From contig JAQUQR010000008.1 of the NCBI GenBank assembly GCA_028715985.1, forward strand, positions 1-61,114: a stretch of DNA of 61,114 nt, in the 5' to 3' direction. The notes below the pieces were generated by a model that was not told the origin of the DNA, did not search any database, and worked only from the letters and a program-made list of their open reading frames with translations. Shown piece by piece: positions 1 to 61,114 of the stretch. The translations under genes were made by a program, and so were the position numbers. The number at the start of each line of letters is the position of its first letter. Position 1 is the stretch's first letter. This DNA comes from Methanocellales archaeon (GTDB lineage: Archaea; Halobacteriota; UBA148).

Positions 1-2
1 AC

Positions 3-173
3 GTGGTTGACATGGGCGATGCGCTGTACATAGCCAGATACACGGTGGGACTGGAGGTCGCACCTGATGAATTCGTGGCCGGCATCGTGCCTGCAGGCAG
101 CTGGGACGGCGTCGACATGGCAGATGCACTCTACATAGCGAGGTACACGGTAGGAGCGGAAGTGGCGCCATAA
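3..173 (+). CDS. C-terminal end of a dockerin-bearing protein (5' partial)
   Basis: The gene enters from outside the window; 56 codons remain before a TAA. The tail contains two copies of a helix motif, VDMGDALYIARYTVG and VDMADALYIARYTVG, which is the F-hand helix half of type I dockerin repeats. The calcium loop before the first copy lies off the window; the loop before the second (around AGSWDGVD) has few acidic ligands and looks degenerate. By family knowledge a dockerin would attach this exported protein to a cohesin, and cohesin genes follow immediately downstream. Its catalytic part is not visible. Confidence 0.7.
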   Translation: MVDMGDALYIARYTVGLEVAPDEFVAGIVPAGSWDGVDMADALYIARYTVGAEVAP

Positions 174-287
174 CGTAGCCGGCACCGGCCCAAACCAGAA
201 CAAGGTGATATTCTCAGGGGAATGTCGCTAGATGGGGAAAAAGATATGCAAATAACAGGAAGATATACAAATAACAGGAAAAAAGAC

Positions 288-2198
288 ATGCAAACGACAA
301 GAAAAGCCTACGGACTAATGCTCCTGATCTTAATGCTCATGGGCTCACTGACAATTACAGCTGCTCAGGCAACAACAGTTTCCATACCTGAGATAACGAC
401 ATCAGCGGGCTCTTACGTTACTCTCCCTGTTACCCTCAACGATGTGCAATCCTACGGCACCGGCACCATAAACATCACCTATGACCCCTCAGTGGTTCAT
501 GTTACGGGCGTTGCGAATGGACCGGCATCTACGGTGATCTCTTCGAACATCGACAATACCCTAGGCATCGCCAGAATATCTGCCTGGAACATAGCAGGGG
601 TGAGCGGTGACATCATTTTTGCAAACGTCACCTTCAACGCAGTTGGCACTGCTGGCAGCTCAACTCCCCTAAACCTTCATATCACCACGTTAAAAAATAC
701 CGGCTATAATAGCATCCCGGCAACGGTGATCAACGGCTCATTTACCCTAGAATCCGCTGGGATTCCCTGGGACGCCTATCTCGTCCCTTCGGATAGCACG
801 GGTGACTACGGTGAGGACACCCCGGTAGAGCTCTGGGTGGACTATGATGACACAGGCTTGACATACGGTGCCCTTGCCTACCAGTTTGACCTTCACTTCG
901 ATCCGAACTGCGTGAACGTCACTTCAGCAGACTTCAGCACGAGCCCCTTCGGCTCGCATGTGTTCAACCCCTACGCTCCTGGCGTGGTTCGCGTCCTGGA
1001 GAACAATTACCTGACCATGGCCCCGATCTCCTCGGGCACCTACAAGCTGGCAACCTTAACGCTGCACGGTGAATGTTTGGCAGACAGCACCTCGGACCTC
1101 TTGTTCGATCCAACCTGGTGCACCGTATCTGACACCGATGGCAATCCCATAGAGAACAGATACACGAACGGCACCTATACCTGCACGGGACCCGAACCAG
1201 AAGCCGAACCAGAAGTAGTGATAAATGAATTCAATTCTTACAACACTTCAGGTGATTGGATTGAGCTATACAATAAAGGCACGAGTGAAATCCTCTTGGA
1301 TGGCTGGTCAATCAATGACAGCGATAGTGAGATGCACTCGTTTGGTGCGAGTGACAGTATTCCTATAGATAGCTATCTGGTCGTTGAAGTTGGTAGCAGG
1401 CTCAATCGAGATGGCGATACCATTACACTATTAAATGGTGGTGAAATTATTGATGAGGTTACGTACGGCTCGGGAGCATATGAAGCACCTGCACCCGGTG
1501 GAGGTAATTCAACGGGAAGGTATCCAGATGGCGTTGACACGGATAACGATGCCGCGGACTTCATCGAGTTCGGTGCACCAACGCCTGGAGAGCAGAACGT
1601 AATTTCAATTTCTGAAGTCACCATCAGCATCGGCACTGTCATAGGGAATGGAAATGCCCAGATTTGCATCGATAACGCATCGAACATCGGTTCCGTGGAC
1701 ATAACCATCACCTACGATCCTTCTGTATGCGTGATTACCGAAGTAACGGATGGTGATTTTGACTTTACCATTCCAAACCTGGAGCAGAATGAAGTGGGCC
1801 TGGTACGTATCGGTGCACTTCAGATGGAGAATCCCGGGCTGGAGGGCAGTATTGTCCTTGCCCACCTCGCCTTCCTGAGCACCAGTGCCAGTGGCACATC
1901 TGCGCTCAATCTGACCGTTAACGAGCTTACCGATGCCACACCGGAGTGCAACGATATACCATATATCGTGGTAAACGGAACATATCTCGTGTTCTTGAAC
2001 GGCGATGTCAATGGCGATGGTGAGGTAACGCTCTACGATGCAATGTATCTCTCAAAGCACGTGATTGGTCTCCAGGGATTCGAAAACATCGTTGAAGTAG
2101 CTGCAGACGTCAATGGCGATGGTGAAATAACGCTTTCTGATGCCATGTATCTCGCAAAGCATGTGCTCGGCATATCAGGATTCGAAGAGCTCAAGTGA
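288..2198 (+). CDS. Exported multi-cohesin protein with lamin-tail domain and C-terminal dockerin (scaffoldin-like)
   Basis: Domain order from the chosen start: signal peptide (residues 1-28, hydrophobic core ending near TAAQA); cohesin-like beta-sandwich (29-153); a second cohesin-like module starting PWDAYLVP (160-302); a lamin-tail-like domain (about 305-435, EVVINEF and SGDWIELYN); a third cohesin-like module (437-563); and a type I dockerin with two good calcium loops (DVNGDGEVTLYDA and DVNGDGEITLSDA) at 571-636. Having both cohesins and a dockerin is the layout of an adaptor scaffoldin, which could bind dockerin-tagged proteins and dock onto another cohesin, for example the anchored one in the next gene. 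The start at 288 gives a normal short signal-peptide n-region after an AGGAAAAAA stretch; in-frame ATGs at 222 and 246 are possible. The second module recurs near-identically at the right end of the window. Confidence 0.8.
   Translation: MQTTRKAYGLMLLILMLMGSLTITAAQATTVSIPEITTSAGSYVTLPVTLNDVQSYGTGTINITYDPSVVHVTGVANGPASTVISSNIDNTLGIARISAWNIAGVSGDIIFANVTFNAVGTAGSSTPLNLHITTLKNTGYNSIPATVINGSFTLESAGIPWDAYLVPSDSTGDYGEDTPVELWVDYDDTGLTYGALAYQFDLHFDPNCVNVTSADFSTSPFGSHVFNPYAPGVVRVLENNYLTMAPISSGTYKLATLTLHGECLADSTSDLLFDPTWCTVSDTDGNPIENRYTNGTYTCTGPEPEAEPEVVINEFNSYNTSGDWIELYNKGTSEILLDGWSINDSDSEMHSFGASDSIPIDSYLVVEVGSRLNRDGDTITLLNGGEIIDEVTYGSGAYEAPAPGGGNSTGRYPDGVDTDNDAADFIEFGAPTPGEQNVISISEVTISIGTVIGNGNAQICIDNASNIGSVDITITYDPSVCVITEVTDGDFDFTIPNLEQNEVGLVRIGALQMENPGLEGSIVLAHLAFLSTSASGTSALNLTVNELTDATPECNDIPYIVVNGTYLVFLNGDVNGDGEVTLYDAMYLSKHVIGLQGFENIVEVAADVNGDGEITLSDAMYLAKHVLGISGFEELK
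765..1193 (+). repeat. Duplicated cohesin-like module, copy 1
   Basis: This 429-bp stretch codes for the PWDAYLVP...YTCTGP module. A copy of the same length lies at 60651-61079 on the same strand. The two proteins are nearly identical through the segment, and long runs of bases match (for example the stretch coding for DPTWCTVSDTDGNPIENRY), whereas the flanking sequence is unrelated. This indicates module duplication or gene conversion. Confidence 0.85.
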
Positions 2199-2273
2199 TA
2201 AAATAAAATAAATCGCACCGACGGCTAAATAGCAAACGGTCATTCATTTATTTTTACCAATAGGGAAGATAAA

Positions 2274-3758
2274 ATGCAGTGTAAAATCAAAACAATTGCA
2301 AGGATAACCACGCTTATTTTTATTATTGCATCTGCACTGGCCATGCCCGCAATGGCAACCAGGGTTATAATTAATGATGCTTGTGCGTACCACGACAATA
2401 GCACATTCACCTATATCATGCTTGAAAATACCACAAATGTCGGGGTAATCGATTTAAATCTCAGTTACGATCCGTCAACGGTCATCGTAACCGACGTAAA
2501 CGATAGTGATTTCGACATGGTTATGCTGAATAGCGACAACAACGCCTCGGGCTTCGTCAGGATAGGGGCATTCCAAATGGAGAATCCGGGATTAAATGGT
2601 TCTGTAATTGTGGCAAACCTCACACTCAAGGCAGTGGGTGATTCGGGCAACACCAGTCCTCTGAACATCTCTATTAATGAACTCAAAGAACCTCAAGGTA
2701 AAAATATCCCTTACGCCATAACCCATGGAACGTTCAATGTTACTCTGCCTGTTGAACCAGCTCCAACCCCGACGCCAACACCTACCCCAACACCAGAACC
2801 AGAACCAACAGCAACACCTACACCCACCCCTGCTCCAACATCAAAACCTGGTGGAGGCGGCGGTTTGTCCCCCAAACCAACACCTACTGCAACACCTACC
2901 GCAACACCTACCGCAACACCTACTGCAACACCTACTGCAACACCTACCGCAACACCTACCGCAACACCTACCGTAGAACCTACCGCAACACCAGCACCTG
3001 TGGCAACGCTGGAACCTGTAACAATACTAGGACCTTTAACAATACCGCCACCTGTGCCAGAAGCAATACTTGAAGGAACACATAAAGAAATCGCAGCTAT
3101 GCAGGCTGGTGCACAGGTAACGCTAGGAATTGAACAAACGGATATATCCGAGATTACTATTAAAGTCAAGAACGAGGTGAGCGATACCGAACTTAGTGTT
3201 CAGGAATTTATCGAGAAGCCAGTGGAATTACCCAATACGCCAAGAGGGGTATCATACAGTTACCTATACGTTGATCATGGGAATATCACGGAGGAGGATA
3301 TTGATGTTGTGAAAATCCAGTTCAAAGTGGAGAAGTCATGGATAGACGAAAATAACATCGATGAGTTAACGGTTAAACTGAACAGATACTATGATGGGGT
3401 GTGGCACCCATTACCGACTGAGAGACTCAGCGAAAGTGACTTACATATCTACTACCAAGCAGAATCACTTGGACTTTCAGTTTTTGGAATAACCGGTGAG
3501 AAAAAGGGAACAGTTCCAACCCCAGCTCCAGCGCCTACACTAACACCTACGCTAATACTTACTCCGGCCCCAACAGCACCATCTACACCTGCACCTGCGC
3601 CAACGCCGGCGCCCATACCTCAACCTGCTCCTGCTACTGTAAGGCCTGTGCTAACCCCAGCACTCACAACACCGACACCACGTATACCGGGCTTTGAGGC
3701 AGCCTTCGCAATCGTTGCGCTCCTGGTGGTCACATATTTGATTAAACGAGAGGACTAA
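2274..3758 (+). CDS. Cell-surface-anchored cohesin protein with PGF-pre-PGF domain and PGF-CTERM signal
   Basis: The signal peptide (residues 1-28, ends AMPAMA) is followed by one cohesin-like domain (about 29-160, with the VGVIDLNLSYDPSTV strand), a Pro/Thr-rich linker (161-245), a domain resembling the PGF-pre-PGF family (about 265-410, AAMQAGAQVTLGIEQ to LSVFGITG), a second Pro/Thr linker, and a C-terminal PGFEAAFAIVALLVV segment followed by basic residues. That last element is the archaeosortase A sorting signal (PGF-CTERM), which in known archaea leads to cleavage and lipid attachment of the protein at the surface. The protein would therefore present a cohesin outside the cell. A short GGAAGATAAA stretch precedes the ATG. 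It lies 75 bp after the scaffoldin-like gene, and its cohesin resembles that gene's third module (VRIGAxQMENPGLxGS). Confidence 0.82.
   Translation: MQCKIKTIARITTLIFIIASALAMPAMATRVIINDACAYHDNSTFTYIMLENTTNVGVIDLNLSYDPSTVIVTDVNDSDFDMVMLNSDNNASGFVRIGAFQMENPGLNGSVIVANLTLKAVGDSGNTSPLNISINELKEPQGKNIPYAITHGTFNVTLPVEPAPTPTPTPTPTPEPEPTATPTPTPAPTSKPGGGGGLSPKPTPTATPTATPTATPTATPTATPTATPTATPTVEPTATPAPVATLEPVTILGPLTIPPPVPEAILEGTHKEIAAMQAGAQVTLGIEQTDISEITIKVKNEVSDTELSVQEFIEKPVELPNTPRGVSYSYLYVDHGNITEEDIDVVKIQFKVEKSWIDENNIDELTVKLNRYYDGVWHPLPTERLSESDLHIYYQAESLGLSVFGITGEKKGTVPTPAPAPTLTPTLILTPAPTAPSTPAPAPTPAPIPQPAPATVRPVLTPALTTPTPRIPGFEAAFAIVALLVVTYLIKRED
2878..2990 (+). repeat. 12-bp minisatellite coding for a Pro-Thr-Ala-Thr linker
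   Basis: Tandem units close to CCTACCGCAACA (with CCTACTGCAACA variants) encode successive PTAT tetrapeptides in the linker of the anchored cohesin protein. The mix of C and T at one wobble position suggests unit-by-unit expansion. Length variation among strains is likely, and assembly collapse is possible. Confidence 0.85.
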
Positions 3759-3760
3759 AA

Positions 3761-3967
3761 ATGAAATGGCAAGCACTTTTTGGGATTTCACTGTTTTGCT
3801 GTTCTGTTGATATGATATTGGTCACTTGTCCTGTTCAAGCAGCCAGAGAGGTTCATGTGATAAAGTATGCAGCGGATGGAAAGATATTGAAGGAGACAAC
3901 GGTGAGTTATCAGTGGATGGAGGCAAATTTACTGATACATCCAGCCAATTACCATCACGACATCTAA
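3761..3967 (+). pseudogene. Truncated N-terminal fragment of the exported KYA-domain family
   Basis: The 68-residue product has a signal peptide, then EVHVIKYAADGKILKETTVSYQWMEANL, which matches the mature N-terminus of the full-length dockerin protein at 55222-56169 (EVHVVKYASDETTILNETNVTYQWMRDNL). The similarity ends there and a stop follows after a short unrelated tail. It begins 3 bp after the anchored cohesin gene, so it may still be co-transcribed. I read it as a decayed or truncated paralogue; a real short secreted peptide is less likely. Confidence 0.7.
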
Positions 3968-4151
3968 CCCATGCTATCACAAACACCTAAATCTGCATCG
4001 CAAATACACGAATAGACCCTAAATAATGTAATTGATGTACGTTGAATCTGATTGATTGGGGGGTCATAGGGATGGACCCTAAGGGTAATATTCTTGATAG
4101 CTCACTCTGTGCAGTCTACGATAGTGCATCTCTGCTTGAGATGCAAGCGCA

Positions 4152-4898
4152 TCAAAATAGCAATTGACAAGGTATGCCCTCCTTTTTAAAAGCCTCAGAT
4201 AGCTCAGCTTTCTTCTGGGTAAAGAAGGTGTGATGCATCGCATATTCTAACTCGTTGCTCTTGTATATCCGATCTGCATAATGGTAGTTCATTTTGTCGA
4301 TCAGCACATAATCCACTTTTTCACTTAATTGCTCCACGAGTACCTCCGCCTTTGGAAGTATGGGCGCTATCATCGCGAAAACTCTGATACCCGCAGAATG
4401 TAGTTTCTCCAATGTTTCAATTCTTTGTTTAATCGGGGGTGCCTTCGGTTCAAAAATTTTTCTAATATTCTCGTCAGCAGTGGTGATTGTTAGTCCCACT
4501 TCGATCTCATCGAATTCCCTCAGCAATTCCGAATCACGCAATACAAGAGGGGATTTCGTCTGGATGGTGACAGGCCAACCTCTCTTTAATAAAATTTCGA
4601 GACATCTTTTCGTAAGTTCATATTTTCTCTCAAGTGGTTGGTAAGGATCGCAAACCCCACTTATCCAAACCTTTCCAACCCGTTTCTTTTTTACCTCACG
4701 CTGCAGCAAACCCGTTGCATTAATTTTTACATCAACAAACCCGCCCCAATCTTCTTCATTGTGACTTGTGAACTTTTTCATAAATCGCGCATAACAGTAA
4801 GTGCAGCCATGCTCACAGCCAATGTAAGGATTAATAGCATAATCCAGAACTTTTGATTTCGATAAGATGGTTTTTGCATAAACCTCTTTTACGATCAT
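4152..4898 (-). CDS. Radical SAM protein of the spore-photoproduct-lyase-like family
   Basis: The 248-residue protein has the radical SAM cluster motif CEHGCTYCYARF near residue 28 (spacing CxxxCxxC), preceded by NPYIGC as in the SplB/DNA-repair-photolyase-like family. Downstream, WISGVCDPYQPLE, a QTKSPLVLRD strand and EVGLTITTADENIRK are typical of that group. Reductive cleavage of S-adenosylmethionine is implied; the substrate is unknown, since most archaeal members are uncharacterised. It is a single gene on the minus strand with no obvious partner. The start ATG at 4898 gives a normal N-terminus. Confidence 0.8.
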   Translation of the reverse strand: MIVKEVYAKTILSKSKVLDYAINPYIGCEHGCTYCYARFMKKFTSHNEEDWGGFVDVKINATGLLQREVKKKRVGKVWISGVCDPYQPLERKYELTKRCLEILLKRGWPVTIQTKSPLVLRDSELLREFDEIEVGLTITTADENIRKIFEPKAPPIKQRIETLEKLHSAGIRVFAMIAPILPKAEVLVEQLSEKVDYVLIDKMNYHYADRIYKSNELEYAMHHTFFTQKKAELSEAFKKEGIPCQLLF

Positions 4899-5058
4899 AA
4901 TGCCCTCGATGTCCTTGGAATCTCCCCCTTTTCTCGTCCCACCTCCGTGATTGCTTACAAGGTTTTGGCAGTATGTGAAGTTGGCTAACGGGGTGATGTA
5001 ACGAAGTTGATTAAGCCGTATGTCCGTCTTTAGGTGATATGGTATATTATTTATTTAT

Positions 5059-6156
5059 TTATCCTTCCTTTCTGAACCAGCAGCTGGGATCCGTTGACAG
5101 CATATCTCCAGTTTCTTCATAAGATCTTCCACGGCAACCACTGCATTTATCCCTGTAGATGCATTGGCTGCACTCCCCCTCCAATAAGTTTCGATTTCTG
5201 AGCTTTAATAGAACCGGGGAATTGTTCCATATCTGTGTGATACTTTCCTCTCTGATGTTCCCAAGCTTTGTCTGAAGAAGCATGCAGGGTATCACGTCCC
5301 CATTGGGAAGGATTGTAAGATAACCATGGGGCATTCCTGCTGCGCATCCTCTCCCGTAATATGGGATTCTTTTCAGCAAATCCACTGGGAAATATTTGGG
5401 CCGTATGTCTTTCTCCTGCAGCAGTATGGTATACATGGGACAGCCTGGCACCCTTATTATTAGGAGGCAATCTTTTTGCGCTTTTGCCAGCCATTCCATG
5501 ACTTCTTTTCTTTCGTCTGGTGCTAATACCTCTTCAGGAATCTCCTTTTTGACCCTTGGAACCTGGACCAAGTCAAAGAATTCTGCGGCTGTCGCCCCGG
5601 AATCCACAGCCAATTTTAACATATCCGGGATTTCATCCAACGTGCCTCTTCTGATGGTCATGCCAAATTGAAAAGGCAAACCCACTGCTTTACATGCCTT
5701 AGCGCCTTCCAGCGCTTTATTGAAAGAGCCCCCATCCCCACGGAACCAATCATGCGTCTGAGTTTTAGCACCGTCAATAGATATCTGCACAGCCATGATG
5801 CCTGAAGATTTCAATCGTTCAGCCACCTCTAAGTTGATCAGTGTGCCATTACTGCCGATGACAACTCTTAAACCCTTTAGGGACGCATATCTACCAATAT
5901 CCCAAAAATCATTCCTACAGAGGGGTTCACCGCCATCGAAGATCAAGAGCTTTATTCCCCAATTTACAATGTCATCTAAAAGTCTTTTTGCATCTGCTGT
6001 TGAAAGCTCATCAGGCGCTGAATCTTCGGTAGCATCACTGTAACAATGCTTGCACTTGAGATTACATTTTCTTGTGATAGAGTATGAAATCAGATATGGC
6101 GGTGGTGTGATAGTTTCGTGAATTTCGCTATCTATCTCTATCTTACTCTCTTTCAT
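5059..6156 (-). CDS. Radical SAM/SPASM protein, AhbD/NirJ-like (possible heme or peptide modification)
   Basis: The 365-residue protein carries the N-terminal cluster motif CNLKCKHCY at about residue 31, the GGEPL motif at about 75, and a C-terminal SPASM region with CSQCIYRDKCSGCRGRSY and a final DPSC. The CxGCRGRSYxxTGD...DPSC pattern resembles the alternative-heme-pathway enzymes AhbC/AhbD and their relatives. AhbD decarboxylates Fe-coproporphyrin III, but the same architecture serves peptide-maturation enzymes, so the reaction is uncertain. No other heme gene is adjacent; the divergent neighbour is an HTH-HisI fusion. Confidence 0.72.
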   Translation of the reverse strand: MKESKIEIDSEIHETITPPPYLISYSITRKCNLKCKHCYSDATEDSAPDELSTADAKRLLDDIVNWGIKLLIFDGGEPLCRNDFWDIGRYASLKGLRVVIGSNGTLINLEVAERLKSSGIMAVQISIDGAKTQTHDWFRGDGGSFNKALEGAKACKAVGLPFQFGMTIRRGTLDEIPDMLKLAVDSGATAAEFFDLVQVPRVKKEIPEEVLAPDERKEVMEWLAKAQKDCLLIIRVPGCPMYTILLQEKDIRPKYFPVDLLKRIPYYGRGCAAGMPHGYLTILPNGDVIPCMLLQTKLGNIREESITQIWNNSPVLLKLRNRNLLEGECSQCIYRDKCSGCRGRSYEETGDMLSTDPSCWFRKEG

Positions 6157-6435
6157 AATGTTTCCTTCTTTATGGTTTATGGCATATTAAATAAGGCATG
6201 TCATGTGGTGTGCTTACACTTCCTTTTTAACATTTCGCCTAACGTTTTGAGTACGTTTGGAGTCTCCCTTTGGCGAAGGGCATGCATACGGTTTTTTCAT
6301 TTTACTGTTGATACTATTTGATAAAAAAAATTTGGTATGGGGGTCTATGGAAGTCCTTTGCAAAAAAGCGTGGGATCCCTTAATATGTTGCACATGGTTA
6401 GCTTTATAAGCCAAGCCATAAAAAGTCTTTTGAAC

Positions 6436-6993
6436 ATGTTTCAAAGATTGAATAATAGTCAAATCGAGATCATAAAGTTCCTGCGTGAAAATGAAAAGCG
6501 CTCTATAAGGGCTATGTCCAAGGCGCTGGGTCAGACATATACAACTACCCGGAGGAACATGATCCAACTTAATGCCCTTGACATTACAGAGCTTGAGACC
6601 GTTGGAAAAAGTAAAATCTGTACATTGAACAAAAAGGCAATTTCTTATCCAATCGATGTCGCTGAAGCTTTGGCTTCTAAGCTAGATTATAAAGTGCAGC
6701 CTGGACTGGTTGTCGCAGTTGCCAGGGATTGGCTGTTCGGGGATATTTTAATGGTCGCTTTCATGAACGAAGAGGCAGTAATAAAGACATTGGCTGAGGG
6801 GAAGGTGCACTACTGGTCCCGGTCTAGGGAGAAGTTGTGGATGAAGGGCGAAACCAGTGGAAACATCCAAATCCTGAAAGATATTTATGTGGACTGCGAT
6901 GGTGATGCCCTGCTCCTGGGTGTAGAGCAAGAAGGAGTAGCATGTCATACTGGCAATAGGAGCTGTTTTTACAGGATTCTGGATGAGCTATAA
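6436..6993 (+). CDS. hisI: HTH domain fused to phosphoribosyl-AMP cyclohydrolase (HisI)
   Basis: The first 75 or so residues form a winged-helix-like region (IEIIKFLRENEKRSIRAMSKALG...TTRRNMIQL). The rest is a HisI domain: MVAFMNEEA, VHYWSRSREKLWMKGETSGN, then metal ligands in VDCDGDALLL and ACHTGNRSCFYR. HisI opens the adenine ring of phosphoribosyl-AMP in histidine synthesis. Normal HisI begins near the KVQPGLVVAV segment, so the HTH is an extra N-terminal unit read in the same frame without a stop. The ATG at 6436 is chosen because a TATA-like TTTATAAG at 6400-6407 fits a leaderless transcript; an in-frame ATG exists at 6337. The HTH might make the enzyme self-regulating, which is inference. 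Confidence 0.85.
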   Translation: MFQRLNNSQIEIIKFLRENEKRSIRAMSKALGQTYTTTRRNMIQLNALDITELETVGKSKICTLNKKAISYPIDVAEALASKLDYKVQPGLVVAVARDWLFGDILMVAFMNEEAVIKTLAEGKVHYWSRSREKLWMKGETSGNIQILKDIYVDCDGDALLLGVEQEGVACHTGNRSCFYRILDEL

Positions 6994-7226
6994 ACTACTT
7001 AAATTGGCACTGACCAGATTAGATTGGAACCAGTGAACTTGATCATAATGGAAAAAGTTTTATGTGTGGGGGGTTTTGCATCTCTCTTTGCTCTTCTTTA
7101 AAGCTTCTTTAGACTAATTCTTGTGATATGATGGAATAGATATCATTATAAAAAAATTATAAAAAAATCAGAATCTAACATAAACTACAAAGCTTTTAAT
7201 TAGGTAGTCCATATCTGTATGGAGGA

Positions 7227-7589
7227 ATGAAGTTGAAAGATGTAACCAAGATATTTGAAAAATCTGGTTCCAGACTTATCAGTGCAGTCTTGGGAAGGGG
7301 TGGAGTTGTCTTGGGAACGAAAGTGGAAAACTTTTCCGGCATTCTGGCTGAGGACAAAGTATATGCAGAGAGTCTGGCGAAAAAAGTTGAGAGTCAAACA
7401 GGTGTAAAGGGTTACATATCCACAGATGAGCTCCCATCTTATGGAATATCAAGAGCTGAGAAGGAATCAGTGGAAGCAGAATTTGGTGTCAAGGAAAACG
7501 ATGTCGTCATACTGGTAGTGGATGATAAGGAAAAGGCAAAGAAGGCATTGGATCTCATAGAAAAAGAGATAGCTGCAAAAGTCGGTTGA
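7227..7589 (+). CDS. Stand-alone GAD-domain protein (GatE/AspRS insertion-domain family)
   Basis: The 120-residue product has RLISAVLGRGGVVLGTKV, GVKGYISTDELPSYGIS and a C-terminal DVVILVVDDKEKAKKALDLI. This is the pattern of the GAD domain found inside archaeal GatE (Glu-tRNA(Gln) amidotransferase) and bacterial AspRS, where the signature is GV.GIFHSDELPAYGI. Here it is the whole protein. The start is well supported by GGAGG just before the ATG. Isolated GAD proteins could contact tRNA or regulate GatDE, but no such function is shown by the sequence. No tRNA-charging gene is adjacent. Confidence 0.7.
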   Translation: MKLKDVTKIFEKSGSRLISAVLGRGGVVLGTKVENFSGILAEDKVYAESLAKKVESQTGVKGYISTDELPSYGISRAEKESVEAEFGVKENDVVILVVDDKEKAKKALDLIEKEIAAKVG

Positions 7590-7732
7590 ATTTCTTCTCC
7601 CTGAACATTATCCCAAAAATTTCTCCATGAGCCTGCGCTTGGCATCTCGGATTCAATAATAAATACTTTCCATGATTTGCTTTGACCTAGGGGATTCCTT
7701 TTTGCGGCGCAAAAATCCTCAGTAGACTTTTT

Positions 7733-8356
7733 CTATTTAGGGGATCTTCCCATTGCCCCCTCCAAGTAACTAGTAATTTTGATCATGACTTCTCTCTCCA
7801 TTTCACTCAACTCTTTTTCTGCGTCGATTTTTATGAAGCGTTTGGGATCCTCCTCAGCCAATTTGAGATAGTTGTGTTGCACTTTCTTCAAGAACTCGAT
7901 TTTCTCGAATTTTGCCTTTTTGCGATTGCAGCGAGCCAGTGCTATGGCAGGATCAGCTAAGAGCAAGAACGTTAGATCCGGTTTTAGGGTCCATCCATCA
8001 TGAATCTGTTTGATCCATCTAATCGGATCATCAAAGCGATCTGCGAGCAATGCGCCCTGATATGCATATTGGCTGTCTGAGTAACGATCGGAAATGATGA
8101 TCTTCCCCAGGCTCAATTCTTTTTTAATCATGGCAACGTGCTCTGCGTGGTCTGCGACAAAAAGAAATAGCTCCACTAAGGAATCAGTATCAGAATCTAT
8201 CGATTTGCGGACCATTTCCCCCACCCATGTTGTGGTCGGCTCTTTCGTGAAAATGATGTCATGATCTTTTCTTAGGAGTCCTGCAACACGCTTGGATAGG
8301 GTGCTTTTACCAGAACCGTCGATACCCTCAAAAGTTATCAATCGACCTTTCATCAT
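7733..8356 (-). CDS. tmk: Thymidylate kinase
   Basis: Phosphorylates dTMP to dTDP. The P-loop FEGIDGSGKST lies at the N-terminus, followed by the TKEP motif, SDRYSDSQYAYQG (DRY/substrate-binding motif) and a LID-region arginine cluster ALARCNRKKAKFEKIEF. The length of about 207 residues is normal. The family usually begins MKGRLITFEGIDG, so the double ATG at 8353-8358 is preferred over an in-frame ATG at 8422 that would add 22 atypical residues. It is divergent from the TrpB2 gene, and the two promoters share a short region around 8425-8475. Confidence 0.93.
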   Translation of the reverse strand: MMKGRLITFEGIDGSGKSTLSKRVAGLLRKDHDIIFTKEPTTTWVGEMVRKSIDSDTDSLVELFLFVADHAEHVAMIKKELSLGKIIISDRYSDSQYAYQGALLADRFDDPIRWIKQIHDGWTLKPDLTFLLLADPAIALARCNRKKAKFEKIEFLKKVQHNYLKLAEEDPKRFIKIDAEKELSEMEREVMIKITSYLEGAMGRSPK

Positions 8357-8487
8357 CTCACAACTCTGCTTGGGAGCAAAAAGCATTTCGGTCTTTAAAG
8401 CGCTCCATATGTTTATTTTCATGCATTATAGTACAATGTTAAAAACCTTTAAATAGAAATCAAACTGAGAACGGAGAGGTGAATTTG

Positions 8488-9846
8488 ATGGAAGCTACAA
8501 AGATCCTGTTGGATGAAAACGAGATACCAAGGAAATGGTACAATATCCAAGCAGACCTCCCAACGCCGTTGGATCCTGTGTTGAATCCCGGAACAGGCGA
8601 ACCGATTGGTCCAGAGGATTTGGCACCAATTTTCCCCATGGAGTTGATCAAGCAAGAGGTCAGCACAGCGAGATGGATTCCCATTCCTGAGGAGGTCAGG
8701 GAGATCTATCGCTTATGGAGACCTACGCCGTTATATCGGGCCGTGCGCTTAGAGAAAGCCCTGAAAACGCCAGCCAAGATATATTATAAATGGGAGGGGG
8801 TCAGCCCCCCTGGAAGCCATAAGCCGAATACTGCTGTCGCTCAAGCCTATTATAATATGAAGGAAGGCGTCGAGAGAATTGCAACCGAGACCGGGGCGGG
8901 TCAATGGGGCTCTGCATTGGCTTTTGGGACCTGTCTCTTTGGCCTGGATTGCACGGTCTACATGGTAAAGGCAAGCTATGAACAAAAGCCCTATCGCCGA
9001 ATACTGATGGAAACATGGGGTGCCGAGGTTTTTTCAAGTCCGACCCAGAGGACGAATTCGGGAAGGGAAATACTGAAAAAAGATCCGAATACGACTGGCA
9101 GCCTGGGCATAGCCATAAGCGAGGCCGTAGAGGATGCCGCAACCCATGATAACACCAAATATGCGCTGGGAAGCGTGCTTAACCATGTTATGTTGCACCA
9201 AACCGTCGTAGGTCTGGAGACGAAAAAGCAGTTTGAAATAGCAGAGGATTATCCAGATGTCATGTTCGGATGCGTCGGTGGCGGAAGCAATTTTTCTGGA
9301 GCCTGCTTCCCCTTTGTCGGTGACAAGCTAGCGGGCAAGAAACCTGGGTTGGAGGTGGTGGCCTGTGAGCCTACTGCATGTCCCACATTAACGAGAGGAC
9401 CTTATGCCTATGATTTCGGGGATACAGCGAAGCTCACGCCGCTTTTAAAGATGTATACCCTGGGACACGATTTTGTTCCAGCGCCGATACATGCCGGCGG
9501 CTTAAGGTATCACGGAGATGCCCCTCTTTTATGTAAACTCGTCAAGGAGAATGTCATGGGTGCTGTTGCCTATAACCAAAATGAGGTGTTCGAGGCTGCA
9601 TTAACGTTTGCAAGGAACGAGGGTTTCGTAGTGGCACCTGAGACCGCCCATTGCGTAAAAGCCACCATAGACGAAGCGTTGAGGTGTAAGAAAACCGGGG
9701 AGGAGAAGACGATTTTCTTCGCCAATTCCGGGCACGGGCACTTCGATTTGGCAGCCTATGACGCTTACCTTGCCGGCAAGTTAGTGGACTATGCTTACCC
9801 TGACGAAAAGATAAAGGAGTCTTTGGCTAATCTGCCGAAGGTGTGA
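8488..9846 (+). CDS. trpB: Tryptophan synthase beta chain, TrpB2 type
   Basis: The PLP enzyme condenses indole with serine. The lysine Schiff-base motif is [13 protein letters not shown] (family Lys in SHKPN), the phosphate-binding loop is [11 protein letters not shown], and ETGAGQWG and the C-terminal [10 protein letters not shown] are present. The length (about 452 residues) and the N-terminal WYNIQADLP segment mark the TrpB2 group, which can act without TrpA. GGAGAGG at 8473-8479 is well spaced for the ATG at 8488; an in-frame GTG at 8479 overlaps that site. No other trp gene is nearby, typical for TrpB2, which in some organisms salvages indole. Confidence 0.93.
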
Positions 9847-10105
9847 GAGGTTACCTTTCAAGGGGATTGTATGTATAATTAGAAGTAGGTAGCCTTGGCT
9901 ATGGGCTTGTTTGGAATTTTTTATGGAGTTTCAAGGTCTTTCCAAGAATAGGGAGTCGAAAATAGTTAGAGATCATAGGGGCGTTAAGATAGTGGTCTAA
10001 CAATTAAGACCTCTCACCTACCACATTTTTAACAGAAATCTCAAGAGAAGCAACATATTTAAAAGGGTTGGGACGATGGGGATTATTGGGGAGAGGTCAA
10101 TTAAA

Positions 10106-10672
10106 ATGAAAAAGGCAGTGACCATTGTGCTTTTTTTGGCGTTGGTTACCTGTGCTTTTTCAGGGTGCGTTGAAAATGAGTTTACACCGACTTCGACACC
10201 CACTCCAAGGGCTGAAGTTGGCCCTATACCAACATCAGCTCCTACTACAGTAACGGTGGTGGGTGCAGGCTTGGTTGAAAAGCTAACCTTAGAGCAACTC
10301 ACTGCTAAAGCGGATTTTATTTTAGTGGGAACAGTCACCAATATTGTCACCCAACGGGATACTGAGGACAAGAGCATTCATATCCTAGTGAGCATTTCTA
10401 TTGAACAGAGCATCAAGGGAAATTTGGGACAAAGGATTACTATTACCGTTCCAGGAGGAGAATTAGAGGGAGCTAAAGAATTGGTGGAAGATACTCCAAG
10501 CTTCCGAGTATCAGAAAGGGTGTTAGTTTTCCTTCATCAAGAAGATGTTGATACCTTTTCTGTTGTTGGTGGCTTCCAAGGAAAGTTCAGCATTTATGGT
10601 GGTAACATGGTCAGTGGCAATACGTCGCAGACTGAATTTATTGATCAGATTAAGAATATAATGGCAAAGTAG
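10106..10672 (+). CDS. Small lipoprotein of unknown function
   Basis: The signal peptide ends in the lipobox FSGC (residues about 17-20), so the mature protein should be lipid-anchored outside the membrane. After a Thr/Pro linker comes a domain of about 140 residues: ADFILVGTVTNI, a SIEQSIKG strand, ITITVPGGELEG, and RVLVFLHQED. This repeat of short beta strands is common in secreted archaeal and Gram-positive proteins but has no assigned function. GAGAGG at 10091-10096 supports the ATG at 10106. A frameshifted paralogue lies directly downstream, so this family duplicated here. Confidence 0.75.
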   Translation: MKKAVTIVLFLALVTCAFSGCVENEFTPTSTPTPRAEVGPIPTSAPTTVTVVGAGLVEKLTLEQLTAKADFILVGTVTNIVTQRDTEDKSIHILVSISIEQSIKGNLGQRITITVPGGELEGAKELVEDTPSFRVSERVLVFLHQEDVDTFSVVGGFQGKFSIYGGNMVSGNTSQTEFIDQIKNIMAK

Positions 10673-10754
10673 CTAGGAGAGGCGTTGGAAATTAGGTCCA
10701 TTGCGCATTTGGGCATAGGTGGTAATAGGTTTACTGTTAACAGTGGTAGGAAGC

Positions 10755-11190
10755 GCTTCGACACTGGTAGAGCAGTTAAGCCTTGATGAGCTAACAGTTA
10801 AGGAAGGCTGACCCCCTCTTAGTCGGCGAGGTCACTGATATTACCTGCTACCAAGAGGTCGAAGGCAATATCTATGCTCTGGTTACCCTCTCTGTGGAAC
10901 AAACTATTGAAGGGAAAACTCCTGGAAGCGCGGAGTTTGTGGTGGAGACGGATATTCGATAGAACCTACTGTTTGTTCAATATGTGGTGGTACCGGCAAG
11001 ATAGATCGTGTCACATGCGGAGGAGTCGGCATAGTTATATAGAAACAGGTCCATGTTCAATATGTATGTAGAAACAGGTCCATGTTCAATATGCGGTGGT
11101 ACTGGCACGGTGGACCTTGAGGAGCCTTCAATCCCCCAAGAATTTCAAGCAGACTACTTCACATGGGTAGCGGGCATCAATAATGTGTAG
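10755..11190 (+). pseudogene. Decayed paralogue of the lipoprotein, with DnaJ-like zinc-finger repeats
   Basis: Conceptual translation across frames gives LVEQLSLDELTVK, then after a shift ADPLLVGEVTDITCYQ and LVTLSVEQTIEGK, parallel to LEQLTAKADFILVGTVTN and VSISIEQSIKG in the intact gene at 10106. A second shift near 10935 leads into CSICGGTGKIDRVTCGG and later CSICGGTGTVDLEEPS, which are CxxCxGxG motifs like the DnaJ cysteine-rich domain. Stops interrupt at TGA (about 10808) and TAG (about 10960 and 11055). It looks like a dead gene whose ancestor joined the beta domain to zinc-finger repeats. Confidence 0.65.
11041..11093 (+). repeat. Direct repeat inside the decayed paralogue
   Basis: AGAAACAGGTCCATGTTCAA and the following TATG occur at 11041-11064 and again at 11070-11093, an offset of 29 bp that is not a multiple of three. 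A related TGTTCAATATGTGGTGGTAC lies at about 10976. The duplication adds a frame disruption and supports the reading of this stretch as a pseudogene. Confidence 0.85.
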
Positions 11191-11211
11191 AGGGAAGAAA
11201 AAAATAGAATC

Positions 11212-14200
11212 ATGGCTCTTTATAGTCAAAATAAAAAAGAGAATACAAAACTTAAAAAATTAAATAAAATTATGGCGATTCCGATGAAAAAATGGACAAA
11301 AATAGGGGCGATTGTTGGAGGGATTTTTGGGTTGTTGATCGCTGTGGTATTAGTAGCAGGATGCGTTGAGGAGTTACCGAATAATGAAACGGTAATGCCA
11401 AGTCCGACATTATCCCCAACGCCGAGTCCAACGCCTACACCGACATTACCCCCAACGCCTCCACCGACATTGCCCCCAACGCCGAGTCCAACGCCTACCT
11501 CTACATCGACTAGAACACAATCATCAGTGCCATCTGCGGGACTGGAGGTGATCCTATCTATCTCCAACGCACCTGCGTTGAATGAGACGGCTGAATTAAG
11601 ATGTACAATAATAACATTTGTTTATGATGCATCTAATGTGACGGCTCAAATCAAATTGCCAGAAGGACTGATTTTAGTGGATGGCAACCTCAATTGGGCT
11701 GGAGACATTATTGTGCCAGAAGAGGAGAAACTTAAACATCCACGCCCGAATAGATCTGATCCAGAATATGCTCGTTTGCTTGAAGAATATGAATATCCCG
11801 AAGGTAAAGTAGAGCTCAGTGCTGTAGTAAAATCTGTTGAAATTGGAAATTGGACAATTAACGCAATCGCTTGGTATGATGTATTCAATACAGAAGGTAT
11901 ACAATCCGCGCGACGAGGAGGTTCGGATTATGTTTATGTCGCTGTACGGGAAAATACCGCTTGGATAAGTGAAACATTATTCACAACCGAAGGCCCAGCT
12001 CCAGCACGTCAATTGAATGTTACTCCACCATTACCATCTGTAGAACCCCCCTCAGAGAACATCATTACGCCTGAACCAGTAAAACCGCCATCTATGCCAT
12101 TGTTCTCTCAAAAAATAAATTTATCCATCTCCAACGCACCCGCTTTGAATCAGACAGCAGAATTGACGTGTGAGATGCTTATCGAGTCCACAAACACCAC
12201 GACTGAAATCGAATTACCAGAAGGATTCGAGTTGGTCAGCGGAAATCTCACATGGAAAGATGGAGGAGGCAGCGTTACGGTGAAAGCTGTTAAAACTGGT
12301 AATTGGACCGTCACAGCAGCCGCTGAGCATTATGTGGTTACCGAAAATGGCACACTTTGTCATGATTGGGGCAGCGTAGATCGTGTTTACATAGCTGTGC
12401 GTGAAGATACTGCTTGGATAAGCGAAACTCCGTTTATAGAGATACCTCCACTGCCACCTGGACCAGTTATTGTAGAGCCTCGGGTGAATGTTACCCCTGA
12501 ATTTCCACCATTTGTAGACTTCAACGTAACTAAGAAAGTCATTACACCTGTGGCTGTTACTCCACCACCTGGATACAAAAAAGAGCTAAACAAGACAGTC
12601 AAACCACCAGTGGCACCTACAGAATCCACATTTGCTTACTCAGAAACAAAAAGACTAAAAAATGAGACAATCAACCTCAGCGCAGTAAAGACACAATCAA
12701 ACGACCTTATTGACGTTCGACAAAACGCTACCACAGGTGCACGTAGTACAATTGCGATTTTCTCTGAAGATTTCGAGGGGGCGTTCCCGGGTGATAACTG
12801 GGCGGTTGGTGATTCAAATCCAGATAGTGGGACAGATTATTGGGACGATACTTCTTATAGGAGTTACGGAGGAAGCTGGAGCGGTTACTGCGCTGACATC
12901 GGCGATACTGGAGCTAATCATGAATATGATAACAACATGTACGCTTTTATGATCAGAAATTTTTCCATTGACGCAAGTGATTGGAGTTCAGCCACTCTAT
13001 CGTATTATACATGGTATAAAACCGAAAATGGTTACGATTATCTTCGTGTAATTGTAACGGGAGATGGAGGCAGTAATTGGGATGAGATAGGCGATGAATT
13101 TGATGGTGACGGCGGCAGGTGGGGGTATCATAGTATAAGTGTTCCTGCAGAGTATCTAACTTCTCAATTCAACATAGGATTTCTTTTTTACTCAGACTCC
13201 AGTGTTACATACGAAGGTGCTTATGTGGATGACATTGAGTTGGAGGCTGAAGTTCCTGGAGAGCTGACAATAACGGGTCAGTGGTGGTGTTGGATTAGTG
13301 AAAACACATTTACAGGAGGTATGAGAGCGGATGTAGAAGTTCCGCTTGTTTGGGGACAAGTCTGGATATGGGATGGTAATAACAATTTCTTGGGTGGTGA
13401 GCTTACAGGAACCGATGGAAGATTCAGCATAACAGTAACAAATCCAGGTGCTACCGGTTTCTATGTTCAAACACTTCCAAGTAGTAGTGCTTGTCATGTG
13501 ATAAAAGAAGATAGCAGTGAGTTTTCAAGTTATACTACGCAGTTGTGGTATCCATTGCCTTCTGACACAACGTGCGACATTGGAGATTGGATAATTTTTG
13601 ATGCCCTGGACTACAGGAGTGCATGGCGAATTTATGAAACGATTGCGAACGATGCCTACGACCGAGGTGCGTGGGACTTTTTGGTAAACGAAGGTCCTGG
13701 ATATACACCACCAGAAGTCACAGTTCGTTTTCCCGCAGATGACACGTATTATGATGTATGGGGGTCACACGAGATACGCATTAAGGATGAGAACCACACA
13801 AAGGCTCTTGATGCTGTTCAACATGAATATGGGCACTTTATAATGCACATGGTGTATAACCTATATTGGCCCAGTACAAATTACTCTGGCCCACGACACT
13901 TCATCAATTTTGTTTCGGAGCCAAATTTTGCATGGATAGAAGGCTGGGCTAATTTCTTTCCCATATCTGTTCAGGTTGAACCTAATTTCGAGTGGGGGGA
14001 TGGAAATTATGAGAACTTAGAGACACAAACTTGGGGCAGTCCTGGTTGGGATGATGGCGATGGCGTTGAGGGCAGAGTAGCTGGAGTTCTTTATGATATA
14101 TTCGATTCTGTAGATGATGGCTATGACACATTTACAGATGGATTTCTTAACATCTGGGATGTCGTATATCATCAGACCGATGATAATTTTGCCGAGTTTT

Positions 14201-15390
14201 ATACCGCATGGAGAGATCGAGGCCATGATGTTCCAAATGCCAATGCTGCGATATTTCAGAACACAATAGATTATAATAATCCGCCTTCGTGCACAATAAT
14301 TTCACCTAGCGGCGGAGGGTGGTATTCGGAAACAATAACGGTGTCTGCTTCAGCATCAGACGACACAGGCGGATATATAGATGGGACCATCTCTCAGGTA
14401 GAATTCGAGTATTATGATTGGACGTGGCATAATATTGGAGCAGATATCTCTTCTTCTGGCGGCTGGAGCATTGATTGGGATACTGGCACCCTAACAAACT
14501 CTACGGTTTGGGTCATAGCAAAAGCACGGGACAATTTGGGAGAAGAGTCTGGATGGGACTTCTGTGATTACTCTTTTGGTGTTGATAACACGGACCCAGG
14601 TGGTTGGCAAGACTTCAATCCTTCCGATTGGACGAATGACCGAACGCCGGACTGTATGGTAGAAGTAGAGGACGATGACTCAGGACTGGATGTATCAACA
14701 GCGTATTACAAATACTCAACCGATGGAGGTTCTACGTGGATCGGATGGGTTTCTACAAGCTGCACAGGAAGTGATTATACCACGGATTACGAAACAATAA
14801 CCGCAACTTCTGTGCCATTCAATCAGGACTCTGAAACAAAAAACAAGATAAAGTTCAAAATAAACGATATGGCTGGTAATATGGGTTACAGTTCTGTGTA
14901 CACGGTCAAGATAGAAGCGGTTGTTAATGTACCACCAAATGCATCCTTCACATACTCCCCCACTTTTCCAACTACTGCTGACACAATCCAGTTCACTGAC
15001 ACATCAACAGATTCTGATGGCTGGATAGGAGAATGGTTCTGGGACTTCGATGATGGTAATTATTCTACGCTGCAAAACCCAACGCATCAATATGCCGAGA
15101 GTGGTACCTACACGGTAAACCTGACGGTAGCGGATGACGATGGTGCAATAGATAGTATGTTGAAAACTATGGATGTTGAAATCTCACCATCTCAGGGCCT
15201 CTGTGGCGACGTGAACAACGATGGCGTGGTGAACGTGCTCGCTGCAACCAAGGTGAAGAACCGTGCCGGGAACCCCTCCTATCCCCTGGATAACGAATGG
15301 GCCGCAGATGTCAACAGCGACGGCATCATAAACGTGCTCGATGCGACGAAGGTGAAGAACCGTGCCGCAGATCCGAACTATCCCTGGTAA
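11212..15390 (+). CDS. Large lipoprotein-like metallopeptidase with PKD and dockerin domains
   Basis: The 1392-residue exported protein has a hydrophobic segment ending in a VAGC lipobox (near residue 51), a Pro/Thr linker, and two copies of a beta domain (LSISNAPALNxTAEL...EDTAWISETxF). These are followed by a MAM-like/CUB-like sandwich (DFEGAFPGDNW...GAYVDDIELE), a carboxypeptidase-regulatory-like segment, and a zinc-peptidase motif HEYGH at residues 871-875 in ALDAVQHEYGHFIMH. Ig-like repeats, a PKD domain (ASFTYSP...WFWDFDDGNYS) and a C-terminal dockerin (about 1333-1392) complete it. It probably cleaves extracellular protein and could bind a cohesin. The first dockerin loop reads NVLAATK where its homologues have NVLDATK. 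An in-frame ATG at 11272 is an alternative start. Confidence 0.8.
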   Translation: MALYSQNKKENTKLKKLNKIMAIPMKKWTKIGAIVGGIFGLLIAVVLVAGCVEELPNNETVMPSPTLSPTPSPTPTPTLPPTPPPTLPPTPSPTPTSTSTRTQSSVPSAGLEVILSISNAPALNETAELRCTIITFVYDASNVTAQIKLPEGLILVDGNLNWAGDIIVPEEEKLKHPRPNRSDPEYARLLEEYEYPEGKVELSAVVKSVEIGNWTINAIAWYDVFNTEGIQSARRGGSDYVYVAVRENTAWISETLFTTEGPAPARQLNVTPPLPSVEPPSENIITPEPVKPPSMPLFSQKINLSISNAPALNQTAELTCEMLIESTNTTTEIELPEGFELVSGNLTWKDGGGSVTVKAVKTGNWTVTAAAEHYVVTENGTLCHDWGSVDRVYIAVREDTAWISETPFIEIPPLPPGPVIVEPRVNVTPEFPPFVDFNVTKKVITPVAVTPPPGYKKELNKTVKPPVAPTESTFAYSETKRLKNETINLSAVKTQSNDLIDVRQNATTGARSTIAIFSEDFEGAFPGDNWAVGDSNPDSGTDYWDDTSYRSYGGSWSGYCADIGDTGANHEYDNNMYAFMIRNFSIDASDWSSATLSYYTWYKTENGYDYLRVIVTGDGGSNWDEIGDEFDGDGGRWGYHSISVPAEYLTSQFNIGFLFYSDSSVTYEGAYVDDIELEAEVPGELTITGQWWCWISENTFTGGMRADVEVPLVWGQVWIWDGNNNFLGGELTGTDGRFSITVTNPGATGFYVQTLPSSSACHVIKEDSSEFSSYTTQLWYPLPSDTTCDIGDWIIFDALDYRSAWRIYETIANDAYDRGAWDFLVNEGPGYTPPEVTVRFPADDTYYDVWGSHEIRIKDENHTKALDAVQHEYGHFIMHMVYNLYWPSTNYSGPRHFINFVSEPNFAWIEGWANFFPISVQVEPNFEWGDGNYENLETQTWGSPGWDDGDGVEGRVAGVLYDIFDSVDDGYDTFTDGFLNIWDVVYHQTDDNFAEFYTAWRDRGHDVPNANAAIFQNTIDYNNPPSCTIISPSGGGWYSETITVSASASDDTGGYIDGTISQVEFEYYDWTWHNIGADISSSGGWSIDWDTGTLTNSTVWVIAKARDNLGEESGWDFCDYSFGVDNTDPGGWQDFNPSDWTNDRTPDCMVEVEDDDSGLDVSTAYYKYSTDGGSTWIGWVSTSCTGSDYTTDYETITATSVPFNQDSETKNKIKFKINDMAGNMGYSSVYTVKIEAVVNVPPNASFTYSPTFPTTADTIQFTDTSTDSDGWIGEWFWDFDDGNYSTLQNPTHQYAESGTYTVNLTVADDDGAIDSMLKTMDVEISPSQGLCGDVNNDGVVNVLAATKVKNRAGNPSYPLDNEWAADVNSDGIINVLDATKVKNRAADPNYPW

Positions 15391-15393
15391 AGG
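15203..15393 (+). repeat. Dockerin-coding segment, copy 1 of 3
   Basis: The dockerin DNA here, including the stop region CCCTGGTAA, is nearly identical to that at 55984-56172 and 58438-58626. The proteins upstream are unrelated. This points to recent copying or gene conversion of a dockerin module onto different secreted proteins. Confidence 0.85.
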
Positions 15394-15657
15394 ATACAGA
15401 TGATATATCAGGGGAATGTTGTACATAGTTGATAAAAAAAGAAAGTAACGGGGGAAAAGCCACTCTGTATCTTGAAGGGTTGAGAAGTGCGCTAAAAAGA
15501 AGCCGATATTACTGCTTGGTTTATTTTTGGAGAGGCGGGATATAATTGGAGTATTGAAACTTCCGAGCCTACACCTTCCTTGATTTATATTTTTGATATC
15601 AGTGCACCACCCATCATCCAACCTATACCTATCCATCGCTGGCATGCACAACGACAC
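15391..15657. other. Gene-free stretch after the metallopeptidase gene
   Basis: No coding signal is convincing here. The first bases after the stop (AAGGATACAG) resemble those after the dockerin gene at 56169, so the copied segment extends slightly past the stop. The rest shows no repeat, tRNA or clear promoter. Confidence 0.5.
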
Positions 15658-15923
15658 CCTCACACCGTCATATAATGTCCATGTCTCTCATAGATACCGG
15701 AGACTAAGATACCGGAGACTATCACAACATAACCTTTGACGAACCTTTTATATTAAGGGCAGGCGAAACCTACAACTACACGATCAGGACAGGCTCCTAT
15801 CCGCAGATAATACATGCAACCAGTAAGGCAGTGACAGGTGGAACGATCACCTGCACACCGTTCACCGATGCAAATGGTGTCACCTATAACGACTGGATTC
15901 CTGCGATTAGGTTGTTTTGGTAA
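15658..15923 (+). pseudogene. Remnant of the C-terminal surface domain found in the 24.8-kb and 39.6-kb genes
   Basis: Bases 15658-15690 match 26579-26611 (TCATATAATGTCAATGTCTC with one change). After a gap equivalent to about 110 bp of the intact gene, the match resumes and reads ITFDEPFILRAGETYNYTIR, TGSYPQIIHATSKAVTGG and TYNDWIPAIRLFW before a TAA at 15921. This is the end of the C-terminal domain shared by the 24798-26921 and 39640-42921 genes. There is no start and an internal deletion, so it is a gene fragment. Confidence 0.85.
15692..15721 (+). repeat. 15-bp perfect tandem duplication at a deletion junction
   Basis: AGATACCGGAGACTA occurs twice back to back (15692-15706 and 15707-15721), exactly where the domain remnant loses its middle portion. 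It is probably the scar of the deletion event. Confidence 0.9.
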
Positions 15924-15975
15924 AATGCATATAAAAACATTGTAAGATTATGCAAAAACTGCTAAAAGTCAATAA

Positions 15976-16800
15976 TCAATATCCCATCGCATCTCTCATG
16001 TCTTGGAGAACTTCCCCCATTGTTCCATGCCATAGGAAAAGATTTTGGAGTGCCGACCCAGCTCTCCTTTTTACGTACTCATCATCGATGAATGTTATAT
16101 TCAGATAGTCCACCCTCTTTAGAACCAACCCAAAAGGCGGGGCAGGTGCTATGCCTTCCTCATGCTGATCTGGCCTCAGCATGTCTTTAAACCAATCGTA
16201 ATCCTTGCTGCCATCCCCCACCATGCTAAGTCCTGTCACGATCTTGCGTACCATGTTCCACATAAAACCGTCAGCGGTGATGTCCAGTGTCATGAAGGAC
16301 CCGTCGATGCGTATCTCAACTCGCTCTATCCTGCGTTTCGTATCCCTTTCATCCTCTTTCGCGTTCGTGGCAAAATTCGCAAAGTCATGCACGCCTATCA
16401 ATAGTTTGGATGTATCCCTCATTCTCGAAATATCGAGACCTTTGCCGTAAAGCACGTACCTGTACTCTCGACTGATTGCATCTCTTCTGGGATCAAACGT
16501 CTTTGGCACTTCTGCCCTGCTCCATGCCCATATGTCAGCTGGCAGCTCATTGGTTATCGCTCTGGGAATTGCCCTATCGGGTGCATTGGTATTGAATGCG
16601 ACCACCTGCTCCAGTGCATGAACTCCCTTGTCGGTTCTTCCCGCGTAAGAATAGTTTGAATCCTGTGGATCGTCCAGTATCCTCATCGTCTTCAGTGCTT
16701 TGAATAATTTTTCCTCGATGGTAGGCACCTCTGGCTGTATCTGAAACCCATGATAGTTGTTTCCTAAATAGGCTAATTTGAGTGCTATTCGCGATGTCAT
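15976..16800 (-). CDS. truA: tRNA pseudouridine synthase A
   Basis: Converts uridines 38-40 of tRNA to pseudouridine. The catalytic aspartate is in YAGRTDKGVHALEQVVAF (near residue 57). MRLALKLAYLG-type N-terminus, REYRYVLYG and DGFMWNMVRKIVTGL are family features. The 274-residue length is normal. It is divergent from argG, with about 65 bp between the two starts. Confidence 0.93.
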   Translation of the reverse strand: MTSRIALKLAYLGNNYHGFQIQPEVPTIEEKLFKALKTMRILDDPQDSNYSYAGRTDKGVHALEQVVAFNTNAPDRAIPRAITNELPADIWAWSRAEVPKTFDPRRDAISREYRYVLYGKGLDISRMRDTSKLLIGVHDFANFATNAKEDERDTKRRIERVEIRIDGSFMTLDITADGFMWNMVRKIVTGLSMVGDGSKDYDWFKDMLRPDQHEEGIAPAPPFGLVLKRVDYLNITFIDDEYVKRRAGSALQNLFLWHGTMGEVLQDMRDAMGY

Positions 16801-16868
16801 TTGATTCCCACATACTATGCTATGTGTTGTGCCAACATTAAAATATTGAGTGGTTTAATTGATTGTCA

Positions 16869-18035
16869 ATGCCCAAAAAAGTTGTTTTATCTTACTCCGG
16901 GGGATTGGATACCTCGATATGCATCCCATTGTTGAAAGAGCGCTATGGATACGACCAGGTAATCACGGTCATCGTAGATGTGGGACAACCACGTTCTGAA
17001 ATCAAGGAAGCCGAGGAAAAGGCCACGAAACTGAGTGACAAGCACTACACCTTGGATGCGAAGGAGGAATTCGTTCAAGACTACATATTCCCCTTGATCA
17101 AAGCCAACGGTGATTATGAGGGATATGTGCTTGGAACTGCCCTGACTCGTCCCTTGATTGCAAAAAAAGTCGTGGATATCGCACACAAGGAGGGGGCAGA
17201 TGCATTAGCTCATGGCTGCACAGGCAAAGGCAACGATCAGCTTCGCTTTGATGTGGTTTTTAGAGCCACAGACCTGGAATTGGTTGCTCCACTGAGGGAC
17301 CTGGATCAAACACGAGAGTGGGAGATCGAGTATGCCAGAGAGCATAACATACCTATTCCTGCTACCAAGGCAAAGCCTTGGAGTATTGACGACAACATTT
17401 GGAGCAGGAGCATTGAGGGAGGGATGCTTGACGACCCATCTTATGCACAACCGGAGGATATCTTTCAATGGACTACGTCTCCGGAAAAGGCGCCCGATAA
17501 AGCAGATGTAATTGAAATCGGATTTGAAAGGGGCATACCGATCTCTCTCAATGGTAAAGAATTGGAGGGCATTGCTCTGATACAAAAACTCAATGAGGTC
17601 GGTGGCAGGCATGGTGTCGGTAGGTCGGATATAATGGAGGACCGGGTTTTGGGTCTGAAGATGAGGGAGAGCTATGAGCATCCTGCTGCCACCATTTTGC
17701 TTAAAGCACATAGAGACCTAGAGCAGCTTGTTTTGACCCGCTCTGAGTTAAAATTCAAGGCGATTGTGGATGCTGTGTGGGGGGAACAAGCCTATAAGGG
17801 ATTAGTGGATGATCCTTTGATGGCAGACCTAAATGCGTTTATAGAGAAAACTCAGGAAAGGGTAACGGGCTTTGTCAAGGTGCGTTTATTCAAGGGAAAT
17901 GCAAGTGTAATCGCACGCAGGTCTCCCAACGCATTAATTTTTGAGGGCCCATTAGATCGGAAAAGTGCAGAGGGCTATTCAAAATTTTACGGCTTCCAAG
18001 CCAGGACTTTCAAGAAGATCATGAAACGACTTTGA
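16869..18035 (+). CDS. argG: Argininosuccinate synthase
   Basis: Joins citrulline and aspartate using ATP in arginine synthesis. The PP-loop SYSGGLDTS is at residues 7-15, followed by the citrulline/aspartate-binding segments [13 protein letters not shown] and [15 protein letters not shown], and ends with [26 protein letters not shown]. The family starts [12 protein letters not shown], so the ATG at 16869 is preferred to a TTG two codons earlier. No arginine-pathway partner is adjacent. Confidence 0.95.
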
Positions 18036-18217
18036 AACTATGCTTCAACAAGACAGGCATCTTTGTTTGAGAGATAGTAACAATCGCCACGAGGTATGTG
18101 CAGGGCATGTTTACCTTGCCCGCAACTGCACCAAAGGCTGCAATTGGAGAGTTTGCGGGGGGCATATTCTCGCCGACAGAAAACTCATTAATAAGGATAC
18201 GTCTTATTGGTGTTGCT

Positions 18218-19117
18218 ATGGAAAATGATGTGGTCGTCATTGGGGCAGGTCCTGCAGGTCTTACCGCTGGAATTTATGCAGCTAGAAGTGGGCTGAGGAC
18301 GTTTATACTTGAGAAGGCAACAGCTGGCGGACTAGCAAGTGAAGCCTGGTTAATAGAGAACTATCCTGGATTTGATTCCATAGAAGGCATGAAGCTCATG
18401 GATCAGATAAAAAACCACGCCTCGAAATATGTTAGTATCCTGTATGAAGAAGTCAAGAACATTGAGGTAGACAAAAAAATGACTCTTTACACGGATCAGA
18501 ACGCATATACGGCAGATGCAGTGATACTGGCTACCGGTTCCTTGCATAAAAAACTCGGCATACTAGGCGAGGCAGAATTTCTTGGTAGAGGGGTATCCTA
18601 TTGTGCTGCATGTGATGGTTTTTTCTTTAGGGGGAAAAAAGTCCTCGTGGTAGGTGGTGGCAATACGGCAGCAAGTGAGGCCATCTACCTCCAGAACCTT
18701 GGCTGTGATGTGACTTTGGTGCACCGCCGAGACCAACTCAGGGCTGAGAACTCCCTGCAAAAAAGACTTCTTCGATCTGGTGTGAACGTCATCTGGAACT
18801 CAGTAGCAGAGGAAATAAGAGGGAAAGAGCTTGTTAAAAGTGCCCTAATTCGTGATTTGCGAGAAGACGCATTGCACGAGTTGGATGTTGACGGCGTGTT
18901 CATACTGGTCGGGGAGTCTCCCAATAATGCATTGGCAAAGGCAGTGGGTTTAAAACTTGATGGGCAGGGCTATATCATCACCGATAAAAAGCAGAGAACG
19001 AATCTGCCCAGAGTATACGCTGCGGGTGACGTGACCGGTGGTGTAAGGCAAATCGTTGTAGCCTGTGCTGAGGGAGCGATTGCGGCGTTATCTGCATATG
19101 AAGATTTGAGTATGTAA
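18218..19117 (+). CDS. trxB: Thioredoxin reductase
   Basis: FAD/NAD(P)H disulfide reductase of about 300 residues. The FAD-binding [17 protein letters not shown] is at the N-terminus, the redox pair is in [10 protein letters not shown] (CxxC), the second dinucleotide fold is [10 protein letters not shown], and the C-terminal [11 protein letters not shown] motif is complete. The start at 18218 gives the standard [14 protein letters not shown]; the frame stays open 40 codons further upstream, but that extension is not family-like. TspO follows 48 bp downstream. Confidence 0.93.
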
Positions 19118-19165
19118 AAAAAATATGACATAAATTTAATAAATAGGTTCATAGATTGAGAAACA

Positions 19166-19645
19166 ATGAAAATTAATAATATACCCTCACTCGTATATTC
19201 TATCCTAATTTGCCAACTAGCAGGAATTATCGGCTCATTTTTTACTTTTCCCTCTATTCCAACATGGTATGCTGCCTTAGAAAAACCAAGTTTTAGCCCT
19301 CCCAACTGGCTATTCTCTCCTGTTTGGATTGCGCTTTTTCTCTTGATGGGAGTCTCCTTGTACTTGGTATGGATTAGTGGAGCTAAAACAAGATATGTAA
19401 AAATGGCACTAACCCTATTTGGAATTCAGCTTGCGCTCAACGTCCTATGGTCCATTATCTTTTTTGGATTAAAATCTCCATTCTATGCCTTTATAGAGAT
19501 GGCAATCTTGTGGGTTGCCATATTGTTAACCATTTTTCAGTTTTTTAAAATATCAAAAACAGCGGCTTATCTGTTAATACCCTACATTCTCTGGGTTAGC
19601 TTTGCAGCAGTGCTTAATTTTTCAATATGGATTATCAATTTATGA
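19166..19645 (+). CDS. tspO: TspO/MBR family membrane protein
   Basis: The 159-residue protein has five predicted membrane helices. The conserved TspO stretch WYAALEKPSFSPPNWLFSPVW is present, along with MGVSLYLVW. Family members bind tetrapyrroles and are linked to oxidative or light stress. The position behind thioredoxin reductase fits a redox-stress role, but that is inference. A short GAGAA precedes the ATG. Confidence 0.92.
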   Translation: MKINNIPSLVYSILICQLAGIIGSFFTFPSIPTWYAALEKPSFSPPNWLFSPVWIALFLLMGVSLYLVWISGAKTRYVKMALTLFGIQLALNVLWSIIFFGLKSPFYAFIEMAILWVAILLTIFQFFKISKTAAYLLIPYILWVSFAAVLNFSIWIINL

Positions 19646-19753
19646 CCGACCAGCTTTTCTAACGTTTCTACTTTTTATTTTTAGAACTTCTCTTAAATTG
19701 GAGTTATCATAAAGCGATTTATTGTTAGCGGTATTCAAAGTTGTTACAGTTCT

Positions 19754-20530
19754 TTATGTTGCACTCTGCTTTTTTAGAACTCTCTGATTTTTTAGAAGAG
19801 AATTTATGTATAACAACAAGGATGTGACATTCTTTAAAATAAGCTCGGTTTCTTCTTTTGTAGTTACTCCTTCATGTGGTCCTCCAATGGAGGCGAAAGA
19901 GTATTGAGAAACAATAACTGATTTCAGTTTGTCGCATAAACTCTCGCTTCCATCTACAGTTTTCCATTTACTACTGATTTGCTTGATATATTCAAGGATC
20001 TTCCTGCAAGAAGTTTTGGTAGAAGCATACTCTTCCTGCTCAAATAACGAGAGAGCATCCTTTAGAGTTGAAACCTGCTTCTCCAACTGTGGATAAAAAA
20101 TAGTTCCTTCTAAAATTAAGCCTGCTTCCTCCTCTTTTAATATTCTTTTAACCTCATCCTCAAAAGTGTACGTGCTGCCCTTCAACATAACATTTTCAGC
20201 TATTGGAAATTCCCTTCTCGCTCGATCCTTCTCTTCTTTATACTTACAAGCAGTGAAGAGCAAAGTGGATGGCATGGGCAATCCTATAGTTTTTAGTGGA
20301 TTAGGCTCTAAAACTTCCCCAATAACAGTATTAGTATTGTCGCTTCGAATTAGCTTACATTTGAACTCTTTATTAACTCGTATCGTTCTACCATCCCTAT
20401 ATATGGATGTGAATTTTCCAGTCATGATCTTTCCTTCTAAAAAAGGGAAGTTAGACATCAAATCAGCAGGATTATGAAGTATATACTTGCCGTTCTCATA
20501 TCTTACTTCAACAGTAAAGAGATAGGGCAT
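19754..20530 (-). CDS. Unknown 258-residue protein with helical C-terminal domain
   Basis: I do not recognise the family with confidence. The first 100 residues look beta-rich (YLFTVEVRYENGKYILHNPADL, GKFTSIYRDGRTIRVNK). The second half is helical (ALSLFEQEEYASTKTSCRKILEYIKQIS, then ETELILKNVTSLLLYINSLLKN) and resembles the helical domains attached to some restriction or abortive-infection proteins. There is no signal peptide. It is a single minus-strand gene, convergent with tspO. The sequence is more AT-rich than truA or argG. Confidence 0.6.
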   Translation of the reverse strand: MPYLFTVEVRYENGKYILHNPADLMSNFPFLEGKIMTGKFTSIYRDGRTIRVNKEFKCKLIRSDNTNTVIGEVLEPNPLKTIGLPMPSTLLFTACKYKEEKDRARREFPIAENVMLKGSTYTFEDEVKRILKEEEAGLILEGTIFYPQLEKQVSTLKDALSLFEQEEYASTKTSCRKILEYIKQISSKWKTVDGSESLCDKLKSVIVSQYSFASIGGPHEGVTTKEETELILKNVTSLLLYINSLLKNQRVLKKQSAT

Positions 20531-21139
20531 AATTAGGACTACGAATGCACCTAAATAAACTTAACCCTTACATTTGGTGTGTAATATTGGTGTGTAGTAT
20601 TTGCTTAAGCTAGATACGATTCCAAAACGACAAAAATGGAGCTTGTGTGCATCCTAAAATGCTCTTAACTGAACAGCACCAGGTTGGGTTTAATATTTCT
20701 TCAACTCGAGCCTCTTTCTCATAAAATTTAGCGAGACCTATTAATCCTCTATTATCTCCGGTGTTTTCCGTCCCATTATCCTTTATACCGTTATACTAGT
20801 GTCCTCATCTCATCCAAAGCCTCTCACGATGTCCATGGGCAGAGTAATCATATAACTCAATCCAACATTCAGAGTTTTTCGGTCTTTGTTTTAATAATTG
20901 TTTAAATCATTATTGAAGTTTTTGGGGTAGATGACGAGTGTATGTTTATTTAAAAAATAAAAGGTAATTGTAGGGTGAAGTCAAAAAGAGGTTTTATTAA
21001 GTTGAATTGATTTTTTGATATGACGTTGGAAAACGAAGCATCCCAAAAAATATTTAAGACATAAGTTATCTTACAACTAAGAAAGAAATAAAGAAATGAT
21101 AATTTTTTAGGGACTATGTAATCAAGGAGAAAAATTACT
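20531..21139. other. AT-rich gene-free stretch
   Basis: No intact gene is visible. On the minus strand around 20775-20860 a broken reading MITLPMDIVRGFG with in-frame stops vaguely resembles an AbrB-type fold, but it is too weak to call. Close to the right end AAGGAGA at 21124-21130 is the ribosome-binding site for the TTG start of the next gene. Confidence 0.4.
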
Positions 21140-24100
21140 TTGAGCGATCAACATTCTTTTACAAGAATCGTACTTTTTATTTTGGTAGTTGCCTCTCTTT
21201 TCGCAACAGCATTTATTCTTGGCAACTTGCTGGGCGGCGAGCCGTGGGTTCATACAAGTGGTCCTACCAATGGTGTCATTAATGTCCTAGGGATCGATCC
21301 CGCTAATCCGGACATAATCTATGCCGCCGATGCAGACGGCGGCATTTTCAAGACGACCGACAGAGGAAAAACCTGGAATGAAGTCTTTGCAGGCACGCAT
21401 AATTTCTCTGAGGTGGTAGTCAGTCCCCATGATCCAGAAAACATCTGGAGTGTTGATGGTATGGCTAAAGTTTTTGAAACAACCGACGGTGGTGCTACAT
21501 GGGACCAGATAATCGACCCTTGTGGGGATGGCTTTCGGTTTGGTTCGGTCTATGCTATTGCACCCGCTCCATCTGATCCTGATACGATTTACGCTCTAAA
21601 GAACGGCTTTGGCATTTTCAAGAGCACTGATGGAGGGCATAGCTGGCTTTTCTTGGGTCAATCCGAAGTAGATTATACCTATAGCATTGCGGTACATCCC
21701 ACCAACCCCGACATCGTATATAGTGGCTACAATTCCAAGCCATCTCAGGACTGGGCAATGATCCGTAAAACAACCGATGGGGGGGACTCATGGCAGACGG
21801 CACTTATGGTTCCCCACTCCAAAGGGATTACTTCTGTGGCGATTGACTCCACAGATCCTGACACTGTTTACGCTGGCAGCATAGGTGATTGTGGCGAGAT
21901 ATACAAAAGCAGTGATAGGGGTAATTCTTGGTCAAGGCTTAATGAGAATTTTACCATGTGCACGGTTTGGGGTCAGCCGCAGTTGATAGTTGATCCCAAT
22001 GACACATCCATTGCGTACGTTGCTACCTGGCTCGGCGGCACATGGAAAACGACAGATGCCGGCGAAACGTGGACATTGCTGAGGGATGCGCCCGTATCAT
22101 CTACGGCTTTGAGCTTGAATGCCTTGAACAGCAGCATCATCTATTCTGCGGATCGTACCTCTCCAAAACTATGGAAAACGACTGATGCCGGATCGTCGTG
22201 GGAAAAAGTGGCCGATTTCACAGGAGATGGGGCTTTTATGGTGAACCGTGTGTTGGCAGAGGGTGACACAATATATGTCGCAACCTTTGGTCCAGATTTG
22301 CATGGGGGCAAACTGTATAAATCGATTAGTTCTGGTTCAAACTGGACCGATATCAGCAGCACTCTGCCACGGGCCGTACTCGATGTGGCAGTTGATCAGG
22401 CCAATCAGGATATTCTCTATATAACGTTGCACCCCCATGGTGCAAACAAATCAATCGATGGTGGTAAGACATGGATGGAGCTGGAAAATTTTCCGAATAT
22501 CGGTGCTTATGATATCGAAGTGGACCCTGTTGATCCAACGGTTTTGTATGCTTGTGGTGCTGGTGGTTTTTGGGTACCAGACTGGTGCAGGGAACCGGAG
22601 GGTTATACTTTTAACGATGGTTCAGGCGTCTATAAGTCGACTGACTCTGGCCTGACATGGAGCAAGATACTGGAGACCAGCAACGAGTGCAGGGCGATAA
22701 GACTTCATCCAAGCGATCATAATGTGTTATTTGCTGCAGCCATGGATGATGGCTTACAGATCAGCACCGATGGAGGCCGTAGCTGGACCAGCTATAATAC
22801 GGGTCTTGATACCACCGTTCTTACTTCTTGCGCTGTGAGCCAAGACAAAATATACGTTGGCACCCAGGGTTGTGGCGTTTACTCAGGCACAGTCGATAGG
22901 GACAATTGGTCAGTAGTTTGGCAACCCGATCTAAGCAATAAGCCAGTGCCAGAAGTCTATAGTTTGCTTATCGGAGTTGATCCGATGAACTCCAATCGCA
23001 TCTTCGTCGGAGCATATCCCGGCGGATTATATCGTTCTGATGATGGTGGGACAACATTCTATGACAAAAACTTCCTCACCCCCAGCGTCATTTCCGATGA
23101 TCCTTTTCGACATGGATTTTACACCTTTGCGCTTAATCCAAACAACACCAACGAGGTTTGGTTGGGTACATGGGGCAAAGGGCTATACAAGTCCTATGAC
23201 GGGATGGACTTCGACATAGGCGCCCATGGAAAGCCTTTCTCAATGAGGTGGTGGGCTATGATGGATGTGAAGGATCTCGGAATCAGCACCAATATAGCGG
23301 ATATGAAGATATATGGCACTCATATCAATCAAATCGTCATCGATCCCAAACCACCTCACACCGTTTATGTGGCTACGGAAGAGGGCGTATTTAAAACGAG
23401 TGATGGTGGTGCTACGTGGATCGACTTCAATAACGGTTTGGACACCCCCCAAATTAGAACAATAGCAATAACTGCTGATGGAAGGTTATTATGCGGCAGC
23501 TTGGGATACGAACTTTACTGCTATGATGCGTCGAGCGAGAGATGGGTGCAGATGAATGCTTTGGGCAGCGTAGGGAACGACCTACCGCTTCACCAGCATA
23601 CGTCGCTGCTGTTCCATCCCACAGAACCCAGTACGATATTCTTTGGCACCTTCCCTGCCGGCATCTACAAGAGTACAGACGGCGGTCAAAGGTGGCGGGA
23701 AAGCAACGTCGGTTGGGCCAACGAGGGCATCTTATCCATGGTCTTCCATCCGGAGAATCCCACCGTCATCTATGCCGGAACCTGCAACGGGATAAGTCGC
23801 TCAATGGATGGCGGTGAACACTGGCAAACATTGAGTCAGGGATGGTCAGAGGAGCAATGGGTATCTTCGATCGTTTTTGATCCCGTCTATCCAAATGTGG
23901 TGTATGCCTGCTCAAAGAACGGGGGGATAAGTCTTGAGGGAGCCCATGGAACGGTAATGAAAAGCACAGATGGAGGCTCCAGTTGGTATTCCATCAACAA
24001 CGGGTTGAACCTTAATCAGGATTTCTACAAGATTATAGTTGACAAGAACGATCCTTGCACACTTTATCTTGCCACCCAGAAAGAGGGTGTTTTCATCAGC

Positions 24101-24274
24101 CGTAACGGCGGTGCTTCATGGTTACCTTGGAACGAAGGGTTGACCAACCTCGCAGGCAATAATGTTACTCATCCAATGGTACAATCAGTTGACGGGCGCT
24201 ATATTTACTTTGGAAGTGCTGGATCGGGTGTGTTTCGGAGAATGAGCGCTAGTGCAGATGCGGATAAAACCTAG
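21140..24274 (+). CDS. Exported BNR/Asp-box beta-propeller protein (sortilin/VPS10-like repeats)
   Basis: The 1044-residue protein starts with a membrane segment (IVLFILVVASLFATAFILGNLL) that acts as signal or anchor. The rest is built of many copies of the Asp-box motif, S/T-x-D-x-G-x-x-W, for example KTTDRGKTW, KSTDGGHSW, KTTDGGDSW and KSSDRGNSW, each followed by a DPxDPDTVYAG strand. This is the photosynthesis-II-HCF136/VPS10-type propeller, probably two or more rings, with a binding or structural role at the surface. Start is TTG at 21140, supported by AAGGAGA nine bases upstream. A fragment of a paralogue's 3' end lies at 27088-27189. Confidence 0.85.
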   Translation: MSDQHSFTRIVLFILVVASLFATAFILGNLLGGEPWVHTSGPTNGVINVLGIDPANPDIIYAADADGGIFKTTDRGKTWNEVFAGTHNFSEVVVSPHDPENIWSVDGMAKVFETTDGGATWDQIIDPCGDGFRFGSVYAIAPAPSDPDTIYALKNGFGIFKSTDGGHSWLFLGQSEVDYTYSIAVHPTNPDIVYSGYNSKPSQDWAMIRKTTDGGDSWQTALMVPHSKGITSVAIDSTDPDTVYAGSIGDCGEIYKSSDRGNSWSRLNENFTMCTVWGQPQLIVDPNDTSIAYVATWLGGTWKTTDAGETWTLLRDAPVSSTALSLNALNSSIIYSADRTSPKLWKTTDAGSSWEKVADFTGDGAFMVNRVLAEGDTIYVATFGPDLHGGKLYKSISSGSNWTDISSTLPRAVLDVAVDQANQDILYITLHPHGANKSIDGGKTWMELENFPNIGAYDIEVDPVDPTVLYACGAGGFWVPDWCREPEGYTFNDGSGVYKSTDSGLTWSKILETSNECRAIRLHPSDHNVLFAAAMDDGLQISTDGGRSWTSYNTGLDTTVLTSCAVSQDKIYVGTQGCGVYSGTVDRDNWSVVWQPDLSNKPVPEVYSLLIGVDPMNSNRIFVGAYPGGLYRSDDGGTTFYDKNFLTPSVISDDPFRHGFYTFALNPNNTNEVWLGTWGKGLYKSYDGMDFDIGAHGKPFSMRWWAMMDVKDLGISTNIADMKIYGTHINQIVIDPKPPHTVYVATEEGVFKTSDGGATWIDFNNGLDTPQIRTIAITADGRLLCGSLGYELYCYDASSERWVQMNALGSVGNDLPLHQHTSLLFHPTEPSTIFFGTFPAGIYKSTDGGQRWRESNVGWANEGILSMVFHPENPTVIYAGTCNGISRSMDGGEHWQTLSQGWSEEQWVSSIVFDPVYPNVVYACSKNGGISLEGAHGTVMKSTDGGSSWYSINNGLNLNQDFYKIIVDKNDPCTLYLATQKEGVFISRNGGASWLPWNEGLTNLAGNNVTHPMVQSVDGRYIYFGSAGSGVFRRMSASADADKT

Positions 24275-24797
24275 AAATTACATCTTTGATTATTTTTATG
24301 CCGATTGCGTTGATCACTGTTTTGATTGGGCATTCCTTTTATAAGGAATCTAAAAAATAATTTTTCGCTTCAGATACTTTTGGCTGCTCAGAAACATTTT
24401 GGATTTCAATAGTATATTGACATAATTTTAAGAAAAATTACATTTCGCTTGATTTTACCCCGAATGTTGTCGTCAATAATTTCCTGGAGATCTCTCATCT
24501 CATGGCTCGGTGTGTTAAATGAAATGCTCACTTCTGGGTAAAAAGTAAAGAAAGCTCTTAAAACAGCCTTTGAATTAGGTTTATGGAGCTCCCAAGAGTT
24601 TTATGCTTGGTATGTTATTAACGGCAGAGCAAAAATATAGAATTTTTTTGGTTGATAGCTCCAGCAAACTTTATGGGACTAGAATCTCCTCAACAAACGC
24701 ATTTTTAACAGAAAAGATTAAGAAAAGATTTATGTTAATTCAAATGGAGGCTTTTTTTAAAACTCCAAAAAGATAAGCCCCCTCGAAGGGTAAGAAA
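24275..24797. other. AT-rich gene-free stretch
   Basis: I see no coding region, RNA gene or strong repeat in these 523 bases. Short T-rich runs follow the stop of the upstream gene (about 24288-24300) and could end its transcript. AAGGGTAAG at 24786-24794 lies just before the next start. Confidence 0.4.
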
Positions 24798-26921
24798 ATG
24801 AAAAACAAAAAGATTAACCTGATGGTTTTGGTAATTGCAATTACCGCTTTCGCCTGCATGGGCGGCGTGGCAGAAGCTGTGACTTGCTTGCCCGATGGAA
24901 TAGGAGATAACAATGCTCTTTCCAGTGGACCTTATTACCACCAAATCTATTCGGCCACTTCAACTGATGGGATTAATTGGACTGTGGACGACACCCTGCT
25001 TTTTGACCATGCTTCAGTTCCGGGCGCAATCTACTTTGAGAACAAGCTATATCTCTATTACGTCAATGCTGAAGACCCTGAGCATGAGAAATTGAGCGTG
25101 GGAATCAGCAAAGACAGGGGGATGACTTTTACCGTCTATGATGTGCACATCAGCGGTTCCAACAGCCCCCATCCAGTGGATCCCAACCCCATTATCGATG
25201 GCGGTCAGATCAGGCTAACCTACTTAGGGAATTTCAACCAGGGTGAAACTAACAAAATTGTCACAGCCTTATCGTCTGATGGCATCAACTTTACGGAAGA
25301 CGGAGTGATTTTCACCGGGTATGTTTACGATCCAGATTTGTTTTATGATGAAGTCGGCGGCGAGTGGGTGCTTCTCCTCAACACTGGGGGCCTGACAAAA
25401 GCAACGGCCTCTTCTCCCACGACCACCTTCACGGAAGACACTGGTTTTAACTGGTCTGAAGGTAGCATTTCATCGACACACAAAATCGGGGGCAAATACT
25501 ACACTTACTACGCCGGGATGGGAGTCTCAGTCGCCGAGTATTCGAACGGGAGTCTCACGAACATCGCCGACGGTATTTTGGGGTTCCAGGGCTTGAACGC
25601 CGACCCGACTGTAGCCATCTTTGGCGAAAATGATTACAAGATGTTTTTCAAAACGATGGTTGAAGAAGGTGGCGGCGAGGAAGGCGATTGGATAAAAGAA
25701 AGTGGCATCAGACTAGGGGACGGTTCTGTTCCCTACGTTCTCAGGCTTGATAATGGGATGTACAGGATGTATTACAACAATCCTGACGGCATTTTTAGTG
25801 CAATCTCAGAGGATGGCATAAACTTCACAAAAGAGCCGGGGGTAAGGCTAACTGGCACAAACATCCCAGGTGATCCTGAATGGCAGGCTCATGGTGCAAC
25901 GGTAATAGAACTAGATGACGGCTTCTATAGAATGTATTATATAGGCGCCACCGGTGAAGGAGGACCCGGGCATGCGATCCATCGCATTTACAGTGCCATC
26001 TCACCTGATGGTTTAAACTTCACCAGAGAGGGCATAAGAATAGAATCTGAGGGCACGATAGACAACGGCTGGGCATCTGTGCCCGAAATCGTGCGCACAT
26101 TTGATGGAAGATATCATTTATATTATTGCAGTATCGGAGCTGAAAGCATAGCAAGCGCCATATCTGATGATGGTTTAAACTTTACAAGAGAATATGGCCC
26201 AGGACTAGGGAATGGAACGGGAGTTTATGGTGCAGATCCCGCGGTATGCAAGTTACCTGACGGCACATATTGGATGTTTTTCACCTCACCCGGGGGACCG
26301 ATGCCGCCCTGGAATCTGAAGGAAGGCATCTATAGTGCCAGATCGACAGATGGGGTAAATTTCACCAAAGATGCTGGGGTTCGGGTTAGCCCCGGTGGTG
26401 TATATGACAGCGTAAATACTTATGACCCAACCGTGATTAGTCTCTCTGATGGGCGCTTTAGGATTTACTACGGTGGAGCATCAGAAGAGGGTGTTGTTAC
26501 ACTTAGCGCTGTCTCACCACCTATAATCTTCGATACAGGCAACGGCACTTATCCAAGTATCTCGGGCACACACAATGGCACGATCACACCATCATATAAT
26601 GTCAATGTCTCTCATATGTACACATACCCATGTGCAGGAACCGGTGGACACGCAGAATACGTTAAAATATGGAATTCGACATGGAATACGACTGCAACCT
26701 GGAACGGTTACAGCGGAGATTATCACAACCTAACCTTTGATGAGCCTTTCGTATTAAGAGCGGGCGAGACATATAACTACACGATCAAAACAGGCTCCTA
26801 TCCGCAGATAGTACATGCAACCAGTAAAGCCGTCACTGGTGGAACGATCACCTGCACAGAGTTCATAGATGCAAATTGCTGCGTTTATAATAACTGCATT
26901 CCTGCGTTTAGGTTAGGGTAA
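24798..26921 (+). CDS. Exported five-bladed-propeller-like protein with shared C-terminal surface domain
   Basis: The signal peptide (1-26, ends GVAEA) is followed by about 540 residues of repeated blades with the phrase DGINFT or DGLNFTRE and a partner strand such as YRMYYNNPDG or YHLYYCS. This resembles glycoside-hydrolase family 43/62/68-type propellers or sialidase-like folds, but no catalytic triad can be assigned. Residues about 577-707 form a separate beta-rich domain (GTYPSISGTHNGTI, GGHAEYVKIWNSTWNTTATW, RAGETYNYTI, ATSKAVTGGTITC). The same domain ends the 39640-42921 protein and is left as a fragment at 15658. It may be a surface-attachment module. Confidence 0.8.
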   Translation: MKNKKINLMVLVIAITAFACMGGVAEAVTCLPDGIGDNNALSSGPYYHQIYSATSTDGINWTVDDTLLFDHASVPGAIYFENKLYLYYVNAEDPEHEKLSVGISKDRGMTFTVYDVHISGSNSPHPVDPNPIIDGGQIRLTYLGNFNQGETNKIVTALSSDGINFTEDGVIFTGYVYDPDLFYDEVGGEWVLLLNTGGLTKATASSPTTTFTEDTGFNWSEGSISSTHKIGGKYYTYYAGMGVSVAEYSNGSLTNIADGILGFQGLNADPTVAIFGENDYKMFFKTMVEEGGGEEGDWIKESGIRLGDGSVPYVLRLDNGMYRMYYNNPDGIFSAISEDGINFTKEPGVRLTGTNIPGDPEWQAHGATVIELDDGFYRMYYIGATGEGGPGHAIHRIYSAISPDGLNFTREGIRIESEGTIDNGWASVPEIVRTFDGRYHLYYCSIGAESIASAISDDGLNFTREYGPGLGNGTGVYGADPAVCKLPDGTYWMFFTSPGGPMPPWNLKEGIYSARSTDGVNFTKDAGVRVSPGGVYDSVNTYDPTVISLSDGRFRIYYGGASEEGVVTLSAVSPPIIFDTGNGTYPSISGTHNGTITPSYNVNVSHMYTYPCAGTGGHAEYVKIWNSTWNTTATWNGYSGDYHNLTFDEPFVLRAGETYNYTIKTGSYPQIVHATSKAVTGGTITCTEFIDANCCVYNNCIPAFRLG

Positions 26922-27087
26922 ATAAAAAAAGACCAGTCAACGACTAATTAATCCTGGGCTTTAGTGTGTGTGGATGTTATAGCTTCGCCAGTTGCTTCAT
27001 GGTAATCTCGGCTGCATAAGACCGAGGAGATATAAACTATGGGAAATATTTAACTAAATTTCTCTCAAGGGATGATGGTTTATCGAT
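26922..27087. other. Gene-free stretch before a gene fragment
   Basis: No gene or RNA is visible. It separates the propeller gene from the isolated fragment that follows. Confidence 0.4.
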
Positions 27088-27189
27088 CCGATGGTGCAAT
27101 CGATTGATGGAAAATATATTTACTTTGGCAGTGCAGGATCAGGCGTATTTCGGAGAGTTAGCGATAGTGAAGATGCAGATAAAACCTAG
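27088..27189 (+). pseudogene. Isolated 3'-end fragment of an Asp-box propeller gene
   Basis: The frame reads PMVQSIDGKYIYFGSAGSG, then VFRRVSDSEDADKT and a TAG. It matches the last 34 residues of the 21140-24274 protein (PMVQSVDGRYIYFGSAGSG...). Upstream sequence is unrelated, so only the tail of a second copy survives. The stretch suggests that a paralogue was deleted, perhaps when the 24.8-kb gene was inserted. Confidence 0.85.
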
Positions 27190-27321
27190 ATTTTTATTCT
27201 GGTTTTCTTTATCGCTGTTTTAATTTTGTTGAATCGAATCTATTTTTACAATTTTTAAATTCCTGCTTTAGCGTTGCTTTTTGTATTTTTCAATCTTTTG
27301 TATTTTCAATTTTTGAAATAT

Positions 27322-28608
27322 TTAAAATGTATCTTTTTTACTTTTATTACAATATCTATGGGTAATTTGGCCATTTTCAATGGTTGTTAAACCTCCTTTT
27401 GACCATGGTATTTTATGATCAGGTTCATAGTCTTCGTATTTATCTACTTTTTTATTACAAATAGCACAGGTTTTGTCTTTGGATATATGCCATATAAATT
27501 GTTTTTGTGTTTCTGTAAATAATCTTCTTTCATCAGTCTTTATAAGCAATGGTTTGATTAATTCTTTAAGAATCTTAGATCTAAATTTACGACTAGACTC
27601 TGAATCTGGAGAATTCACAGTTACTTCATAATATTTTACCATTGACGGGTTTGTAGATTCTAGTCTTGCTTCTTTATGAACTTCTATTAGGATTTTTTTT
27701 ACCTCATTTAAGTCTATGTCAAATCTGTAACCTTCTTTTAAAAATTCAAAAATCACAAAAAATAAGGAATAAAAATCAGCTTTATTACGAAACCTTGTTG
27801 TTTTCAAATCATTTTCAGAAAATATTTTAGATATAATATCGTCAATAATTTTTCTTACCGTTTTGTTTAATTCCATTATCTCTAGTTCATCCATTTCCTC
27901 ATTATCTGCATAATATTTATCTAATTTTTTCTTTTTATCTTGAATACCATACATCATACAACAGAGTAACTCAGAAACATATTCAGCATCAATCATTCTT
28001 CTGATTGAAGAAAGAGGGAGTATTTTGTTCTCTAAGAAGAAATCTCCAAATTCATTAGCAATATTATATGCTAATTTTTTGAAATCACCTTCATATAGTG
28101 CATTTCTTAATTCTTGGTTATTCAGTTTAACATTATTTTTATTTAATCTTACAAACATTTCCTTGATTTCAGAAGGGTTAGCATTCCTTAATTGTTCACA
28201 GGCTAGGGTATATGACCAAAATGTTTCTTGAAGAGGTTTTGGTAAAGTTTTGAAAGTAACGCCTTCTAGTTCATCATCAAACTGTTCTGGAAAGGGGTAG
28301 TATTTTTTAGATAATTCAAATGGTTTCCCTTCTTCAGTTTTTCCATCAATAAATTCAAAGATAGCATTAAGTCTCTGCTGACCGTCAACTACATTATAAA
28401 TAGTCTTCCCTGTTTTAGCATCTACGATGATTTCAACAAAAAATTTTGGCATTGGTAGATTCTTTAAGATGGTATCTATTAGGTACACCTTATGTGGGAA
28501 AGGCCATACAAGTCTTCTTTGATACTTGGGTGAAAGTTTGATATTGCCTCTCTGTCTTTGTTCATTAAAGAAACCTATTGTTAGTGAACTTAAGGGACCT
28601 ACATCCAT
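27322..28608 (-). CDS. DUF262 (ParB-like) protein with C-terminal HNH nuclease, possible defence effector
   Basis: The N-terminal half has the DUF262/ParB-like signature SPKYQRRLVW...YLIDTILKNLPMP and VVDGQQRLNAIFEFIDGK. The C-terminus has an HNH nuclease with CAICNKKVDKYEDYEPDHK (CxxC and the catalytic DH), then a THRYCN metal site. The same arrangement occurs in GmrSD-like and SspE-like anti-phage nucleases, in which DUF262 senses nucleotides or modified DNA. GGAGG lies before the ATG. The gene is AT-rich compared with the neighbouring serS, a sign of transfer. It is followed upstream (same strand) by a HEPN-like gene. The defence role is inference from architecture. Confidence 0.82.
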   Translation of the reverse strand: MDVGPLSSLTIGFFNEQRQRGNIKLSPKYQRRLVWPFPHKVYLIDTILKNLPMPKFFVEIIVDAKTGKTIYNVVDGQQRLNAIFEFIDGKTEEGKPFELSKKYYPFPEQFDDELEGVTFKTLPKPLQETFWSYTLACEQLRNANPSEIKEMFVRLNKNNVKLNNQELRNALYEGDFKKLAYNIANEFGDFFLENKILPLSSIRRMIDAEYVSELLCCMMYGIQDKKKKLDKYYADNEEMDELEIMELNKTVRKIIDDIISKIFSENDLKTTRFRNKADFYSLFFVIFEFLKEGYRFDIDLNEVKKILIEVHKEARLESTNPSMVKYYEVTVNSPDSESSRKFRSKILKELIKPLLIKTDERRLFTETQKQFIWHISKDKTCAICNKKVDKYEDYEPDHKIPWSKGGLTTIENGQITHRYCNKSKKDTF

Positions 28609-28643
28609 TTTATAGCCTCCATATTTAGGTAGTATTTATACTT

Positions 28644-29135
28644 TTAAAGATTTTCTTTGTTATAAAATAATTCCACAATCCAACCTTTTATTAAACGATA
28701 ATTTGTTTCAATCATCATACGTATAGACGTTGCTAATCCTTCATTAAATATTCTATCCGGCGATAAACCACAGTAACCATAACGTGCCATATTTCTAATT
28801 CCATTTAATATTTTATGAATAGCAAAAAATGGTGGCAAAACAGTTTCTGAGTATATATAAAAATTTGGATCATCTTTTTGCATTTTTTCTACTATCTTTG
28901 GTAATAAGTCTATAATATTGTGTGTTGGTTTATAGGGAATCTCATATAAATTAAGGAGAGTTTTCAAAGCATTTTCGATTAAGTCATGAAATTTGTCTAC
29001 TGCTTCGGCATATTTTGATTCGTCTATACATCTTAGTGCGTCCTTATAATTTTTTTCAGCTCTATCAAAACAATTTTTTGCTTCAATATCAAACATAGGA
29101 AGGAATATAATCTCGAAATTATTAAATCTTCTCAT
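28644..29135 (-). CDS. HEPN-like domain protein paired with the DUF262-HNH gene
   Basis: The 163-residue helical protein contains AKNCFDRAEKNYKDALRCI, YAEAVDKFHDLIENALKTLL and RNMARYGYCG. The paired-helix layout and the R...ARYG motif are typical of HEPN proteins, which are often toxin or RNase partners in defence modules. The usual catalytic RxxxxH is not clearly present. An ATG at 29096 (MFDIEAK) would give a more typical N-terminus. It ends 35 bp before the DUF262-HNH start, so the two are probably co-transcribed. Base composition is AT-rich like its partner. Confidence 0.65.
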   Translation of the reverse strand: MRRFNNFEIIFLPMFDIEAKNCFDRAEKNYKDALRCIDESKYAEAVDKFHDLIENALKTLLNLYEIPYKPTHNIIDLLPKIVEKMQKDDPNFYIYSETVLPPFFAIHKILNGIRNMARYGYCGLSPDRIFNEGLATSIRMMIETNYRLIKGWIVELFYNKENL

Positions 29136-29276
29136 TTTAATATGTGAACTCCAGAATTACTCATAACAACTATTCACCCCAATTATATATGCGCTTTCCG
29201 ACTTTTCAACAAAAAGGCCTATTTTTAGGAGATATGATAGCGTGCAGGTAACTGAAGGAAATTGTAAAAAACAAAG

Positions 29277-30776
29277 CTATAAAAACTTAAAAACTTCCGG
29301 CAATTCGCCCACCTTTTTTCTAACTTGGGTGGGCCAACTCTCAACGTCCAGCCCTTTCTGAGCGAGAAAAGCTGCGCCCCATCTTTCCAGTCCTATTCCA
29401 GAGCAGCCTGACCAGAGTTCTTCTCCGCTTTGTAGTTTTACGTTGAACCCGTCTGGATACTTGCTCCCATTAACGCTCAGGTTCTGGAATTCTAACCAAT
29501 CGTTCTTGTAGGGCATGTATGCCTCGTAGTCGATCGTGCCCACTTCTCTGGTCTCTGCTAGGCCCGTTAACCCCTCTTGTGCCATGAACCATGGTGTAAC
29601 CCACGCCTTTCTGTATTGTATATCCAGTATCTCATCGAACAAATGTTGGTATCGCTCCTGTAATTTCTTAGAGTGCTCAACCACTTGTTCCTGTTTCCCG
29701 ATCCATATGAGCTCTATACGATGGAATTCATCAACTCTCTCAATACCATGAATGCCGCCGCTCTCATATCTATGGGACGGCCCAGATCGGTCATAGATAC
29801 ATATGGGAAAAATGTCATCAGGTAAGGTTTCTCCCTGTAAAAACACCCAGAATGGGGGACATTGTGCATAACACATTCCCCCTATTGGCTTATCTATCTT
29901 CTCTTTGATGATGTCTAAGGGCACTTCTTGCGTGACCTTGTAGTAATCGATAACCTCCTCCCAATATTCCGGATCTCTTGTTTTCGGGGGGCAAACATAA
30001 TATATCTCCGGGTAGATGCCCTTCGCATGACCAGACCTCTTCCAGACATCCCATGTTACCATCTTTGGAAAAATCATTTCATGGTAGCCCAAGGGTCGAA
30101 TAATCTCCTCATCTATGATCTCTCCAAAAGCCCTGAAAACTCTTGTCATCTGGGGTCCAAATATCCATTGACCCCTACCTGCGCCATGTTTGACCCACTT
30201 GCGTTTCGTCAGCTCTTTGGTCGGATCTTCCTTGAATTTATGGATTCTCTCCTCGCTTTGCCATAGCAGTTCCCAGTGCTCTTTCTTACCATATTTCCGT
30301 GATTCAACCTTCTCCTCGATCAGACTGACAATCCTGTCTGGGACCCTGTTCTTTATTTGTTGCTCATCAACATCCAAAGTAAGTAGAATCTCACCTTTTT
30401 CATAGCGCATGTCTTTTACAAATGGAATATTCTTTTTGAGAGGCTCTTCAGATGGCATTTGTATGGTAAACCTTTCTATCTCAATGCCTCTGATCCCAAT
30501 GTGATGCTTTCCCAATAATGCCGTCAAAGCCTTCCTAAGGCGAAGCAGTGCGTCATGCACCCTCACGTATCGATCCGATTGGATTTCGACCGTTATGCCA
30601 TTCTTATCGATATTCCAGTTGATGACTCTTGCACCTTTTCCAGAAGGCGCGCCCTTTGTTAGAATGCCCTCGTTTGCTTTGACCATCAGATCGGCCATAT
30701 CGTCTTCTGCCTTCGTGCCGTCATCACTCAACTTGAAATATCCAATCAGATGAAATTTCATCTCATCCACTGTCAT
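29277..30776 (-). CDS. serS: Seryl-tRNA synthetase, methanogenic (type 2) form
   Basis: Charges tRNA(Ser). The N-terminal domain ([21 protein letters not shown]...ARVINW) and length of about 494-499 residues match the rare SerRS known from methanogens, unlike the coiled-coil-armed common type. Class II motifs include [31 protein letters not shown] (a zinc-ligand cysteine region), [19 protein letters not shown] and the final [11 protein letters not shown]. The family N-terminus suggests the ATG at 30761; the ATG at 30776 overlaps pcc1 by 14 bp. This enzyme type is a good lineage marker. Confidence 0.93.
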
Positions 30777-30993
30777 CCCTTGTCATCTCCTCAGCAATCT
30801 TCAGGTTCAATAGATAATCGTCAACGGTTGCGATTAACGTTCCGATTCCATCGATCTCAAACTCTGTGATGATCTCCCCATTTTTACAGGTGGTGCGCAT
30901 ATTCAGAGTATTGTCTGGTCTGATGGAATCCATAATTATATGGCATCTTTTATGAGATGTAACGATTTTACCTAGACATTTACAGTCAATCAT
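30763..30993 (-). CDS. pcc1: KEOPS complex subunit Pcc1
   Basis: The 76-residue protein has the Pcc1 pattern [10 protein letters not shown]...[19 protein letters not shown]. Pcc1 dimerises and bridges Kae1 in KEOPS, the complex that adds the threonylcarbamoyl group to A37 of tRNAs. Genes of KEOPS partners occur in this window as bud32 (33297-33884) and kae1 (46847-47824). Pcc1 overlaps both the recJ-like gene and serS by a few bases, showing tight co-transcription. Confidence 0.85.
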
Positions 30994-32288
30994 TCACTTT
31001 CACCTTTACCACCCAATTGCTCTGTTATGCAGGCATCTACATCCTTTATAAATTTTGACTCAACACCAAGGGGAATGGCTGCACCAGATGCTATGTTATG
31101 TCCTCCTCCAACTCCGCCAACCTTTTTTGCCGCTTCGGACATCACAACCGATAAATCCAGTCCTTTCTGCAAAAGTTTTCTTGTTCCTCGGGCGGAGATT
31201 TTTATCTTGCCTTTGTCCTCGGTCATTACAAGTATGGGTTTATCTGGTGCTAGATACCTAATGATCGTGCTTGCTAATGCTCCTACGATATCCTTGTCGG
31301 ATGAATTAACGTATCGAACGCTGGCTCCTTCTTTTATATCCGGCTCTATCTTTTTCATTTCCAGGATAATTCTTTTTTGGTACTCTAAACATAGTTGATG
31401 TGCCTTCTCCTTGGCTCCTGCATCTCTCAAACATAATGCTACGGCAAGTCCTGTTTTTCCCAGCTTACCAGCTGCATTAGTCACCCTCACAAATAGTGAG
31501 GCATCTGATAAGACTTCATAATTCAGTTTGTAGGATTCACCTATCAAAGACTCAATGACATCTACCGATGCTTTTTTCATAAGTTTTAGCATCAATGCAG
31601 ATATAAAGCGTTGCAACTCTTCTGGAGAAAGGTCGCCTAGTTTTCCACCGATGCCCAACTCATTTAGAAATCTCTGGATTTTATCAGCATCGCCGGTAAT
31701 GTCTATGTATGGATCGATCGAATACATGAACAACTCTGCAAAGTCTCCATCACCGAGCGTTAAGCCATGGGTGGTGGTAACGATATTATGCTGTAGGGCC
31801 TCGTCTAGAATGTCTTTGTTCGCTCCGATCATTGTCTGGCAATCTCCAAGTGCTCCTACGATCGCAAGGCCAGAGAGGTCGATATTGTCGCCAAGATACT
31901 TTGCAACTGCATAGGTGGCTCCAGAGGCTGAAAGCTCAAAAGAGCCATCTATTCCGACTATGTGTGGGTTTAATTGTAGGTGCTCTGTATCGGTTTCAGT
32001 GGGTATGTGGTGGTCAATTATGATGGCATCATGGGGGATCAAATCTGGCTGCCCGCTCCCCATGTCGCAAAAAACTGTCGCAGTGTCATCCAACGTTCTG
32101 ATAAACGCCTCATCTAGGTGACTTATGATGCTGACATGAAACTTGATATCCCTTCTGTACAGGGCGTTGCAGATTATACCTGCCGAAGTTATGCCATCGG
32201 CATCGTTATGCGATATGACCCGCACATAATCCTGCTTGGCAAGCATTTCTGCCGCCATTTCTGCCGTCTCTGATAGCCGTTCAATCAT
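30990..32288 (-). CDS. DHH-family single-strand nuclease, archaeal RecJ/GAN-like
   Basis: The 432-residue protein has DHH phosphoesterase motifs in order: SHNDADGITSAGI, FCDMGSGQ, IIDHHIP, GALGDCQ, and the DHHA1 motif VGGGHNIASGAAIP. Archaeal members act on single-stranded nucleic acid and some bind the replisome protein GINS (GAN). The location between rps15 and pcc1 is a common archaeal gene order. Signature aspartates and histidines are intact. Confidence 0.88.
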   Translation of the reverse strand: MIERLSETAEMAAEMLAKQDYVRVISHNDADGITSAGIICNALYRRDIKFHVSIISHLDEAFIRTLDDTATVFCDMGSGQPDLIPHDAIIIDHHIPTETDTEHLQLNPHIVGIDGSFELSASGATYAVAKYLGDNIDLSGLAIVGALGDCQTMIGANKDILDEALQHNIVTTTHGLTLGDGDFAELFMYSIDPYIDITGDADKIQRFLNELGIGGKLGDLSPEELQRFISALMLKLMKKASVDVIESLIGESYKLNYEVLSDASLFVRVTNAAGKLGKTGLAVALCLRDAGAKEKAHQLCLEYQKRIILEMKKIEPDIKEGASVRYVNSSDKDIVGALASTIIRYLAPDKPILVMTEDKGKIKISARGTRKLLQKGLDLSVVMSEAAKKVGGVGGGHNIASGAAIPLGVESKFIKDVDACITEQLGGKGESE

Positions 32289-32291
32289 CTT

Positions 32292-32714
32292 TCATCTCGA
32301 GATCAGCATTTCAGCCGTTTTTAGGTCATAAATCCAATCTTTGGGGAGCTCCCCCTTATTTTTATAATACCTAACCAGTCGCCTGATTTTCGATTCCATA
32401 AGCTGAAGCGCCCTTTTGTTGTGAACGTCCTTCAGATTTAGATCGAGATGTTTTTTTAATTCCAGAGCCTTTGTGATCAAATTCTGTAGGTCCTCTGGAA
32501 CCTTTGGTCCTACGTTTTTTTCCTTGAGTATTTGGGTTATCTTCTTTTCCGTTGCAAGTTTCACGTCTGGGACCCCATACTTATCTCTTAGGATCAACCC
32601 GATCTCAGAAGATGACATGCCCTGTCCTCTTAGCTCAACAACTATCTGTTCGATATCCTTCGCCTTTAGTTCCAACCATTCAGGTGCCTTACTGCTAGTT
32701 TGTTTTTTCTTCAT
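32292..32714 (-). CDS. rps15: Small-subunit ribosomal protein S15 (uS15)
   Basis: The 140-residue archaeal form contains the N-terminal extension [40 protein letters not shown] and the S15 core [22 protein letters not shown], then [21 protein letters not shown]. It binds 16S rRNA. It starts 31 bp after rdgB and ends 3 bp before the recJ-like gene. Confidence 0.95.
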
Positions 32715-32745
32715 GAAAATCCTCCATTATACATCCTCCTATGCA

Positions 32746-33300
32746 TTAAATATCTTTGCAAAACCACTCTGCAAATTTCCTCAGTGCAACACATCTGTGC
32801 GATACTTCGTTCTTCTCTTCGGTGGACATCTGGGCAAACGTCTTGTTTTGATAAAGAAAGATCGGATCGTAGCCAAAACCCATCTTTCCACGAGGCTCAT
32901 TAGATATCTCTCCTTCCACGGAACCACTAAAAGTGATCACCTCTTTGTCAGGTTCACAGAATCCAATCACAGATCTGAACTGAGCATTGCGATCTTCTAC
33001 ACCTCTCATCAACTTCAATATGCCTTCATTGCCAATGCATTTGAAAGTGAACGACGAATATGGTCCGGGAAAACCCTTCAGGGCAGAGATAAACATCCCA
33101 GCATCCTCCACCATAACCGGCCTTTTCAAATGCATGGCAGCATCCCTTGCGCCATATTTTGCAATGCTCTCCAAATCATCAGATTGGATCTCAGGGTATT
33201 CATAATGGATTTGCTGGACCCCTATGCCCAACTTCTCAAGCATCGCTTTTGCCTCTCTAACCTTTCCAGCGTTTCCGGTTACAAAATAAACGGTCTTCAT
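32746..33300 (-). CDS. rdgB: Non-canonical purine NTP pyrophosphatase (RdgB/HAM1)
   Basis: Hydrolyses dITP, ITP and XTP. The N-terminal FVTGNAGKVREAK motif, DAGMFISALKGFPGPYSS (active aspartate), GMGFGYDPIFLY-like GKMGFGYDPIFLY and SHRCVALRKF are diagnostic. The length of 184 residues is normal. It overlaps bud32 by 4 bp, an arrangement seen in other archaea. Confidence 0.95.
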   Translation of the reverse strand: MKTVYFVTGNAGKVREAKAMLEKLGIGVQQIHYEYPEIQSDDLESIAKYGARDAAMHLKRPVMVEDAGMFISALKGFPGPYSSFTFKCIGNEGILKLMRGVEDRNAQFRSVIGFCEPDKEVITFSGSVEGEISNEPRGKMGFGYDPIFLYQNKTFAQMSTEEKNEVSHRCVALRKFAEWFCKDI

Positions 33301-33884
33301 AGTCTTTCGGTCCTGTATCTGCCCCTTGATTCTATCGCTTTTACGCGTTGAATGATCTCTTTAGCGCCATCAAACGTCTTTTCATATCCCTCGATGAACG
33401 CATTTATCAGCGCTTCATGCTCATCATGAGTGCTTTCGAATGTTTGGAAGAGCACATGCACGTCCACGCCTCGTGCCTCAGTGCTGTGGTCAAAGTATGC
33501 CAGTCCAAAGTCGATCAGGTAAATCCTTCCTTGCGAAAGAATCATGTTTGAAGTGGTCAGGTCGCCATGAACGATGCCTGAGGTGTGGAGCCTCCCTACC
33601 AGTTCGCCGATTCTCTTGCATAGGCCTACATCAAGTACATGTTTGAGCTGTGCCCCCTCCAGATATTCCATCCTTATATCATAATCGGTGACGTCATAGA
33701 TGATGGGTGTCGGAATACCTGCTCTGCGAGCCTCTGAGATCAGTTTTGCCTCTGACTTCGTGCGATCTCTTCGAAGCTGCTCGTCTACTTCTTTGATCCT
33801 ATAGCGCTTGGGCATTCGCTGTTTTAATATATGCCCGTCACATGATCTGACGATTGCCTCGGCGCCACTCGTCTTTAGATTCAT
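33297..33884 (-). CDS. bud32: KEOPS complex kinase/ATPase Bud32
   Basis: Small atypical kinase of 195 residues. The N-terminus has GAEAIVRSCDG and KYRIKEVDEQLRRDRTKSEAKL-like segments; the catalytic loop is IVHGDLTTSNMI and the metal site LIDFGLAYF. In several methanogens Kae1 and Bud32 are fused; here Bud32 is separate and kae1 lies 13 kb away. First gene of a minus-strand operon with rdgB, rps15, recJ-like, pcc1 and serS. Confidence 0.93.
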   Translation of the reverse strand: MNLKTSGAEAIVRSCDGHILKQRMPKRYRIKEVDEQLRRDRTKSEAKLISEARRAGIPTPIIYDVTDYDIRMEYLEGAQLKHVLDVGLCKRIGELVGRLHTSGIVHGDLTTSNMILSQGRIYLIDFGLAYFDHSTEARGVDVHVLFQTFESTHDEHEALINAFIEGYEKTFDGAKEIIQRVKAIESRGRYRTERL

Positions 33885-34129
33885 TCAGTTTCATTAAAGT
33901 ATCGCTTGCGTAGCGTATATATTTTCTGTTTTGGACTTATTGACATTGACTTCTTAGTTCTGCAGTTCATTCAGGTAGATATGATCTAAAAACAGAAAAT
34001 AATGGCAGTCTCTAACTTGTGACATGAATCTGTCTAAAAGGGTTGTTAAACACTCTAATTGATCTTGAAGTAGCGTAGAAGTCGCGAAAGACATTGAAAA
34101 TATGTTACACGCACATACGAGAAACACTC

Positions 34130-34573
34130 TTAGTATTTGGCACTGAGATACAGCAGTATGGCTAATGCTCCGCACGTAAATAAGTTCGGCAACATGGCAA
34201 ATGGTCCAAGGCCAGAGGCACGAAAACCAAAAATTTGATGCACTAAGGGATTGGAGCTAAGCGCATAGAAAAGTAAGACCATTGAAAATATCATTAATCC
34301 GATTGTGAACTCTGACTTTATCTTCCTGTATATGCCGATATATGTGACCAGTAGGAAGATTAAAATTGTCACATTGATCGATGAAATAACCGTGTTAAGT
34401 GTATAATATAACTCCATATCCCTTATAGGGGGTGGTGGGGGGCCTCGCCTAGTTTCCAGTAAAGGAGAATGGGGTGAATACGTGGTGGCCCATAATGCTG
34501 TCAGTAAAGCCACTGCTACCAATGTTACCAGCATTAACGAAATCTTCGCATTTTTGTTCATATGGTGTCTCAT
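34130..34573 (-). CDS. Small membrane protein next to an HTH regulator
   Basis: The 147-residue protein has an N-terminal hydrophobic segment (ISLMLVTLVAVALLTALWA), an outside loop rich in proline (RRGPPPPPIRD) and three more hydrophobic helices. The function is unknown. GGAGG seven bases ahead supports the ATG at 34573, which overlaps the stop of the HTH gene as ATGA. The regulator and this protein are probably made together, perhaps as a sensor-regulator pair. Confidence 0.65.
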   Translation of the reverse strand: MRHHMNKNAKISLMLVTLVAVALLTALWATTYSPHSPLLETRRGPPPPPIRDMELYYTLNTVISSINVTILIFLLVTYIGIYRKIKSEFTIGLMIFSMVLLFYALSSNPLVHQIFGFRASGLGPFAMLPNLFTCGALAILLYLSAKY

Positions 34574-34893
34574 TTGTTTTCCTCCCTTTTTTCTTTTTTC
34601 CACATTTTTACCATAATCTCTTCAAATAGGGTGTAATTATCCTCCATTTCTTGGGACAAGAAATACGTCAGACCATACCTGTCTCCTACGGACGTGATTA
34701 TCCCGTTCTTCTGAAGGATTTGGAGATGATGCCTTATCGTTCTATAATCCATTTTAAGCAGATGCGCCAATTGATTGGCGTTTTGCGGAGTCTCCTTTAA
34801 AGCCTTAATCATGTGGGCACGGGTGATACCACCTCTTGTACCTGCAATTAGCCATCCCAGCAAATGCTTCAATGTGCTCACACGATCGGGCAT
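34570..34893 (-). CDS. Winged-helix transcriptional regulator (ArsR-like)
   Basis: The 107-residue protein has an HTH: GGITRAHMIKALKETPQNANQLAHLLKMDYRTIRHHLQILQKNGIITS, followed by a wing (VGDRYGLTYFLS) and a charged C-terminus. The QLAxxLxxDYxTxxHHLxxLxxNG pattern is common in archaeal ArsR-type regulators. It is divergent from the ABC exporter genes at 35122, whose control it may provide. Confidence 0.82.
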   Translation of the reverse strand: MPDRVSTLKHLLGWLIAGTRGGITRAHMIKALKETPQNANQLAHLLKMDYRTIRHHLQILQKNGIITSVGDRYGLTYFLSQEMEDNYTLFEEIMVKMWKKEKREENK

Positions 34894-35121
34894 CTATACT
34901 TCTCCAGACGATTAAAGTAAGGATTTTTCATTTCGCTTATCAGTTTAGATTATGGGGTATAAATAAGTCCTTCCTATTCTTGTTTTTCACGACCAATGAT
35001 TAAACATTTTCTGATTGAATTGTGGTTAGAATTGGGCATAATCCTGAAAAATTCTTTAATATGTATGATGCTATAGGTAAGCCCAAGCTAATAAAAAGAG
35101 GGATATTAGGGAGCAAACTGA

Positions 35122-36057
35122 ATGTCTGAGCCCATGATCCAAACCCAAGACCTGACAAAAATCTATGGAGACCTTACAGCAGTCGACCATCTGAACATGA
35201 CAGTTGATGAGGGGGAAATCTTCGGTTTTTTGGGTCCAAATGGTTCTGGAAAGACGACTACCATCCTTCTGCTCCTGGGACTATCAACGCCTGCATCTGG
35301 AACCGCAATGGTAGGTGGCTATGATGTGGTCAAGAACTCCAGGGAAGTGCGGAAGATTGCGGGAAGTCTTCCGGAATTTGCAGGTTACTACGAAAACCTA
35401 ACTGCCAAGCAGTACCTGGACTACATCGGGCAGCTAAATGATCTACCCCTAATCGAAAGAGAGAGAAGGACAACAGATCTCCTGGCTGAAGTGGGCCTAA
35501 CGAAGTGGGGGGACGGGAAGGTAGAGACTTTCTCTCGTGGAATGAAACAACGCCTCGGCATAGCTCAAGCATTGATGAAAGACCCAAAGGTCGTTTTCCT
35601 CGACGAGCCAACCATTGGTTTGGATCCTGAGGGGATAAAGGAGATACGTGACCTCATCTTTCGCTTGAACAAAGAGCGTGGCTTAACTGTATTTTTATCA
35701 TCGCACTTGTTGCATGAGGTCCAGGTGACATGTAGCAGAGTAGGCATTATACGTCAAGGGAAGTTGGTGGCCACAGACACGATAGAGAACTTCACCAAGG
35801 AGCTGGCGGGAAAAGAGGAAAAGAGCATAGAGTTCAAGTTAGTTAATTTGACCCCCAAACTTCTAAAAGAACTGAAAGACATTGATGGGGTAACGTCGGT
35901 AACTAAGGAAAATGACAGGCTATATGTGCATATGGCAGAGGATAATACCGAAGAGGTTTCTAAAACGATCACGAAGAATGGGGCGATAATTCTACTCATG
36001 AAACCCAGAGAATACACGTTGGAGGAAGTTTTCATGAAATACTATCAGGAGGCATAA
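35122..36057 (+). CDS. ABC-2 type exporter, ATP-binding subunit
   Basis: The 311-residue ATPase has Walker A GPNGSGKTT, the Q-loop region EFAGYYENLT, the signature FSRGMKQRLGIAQAL and Walker B VVFLDEPTIGLDP. The C-terminal 90 residues form the extension typical of the drug/lantibiotic and NatA-like exporters. It is followed after 5 bp by its permease. The substrate is unknown; the surface protein further down may be related to it. Confidence 0.92.
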   Translation: MSEPMIQTQDLTKIYGDLTAVDHLNMTVDEGEIFGFLGPNGSGKTTTILLLLGLSTPASGTAMVGGYDVVKNSREVRKIAGSLPEFAGYYENLTAKQYLDYIGQLNDLPLIERERRTTDLLAEVGLTKWGDGKVETFSRGMKQRLGIAQALMKDPKVVFLDEPTIGLDPEGIKEIRDLIFRLNKERGLTVFLSSHLLHEVQVTCSRVGIIRQGKLVATDTIENFTKELAGKEEKSIEFKLVNLTPKLLKELKDIDGVTSVTKENDRLYVHMAEDNTEEVSKTITKNGAIILLMKPREYTLEEVFMKYYQEA

Positions 36058-36062
36058 TAGCG

Positions 36063-37019
36063 ATGGCTGGCATATTTACTGTGTATAAGAAGGAGCTTTC
36101 AGACCATTTTGGAAGCAAACGCTACTTGATATTATTTGCCGTGATATTGCTTCTCTCTTGTGTATCTGTCTATCAGGGAGCAGACTTTATAAGGAATAAC
36201 ACTGAAGCAGGATTCTTAGCCATATTTTCCGGAGCTCGATCCGGATACTCGTTCGTTCAGTTGATGGTCTTCTTCGGCCCCATATTGGGATTAGCCTTGG
36301 GATGCGATGCCATCAATAACGAGAGGACCAGCGGTACCCTCTCGGTGCTTCTCTCCCAGCCGATATTCAGAGATGCAGTCATCAACGGTAAGTTCCTGGC
36401 TGGCACTACTGCGTTGGCGATGTTGACGCTGGGCACCATCGGTATAATGTGCGGCTTGGCAATACCTCTCTTAGGCTTTGGGCCAACCTTGGGACAGGCT
36501 TTGAGCATCGTTTTCCTATCATTAATTACAATACTCTACCTGGCTTTCTGGCTCAGCTTGGGGGTGCTCTTCTCCGTGCTAACTAAGAAGGTGTCCACAT
36601 CTACGTTTGCATCTATTGCAACATGGCTCTTCTTCGCGGTTATGCTCTCCATTATTGCTTCGCTCATCGTAAACACGATAGCACCTTTCCCGAGTGGTCA
36701 GAGAATGTCCCCTGAAATTCGAGAATCTACTGAATTTCAGGCGTTGATGCAAAAGAGATTCGTCCTACAGGACAGCATCTCAAAGCTGTCCCCCACCTAT
36801 CTATACAGCGAAGTGGCTTCGCAGATTCTAGGTGAGACACAGGGTAGGGCAGCGTTTGGCTTGAGCTTAGGTGGCCCTCCTTCATTCGGGTCGCCAACGC
36901 TGACTCAGAGCGTCGCTGCGAGCTGGCCAAGCATCGCCGCCATAACGTTAGGTCTAGTGGTCTGCTTTGCAGCGTCCTACCTGTTTTTCATGCGCTTAGA
37001 GATCAGACCGGGAGGATAA
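36063..37019 (+). CDS. ABC-2 type exporter, permease subunit
   Basis: The 318-residue protein has about six membrane helices: KRYLILFAVILLLSCVS, LMVFFGPILGLALGCDAI, ALAMLTLGTIGIMCGLAI, LSIVFLSLITILYLAFW, WLFFAVMLSIIASLIV and a C-terminal TLGLVVCFAASYLFF. The NNERTSGTLSVLLSQP loop is conserved in NatB/ABC-2 permeases and faces the ATPase. It is translated directly after the ATP-binding gene. Confidence 0.9.
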   Translation: MAGIFTVYKKELSDHFGSKRYLILFAVILLLSCVSVYQGADFIRNNTEAGFLAIFSGARSGYSFVQLMVFFGPILGLALGCDAINNERTSGTLSVLLSQPIFRDAVINGKFLAGTTALAMLTLGTIGIMCGLAIPLLGFGPTLGQALSIVFLSLITILYLAFWLSLGVLFSVLTKKVSTSTFASIATWLFFAVMLSIIASLIVNTIAPFPSGQRMSPEIRESTEFQALMQKRFVLQDSISKLSPTYLYSEVASQILGETQGRAAFGLSLGGPPSFGSPTLTQSVAASWPSIAAITLGLVVCFAASYLFFMRLEIRPGG

Positions 37020-37162
37020 GCGAATACTGAACTGAAAATAAAAGTAATGAGGAGGGGGCTTCGGCGGTTCTTTACTCCATATCTTCCATTCCCCTCGCTT
37101 CAGCCTCCTCTTGCATTACCATTGATTAGATGAAAATGTGAATGAATGGGTGATGAGAACAA

Positions 37163-39550
37163 ATGGATGATGAGAACATGAGGAAAAACCACAGTATAAG
37201 GAACCACAGTATAAGGAATTTAAGGCACTTAGGGCAGGTAGTTGCTTGCCATCTTATCGTTTTAACGTTATGCTCGGCAATTTTTCCTGTTAGCGTAGTG
37301 GGTCTGCAGGAAACAGCTACCGTCGCAGGTAGAGTCGTAGATGAAGATGGTCAAGGGTTAAGTGACATTGAGATCAAAGTGTATTCTTCTGATGGAGCCT
37401 ATGTCCAGAACAAGCGCACATATTCTAATGGATATTTTTTTGTCTATGGTCTGCCACTCGGCAAATACACCCTTCATTTTTCAGATTTGGATTCAAAGTA
37501 CGAGTCATATGACATAAGCGTTTCATTGACTAGTGTTGGGCAGACCGACCTCGGAGACCTAGTTTTGCTTAGGGCCCTGAGATCCTCCTCGTCAGCCTTG
37601 AGCCGTGTGGAAAGTCCTGGAGACAAAGTGCTCCTTCCCTTCACGGTCAGCAATATAGGCGAGGAATCAGAAGTAGTGGAATTCTTGGTATCCAAGCCAG
37701 AGGGCTGGTCAACGAGGGTTTTGGATGCAACCGGCGAGGTTACAAAAGTGTACCTATCATCCGGCTCAAGCCTAAATCTCCAGTTAGAAGCCAGGATTCC
37801 TTCAACATCCACAGGAAACAACAGCCTAACGCTCACCTCAGTCGGGAAAACGAACTCAACGTTAAGCTTCACGATATTGGTCAAGCCGCTCGACGAGCCC
37901 ATAATATCCTGCAGGGTTGTGGACGAAGGGGGCGAAGGGATAGGGGGCGTCAAGGTGGAGGTGTACTCTTCTGACGAATCCTACGTTGAGAGCGGGCAAA
38001 CAGACTCTAAAGGCTATTTCAGCATTCACCACCTGCAAACCGGCACATACGTAATCCACTTTTCGAAGCTGGGATACGTCGAGGTGACTAAAAGCGTTAC
38101 TATAGGTGATGACGTAGTCCACCTCGGAGACCTAGTTTTGCTTAGGGCCCTGAGATCCTCCTCGTCAGCCTTGAGCCGTGTGGAAAGTCCTGGAGACAAA
38201 GTGCTCCTTCCCTTCACGGTCAGCAATATAGGCGAGGAATCAGAAGTAGTGGAATTCTTGGTATCCAAGCCAGAGGGCTGGTCAACGAGGGTTTTGGATG
38301 CAACCGGCGAGGTTACAAAAGTGTACCTATCATCCGGCTCAAGCCTAAATCTCCAGTTAGAAGCCAGGATTCCTTCAACATCCACAGGAAACAACAGCCT
38401 AACGCTCACCTCAGTCGGGAAAACGAACTCAACGTTAAGCTTCACGATATTGGTCAAGCCGCTCGACGAGCCCATAATATTTTGTCAATTTCCTGGAAAG
38501 GCGGTTGAACCCGGTGAAACTGTCACATTCCAGTTGAGAGTGGAAAATCCCTTCGGCATGGAAATGCGGTTTAGAGTATCTGTTGATTCAGTCCCGCTCA
38601 ATTGGACAACCTTTGTCAAAAGCGCAGATGGCGAGGCTGTGACAGAAGTGACTTTGGATAGTGGTGAGTTCGCAGACCTCATCCTTGAGGTCACTCCCCC
38701 TGTTACTGCGATGTTAGGTGAATATGAAATATCGGTCAAAGCAGAATCCTCTGATTTGAAAGTAATTACCTTCTTACCACTGAATATAAACATAACAAAG
38801 GCCGAAGAGGAAATTGAGGTTACCGCAACATTTCTGGAAGTGACTGCTAAGGCGGGCGAGGTCGCGAAATATCCCATAACGATAATCAACTCAGGCAAGA
38901 CGGATACGCGTCTGTTTCTATCTGTCGTGGAACCTCCTACGGATTGGGAGGTGGCTTTCAAGTCTGACACCGTCGAGGTGTCAAGTCTATACCTAAAGGC
39001 GGGAGAATCAGAGAATCTGGTTGTTGAGGTCACTCCGCCCAGCACTGTTAACATTAGTAGTTATTTGGTACCAGTTCAAGTCGAATCAGCGGATGGCACC
39101 AGTAGCATTCGGCTGGATTTGAAGGCCAATATCATAGGCTCTTACGATCTAAGTCTGGCGCCTTCTACGCTCCTTACCAGCGCTACTGTCGGAGATACCA
39201 CCACCTTTACGGCAAAGATTACAAACACAGGGGAAACACCTATGACAACCCTCAAGCTTGATATTGAGGTACCAGAAGGCTGGGATGCATCCGTTACTCC
39301 TGCGCAGATAGAGTCGCTTAAACCGCGCGAATCCTTCACCTTCACTATAGTCGTGGAGGTACCGGACGATACCGTTGCTGGGGACTATTTGCTCACCTTG
39401 AAGGGTTTAAGTGACCAAGTCGAGTCAGATGAAGTCCAGATAAGGGCGACAGCCTCGGCTTCGACTTCCTGGGGGCTTGCAGGAATAGGGATAATCGCCG
39501 TGATATTGGGGGGCCTAATAGTCGTGTTCAAGAAGTTCAGTAGGAGGTGA
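37163..39550 (+). CDS. Exported surface protein with carboxypeptidase-like and NEW3/COG1470-type domains
   Basis: The 795-residue protein has a signal segment (CHLIVLTLCSAIFPVSVVG), two copies of a unit comprising a carboxypeptidase-regulatory-like domain (VAGRVVDEDGQGLSDIEIKVYSSDG) and a NEW3-like domain (LSRVESPGDKVLLPFTVSNIG), then three further NEW3-like domains (GEVAKYPITIINSGKTDTR and similar). It ends in a membrane anchor (GLAGIGIIAVILGGLIVVF) and a basic tail. Such proteins often follow ABC-2 exporters in archaea, and this one is 143 bp behind the permease. A 360-bp stretch is repeated without a single difference inside the gene. Confidence 0.82.
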   Translation: MDDENMRKNHSIRNHSIRNLRHLGQVVACHLIVLTLCSAIFPVSVVGLQETATVAGRVVDEDGQGLSDIEIKVYSSDGAYVQNKRTYSNGYFFVYGLPLGKYTLHFSDLDSKYESYDISVSLTSVGQTDLGDLVLLRALRSSSSALSRVESPGDKVLLPFTVSNIGEESEVVEFLVSKPEGWSTRVLDATGEVTKVYLSSGSSLNLQLEARIPSTSTGNNSLTLTSVGKTNSTLSFTILVKPLDEPIISCRVVDEGGEGIGGVKVEVYSSDESYVESGQTDSKGYFSIHHLQTGTYVIHFSKLGYVEVTKSVTIGDDVVHLGDLVLLRALRSSSSALSRVESPGDKVLLPFTVSNIGEESEVVEFLVSKPEGWSTRVLDATGEVTKVYLSSGSSLNLQLEARIPSTSTGNNSLTLTSVGKTNSTLSFTILVKPLDEPIIFCQFPGKAVEPGETVTFQLRVENPFGMEMRFRVSVDSVPLNWTTFVKSADGEAVTEVTLDSGEFADLILEVTPPVTAMLGEYEISVKAESSDLKVITFLPLNINITKAEEEIEVTATFLEVTAKAGEVAKYPITIINSGKTDTRLFLSVVEPPTDWEVAFKSDTVEVSSLYLKAGESENLVVEVTPPSTVNISSYLVPVQVESADGTSSIRLDLKANIIGSYDLSLAPSTLLTSATVGDTTTFTAKITNTGETPMTTLKLDIEVPEGWDASVTPAQIESLKPRESFTFTIVVEVPDDTVAGDYLLTLKGLSDQVESDEVQIRATASASTSWGLAGIGIIAVILGGLIVVFKKFSRR
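37548..37907 (+). repeat. 360-bp perfect direct repeat, copy 1
   Basis: All 360 bases match 38121-38480; the offset of 573 bp equals 191 codons, so the reading frame is kept. The first part of the repeating unit (the carboxypeptidase-like domain before it) has diverged, so only the NEW3-like half was homogenised. The most likely cause is recent gene conversion or an unequal exchange. Confidence 0.97.
38121..38480 (+). repeat. 360-bp perfect direct repeat, copy 2
   Basis: Second copy of the repeat at 37548. The sequences separate immediately after ATAATAT at its right end (CCTGC in the first copy, TTTTG in the second). Confidence 0.97.
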
Positions 39551-39593
39551 AGGAAGGAAAGAAAAAAACCGGCAAGGTTTGAAATCGGATGGC

Positions 39594-39644
39594 AGTGAAA
39601 TTACAACGGCGACCTTTAAGGTCGTTTTTCTTTGTTATTTCACT
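39594..39644. terminator. Bidirectional terminator-like hairpin between convergent genes
   Basis: An outer inverted repeat (AGTGAAATTACAA against TTGTTATTTCACT, one mismatch) encloses CGACC-TTTAA-GGTCG followed by TTTTTC. The structure lies at the meeting point of the 37163-39550 plus-strand gene and the 39640-42921 minus-strand gene, and covers the latter's stop codon. Confidence 0.65.
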
Positions 39645-42600
39645 CCAATCTAATCGCAGGAATCCAGTCATTATGGGTGACACCGTTTACATCGGTGAAC
39701 TGTGTGCAGGTGATTATCCCTCCTGTCACTGCCTTGCTGGTCGCATGTATTATCTGCGGATAAGAGCCCGTCCTGATCGTGTAATGGTATGTTTCACCTG
39801 CCCTTAATACGAAAGATTCGCTAAAGGTTAGGTTGTGATAATCGCCTGCGTATCCATTCCAGGTTGCAGTCGTATTCCATGTCGAATTCCATATTTTCAC
39901 GTATTCTGCGTGCCCGCCGGTTCCTGTGCAGGGATATGTATAAATCTTGGATACGGTTATTGTTTGGTTTGGCGTGATTGTGCCATTGTGTATACCTAAG
40001 ATGCTTGGATATGATCCTTCACCTGTGTCGAAAATAAATTCTCCTATTTCTGAAACCGCTATTATCTTTAGAGTTGTACTCGTTGCTCCGTCATTATCAG
40101 TTACTGTTAGACCTACGTAATAATCGCCTGCTGAGGTATAGGAGTGAGTGATGACTGATTCTGTCGTACTTGTGATATTTCCATCGTCGAAGCCCCATTC
40201 GTAATTTGTGATGCATCCATCTGGGTCTATTGAATTAGAAGCGTTGAAAGTGATTGTTTGGTTTGTGATTAGATTCTCTGATGAATATGTGAAGGATGCG
40301 ATTGGTGGGTCATTCACAGAAAATATGGTCACGGTGATATCCTGAGATGCTGATAGGCCGTCAGAATCGGTGAGCGTCAAGGTGACGGTGTCTGAGCCAT
40401 ACGCATTACATACAGGCATGATTGTAAGTACATCACTCTCAAGGGATATAGATACATTAAATAGACTTATATCCACTCCACTGATACTCCAGATGAGATC
40501 GGTATCGTTATCCTTCAGATCGAACTCATGAGAGGTGAGGTCGCAGCTATAGGGGGTATCCTCATCAGTATAGGCGGGTGGAATTGTTCCTATGATGAAC
40601 GGGCTATCGCGTTGAGAACTGCTCATAATATCGACATTGGTGGTCAAATTATAGTTCAGATCGAATGAGTAGCCAGAATTTTGGTTGTAGCCCGTAAGGT
40701 CAATGCGGTTCCAGCCAGTTTCAAGGTGAAGAGTAGCTGGGAAAGTATGAGGTGAATCAAAAGCGTAATTGAGGAAGCATCGGGGGACACAATCCCCGCT
40801 TGCGGGAATGGTTATGTTCTTCGGACTGCTCACATATACATAGGTCCAAGCATGCCATTGATGATCTTTACTGGCGGATATATGTAAATTCCCGTTGCCC
40901 AGCGTATCCCAATTTAAGTTCCCAACTGAGCCGGAACTCTGCGTGTAATTCTGGCTCCACGGCACCTCATACGACCACTCCCCAACCCATCTTCCCCAGC
41001 CATCCTCGTAGTCATGTCTCCATGGCCTCAGCCACGGTTCGTTGTCGTGGAACCGGTCATCAGCATTGTATCTAATGTTCCAGAGGTTATCGGCAAAGCC
41101 GACGGGGGCGTAGAGGTAGGGATTATAGTCTACAATCCCTTTGCTGGAATCATCAAACCAATCGTATATCATCGCTTGTATTTCCGTTTCATCAGTGGTG
41201 CCCCACCAGTTGTTGGTGGCATTGAGATTTGGTGAACCTTGGGGATTGCCGTTGTATAATTCGTAGGTGGCGGTGTTATCAAATATGTTATTTTTGTTAA
41301 AGAGTGGATGGCTAGAGATGAAAACTGCATAGGTTGGTGCAGTACCCATTGCTATGTTGCCTATTATAGTGTTGTATTTGAAATCCTGATTGTCCGCATA
41401 GCTATAATAGACAGCCGAAGCGTTTAAAGCAGCGTTTCTAATTATAGAATTATTAGAGATGGTGGCTATGCCATAATAGACGTATATTCCACCACCAACT
41501 TGTGGCTTCCCATCATATTTACTATGTAATGCATTGTTTTCACTGACAAGATTATTAGAGATGGTGGCTGTGGCCGAGCCGAAGACTATGATTCCACCAC
41601 CGCCACCGTAAGAGAATCCGCCCGATGAAAGTTGATTATTACTGATGGTATTGTTTAAAATGGTAGTAGTGCCCCCATAAACACTGATTCCACCGCCATC
41701 ACCTGATACAATATTATTACGAATATTATTATTAGAAACGGTGGCTGTGGCCGAATGGATACCAATTCCACCACCACTGTTACCACTACCATATGGGGCA
41801 TTTGCTGTATTTTGACTAATAAAATTGTTGGAGATTATGGCTGTGGCCGAATAGACATATATTCCACCGCCACCCAAAGATGCCGTATTGTTATTGATGG
41901 TATTATTTAAAATAGTGGCTGTAGCACCACTAAAGACGTATATTCCGCCACCACCATCACTACCGCCATAATAATAATATGATCCGCCTAATGCCGTGTT
42001 ATCACTAATAGTGTTATCATAGATTATGGCTGTGCAGCCACAGACACTTATTCCCCCACCACCTCCACCATAACCATGATAGGATGCCTTGTTATTACTG
42101 ATTGTGTTATTGGAAATGGTGGCTATACCACCAGTTACACCGATTCCGCCACCAGATGATAAGGCAATATTATTTATAATAGTATTATTTGTAATCTTAA
42201 GATTCTCTGATAGACTCCATGCATAAATCCCTGCTGCATTATTGTTTCTTATCGTACAATAGTTGATAAACGGATGGGCATTATTCATCCTCACTGCTCC
42301 ATTATTATCAACACTCACACCACCTGCGTACTCAACAACGCAGTATTCTAAGATAGACCCCTGCCCATCATCGTAGTCAGTGCTTGAATCGCTGAACAGA
42401 ACATAGCCCCAATCTCCTGCAACAGGCGTCGTTTGGTTTGAGGTAAATGTAATCATATTGTCACTCGTTCCCTGTGCAATTAGTGTGCCATCTATCTGAA
42501 GGGCAAAACCGCTGTCAAATTTCACTGTAACTCCTGGTTCAATAGTCAATGTAACGCCATCATTAACTAAAACGCCACCAACAACAATGTACGGGCTGTT

Positions 42601-42921
42601 TGCCAGCGTCCAGGTAGTATCGAAACTTATCATACCGCTGACACAGGTTGGATCACTTGATACGGTTATCGTTTTATTTGTGGAATTCGTTGCTCTAGAA
42701 GCAGAAGATACGTCTGTGGTTACTACTTTATTCGATGATTCTGATGCTATAGACGGTATTGCCACTGTAACAAAAGGTAGTGTAACATTCCCCATGCCAT
42801 CTGGGGCATCATCCATTAGGTTCACTGGATTATTCGCTGCGATAGCTATACCATTAAGTGAACTGCCCACAACAGCCAAAATTATAAACAAAGCATAAAG
42901 CTTTGTGATTTTGTTTTTCAT
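39640..42921 (-). CDS. Large exported parallel beta-helix protein with PKD and shared C-terminal surface domain
   Basis: About 1093 residues. The signal peptide (to IAIAAN) is followed by a long right-handed beta-helix of short repeats such as ATISNNTISNN, GGGIYVYSATAIISNNFI and TTILNNTISNNQ. Next come a beta domain of unknown type (around WRHDYEDGWGRWVGEW), a cadherin-like segment (AYGSDTVTLTLTDSDGLSASQ), a PKD domain (ASFTYSSENLITNQTITF...WGFDDGNIT), and the same C-terminal domain as the 24798-26921 protein (GGHAEYVKIWNSTWNTTATW). Beta-helices of this type bind or cut polysaccharide or form surface fibres; none is proven here. ATG at 42921 follows GGGTGAGG; a GTG three codons earlier is possible. 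Confidence 0.82.
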   Translation of the reverse strand: MKNKITKLYALFIILAVVGSSLNGIAIAANNPVNLMDDAPDGMGNVTLPFVTVAIPSIASESSNKVVTTDVSSASRATNSTNKTITVSSDPTCVSGMISFDTTWTLANSPYIVVGGVLVNDGVTLTIEPGVTVKFDSGFALQIDGTLIAQGTSDNMITFTSNQTTPVAGDWGYVLFSDSSTDYDDGQGSILEYCVVEYAGGVSVDNNGAVRMNNAHPFINYCTIRNNNAAGIYAWSLSENLKITNNTIINNIALSSGGGIGVTGGIATISNNTISNNKASYHGYGGGGGGISVCGCTAIIYDNTISDNTALGGSYYYYGGSDGGGGIYVFSGATATILNNTINNNTASLGGGGIYVYSATAIISNNFISQNTANAPYGSGNSGGGIGIHSATATVSNNNIRNNIVSGDGGGISVYGGTTTILNNTISNNQLSSGGFSYGGGGGIIVFGSATATISNNLVSENNALHSKYDGKPQVGGGIYVYYGIATISNNSIIRNAALNASAVYYSYADNQDFKYNTIIGNIAMGTAPTYAVFISSHPLFNKNNIFDNTATYELYNGNPQGSPNLNATNNWWGTTDETEIQAMIYDWFDDSSKGIVDYNPYLYAPVGFADNLWNIRYNADDRFHDNEPWLRPWRHDYEDGWGRWVGEWSYEVPWSQNYTQSSGSVGNLNWDTLGNGNLHISASKDHQWHAWTYVYVSSPKNITIPASGDCVPRCFLNYAFDSPHTFPATLHLETGWNRIDLTGYNQNSGYSFDLNYNLTTNVDIMSSSQRDSPFIIGTIPPAYTDEDTPYSCDLTSHEFDLKDNDTDLIWSISGVDISLFNVSISLESDVLTIMPVCNAYGSDTVTLTLTDSDGLSASQDITVTIFSVNDPPIASFTYSSENLITNQTITFNASNSIDPDGCITNYEWGFDDGNITSTTESVITHSYTSAGDYYVGLTVTDNDGATSTTLKIIAVSEIGEFIFDTGEGSYPSILGIHNGTITPNQTITVSKIYTYPCTGTGGHAEYVKIWNSTWNTTATWNGYAGDYHNLTFSESFVLRAGETYHYTIRTGSYPQIIHATSKAVTGGIITCTQFTDVNGVTHNDWIPAIRLE

Positions 42922-43310
42922 CTGCCTCACCCTTTAAAAGGGATTATATTTTTTTTGGCCTTATGGGGCATATTCATCCGAAACAATATAAAAATCTTTT
43001 CCTAAATACTGTAGCTGCAAGGCCATAGTTGCTTAGATTTGGCAATATTGTTGAAGTTTGGCAGTATTTTTGAGAGTTCCAACCGAAAATTCTACAGTAC
43101 AGTCGTGTTGTGATTATCCCAACAACTAAAGACAAGCGCATAATGAACTAATTTTAAGAGTCACAATTAGCTAAAAATAGAAACTAATTTTTGATTTTAT
43201 TTAGCATTAAGTAATCATGCTTCATTTTGTTTTAGACCGCAAGATACTATTATATGAGATGAGCAAAAAACATATGACATCACATTACTCTTGTTGGAGG
43301 AAGTCAAAGT
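42922..43310. other. Intergenic region between divergent genes, holding a 19-bp iterated motif
   Basis: This stretch serves both the minus-strand beta-helix gene and the plus-strand aIF2-gamma gene. It holds the repeated motif listed at 43015-43072. GGAGG at 43296-43300 is the ribosome-binding site for the TTG start of the aIF2-gamma gene. Confidence 0.6.
43015..43072. promoter_or_regulatory. Iterated 19-bp motif upstream of the beta-helix gene
   Basis: AGATTTGGCAATATTGTTG (43035-43053) and AAGTTTGGCAGTATTTTTG (43054-43072) are adjacent units, with a weaker one before them from about 43015. The core GGCAATATTG with a 19-bp period also occurs upstream of the genes at 55222 and 58968. The inner CAATATTG is palindromic, as expected of a dimer-bound operator. 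Confidence 0.5.
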
Positions 43311-44534
43311 TTGAAACAACCCAGTGTTAATATCGGCATTGTGGGGCATGTGGACCATGGTAAAACCACTCTAGTTAGCGCTTTATCTGGTGTTTGGACT
43401 GATCGGCATAGTGAGGAACTCAAGAGAGGTATATCGATACGTTTGGGATATGCAGATATCACCTTTCGAAAGTGCCCCAACTGCGAGGAGCCCAAATGTT
43501 ATTCCATAGAAAAAAAGTGTCCGCATTGCGGTTCGGATACCAATGAGATTCGAACGGTGTCCTTCGTTGACTCTCCTGGTCATGAAACATTGATGGCAAC
43601 CATGCTAAGTGGTGCTGCGATCATGGACGGCGCTGTACTGGTCATTGCAGCGAGTGAGCCCTGTCCACAGCCACAGACCAAGGAGCATCTGATGGCATTG
43701 GACATAATTGAGGTTAAAAATGTCGTAATTGCTCAAAACAAGATTGATATAGTGTCAAGAGAGGACGTTCTCAAGCATTATCATCAAATAAAAAAGTTTG
43801 TGAAGGGCACGGTGGCCGAAAATGCACCCATAGTGCCCATCTCAGCGCAGCACAAGGCGAACATCGATGTTCTGATTAAAGTGATCGAAGAAACGATTCC
43901 GACACCGGTTCATGATTTAAACAAACCAGCCCACATGTCCATCGCCAGATCATTTGACGTAAACAAGCCAGGGGTTACGCCAAATAAAATCATGGGGGGA
44001 ATCATAGGAGGGGTACTAAATCAGGGCTTGCTGAGGGTTGGAGATCAAATAGAGATTAAGCCTGGTAGGAAGGTAGACTTTGAGGGCAAGATAAGCTGGG
44101 TTCCGATTAGGACCCAGATAACGAAAATAATGGCCGGGGGGCAAAGTGTCAAGGAGGCCATACCTGGAGGATTATTGGGCGTTGGAACGAAGCTGGATCC
44201 ATCTATGACCAAAAGCGATGCGCTTGTAGGGCAAGTAGCAGGTCACTTAGACTCACTTCCCCCGGTTTGGGAGGAGTTTGCAATGAGTGTCAAATTGCTT
44301 GATAGGGTTGTGGGTTCGCAAGAAGAATCTGATGTAGAACCCATACGCACAAGTGAGTTGTTGATGCTTAGTATTGGAACAGCCACCACGATAGGGGTTG
44401 TATCCTCTGCTAGAAATAATGAAATGGACGTCAAACTAAAGCGGCCGGTTTGTGCTCAGCCTGCTTCAAGAGTTGCAATCAGCAGACGAATTGGTGCTAG
44501 ATGGCGTTTGATTGGGGTTGGAGTGCTCCTATGA
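43311..44534 (+). CDS. eif2g: Translation initiation factor aIF2, gamma subunit
   Basis: GTPase that carries initiator Met-t[13 protein letters not shown] (G1), DSPGHE (G3) and AQNKID (G4) are present, along with the zinc knuckle CPNCEEPKC...CPHCGS specific to eIF2-gamma. The 407-residue length is normal. The start is TTG at 43311 with GGAGG ten bases ahead. It opens an operon that continues through the PIN protein, rpoE1, spt4, DUF359, rps24e, rps27ae and kae1, most joined by ATGA-type overlaps. Confidence 0.95.
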
Positions 44535-44890
44535 GGGCAATTCTCGATACCAACGCATTGATGATTCCCGGGCAATTTGGCGTTGACATCTTCTCTGAAT
44601 TGGAAAGATTGGGTTACGACCAATTCATCGTTCCTGGACAAGTCGTATGTGAGTTGGAGAGTCTGTACAAAAAAGGTGGCAACAAAGTTGAAGTATCTAT
44701 AGCGTTATCACTCCTGGATAGATGTGAGGTCGTCGATGCAAAAGGACTCACAGACGATATGATCCTCCAAACCGCCGGGGAGATGAACGCCGCGGTCGTC
44801 ACGAATGATGCAGAATTGAGAAAGCGATTAAAAGATAAGGGTATAACTACCATATCCCTACGCCAGAAAAAGAGGTTGGACTATGTATAG
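44531..44890 (+). CDS. PIN-domain protein (Fcf1-like)
   Basis: The 119-residue protein begins [20 protein letters not shown], then [12 protein letters not shown] and [16 protein letters not shown], giving the acidic residues of a PIN-domain nuclease. Family members in this gene order (after aIF2-gamma) resemble eukaryotic Fcf1, involved in rRNA processing. The ATG overlaps the aIF2-gamma stop as ATGA, so it belongs to the same operon, and is not paired with an antitoxin gene. Confidence 0.85.
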
Positions 44891-45440
44891 GAAAATGAGG
44901 CTTATAGATACCGTGCGCATCCCACCAGATAAATTGGGTGGTAAAATAGAGCAGGTTGTCAAATCAGCATTAGAGGAGAAACTTGAGGGCAGAACTGACA
45001 AAACGCTTGGCTCCATCGTAGCCGTAACAGATGTAGTTGAGATAAAGGGGGGACGCATCCTTGTGGGTGATGGGGCTGTATACTATGACACTACCTTTGA
45101 TGCAATTGTCTACAAACCGGAACTGCAGGAGATCATTGAGGGGGGCATAGCGGAGATCGTTGAATTTGGGGCGTTCGTTAGCATGGGGCCTGTTGATGGA
45201 CTACTCCATGTCAGCCAAATTGATGATGATTATATCTCCTACGATGAAAAAAATGCGCGCTTAGTCGGCAAGAAAAGTAACAGGGCGTTAGCTGAGGGCG
45301 ACAGCCTTAGGGCGAGAGTTGTGGCAGTCAGCTTAAACGAGAGGGACCCCCGGGAGAGCAAGATAGGGCTGACCATGCGCCAAACAGCATTAGGCAAGCT
45401 GGAGTGGTTAGAAGAGGCACGTAAGAAGTTGGAAGAATGA
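44883..45440 (+). CDS. rpoE1: RNA polymerase subunit Rpo7 (RpoE')
   Basis: Forms the stalk of archaeal RNA polymerase with Rpo4. DTVRIPPDKLG at the start, then VGDGAVYYDTTFDAIVYKPEL-type strand, and the S1/OB domain GGIAEIVEFGAFVSMGPVDGLLHVSQI. The 185-residue length is normal. It overlaps the PIN gene by 8 bp. Confidence 0.95.
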   Translation: MYRKMRLIDTVRIPPDKLGGKIEQVVKSALEEKLEGRTDKTLGSIVAVTDVVEIKGGRILVGDGAVYYDTTFDAIVYKPELQEIIEGGIAEIVEFGAFVSMGPVDGLLHVSQIDDDYISYDEKNARLVGKKSNRALAEGDSLRARVVAVSLNERDPRESKIGLTMRQTALGKLEWLEEARKKLEE

Positions 45441-45619
45441 CTGAAAAAGCGTGTAGAGAATGTCACAGGATTACGAGAGGGCCAACATGTAGCTGTGGCT
45501 CCACCTCGCTGAGCACGGATTGGGTGGGATACGTCATTATAATCGATCCCCAAAGATCTGAGGCGGCAAAGAGGATGAATATCAGTCAGCCTGGCAAATA
45601 TGCGCTGAAGGTGCGATGA
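45437..45619 (+). CDS. spt4: Transcription elongation factor Spt4 (RpoE'')
   Basis: The 60-residue zinc protein has CRECHRIT and CSCGSTSLSTDWVGYVIII, giving the four zinc cysteines (the first pair CxxC, the second CxC). It pairs with Spt5. The ATG overlaps the rpoE1 stop as ATGA. Confidence 0.93.
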   Translation: MTEKACRECHRITRGPTCSCGSTSLSTDWVGYVIIIDPQRSEAAKRMNISQPGKYALKVR

Positions 45620-45620
45620 C

Positions 45621-46193
45621 TTGGCTCTAACTTTAACCCAAGAATTGAGAGAGCATTTTAAAAAACCTTTTGGCACCCTTTATAAAGGAGATGAGCCCAT
45701 TGAGAGCCTAAAGCGGGATCTTTGTAATCCGACTAAACTCATCTCCGTCGGCGACGTCGTGACGTTTTATTTGATCAAATCCGGAAAGATTCCTGACATA
45801 TGCGTGGTGGACGAAAAAATCATGAGGAAGAAGGCTCCTAAAGAGTTGATCCAAGGTACTCAGATGCAAGAGTTCACGCAAAAGTCCCTAGCTAATCCCG
45901 CAGGTCAGATCACCAGAGAACTCGTCCTTGTCTTGCATGAAGCTATGGGGCACAGCAAACCGATAAGAATATTTGTACGTGGTGAAGAAGACTTAGCTGC
46001 GTTGCCAGCAGTCATTATGGCACCCTTGCATTCGGTCGTCATCTATGGTCAACCGGGTGAAGGCGTGGTATTAGTGCCTGTTGACGAGGGAAAGAAATAT
46101 GAAGCAATGTCTCTACTTCGACAAATGAAAGGAGATTCGTTGTGCTCTTTGCTGGAGGACATGATGAAAGCAACCCAAGGGAGGCAATTATGA
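45621..46193 (+). CDS. GTP-dependent dephospho-CoA kinase (DUF359 family)
   Basis: Last step of coenzyme A synthesis in archaea. The 190-residue protein begins LTQELREHFKKPFGTLYKG, followed by LISVGDVVTFYLI, CVVDEKIMRKKAPKE and VRGEEDLAALPAVIMAPLHSVVIYGQPGEGVV, all conserved in DUF359. Start is TTG at 45621, with GAAGGTG before it. It sits between spt4 and rps24e, the usual archaeal position. Confidence 0.9.
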   Translation: MALTLTQELREHFKKPFGTLYKGDEPIESLKRDLCNPTKLISVGDVVTFYLIKSGKIPDICVVDEKIMRKKAPKELIQGTQMQEFTQKSLANPAGQITRELVLVLHEAMGHSKPIRIFVRGEEDLAALPAVIMAPLHSVVIYGQPGEGVVLVPVDEGKKYEAMSLLRQMKGDSLCSLLEDMMKATQGRQL

Positions 46194-46693
46194 ATAGCGA
46201 AGTCATAGAAAAGAGATTAAACCCATTGTTGAAAAGGCTGGAAATAACGTTCAAGGTGGACCATGAAGGCGCTACCCCATCTAGAGAAGAGATCAGAAAC
46301 AATTTGGCTGCCATGCTCAATGCGAAAAAAGAATTGGTCATTATCGAGCGAATGCGCTCGGAGTATGGCAAAAGAGAGACGCGCGGTTACGCAAAAATTT
46401 ACAACTCTGAGAAAGATCTCAGAGATATTGAGCAGGCACATATAATCCAACGAAACGTCATCAAGGCAGAAGAAAAACCGGCAGAAAAGGTTGAGACCAA
46501 GAAGGAAGTTGAACCTGAACTCAAAGAGAAGACACCAAAATCAAAAGAAATCAAAGCTAAACCTGAGATATCAGCAGAAAAGGTTGAGACTAAGAAGGAA
46601 GTTGAACCTAAACCCAAAGAGAAGACATCAAAATCAAACCCCAAATCAAAAGAAGCCAAAGCGAAACCTGAGACTAAATCCAAGGGAGAATGA
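46190..46693 (+). CDS. rps24e: Small-subunit ribosomal protein S24e with long charged tail
   Basis: The first 95 residues are the S24e fold ([31 protein letters not shown] and [12 protein letters not shown]). The remaining 70 or so residues are lysine/glutamate-rich and contain two imperfect copies of [18 protein letters not shown]. Normal archaeal S24e is about 100 residues, so the tail is an unusual extension. The start at 46190 overlaps the DUF359 stop as ATGA and follows GGGAGG. Confidence 0.92.
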
Positions 46694-46695
46694 CC

Positions 46696-46857
46696 ATGGT
46701 CAGCAAATTCTATGATACTGGTGATAAGACGCTAAAGCGAACGAGGCAAATCTGCCCGCGCTGTGGAGATGGTACTTTTCTAGCTGAGCATAGCGACCGG
46801 CGCTCATGCGGCAAGTGTGGTTACACGGAGTTCAAGTCTAAAAAGAATGAAAAATAG
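46696..46857 (+). CDS. rps27ae: Small-subunit ribosomal protein S27ae
   Basis: Read directly from the sequence: 53 codons, [17 protein letters not shown] followed by the zinc ribbon [18 protein letters not shown] and [10 protein letters not shown]. The spacing CxxC...CxxC and the gene position between rps24e and kae1 are both standard for archaea. It begins 2 bp after the rps24e stop and overlaps kae1 by 11 bp. Confidence 0.93.
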
Positions 46858-47824
46858 ATTTGTCCTGGGTATAGAAGGGACGGCTTGGAACCTAAGTGCT
46901 GCCATTGTCGATCGTACCAATATTGTTGCCGAGGCAGAGTCGCAATACCTGCCTCAGAAAGGTGGTCTGCACCCCAGAATGGCAGCGCAACACCATGCAT
47001 CTAACATCGGAGATCTGATAAAAAAGGTCTTAGCTGAAGGGGCTGGCAAGGATCTATCTGCCGTCGCCTTCTCGCAAGGTCCGGGATTTGGGCCTTGTCT
47101 TAGAACGATAGCGACCGCTGCCAGAGCTCTCTCTCTTTCCTTAGACATTCCGCTGATAGGGGTAAATCACTGCATTGCTCACATCGAGGTTGGCAGGAGG
47201 ATATGCAATGTGACGGATCCGGTTATATTGTACGTAAGCGGTGGCAATTCTCAGGTGCTTTCTTATAGGGCAGGCAAGTACAGGATATTCGGAGAAACCT
47301 TGGACATCGGTATAGGCAACGCACTCGATAAGTTTGGTCGATATGCCGGATTTCAACATCCCGGTGGACCAAAGATAGAGCAGCTGGCTAAAAATGCGAA
47401 GAAGTACGTTCCTTTGCCCTATGTTGTCAAAGGCATGGATTTCTCGTTCTCCGGGCTGACGACTGCGGCGAAGGATGCTTTGGAGCATGCATCCCAGGAG
47501 GACGTATGTTACTCCTTCCAGGAGACGGCATTTGCGATGCTCGTGGAAGTGACGGAGCGAGCTCTGGCTCATATAGGAAAAGACGATGTTCTCCTCGTAG
47601 GGGGGGTCGGAGCCAATGAAAGACTGAAAGAAATGCTCGGCATCATGTGTAAGGATAGGGGCGCAAGATTGTATGCGCCAGAAAAGAAGTTTATGCGGGA
47701 TAATGGAGTCATGATTGCCCATACCGGGCTGCTCATGCTTGAGAGCGGCGTAACTCTTCCCATCGAGGATTCTGCGGTGCGCCCAAACTATCGACCAGAT
47801 GATGTTGATGTGGTATGGATATAG
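46847..47824 (+). CDS. kae1: KEOPS catalytic subunit Kae1
   Basis: Transfers the threonylcarbamoyl group to tRNA A37. The 325-residue ASKHA protein starts [16 protein letters not shown] and has the metal-binding [10 protein letters not shown] and HCIAHIE, then [12 protein letters not shown] and [10 protein letters not shown]. It is not fused to Bud32, which lies in another operon. Last gene of the operon; the attC-like array begins about 100 bp after its stop. Confidence 0.95.
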
Positions 47825-47919
47825 GCGGATGCCATTGTTTTTTGATATTACTTATTTATATAACAACTGATTCCATTTCTGTTTTGTTGGATGGGGCTGG
47901 AGAACTGAAAAATCCAAAT

Positions 47920-47991
47920 ATGTAACATTACGTATTTTAGGGCACATTCAAGTATTAAGCGTAATAAAACTATGCTTAATGTATGTTAAGT
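47920..47991 (+). other. Possible attC-like site at the left edge of the cassette array
   Basis: GTTAAGT at 47985-47991 fits the integron R' consensus GTTRRRY, and ATGTAAC at 47920-47926 could be its R'' partner. ATTAAGCGTA and TATGCTTAAT form an internal hairpin. The inner L boxes pair poorly (CATTACG with CTTAATG), so this site is weaker than the two that follow. It could be an attI-like or degenerate site. Confidence 0.4.
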
Positions 47992-48010
47992 TCAATAAAT
48001 CTGGATTCCT

Positions 48011-48035
48011 AAAAAATGGAAGGGGGCAATTTCTA
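48011..48035. repeat. Left arm of an inverted repeat bracketing the HNH cassette gene
   Basis: AAGGGGGCAATTTCTA here is matched by the reverse complement of TAGAAATTGCCCCTT at 48645-48659, with A-rich extensions on both outer sides (one extra G in the left arm). The arms enclose the coding region; the right arm includes the stop codon. Confidence 0.8.
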
Positions 48036-48044
48036 AACGCAAAG

Positions 48045-48053
48045 TTTAAAAAG
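48045..48053 (+). promoter_or_regulatory. TATA box of cassette 1
   Basis: TTTAAAAAG is centred about 28 bases before the ATG at 48078, and no ribosome-binding site precedes that ATG. This is the layout of an archaeal promoter with a leaderless transcript. Confidence 0.55.
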
Positions 48054-48077
48054 TATTTAAATCAAATATAATAATAC

Positions 48078-48647
48078 ATGGTAGATTCAAAAAATAAAAT
48101 TCAATTCATTCCTTTGGTTGTTGGATTAATCGTGCTATTCTTTATTGGTTATATACTCTTTATTGAGTATATTGTAAAGATTTTATTACCACCAGAATAC
48201 CAAATATATCTGTACATTTTTGCAGGATTAATCGTAGTAGTTATTGGAATAATAACCTATTTTTGTATAAAAAACATTGAATTCAGAGAGAGAACCTTTT
48301 CAGTTCTCAAGAAGTTACTTGCAGGAATAAGCAAACTTGGACTTGATGTTTTAAAAAACATGGAAAAAGGAGAAAGGAAAGGTAAGGAAAAGAGGATTCC
48401 AATATCTAACAAATTAAAAAATAAAGTTTATGATATTGCTGGTGGAAAATGTCAAGAGTGTGGTAAAAAAGGTAATCTAAAGATTCACCATATTGATGGG
48501 AATCCATCCAACAACAGACTTACTAATTTAGTTCTTCTATGCGGAAACCACCATGACGATGCAGATAAAGGAGTTATTCCAAAATGGAGATTAAAAAATA
48601 TTAGAGAAAAACAAGCAACTCCAGATCACACTTCTTATAGAAAATAG
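48078..48647 (+). CDS. Membrane-anchored HNH endonuclease (cassette 1 gene)
   Basis: The 189-residue protein has two membrane helices (about residues 11-35 and 47-68), a lysine-rich cytoplasmic linker, and a C-terminal HNH domain (residues 120-170). The domain has CQECGKKGNLKIHHIDG with the first CxxC and the HH pair, then NLVLLCGNHHDDAD with the asparagine and second metal-binding site. Free-standing HNH nucleases tied to the membrane are unusual; action on incoming DNA is a possible role but is inference. The gene is AT-rich relative to kae1 and map, and has its own TATA box. Confidence 0.75.
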   Translation: MVDSKNKIQFIPLVVGLIVLFFIGYILFIEYIVKILLPPEYQIYLYIFAGLIVVVIGIITYFCIKNIEFRERTFSVLKKLLAGISKLGLDVLKNMEKGERKGKEKRIPISNKLKNKVYDIAGGKCQECGKKGNLKIHHIDGNPSNNRLTNLVLLCGNHHDDADKGVIPKWRLKNIREKQATPDHTSYRK

Positions 48648-48667
48648 AAATTGCCCCTTGATTTTTT
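48645..48667. repeat. Right arm of the inverted repeat bracketing the HNH cassette gene
   Basis: TAGAAATTGCCCCTTGATTT pairs with the arm at 48011-48035. Because it starts at the stop codon and runs into T's it could also act as part of a transcript-end structure. Confidence 0.8.
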
Positions 48668-48728
48668 GTCTTTATGTATCACTTCGTTCTCAAGATAGAT
48701 GGACTCCAGATTTACTCTGTGGACGCAG

Positions 48729-48753
48729 GTTTCCCACACTTTGTATGGGAAAC
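48729..48753. terminator. Hairpin upstream of attC1
   Basis: GTTTCCCA (48729-48736) and TGGGAAAC (48746-48753) form a perfect 8-bp stem with a 9-base loop, directly before the recombination site. It may end the cassette 1 transcript; no T-run follows it. Confidence 0.45.
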
Positions 48754-48754
48754 A

Positions 48755-48853
48755 AGTTAACAGCGATTTAACGGTTCGCTTCAAAAATTTCCAAGAAATT
48801 TTCCGCGCTCCCAAATCGCCTTCGGCGACTTCGTTAAATCGCATACGTTATAT
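48755..48853 (+). other. attC-like recombination site 1
   Basis: R'' AGTTAAC (48755-48761), L'' GCGATTTAACG (48763-48773), L' CGTTAAATCGC (48832-48842), R' GTTATAT (48847-48853). L'' and L' are exact reverse complements (11 of 11). R' has the conserved GTT and differs from GTTRRRY at one base; GTTATAT ends are also known in bacterial attC sites. Between the arms lie two further small palindromes (AAAATTTC-CAA-GAAATTTT and TCGCC-TTC-GGCGA). Confidence 0.65.
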
Positions 48854-48872
48854 TCAATTTTGGTCATCACAA

Positions 48873-48882
48873 TATTTAAATA
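48873..48882 (+). promoter_or_regulatory. TATA box of cassette 2
   Basis: TATTTAAATA is centred 27 bases before the ATG at 48905, which has no ribosome-binding site. It lies inside the cassette, downstream of the R' box of attC1, so it would travel with the cassette. Confidence 0.6.
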
Positions 48883-48904
48883 ATATGTAACTAATCTATA
48901 TAAC

Positions 48905-49093
48905 ATGGCATTTGACACATCCATTTTAATTTGGCTAATTCCTTTAATTATTTGGGACGCCATTTGGAAAGGGATGGGTTTATGGAAATCTGCAAAAAAT
49001 AATCAACGAAACTGGTTTATTGCCATTTTTGTGTTGAATACTATTGGAATTTTACCAATTATTTATATTAAGTTTTTCCAAAAGAAGCGATGA
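48905..49093 (+). CDS. DUF5652-like small membrane protein (cassette 2 gene)
   Basis: The 62-residue protein has two membrane helices: LIWLIPLIIWDAIWKGMGLW and WFIAIFVLNTIGILPIIYI. The WKGMxLWKSAKNNQRNWFIAIFVLNTIGILP pattern matches the DUF5652 family of short prokaryotic membrane proteins, which has no known function. The start is ATG at 48905 and appears leaderless. The stop is 72 bp before attC2. Confidence 0.72.
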   Translation: MAFDTSILIWLIPLIIWDAIWKGMGLWKSAKNNQRNWFIAIFVLNTIGILPIIYIKFFQKKR

Positions 49094-49111
49094 CCAAAAC
49101 TCTTCAGAATT

Positions 49112-49128
49112 TTTTTGCTTCGCAAAAA
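49112..49128. terminator. Short hairpin downstream of cassette 2 gene
   Basis: TTTTTGC-TTC-GCAAAAA is a perfect 7-bp stem 19 bases after the stop codon. It could end the cassette 2 transcript. Confidence 0.4.
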
Positions 49129-49164
49129 CCGTCTTGCAGACTATTCTTCGTTCCTATCGCAAGA

Positions 49165-49280
49165 ATATAACAGTGATTAACCGACTTCACTCGGTTGCAC
49201 CTCGTTCCGTCCATATTTTTCGGAGATTTATAATTTTTATATAGTCCGAAAAACATCGGTTAATCGCGCATAAGTTAGAT
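49165..49280 (+). other. attC-like recombination site 2
   Basis: R'' ATATAAC (49165-49171), L'' GTGATTAACCGA (49173-49184), L' TCGGTTAATCGC (49256-49267), R' GTTAGAT (49274-49280), the last a perfect GTTRRRY. L'' and L' pair at 11 of 12 positions. Inside, TTTTTCGGA and TCCGAAAAA form a second perfect 9-bp stem, with an unpaired stretch on one side. The 116-bp length is in the normal range for attC sites. Confidence 0.72.
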
Positions 49281-49338
49281 ACAGTTGGTGAAATCTCCTA
49301 TTGTTAATTGCCCTTTCAATTCTTATTCTTATGAAAAG

Positions 49339-50211
49339 CTACTTTGTTATCACCCTGCATCCGTCCTTTTCCACGATGACCGTATGTTCTGCTTGCGATA
49401 CCAAGCCACCTGCATCATCTTTGAGCACCGGATAGGAGTGCATTATGCCAGCTCTCTCCAGTTGATTCAATATGAAATCTAGGCGGGGTTGGGGAAGCCA
49501 CCTCTTTGCGAAAGGAAGCATTTTGTACCCTTCGATCTCGTTCAACAATTTTCTCGCTGCTGGAAGGCGAACCGGCTTGGGTGTCTCCAACCGATATATC
49601 TCCGCCGTTCTACTCTCTGAGACATGGCCGGCGCCGTTTGTGGCAAACGGTTCGATCGCTATTATGTCGCCTTCTTTGAGGACGGCTCCATGCAGAACGG
49701 ATTTGTTTGGGATGGGGGGGGAAGCATGGTGATCCCATCTCGCTAAGCCATGCCCGGTGAGATTCGCAACTGGTTTATATCCAGAGCCTTCTATGGTGCT
49801 TTCGATCGCTGCACCGATTTCTGCGGTGTTTGTGCCGGCATGAATGATCTCTATTGCAGAGAGCAATGCCTCTCTGGAAGCTTCGACTAAATCCGCATTG
49901 CCGCTCAAATCCACGGTGATGGCGGCGTCAGCGATATAACCATCGACCTGTACTCCTATGTCGAGCTTGACCATGTCTCTCCCGAAGACAGAGATATCCT
50001 TGGCAGAAGGCGTTGCATGTGCAGCCTCGTCGTTTCTCGATATATTGCATGGGAATGCAGGCTGTGCGCCCTCCTCCCTGATGGTATTTTCAACGAACTC
50101 AGCTAAATCCAGCAAAGGCGCTCCTATCTTGACCATATCCTTTGCTTTTGACATGACATCAGCTAGGATCTGCCCGGCCATTTCATATTTCTTTAAAATT
50201 TCATCTTTCAT
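49339..50211 (-). CDS. map: Methionine aminopeptidase (type II)
   Basis: Removes the initiator methionine. The 290-residue protein has the substrate histidine in EAAHATPS, metal ligands in VKLDIGVQVDGYIADAAITVD, NLTGHGLARWDHH, IAIEPFATNG and the final SQAEHTVIV. The insertion typical of archaeal/eukaryotic type II enzymes is present near the C-terminus (NEIEGYKMLPFAKRWL). It ends about 58 bp from the attC2 site and is the second gene of a pair with the M24 peptidase. Confidence 0.95.
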   Translation of the reverse strand: MKDEILKKYEMAGQILADVMSKAKDMVKIGAPLLDLAEFVENTIREEGAQPAFPCNISRNDEAAHATPSAKDISVFGRDMVKLDIGVQVDGYIADAAITVDLSGNADLVEASREALLSAIEIIHAGTNTAEIGAAIESTIEGSGYKPVANLTGHGLARWDHHASPPIPNKSVLHGAVLKEGDIIAIEPFATNGAGHVSESRTAEIYRLETPKPVRLPAARKLLNEIEGYKMLPFAKRWLPQPRLDFILNQLERAGIMHSYPVLKDDAGGLVSQAEHTVIVEKDGCRVITK

Positions 50212-50214
50212 TTA

Positions 50215-51330
50215 TTATATCACCAGTTGCTTTGGAAATCGCGTGAGATTTTTGCATCCCTTGGCGGTCACGAGTACCAAATCCTCCAACCTGACGCCTC
50301 CAATATTGGGGTCATATAACCCCGGCTCCACCGTTATGACGTTGCCAACCTTTAACTCATTTCCGTTTTCTGCCAGGGAGGGCCCCTCATGAATATCCAG
50401 ACCCACCCCATGCCCGGTGGAGTGAACGAATTCATAGCCCCGTTCCCGAAACAGGTCACATGCTGCTTCATGAACCTCTTTTCCCGTCACACCAGCCCTG
50501 ATCTTGCCAATGGCGATATTCTGGGCATCGCAGACTGCTCGGTACATTTCCTCTATCTCTTTAGTTGGAGTGCCTCTGAGGACGGTACGCGTCATGTCGG
50601 CATTGTAACGTTCTTTTTTGAGATATGGGAATATATCGATGATGATCGGTGTGTTTATCTCTATCCTCCCAGATCCAGAGCAGTGAGGATCAGACGCCTG
50701 TTTTCCAGAAGCTACGATGATATCATCGGCCCCACACCCTTGCTTTATCAGCTCGTGCTCTATGCTGACTTTTACCTCTTCCGCTGTCAGTCTCAAGAAC
50801 TCTTTATCGATCTCGGCTTTTCTAACCAATTCTATGGCAACATCCATGGCACTTTCACACGCTCTTTGTGCCTTTTTGATGCTTTCGATTTCGGCTTTAT
50901 TTTTGACCTCTCTCGATTCCTCCACCAATCTGGTTGGAACCATCTCGAAATCGCGCAACTCCCTTGCAATAAAAAATGGAAAGTTGCTGGGCACTACTAT
51001 GCGTTTCACTCCCTCTTCGTTGAGCACATCTTTCAGCATTTCTGAACGCGCTTTTTGGGCATCCTTATATTTCTTCAGTAAATCAGGCAGGCCATACTCA
51101 GCAGTAGACCTTACGTCCTTGACCCTCGACTCCTTTTTCGCCCTACTGAATTCCATCTTCGAGACGATGATGAATTCTGACTCCCCTTTTCCAAGATAAA
51201 AAAACGGGTCCGGCGCCAAAAAATTTGTTAGATAGAACATATTCGCATCACGGATGCTGTCGCTTACAAGCATCAATGCATCTGCATCCATCTCCTTCAG
51301 GCGCTTCGCTAGACCTTCCATGCAATTCAA
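50215..51330 (-). CDS. pepQ: M24 family Xaa-Pro dipeptidase/aminopeptidase
   Basis: The 371-residue enzyme has a creatinase-like N-terminal domain (SDSIRDANMFYLTNFLAPDPFFYL) and the metal site IIIDIFPYLKKERYNADMTR, then VHSTGHGVGLDIHEGP, ITVEPGLYDP and GGVRLEDLVLVT. It cleaves Xaa-Pro bonds. It ends 3 bp before map and is clearly co-transcribed with it. Confidence 0.9.
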   Translation of the reverse strand: MNCMEGLAKRLKEMDADALMLVSDSIRDANMFYLTNFLAPDPFFYLGKGESEFIIVSKMEFSRAKKESRVKDVRSTAEYGLPDLLKKYKDAQKARSEMLKDVLNEEGVKRIVVPSNFPFFIARELRDFEMVPTRLVEESREVKNKAEIESIKKAQRACESAMDVAIELVRKAEIDKEFLRLTAEEVKVSIEHELIKQGCGADDIIVASGKQASDPHCSGSGRIEINTPIIIDIFPYLKKERYNADMTRTVLRGTPTKEIEEMYRAVCDAQNIAIGKIRAGVTGKEVHEAACDLFRERGYEFVHSTGHGVGLDIHEGPSLAENGNELKVGNVITVEPGLYDPNIGGVRLEDLVLVTAKGCKNLTRFPKQLVI

Positions 51331-51391
51331 TTTGCATAGGTCTTGCTATAACTTTAATACTTTCCTAAGCGCATTTATGGTATGGATTAAC

Positions 51392-52078
51392 ATGAAAAAA
51401 CAGCTTACGATTTTGATAATCCTCTTGGTCATCATGACTACGGTGATCGGGTGCTTGGAGCCGAGGGAGGTGGAGGCGGCAAGGGTTAATCCTAAAACCC
51501 TAAGCGACTTGGGTTGGGTCCAGGTTGGGGATGTAACAAAAGATTCTATCAAGTTGGAGTGGTCAGTCACCCTGACGATAAATTCAGCTGCCATGTCCTA
51601 CAAGGATGGAGAACTGGAGGGCAGGGTAAAGCAAGAGACACAGATCTCAGGCATCACTTCTCAGCTGATGACCGTGCGATTGGCCTTGCCGGTTGGTCTG
51701 GATTTCTTGACAAACCAGTTGATTGATAGGGCATTTGATCTGATCGATAGCCAGCTGATGAGCACGGTCCAAGGCATGGGTGTGTCAGACTTTCATAGGA
51801 CTGGCGACCTGACATTCACAAACGTGCATGGAGAAACTGTGAAAGCGCGTGTCTATGAGGGCATCATGAAATATGAGGGCGGATCTATGGCGGTAAAAGG
51901 AGCTCTGGCGGTATGGAGTAGCGACGGCTCCATTGTGGCCACTGCAGGATTGGTGCCCTATGAGGACGTAACATATACTGCAGAAATTGGGGGGACGAAA
52001 GTAACTCAAACTTTAGTCCAAATAGATGGAGATGCGGAGTTCGGCGAATTGATCACATTGATGCAGAACGTGATTTAG
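51392..52078 (+). CDS. Lipoprotein of unknown function
   Basis: A signal peptide ending in the lipobox VIGC (TTVIGC, residues about 16-21) marks an anchored lipoprotein of about 228 residues. The mature part is beta-rich (KLEWSVTLTINSAAMSYKDGELEG, VKARVYEGIMKYEGGSMAVKG). No family is recognised. The ATG at 51392 gives a normal signal peptide; the reading frame is open back to 51254 but without one. It is convergent with the DHPS-like gene, overlapping it by 4 bp. Confidence 0.7.
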   Translation: MKKQLTILIILLVIMTTVIGCLEPREVEAARVNPKTLSDLGWVQVGDVTKDSIKLEWSVTLTINSAAMSYKDGELEGRVKQETQISGITSQLMTVRLALPVGLDFLTNQLIDRAFDLIDSQLMSTVQGMGVSDFHRTGDLTFTNVHGETVKARVYEGIMKYEGGSMAVKGALAVWSSDGSIVATAGLVPYEDVTYTAEIGGTKVTQTLVQIDGDAEFGELITLMQNVI

Positions 52079-53514
52079 AAGTCATCATCTTGGGTATAAC
52101 TCCTCCCAAATCTTAGCGCGAGTTCCGCCTTCATAAGCTCCCTTCCAAGATAAGCGGCATGCTCCGTCAAAGACACCAATCCGAGGTCAGATATGGTGTC
52201 GCAAATGGCTTTCGCACTGGTGCCAACGATGGAAGCATCCTCATGATTGGCGATGATTTTTCCATCTCGGAGAGCGATACTGAAAAAGCCTTTTGGATCC
52301 TGTCGGGCTGCATGCGGCTTTGCTTTGATCGGTTTGTTGATTTCCATATCGCTTGTTCTGTGCCTTTTTTCCTTGACGACCAGCAGGTCCAGCCCAAGGT
52401 CCTTCGGTGGCGTGCACCTGTCTCTTGCGAGGAGCATCATTTGCGCTGCTGTCTTCAACTCAGAAATGCTTCCGCTGGTTTTAGCGCTATATTGGGGGGT
52501 GAAAAGTATGTTGGCACCTACTTCCATCGCGACTCCAGCTAAGATTGCATTGATGCCGATGGAATCGGCATCTATCAGCTCGGTGACGTTTCCAACCCCG
52601 AAGAATAGGGGCAGATCGCTCTTTTGCCTGAAACTGTGGTAAGCAACCAAAGAATCGATCAAGCCTTCTCCAATAGGTCGCAGGATGGGATCTGCAATGA
52701 TATTTTCAAGCCCGGTCTCTTGGGCCAGCCTGATGTTTTTCTGTAGGGATTCTAGGTCGCTATCTGGTATGATGACTGCCGCTGTGCCTTGATCTGCAAT
52801 TGCCTTGCCTGCTGCTTTTAAGCCATCGCTGTTCAAACTGAGCACCATATCCACATCTGTGGTTTCTAGAGTAGCTAGGATTAAATCCGGGTCTAGGGTA
52901 TCGATGCTGATCGGAGTTTTCAAGTGAGATACGGCATCTACCGAATTTATGACCTCTACGGGGGTGGCATCCATTGCAACTCCCATGTCTATAATGTCCG
53001 CACCTTGTGCGATGAAATCCCAGGCAATCCTCTGAAGTTTCTCCTCCGGCATGCTCGTCGCATCTACGATTTCCCCCATCACCTTCATCATCGAGTTGCC
53101 GCCAATCTTCAGATCTCTGAGCTTAAACTTATATCCTGCACTCTTTTCTAGTTCATCGGCTTTTTTCACCGCTTCTTCATATTTTTTGGTAGACAATAGC
53201 TGGCAGGCTGGTACTGTGTGAGAGAACTCAATACCGTCCGCCTGAGAGAGCACTCTATTCAAGTCGCATGCATGTTTGGGCCCAAGTCTGATTTTCACGC
53301 CAGTCTCCTCCTCCAGCTTTGAAAAATCACCGGCAGATAATCCAGGGACAAGTATCAAATCATAATTGTCATTGGAGACGGGCACGGAACTTAGCAAATC
53401 CGGCGTAATAAACGCCGCTACATCGACATCCAACAATAGCACATCTGCACTATCGCCCACTGCTTTTTTTACCGTCTGATGGGCCTTGCGTCCGCTAACC
53501 ACTAGGACTTTCAT
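52075..53514 (-). CDS. Dihydropteroate-synthase-like protein (archaeal family)
   Basis: The 479-residue protein has an N-terminal domain (KVLVVSGRKAHQTVKKAV) and a DHPS-like TIM barrel with ADIIDMGVAMDATPVE, PISIDTLDP, ADPILRPIGEG and PLFFGVGNVTELIDADSIG. It corresponds to the DHPS-related family of methanogens, thought to act in tetrahydromethanopterin synthesis; the reaction is not established. It ends in a C-terminal domain of about 130 residues (LDLLVVKEKRHRT...). A nearby MJ0208-like flavoprotein fits a methanopterin context. Confidence 0.85.
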   Translation of the reverse strand: MKVLVVSGRKAHQTVKKAVGDSADVLLLDVDVAAFITPDLLSSVPVSNDNYDLILVPGLSAGDFSKLEEETGVKIRLGPKHACDLNRVLSQADGIEFSHTVPACQLLSTKKYEEAVKKADELEKSAGYKFKLRDLKIGGNSMMKVMGEIVDATSMPEEKLQRIAWDFIAQGADIIDMGVAMDATPVEVINSVDAVSHLKTPISIDTLDPDLILATLETTDVDMVLSLNSDGLKAAGKAIADQGTAAVIIPDSDLESLQKNIRLAQETGLENIIADPILRPIGEGLIDSLVAYHSFRQKSDLPLFFGVGNVTELIDADSIGINAILAGVAMEVGANILFTPQYSAKTSGSISELKTAAQMMLLARDRCTPPKDLGLDLLVVKEKRHRTSDMEINKPIKAKPHAARQDPKGFFSIALRDGKIIANHEDASIVGTSAKAICDTISDLGLVSLTEHAAYLGRELMKAELALRFGRSYTQDDDF

Positions 53515-53551
53515 GGTATGTATTATATCTTTTTAAGACAAAACCCTATTC

Positions 53552-54226
53552 ATGGTGCTCAGATTTGATCTTCATATCCACTCATGTTACTCACATGACG
53601 GTTACGACTCTGTTGATAGGATTCTCATGCGAGCCAAAGAGATCGGACTGGATGGAATCTCGATCACAGACCATGATACTGTCCGTGGCGGACTCGTTGG
53701 AATCCGGATGGCAAAGAAGCTAGGTCTTGACTTGATGGTGATACCCGGCGTGGAAATCTCAACTGCCCAAGGCCACATAATGGTGCTGGGCATTAAGGAT
53801 GATATCCCTCTGGGCATGCCTCCGGATAAGACAATTGATATGGCAAAGGCTCTGGGCGGAACTGTAATAGTGCCCCACCCGTTTCATCCGTTTCGCCATG
53901 GATTGGGCTACATTCCAGATGGCATAGATGCGGTTGAAATATACAATTCAAGGTTTATCCTGGGCCATTTTAATGAGAAAGCAAGAAAACAGGCTGTGGA
54001 TAAAAACCTGTCCATGGTTGCAGGATCCGATGCCCATATTTCAGAGATGGTCGGATATGGCATAACGAAGATTGACTCTGAGCCTTCCGTGGATAAGGTA
54101 CTTCAAGCCATTCAAGCAGGCGATACTCAGATTGAGGGTAAGAAGACCCCAACGAGGTCATTCGCAAAACAAACGTTAAAGTCTAATCTTCGCCATATGC
54201 GAAGATTTTTTTCAGAACACCTTTAG
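53552..54226 (+). CDS. PHP-domain metal-dependent phosphoesterase
   Basis: The 224-residue protein has the PHP motifs FDLHIHSCYSHDG, SITDHDTVRGG, IPGVEISTAQGHI, PHPFHPFRHGLG and AGSDAHISEM. Substrate unknown; relatives act as nucleoside or oligonucleotide phosphatases. It is divergent from the DHPS-like gene with 37 bp between the starts, and convergent with the flavoprotein gene (overlap of about 15 bp). Confidence 0.88.
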   Translation: MVLRFDLHIHSCYSHDGYDSVDRILMRAKEIGLDGISITDHDTVRGGLVGIRMAKKLGLDLMVIPGVEISTAQGHIMVLGIKDDIPLGMPPDKTIDMAKALGGTVIVPHPFHPFRHGLGYIPDGIDAVEIYNSRFILGHFNEKARKQAVDKNLSMVAGSDAHISEMVGYGITKIDSEPSVDKVLQAIQAGDTQIEGKKTPTRSFAKQTLKSNLRHMRRFFSEHL

Positions 54227-54889
54227 TAGGTCAATGGGAGCATCCAAAACGAAGACATCTTCCATAGAGCGCAAAGCATTCACATTTTTAGCATCTATGT
54301 CCCGCACGTGAAATTCGACAAATCCTTTTCTGATGGCGTTATGGGGGCAGTATTTCACGCAGATGCCACATCCGTCACATTTTAGAAGATCGATTTGCTC
54401 TGCAATAGCGGGGCAATGTCTTTTTGGAATGCAATCCTCGCATTTTTCGCAAACTTTTCTGTCCATAAAATAAGGCGTCTCAGATTTGATGCTGCCGGAT
54501 ACATCCACAGGCATGATATGGACGGGGATTCTTCCTTTAGACGCCAGTGCTACTGCATTTGTGATCAGCGAGTCTGCAATTCCGTGTACTATCTTTGCAA
54601 CGGTGTTTGATGTCGCGGGCGAGATTACCAGTGCATCATACCTTCCCAAAAGAAAGCGGCCTGTCTTTGGAAAACTCTTACCCATCTCGCTTTCCAGGAA
54701 TATCTCCTCCAGATATCTGCCGCAAGATATAGTGGTCAATTTATCCAACAAGCCATACATTTGTAAAACCTCTTCTCCTGCCGAGGAAACGAGAATCGTG
54801 ACTTTGTGTCCCCCTGCTAACTTCTTGAAAACCTCATAACTCTCTCTCAGAAAATGTCCTGCACCCGTGATGCCCCACGCAATATTCAT
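54212..54889 (-). CDS. MJ0208-family archaeoflavoprotein with 4Fe-4S domain (DmrX-like)
   Basis: The N-terminal two-thirds is a flavoprotein fold (IAWGITGAGHFLRESYEVF, LVSSAGEEVL, ALVISPATSNTVAKIVHGI). The C-terminus has two iron-sulfur cysteine clusters, CEKCEDCIPKRHC and CDGCGICVKYCPHNAI. This is the layout of the MJ0208 family, which includes dihydromethanopterin reductase (acceptor)-like electron-transfer flavoproteins. The association with DHPS-like fits methanopterin metabolism. Confidence 0.82.
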   Translation of the reverse strand: MNIAWGITGAGHFLRESYEVFKKLAGGHKVTILVSSAGEEVLQMYGLLDKLTTISCGRYLEEIFLESEMGKSFPKTGRFLLGRYDALVISPATSNTVAKIVHGIADSLITNAVALASKGRIPVHIMPVDVSGSIKSETPYFMDRKVCEKCEDCIPKRHCPAIAEQIDLLKCDGCGICVKYCPHNAIRKGFVEFHVRDIDAKNVNALRSMEDVFVLDAPIDLLKVF

Positions 54890-55221
54890 TCCTTTACCTC
54901 AGTTCTTTGTATTTTTTCTAACTTGGTTATCGTATCCAAGTAATCCTCTATTAGCTTAAGAAATATTAACTCGTTGCTTTGTTATGTTTTTGTTTTTTAC
55001 GATTTTCCTCGTTCATGCGCTCCCACTTATTTTGACCAAATGATGTTATAGAATGGTGTAATCATTCGTAACCGAAAGTCATTTATATGGAGTAGTAAAT
55101 ATCTTCATATCGTCAAATAGTAATCTTGTCGCCAAACGGCAATATTGTCGGCAAATGGCAGCTATTTGCATATCAGAGAAGCTGAAAAGCTACGAGATGG
55201 AGATTAGGAAAGGGATATGCG
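54890..55221. other. Regulatory intergenic region, similar to that at 58.77-58.92 kb
   Basis: From about 55048 to 55203 this region is similar to 58765-58920, including ATTTATATGGA, CTTGTCGCCAAA, AATATTGTC and CTATTTGCATAT. No gene is visible. It contains the iterated motif listed at 55113-55169. Confidence 0.7.
55113..55169 (+). promoter_or_regulatory. Three tandem 19-bp iterons upstream of a dockerin gene
   Basis: Units TCAAATAGTAATCTTGTCG, CCAAACGGCAATATTGTCG and GCAAATGGCAGCTATTTGC abut without gaps. The same phase and spacing occur at 58831-58887, and a weaker version at 43015-43072. The regular 19-bp period suggests a repeated protein-binding site. A TATA-like ATTTATAT (55081) lies 30 bp ahead, so the iterons overlap or follow the transcription start. 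Confidence 0.6.
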
Positions 55222-56169
55222 ATGAAAATTGGGAAAGGGACGATACTGGCAATGCTGTTGGTATGCATTGCAATGGTGATTTTAGTGATGCCCGTTCAGG
55301 CATATACGACGGAAGTGCACGTGGTAAAGTATGCCTCGGATGAAACGACTATACTGAACGAGACGAATGTGACCTATCAGTGGATGAGAGACAACCTGCC
55401 CATCATGGACGAAGGGAACCTTTACGGTACTACTTACACGCACCACTACTTCCAGGGCCCCACCTTTGATCTGGGAAATCTCTGGGATCCGCCAGAGAGT
55501 GTCAACGTGGATAGCAGGGATTACGGAGCTGTTGCCGGGACGGATGTCAAGGACCTGTGCGAGTTAGTGGGGGGCATGTCTCCCGGCGATAGGGTGAAGA
55601 TCAAGTCACCTGACGGCTTCTACAAGTGGTTCGACTACGCCGTCGCCTACAACGACCACGGCAACGAAACGCTGGACAGCAGACAGGGACCGATGGTCCT
55701 CGCCTGGTATAACGGCGAGGAATCAATCACAGGTGAGCACCAAGGCGTGGGCTATCCCGATACAGGCTATACTGTGGGCATGAGGCTCCACTTCTTCGCT
55801 GATACTAGTACGAATCCCTGGGGTTATCATGCATTCGGTCTTTGGGACATGCACGAGTGCATGGATGAACAATACTGGCATTACTATTACGACGGCACCT
55901 TATGGCCGTCCTCAAGTGGCCTCTCGGTGAAATGGGTCGGCTCTATTTTGATCTACAGCAATGAGTCGCCCCAAGGTCTCCTCGGCGACGTAAACAATGA
56001 TGGCGTGGTGAACGTGCTCGATGCGACCAAGGTGAAGAACCGTGCCGGCAACCCATTCTACCCCCTGGATAACGAATGGGCCGCAGATGTCAACAGCGAC
56101 GGCATCATAAACGTGCTCGATGCGACGAAGGTAAAGAACCGTGCCGCAGATCCGAACTATCCCTGGTAA
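55222..56169 (+). CDS. Exported dockerin protein with KYA/GTDVKDLCELVGG domain
   Basis: The 315-residue protein has a signal peptide (to PVQAYT), a domain of about 215 residues and a dockerin (about 255-315). The middle domain contains EVHVVKYASDETTILNETNV, DYGAVAGTDVKDLCELVGGM, GDRVKIKSPDGFYKWF and GYHAFGLWDMHECMDEQYWHYY. It resembles an archaeal secreted domain of unknown function with features of molybdopterin-type folds, but no cofactor residue can be assigned. Its N-terminus is also found as a truncated copy at 3761. The dockerin loops DVNNDGVVNVLDATK and DVNSDGIINVLDATK have all calcium ligands. Confidence 0.78.
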   Translation: MKIGKGTILAMLLVCIAMVILVMPVQAYTTEVHVVKYASDETTILNETNVTYQWMRDNLPIMDEGNLYGTTYTHHYFQGPTFDLGNLWDPPESVNVDSRDYGAVAGTDVKDLCELVGGMSPGDRVKIKSPDGFYKWFDYAVAYNDHGNETLDSRQGPMVLAWYNGEESITGEHQGVGYPDTGYTVGMRLHFFADTSTNPWGYHAFGLWDMHECMDEQYWHYYYDGTLWPSSSGLSVKWVGSILIYSNESPQGLLGDVNNDGVVNVLDATKVKNRAGNPFYPLDNEWAADVNSDGIINVLDATKVKNRAADPNYPW

Positions 56170-56172
56170 AGG
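55984..56172 (+). repeat. Dockerin-coding segment, copy 2 of 3
   Basis: Nearly identical to the segments at 15203-15393 and 58438-58626. The similarity to the 15-kb copy continues past the stop through AAGGATAC. Confidence 0.85.
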
Positions 56173-56277
56173 ATACGATGGATGCGAGGATGTGACTCTG
56201 GGCGGTAACAGCAAAAAAAGAAAAGAAAAACAAAAACAGACCCTGAAAGTGATGAATAATTGAGAAGGTAAAAGAGA

Positions 56278-58623
56278 ATGGGAAAACACACGCCGTTATT
56301 GGTGTTGTCATGCCTTGCCATCGCACTGCTGCTCTTAGCCTCTCCGGCCCAGGCATCGACGATCTGGTACGTGGATGATGACGGAGGTGCGGACTTCACC
56401 ACCATTCAGGACGCGGTGAATGCTTCCGCTGAGGGGGATACGATCATCGTGAGGGATGGCACCTACTACGAGAACGTGGTGGTGAACAAGTCGTTAACGA
56501 TCAAGTCTGAGAACGGCTCAGATGCGGTTGCGGTGATAGCTGCTGTCTCCAGTACGCCCGTATTTGACGTGAACGCCAATAATGTAACGATCGAGGGATT
56601 TGCCGTGAGCGGCCCCACAGACGAGCACGTTGCAGGCATCGAGCTTGTTGACGCAAACTCCTGCACGATCGTTAACAACGACTGCTCCGGATGCTACAAC
56701 GGCATCCACCTCGGCGGCACTGCGACCAACGACACCGTAACAAGCAACTACTGCCATGACAATACGAGAAGAGGCATCAGCCTCAGGGATGATGCAACGG
56801 GCAATTTCGTATCCGAAAACACCTGCGAGAACAATGCAGACGATGAGATCTGCATCAAGGATCAAACCCACGACAACTTCATCTGGCTGAACGACTTCAT
56901 GGGCAGCGTTGAATGCTTAACCGATAACACCTACCACTCACCCACACAGCTCGCCTATAACTACGAAGGTGCCCCCTATACGAACTACTTAGGCAACTAC
57001 TACAGTGGTTACGCTGGAGTGGATAGCGATGGCGACGGCATCGGTGATACGCCCTACAGCTTTGACGATTATCCCCTGATGGAGCCCTTCGAGAACTACA
57101 CCATTCTGACATCTGTCATCATCTCACCATCATCCGCGACCTTGTATCCTTGCAATACACAGCAGTTCACGGCAACCGCATACGACCAGAACCATGAGGA
57201 GATGTCTGGCATTGTGGTTACCTGGTCGAGCAGCAACGAGACAGTCGGCACTATCACTGAAAACGGCTTGTTCGAGGCGAATGCGACTGGAACTGCAACG
57301 GTTACCGCGGCAAACGGAACCGTGAACGGAACGGCAATGGTGTTGGTGATCCCCGCTCCAATCACGCTCTGGGGACCCTACGTCACGAAGACCACGACGA
57401 ACTCAACGGTGATCAACTGGAAGACCGAGAATGCGACGTCTGGAGTCGTCAGCTATGCAACGGATGCTTATTACCAGGAGCACGGCGGCTACGACCATGC
57501 CGTTGAAGATACCGAGGAGAAAGAGCTGCACCACCTCAACATCACCAACCTGACGCCCAACACGGTTTATCACTATCAGGTATGCATTGGAAACGAGTCC
57601 ACCAGCGACTGCACCTTCAGGACGTTTTCCACTCAGGGATCGTTCACCTTTATCGTCTACAGCGACTCGCAGGAGCCGCAGGGCGATCCTGAGGCAACAC
57701 AATTGACCCGACACAAGCTCGTCGCTGATCGTATCGCGGAGGAGGAAAACGTGATGTTCGTGCTCCACTGCGGCGACCTGGTGAACGACGGCAGCGACCT
57801 GGAGGAATGGAACAGGTTCTTCGAGGCTGGCCGTGCTATGATGTCCACCACCACCTTCTACACGACGCTGGGGAACCATGATTACCATCCGGTGCAGAAC
57901 TACTATGACGCCTTCGGCGTGCCTGAGTGGTACTCGTTCGACTGCGGCAACGCTCACTTCACCGTGCTCGATAGCAACGATCAGGCGGACGTAAATAGTG
58001 AGACCACATGGCTTCAAAATGACCTTACCACGAGTGCGGCCTGGAAGTTCGTCTCATTCCACCATCCGCCTTACAGCTCGAGTGCCAGTCATTACGGCGG
58101 CTGGGCTAATTGGCAGAGTCTCTGGTGCCCCATATTCCTCGATCACGACGTGAACGCGGTCTTTAACGGGCACGTGCATGCCTATGAACGCTTACAGGCC
58201 GATGGGATCAATTATGTGGTCGCAGGGATCGGCGGTGGCCCGAGCTACGATCTGGCGGAGCCGCGGATACCCGAAAGCCAGAACAGCCTGGAGGGGACTC
58301 TGGGATACGTGAAGATCACCATCGATGTCAACCAGGCGACGCTGGAGATGATCGAGGTTGCCAACCTATCGAGTGGCGAGGTTGAGCTCTATCCACCGAA
58401 TACGGTCTTCGAGACCTTTACCTTCGGGGCACTCCTTGGTGATGTCAATAACGACGGCATCATAAACGTGCTGGACGCGACGAAGGTGAAGAACCGTGCC
58501 GGCAACCCATTCTACCCCCTGGATAACGAATGGGCCGCAGATGTCAACAGCGACGGCATCATAAACGTGCTGGACGCGACCAAGGTGAAGAACCGTGCCG
58601 CAGACCCTAACTATCCCTGGTAA
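56278..58623 (+). CDS. Exported calcineurin-like phosphoesterase with beta-helix, Ig-like and dockerin domains
   Basis: Domain order in 781 residues: signal peptide (to QAST); NosD-like beta-helix (STIWYVDDDGGADFTTIQDAV to ENADDEICIK, 28-270); Big_2-like Ig domain (about 277-360); FN3-like purple-acid-phosphatase N-domain (WGPYVTKTTTNSTVINWKTE, 365-450); metallophosphatase (455-700); and a dockerin (722-781). Phosphatase motifs are YSDSQ, HCGDLVND, LGNHDYH, FVSFHHPPY and FNGHVHAYER. The first motif is DSQ where DxH is usual, so the first metal site has a substitution. Located 108 bp after the preceding dockerin gene. Confidence 0.85.
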   Translation: MGKHTPLLVLSCLAIALLLLASPAQASTIWYVDDDGGADFTTIQDAVNASAEGDTIIVRDGTYYENVVVNKSLTIKSENGSDAVAVIAAVSSTPVFDVNANNVTIEGFAVSGPTDEHVAGIELVDANSCTIVNNDCSGCYNGIHLGGTATNDTVTSNYCHDNTRRGISLRDDATGNFVSENTCENNADDEICIKDQTHDNFIWLNDFMGSVECLTDNTYHSPTQLAYNYEGAPYTNYLGNYYSGYAGVDSDGDGIGDTPYSFDDYPLMEPFENYTILTSVIISPSSATLYPCNTQQFTATAYDQNHEEMSGIVVTWSSSNETVGTITENGLFEANATGTATVTAANGTVNGTAMVLVIPAPITLWGPYVTKTTTNSTVINWKTENATSGVVSYATDAYYQEHGGYDHAVEDTEEKELHHLNITNLTPNTVYHYQVCIGNESTSDCTFRTFSTQGSFTFIVYSDSQEPQGDPEATQLTRHKLVADRIAEEENVMFVLHCGDLVNDGSDLEEWNRFFEAGRAMMSTTTFYTTLGNHDYHPVQNYYDAFGVPEWYSFDCGNAHFTVLDSNDQADVNSETTWLQNDLTTSAAWKFVSFHHPPYSSSASHYGGWANWQSLWCPIFLDHDVNAVFNGHVHAYERLQADGINYVVAGIGGGPSYDLAEPRIPESQNSLEGTLGYVKITIDVNQATLEMIEVANLSSGEVELYPPNTVFETFTFGALLGDVNNDGIINVLDATKVKNRAGNPFYPLDNEWAADVNSDGIINVLDATKVKNRAADPNYPW

Positions 58624-58626
58624 TGG
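58438..58626 (+). repeat. Dockerin-coding segment, copy 3 of 3
   Basis: Nearly identical to the segments at 15203 and 55984. Within it, both loops carry the same GACGGCATCATAAACGTGCT stretch, so the first loop has been copied from the second. Confidence 0.85.
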
Positions 58627-58830
58627 GTGGATGCGGTGATATGCCGTACATAGGCGGTAACAAAAACAGAAAGAAAATGCAATGAGAAAACCACGCATAA
58701 CAGCGATTTGACCACCCTAAAAATCTAGATATCCCCAGTTGATTATGGGAAAAATCTTAAGCTGGCATTAAACGGCATAATCATTCATAACCAAAAGGTA
58801 TTTATATGGAATGGTAAATATCTGCATATA

Positions 58831-58887
58831 GCAAATAGCAATCTTGTCGCCAAATGGTAATATTGTCAACAAATAGTACCTATTTGC
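58831..58887 (+). promoter_or_regulatory. Three tandem 19-bp iterons upstream of the 58.97-kb gene
   Basis: Units GCAAATAGCAATCTTGTCG, CCAAATGGTAATATTGTCA and ACAAATAGTACCTATTTGC abut without gaps, in the same order as at 55113-55169. A TATA-like TTTATATGGA lies at 58801. Confidence 0.6.
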
Positions 58888-58925
58888 ATATAGAAGAAGC
58901 CGATGAAAGGCGACGGGATGGGAAT

Positions 58926-58943
58926 TTCCCCTTTTTTGGGGAA
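58926..58943. promoter_or_regulatory. Hairpin in the leader of the 58.97-kb gene
   Basis: TTCCCC-TTTTTT-GGGGAA is a perfect 6-bp stem with a T6 loop, 7 bases ahead of the AAAGGAGAT ribosome-binding site. It is absent from the otherwise similar region before 55222. Confidence 0.5.
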
Positions 58944-58967
58944 CAGTTCGAAAGGAGATAAAAGAAC

Positions 58968-61114
58968 ATGAAAAGAGCAATATTGGTTTGTACGATCGCA
59001 CTGCTATGTGCGATGCTGGTGATGCCAACAGCATCAGCAGCAGATGAGATAGTCTGGGAATACAGCACTGGACTCAACGGGCCATTTGATGCTGAGCGTC
59101 TAACAAATGGCAATACGTTGATTACTGATGGCTTTAACAATCGTGTCATTGAGGTGACCCCGGCCGGCACCATCGTCTGGCAATACAGCGGACTCCTCCA
59201 GCCGACGGATGCAGATCGCTTGTCAAACGGCAATACGTTGATTGCTTATTGTGATGGTGTCATTGAAGTGGCCCCGGACGGCACCACCGTCTGGGAATGC
59301 ATCGGACACTACCCAATGGAAGCTGATCGCTTGCCAGATGGCAATACGTTAATTGCCAGTACTGACAATCCAGGTCATGCCATTGAAGTGACCCCTGACT
59401 GCACCATCGTCTGGGAATACATCACCGGAGATTTTCCGACCAGTGTCGAACGATTGTCAAACGGGAATACATTGATCGTTGATCAGTTTCTTGACCTCGT
59501 CATTGAAGTGGCCCCGGACGGCACCACCGTCTGGGAATACACAGCTATGTTCCCGGCTTGCGCCAAGCGTCTACCGGATGGCAATACGCTGATTTCTAAT
59601 TTTGGTTTTGGATCTGTCATTGAAGTGGATCCTGATGGCACCACCGTCTGGGAATATCCTTGTGTCATGCCATGGGGTGTCGAACGCTTGTCAAACGGCA
59701 ATACATTGATTGCTGATAATGGCATGAACAGTGTCTTTGAAGTCGGCACGCCGATCCCTGACTGGAACCTCACCCTGAACGGCGTCCACACATACGTCGT
59801 GACGCAGCAAGAGTTCGAGGACGCCATACCCTTGGCAACCTCCTTGGGATACTATACAGAATATAACGATGGTATCGATGTCTGGGGAGGCTTGCCTTTA
59901 TGGATACTGGTCGGCTTCGTTGACGGCGACTTCTATGATGAGTACCCGTATGATGTATCAGGAAGCATTGACGCTGAGGATATAGACTTAGGCTTTAACG
60001 ACATGGCGGCGGCAGAAAGAGCTTATGATGCCAAGCTTACCGCCAGTGACGAGAGTACGGTGACCATTGACCCATGGGATCTCGCCCGTAACGACTACAT
60101 ATTTGTAGCCAACACCAAGAACGGTGCTCCACTGCCGGAGGGGGACTGGCCGCTACGGCTGGTTGGATCTGATGTCGATTATTTATCCCTCTCAATCTCG
60201 TGCATTACTGAGATTGAGCTGGTCGGCCTCTACGAAGAGGAAACCTGGAACCTCACCTTAACCGGTGAGCTCACCGACACCATCAATCGCACCTCCTTTG
60301 AAGAAGGCGCAGCCTGTCACAACGTCAGCTGGAATGACGGCACCAACACGTGGGCCGGCATACCCTTGTGGCGTCTGGTCGGCTGGGTGGACGATCTGGA
60401 CCAGCATGATTTCAACGACGCTCTCGCAGACTCGGGATATGAGATCACGGTGATCGCAGGCGATGGCTACAGCAAGACCTTCGACAGCTCGCTCATAAAG
60501 AGAAACGACGATATCTTCTTGGCCAACGAGCTGAACGGAGAGCCGATACCTGAGGAAGACTCGAGCTATCCTCTCAGACTCATGGGCTCTACCCTGACCT
60601 CAGGGCAAAAAGTGAGGAACGTGGTGGAGATACAGCTGACCTTCCCTGTTCCCTGGGACGCTTATCTCGTCCCTTCAGCCAGCACGGGTGACTATAATGA
60701 AGATACAGAAGTCGAGCTCTGGGTGGACTATGATGACACAGGCTTGACATACGGTGCCCTTGCCTACCAGTTTGACCTTCACTTCGATCCGAGCTGCGTG
60801 AACATCACCTCGGCAGACTTCAGCACCAGTCCCTTCGGCTCCCACATGTTCACCCCCTACGCTCCTGGCGTGGTTCGAGTCCTGGAGGATAACTATTTAA
60901 CCATGACACCCATCTCCGCAGGCACCTACAAGCTGGCAACCCTCACCCTGCACGGCGAATGCCTGGAGGACGGCACCTCGGACCTCCTGTTCGATCCAAC
61001 CTGGTGCACCGTATCTGACACCGATGGCAATCCCATAGAGAACAGATACACGAACGGCACCTACGCCTGCACGGGACCCCGCCCAGACCTAACCATCACC
61101 GCGAAGTCAGAGGC
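58968..61114 (+). CDS. Exported repeat-propeller protein with paired domains and a cohesin-like module (3' partial)
   Basis: The gene runs off the window after 715 codons without a stop. Signal peptide (1-25, TASAA), then a propeller of about 260 residues with repeats of RLSNGNTLI, VIEVxPDGTTVWEY (PQQ/arylsulfotransferase-like). Two related domains follow, each with IPLWRLVGWVDD-type and NDDIFLANELNG-type strands (molybdopterin-oxidoreductase-like fold without obvious cofactor residues). From residue 562 there is the cohesin-like module that also occurs at 765-1193. ATG at 58968 is well placed after AAAGGAGAT. The protein may be a second scaffold or end with further modules outside the window. 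Confidence 0.8.
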   Translation, partial: MKRAILVCTIALLCAMLVMPTASAADEIVWEYSTGLNGPFDAERLTNGNTLITDGFNNRVIEVTPAGTIVWQYSGLLQPTDADRLSNGNTLIAYCDGVIEVAPDGTTVWECIGHYPMEADRLPDGNTLIASTDNPGHAIEVTPDCTIVWEYITGDFPTSVERLSNGNTLIVDQFLDLVIEVAPDGTTVWEYTAMFPACAKRLPDGNTLISNFGFGSVIEVDPDGTTVWEYPCVMPWGVERLSNGNTLIADNGMNSVFEVGTPIPDWNLTLNGVHTYVVTQQEFEDAIPLATSLGYYTEYNDGIDVWGGLPLWILVGFVDGDFYDEYPYDVSGSIDAEDIDLGFNDMAAAERAYDAKLTASDESTVTIDPWDLARNDYIFVANTKNGAPLPEGDWPLRLVGSDVDYLSLSISCITEIELVGLYEEETWNLTLTGELTDTINRTSFEEGAACHNVSWNDGTNTWAGIPLWRLVGWVDDLDQHDFNDALADSGYEITVIAGDGYSKTFDSSLIKRNDDIFLANELNGEPIPEEDSSYPLRLMGSTLTSGQKVRNVVEIQLTFPVPWDAYLVPSASTGDYNEDTEVELWVDYDDTGLTYGALAYQFDLHFDPSCVNITSADFSTSPFGSHMFTPYAPGVVRVLEDNYLTMTPISAGTYKLATLTLHGECLEDGTSDLLFDPTWCTVSDTDGNPIENRYTNGTYACTGPRPDLTITAKSE
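60651..61079 (+). repeat. Duplicated cohesin-like module, copy 2
   Basis: Same length (429 bp) and nearly the same sequence as 765-1193. After this the proteins diverge (PEPEAEPEVVINEF in one and RPDLTITAKSE in the other). Confidence 0.85.

Follow-up and report, generated by a model that had tools for sequence, protein, structure and literature searches.

Two small AT-rich genes, each followed by an imperfect palindrome of the integron type, lie between kae1 and map in an archaeal chromosome, and the question is how integron cassettes came to be there when no integrase was found near their attC sites. The DNA analysed (the window, 61,114 nucleotides) is an entire contig (C8) of a 1.5-Mb genome (G000; completeness 96%, contamination 0%). 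An earlier note on its sequence had proposed a cassette array lacking an integrase. That positions 47986-49274 hold two integron cassettes is confirmed, and the cassettes very probably belong to an archaeal integron family with an insert-less integrase, placed at G^TTA behind kae1.

Two cassettes and their junction

The flanking genes encode archaeal core proteins, Kae1/TsaD and methionine aminopeptidase, as profile matches confirm, and on either side the same gene order continues in the sister species G002, at 91-93% identity. This two-sided synteny rules out contamination as the source of the cassettes, which the earlier note had already considered unlikely. Both cassette genes share one orientation, each is located upstream of its own attC, and the cassettes have a low GC content compared with 45% for the whole window (Table 1).

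Table 1. Features of the kae1-map interval (positions in the window) and of the decayed platforms on contigs C5 and C9 of the same genome
Feature	Position	Strand	Remarks
kae1 (TsaD/Kae1), left core-gene flank	46817..47824	+	PF00814, 274.9 bits; syntenic in G002
Inverted repeat ATTAAGCGTA/TATGCTTAAT	47954..47980	.	directly upstream of crossover; attG-like or attI-like target; conserved in G002
Left crossover G^TTAAGT	47985..47986	+	G002 homology ends at crossover
Cassette 1	47986..48847	+	862 bp, 32% GC; start motif TTAAGTTCAAT
Cassette gene 1	48078..48647	+	189-aa membrane protein; N-terminal hydrophobic segments, C-terminal HNH domain (PF13392 HNH_3)
attC-a	48755..48853	+	R'' 48755-48761, L'' 48763-48773, L' 48832-48842, R' 48847-48853
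Cassette 2	48848..49274	+	427 bp, 32% GC; start TTATATTCAAT
TATA-like box, archaeal type, TTTAAATA	48875..48882	+	perfect; 30 nt before DUF5652 ATG; predicted function
Cassette gene 2	48905..49093	+	62-aa DUF5652 membrane protein (PF18893)
attC-b	49165..49280	+	R'' ATATAAC, R' GTTAGAT
Right flank, last attC to map	49281..49338	.	unlike G002; without cassette-start motif
map (methionine aminopeptidase), right core-gene flank	49339..50211	-	PF00557, 110 bits; 92% identity in G002
Decayed platform, C5	integrase C-terminus 32908-33036; attI G at 33077; attC 33604-33686
Decayed platform, C9	integrase remnant 26619-26750; attI G at 26477; attC 25306-25395

The product of cassette gene 1 matches its HNH profile at 27.8 bits (cut-off 24.8) and that of cassette gene 2 matches PF18893 at 84.2 bits (cut-off 23.4). 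Against IMG/VR the cassette 1 protein gives solely short HNH-level matches, and an Rfam scan of the cassette region returned nothing real. Perfect matches to the TATA-like box at the corresponding upstream position occur in 12% of 57 cassettes versus 0.5% in shuffles; some of the cassettes probably carry a predicted archaeal promoter of their own, and may be expressed from their TATA boxes.

Both sites have the full attC layout, with the pairing and R' boxes (GTTATAT and GTTAGAT) that the note had given. In attC-a, R'' is AGTTAAC and the L'' and L' arms (GCGATTTAACG/CGTTAAATCGC) pair at 11 of 11 positions, while 11 of 12 positions pair in attC-b. The imperfect L''/L' pairing is thus enclosed by RYYYAAC...GTTRRRY boxes, from which GTTATAT departs at one position of RRR and AGTTAAC at one of RYYY. 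The earlier note had staked its reading on attC hits being found on one strand or the other; an unsupervised AAC-stem-GTT scan of both strands of the 61-kb window placed attC-a and attC-b, and nothing else, above threshold. The bottom-strand fold of attC-a (-21.6 kcal/mol) is well below that of shuffled sequences (z = -4.95), and that of attC-b is moderate (z = -2.76). The two sites are ~310 bp apart with no adjacent intI, in keeping with the definition of a cassette cluster without integrase (CALIN: at least two attC sites less than 4 kb apart).

The array starts at G47985^T47986, where the note had put it. In G002 the 3' flank of kae1 is 88% identical through GTATGTTA and diverges completely thereafter, and the point of divergence is G^TTA, the integron crossover, right behind the conserved inverted repeat. 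Beyond it G002 has another cassette, which starts TTAGGCGAAAT, encodes a YdjM-family membrane protein and carries its own attC; the cassette junctions thus fall at G^TT, as those of attC cassettes do. Comparison of the kae1-map interval among relatives, proposed in the note, was informative in G002, where the different cassette shows that the same two genes do not recur in fixed order in all relatives, but not in G001 and G004, where the gene order is different, or in G003, where contigs end. After the last attC the window reads TTAGATACAGTT, without the cassette-start motif, as expected for native DNA; G002 does not share this right flank, so that neither it nor the other three relatives supplied a template for the empty site.

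A second orthologous intergenic region, on C5 of the window's genome and C33 of G002, likewise holds differing cassette sets, and a solo attC on C1 has been inherited in both genomes. An array on C1 is ordered A-B-C here versus C-A-B in G003 (C36); the reordering was dropped as proof of integrase action, because a duplicated 70-bp native repeat permits homologous recombination.

A covarying class of attC sites

A plain BLAST search of the window's genome with the insert as query revealed, on C1 and C4, identical arms around unrelated loops, and arms with differing loops occur at about eight places in that genome. A first covariance model, built from five sites, found further sites in G002, G003 and G005. 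The arm pattern, defined as two arms with a free loop of 35-65 nt, matched 17 times in a contig set from 84,980 species (~0.2 expected), with 12 matches being archaeal (Methanocellales, Methanophagales, Altiarchaeales, Nanoarchaeota, Woese-, Pace- and Aenigmatarchaeota) and the remaining five labelled bacterial, two of these as CPR lineages; it had no match in IMG/VR. The hosts of the class are Halobacteriota, Altiarchaeota, DPANN archaea and a small number of bacteria, the latter mostly with small CPR-type genomes.

In an alignment of 39 sites, 96% of cells are paired and both sides have changed in 9 of 15 pairs; sites picked by pattern are biased to conserved arms, and the covarying sites come largely from the model search. 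None of 500 shuffles reached the covariation score. Compensatory change is therefore present together with a variable terminal loop, as in attC sites, and the recurring sites form a covarying attC class rather than the ordinary repeats that the note had named as a contrary outcome. With a refined model (R2), 66 of the phylum's 394 genomes proved to have the class; most of the sites are scattered, and the single-contig genome G406 has seven; R2 did not match the class 1 integron attCs on plasmids. Across 69 class sites the cassette start has the consensus GTTANNNNMAAT, the last three positions being A (80%), A (90%) and T (86%).

Extrahelical bases on the L'' side, a usual mark of attC, were not found; in many sites two nucleotides, TT, bulge from the L' arm instead. 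This was not taken to exclude attC, because the feature is variable in canonical sites. The bulge is left by a conserved AACTTC on the 3' arm (A4 alignment, e.g. L104 1081-1168 and L106 7998-8081) and is on the side opposite to the extra base that the class 1 aadA2 attC has on L'', so that strand choice could differ.

Miniature inverted-repeat elements, or terminator palindromes following small AT-rich genes, might also leave AT-rich palindromes scattered through a genome, as seen here. Such elements, however, would not account for arms that are conserved and covarying around loops unrelated in sequence and length, for single-copy genes of unrelated function between the sites, for homology that stops exactly at G^TT, or for a start motif shared by attC-bounded cassettes and those bounded by attI. 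With the G^TT junction and the attI linkage described below both refuting it, a non-integron origin has next to no probability.

Among the scattered sites of the window's genome, a solo attC on C1 (L038 8217-8683) is directly followed by a small gene and a ParE toxin gene, likely a toxin-antitoxin pair. Near the end of contig C2 (L039 7700-10285) there are two degenerate or truncated attC sites; an attC is found at the orthologous place in G002:C11, and the assembly break falls in the cassette region. At another locus (L040 8568-8695 and 8953-9558) a solo attC has as its neighbour an HXXEE membrane gene of the opposite orientation.

A short integrase, its attI and its decay

A canonical IntI above the TIGR02249 cut-off was found neither in the 394 genomes of the phylum nor in 17 genomes with attC that the genome collection names, and every strong match among the 394 breaks up near model positions 180 and 233. 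SAM-like and Phage_integrase domains are found in the best-scoring proteins, and none of the six catalytic residues is missing, the hexad R-K-H-R-H-Y being invariant in these short integrases. Absent is the IntI-specific insertion around patch III: a 35-residue block of IntI1 is missing, and in the alignment of the G006 protein to VchIntIA 67 VchIntIA residues stand opposite only 25. Two intact proteins score 230 and 225 bits against TIGR02249 (cut-off 265 bits), and the XerA model NF040815 (cut-off 220 bits) gives 247 bits for G006 and 218 bits for L081. By phmmer the G006 protein is about equally close to VchIntIA (156 bits) and Thermoplasma XerA (154 bits), and the tree leaves the order of IntI, XerA and the short-integrase group open. 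The NCBIfam title of NF040815 is 'site-specific tyrosine recombinase/integron integrase'; since the model covers XerA-like proteins, annotation alone cannot separate XerA from integron integrase.

The short integrase is linked to the attC class. In 17 regions searched with R2, 13 of them chosen with adjacency partly known, attC is found on the integrase strand, 0.2-3.6 kb beyond the integrase in the downstream direction. Among 23 integrases picked for protein only and not cut by a contig end, eight have attC within ~6 kb (G006, G005, G050, G406 twice, G216, G290:C3 and, in a divergent layout, G088), the chance of such proximity being <1% per locus. Nearly all 17 linked regions also have an attI module. 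It has one to three imperfect palindromes (for example TATACGCAATATTGCGGATATA) lying past the integrase stop codon and before the first cassette, then AG^TTA and the cassette start TTANNNNMAAT; this start motif is common to attI- and attC-bounded cassettes. Complete integrons, with integrase, attI and attC array in cis, are thus present in relatives, for example G006, G050 and G201. In several genomes the contig stops precisely at attI, a place at which a repetitive array would interrupt the assembly.

Five integrases with an attI module (L182, L214-L217) have no R2-detectable attC. Six related insert-less recombinases, all intact (L206-L211), have neither attI nor attC and serve as negative controls, so the protein type alone is no marker of an integron; repeated CCGTAACGG motifs downstream of L207, L210 and L211 perhaps belong to another recombination system. 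At loci L081 (1365-2186, CAJVXI010000024.1), L077, L085 and L213, from CPR/DPANN genomes and from G088, the integrase gene faces away from the attC sites. This is the classical intI layout, the same-strand layout being that of the other Halobacteriota.

The window locus might instead be an ordinary CALIN served in trans by a canonical IntI, bacterial or archaeal, with the short recombinase a XerA dimer resolvase or a passenger. Archaeal integrons were reported in 2022, most of them as CALINs, and their attCs were recombined by a bacterial class 1 integron (Ghaly 2022, PMC9668308); the short recombinase passes the recomb_XerA_Arch cut-off in G006, and the IntI insertion has been termed essential to integron function, yet is not fully conserved (Smyshlyaev 2021, PMC8138268). 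The survey of 394 and 17 genomes, however, supplied no such IntI, and the short recombinase is tied to attC in fixed orientation, with a dedicated attI that ends in the cassette crossover. Moreover, decay or duplication has affected some copies (G005, C5, C9), which is not the pattern of a housekeeping resolvase. An ordinary CALIN is therefore considered unlikely.

No intact short-group integrase was found in the window's own genome or genus. The genome keeps, however, two decayed integrase-attI platforms (Table 1), of which that on C9 has an ortholog in G002:C8, so that the description of an array without integrase holds locally but not for the genome as a whole. The genome-wide search for intI with the integron-specific patch, suggested in the note, would have missed such an integrase, because the integrase in relatives lacks that patch. 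A PF00589 match on C7 (L001 1441-2412), the genome's only other clear tyrosine recombinase, was rejected as a candidate integrase, being an unrelated long-branch protein. The window cassettes are thus relics of a system with a decayed enzyme, barring an intact copy in the missing 4% of the genome. Given that the attC class is tied to the insert-less integrase and attI, and that the genome's own platforms are decayed, it was concluded that the locus is a CALIN dispersed from an insert-less archaeal integron.

The favoured pathway has four components: a Xer/IntI-type integrase that lacks the IntI-specific insertion; an attI, immediately 3' of the integrase gene, with tandem short palindromes ending AG^TTA; cassettes starting TTANNNNMAAT; and hairpin attC sites of the AACAGCG...CGCATAYGTTA class. 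The putative attC recombinase, the short integrase, would act on an attC folded from single-stranded DNA, whose G^TT it would join to that of attI or, more rarely, to secondary G^TT sites in the chromosome, whereby cassettes would disperse over the chromosome. One such site may be that behind kae1, where two cassettes would have been inserted in tandem at G^TTA beside the inverted repeat; with decay of the integrase to C-terminal remnants in the window's species, they would now be orphans. Cassettes can also be inserted outside attI arrays at genomic attG sites, that is, at G^TT in native DNA. The kae1-map site, with its G^TT in native DNA, may be a natural example of this in an archaeon.

The kae1-map site could alternatively be a genuine attI, left over in the window's lineage after loss of the adjacent integrase gene. 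Its inverted repeat, directly before G^TTA, is attI-like and has been kept in G002 despite different cassettes, but its sequence is unlike the attI modules of other platforms, including those on C5 and C9, and no integrase remnant was found at kae1-map. This makes a relic attI rather unlikely, and a secondary G^TT site is preferred.

Relation to known integrons and to Xer/dif

Ghaly 2022, whose main text does not name the order of the window's archaeon, accepted IntIs only if they carried the IntI-specific domain (PMC9668308). The archaeal CALINs described there likewise are attC arrays of small accessory genes in archaeal chromosomes with no neighbouring intI; what differs here is the linked integrase without the IntI domain, the other type of attI, the scattered singletons and the demonstration of orthologous sites with different cassettes. 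With class 1 and chromosomal integrons (IntI1, VchIntIA) the family shares the G^TTRRRY crossover, the R''/L''/L'/R' layout, one-way cassettes and a tyrosine integrase beside attI. Unlike these, it lacks the 35-residue IntI insert and has attI 3' of the integrase, with tandem palindromes; the cassette-start motif is extended, and R2 misses class 1 plasmid attCs.

With regard to the archaeal XerA/dif system (Cortez 2010, PMC2958812), the integrase scores above the NF040815 cut-off in G006 and just below it in L081. The GATATA/TATATC arms of attI recall the P. abyssi dif site, the sequence of which is given in that paper, and suggest that attI and the short integrase may be related to Xer/dif. 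The target here, however, is attI together with hairpin attC, and the genes are linked to cassette arrays and are sometimes duplicated or decayed. The integron-like simple tyrosine recombinases of Smyshlyaev 2021 (PMC8138268) are of the same protein class, but insertion-less members were not tied to cassette arrays there, whereas here they are linked. Archaeal integrons as such are already known; a search of open-access journal papers found no report of insert-less integrases with attC arrays or of this attI, which appears to be a new type.

If the family is as proposed, standard integron finders, which require the IntI-specific domain, overlook it and mislabel its arrays as integrase-less. 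Two questions become testable, namely whether the IntI insertion is needed for a folded attC and whether integrons derive from Xer/dif. The family would also provide natural examples of cassettes lodged at G^TT in the chromosome, one and the same spot holding different cassettes in sister species. On balance we favour a widespread archaeal, partly CPR, integron lineage that works with a minimal Xer-like integrase and a dif-like palindromic attI, the integrase either never having had the IntI insertion or having lost it. Such a lineage would be intermediate between Xer/dif and canonical integrons, the IntI patch would be dispensable for recombining hairpin attC, and a Xer-like recombinase may suffice for shuffling genes.
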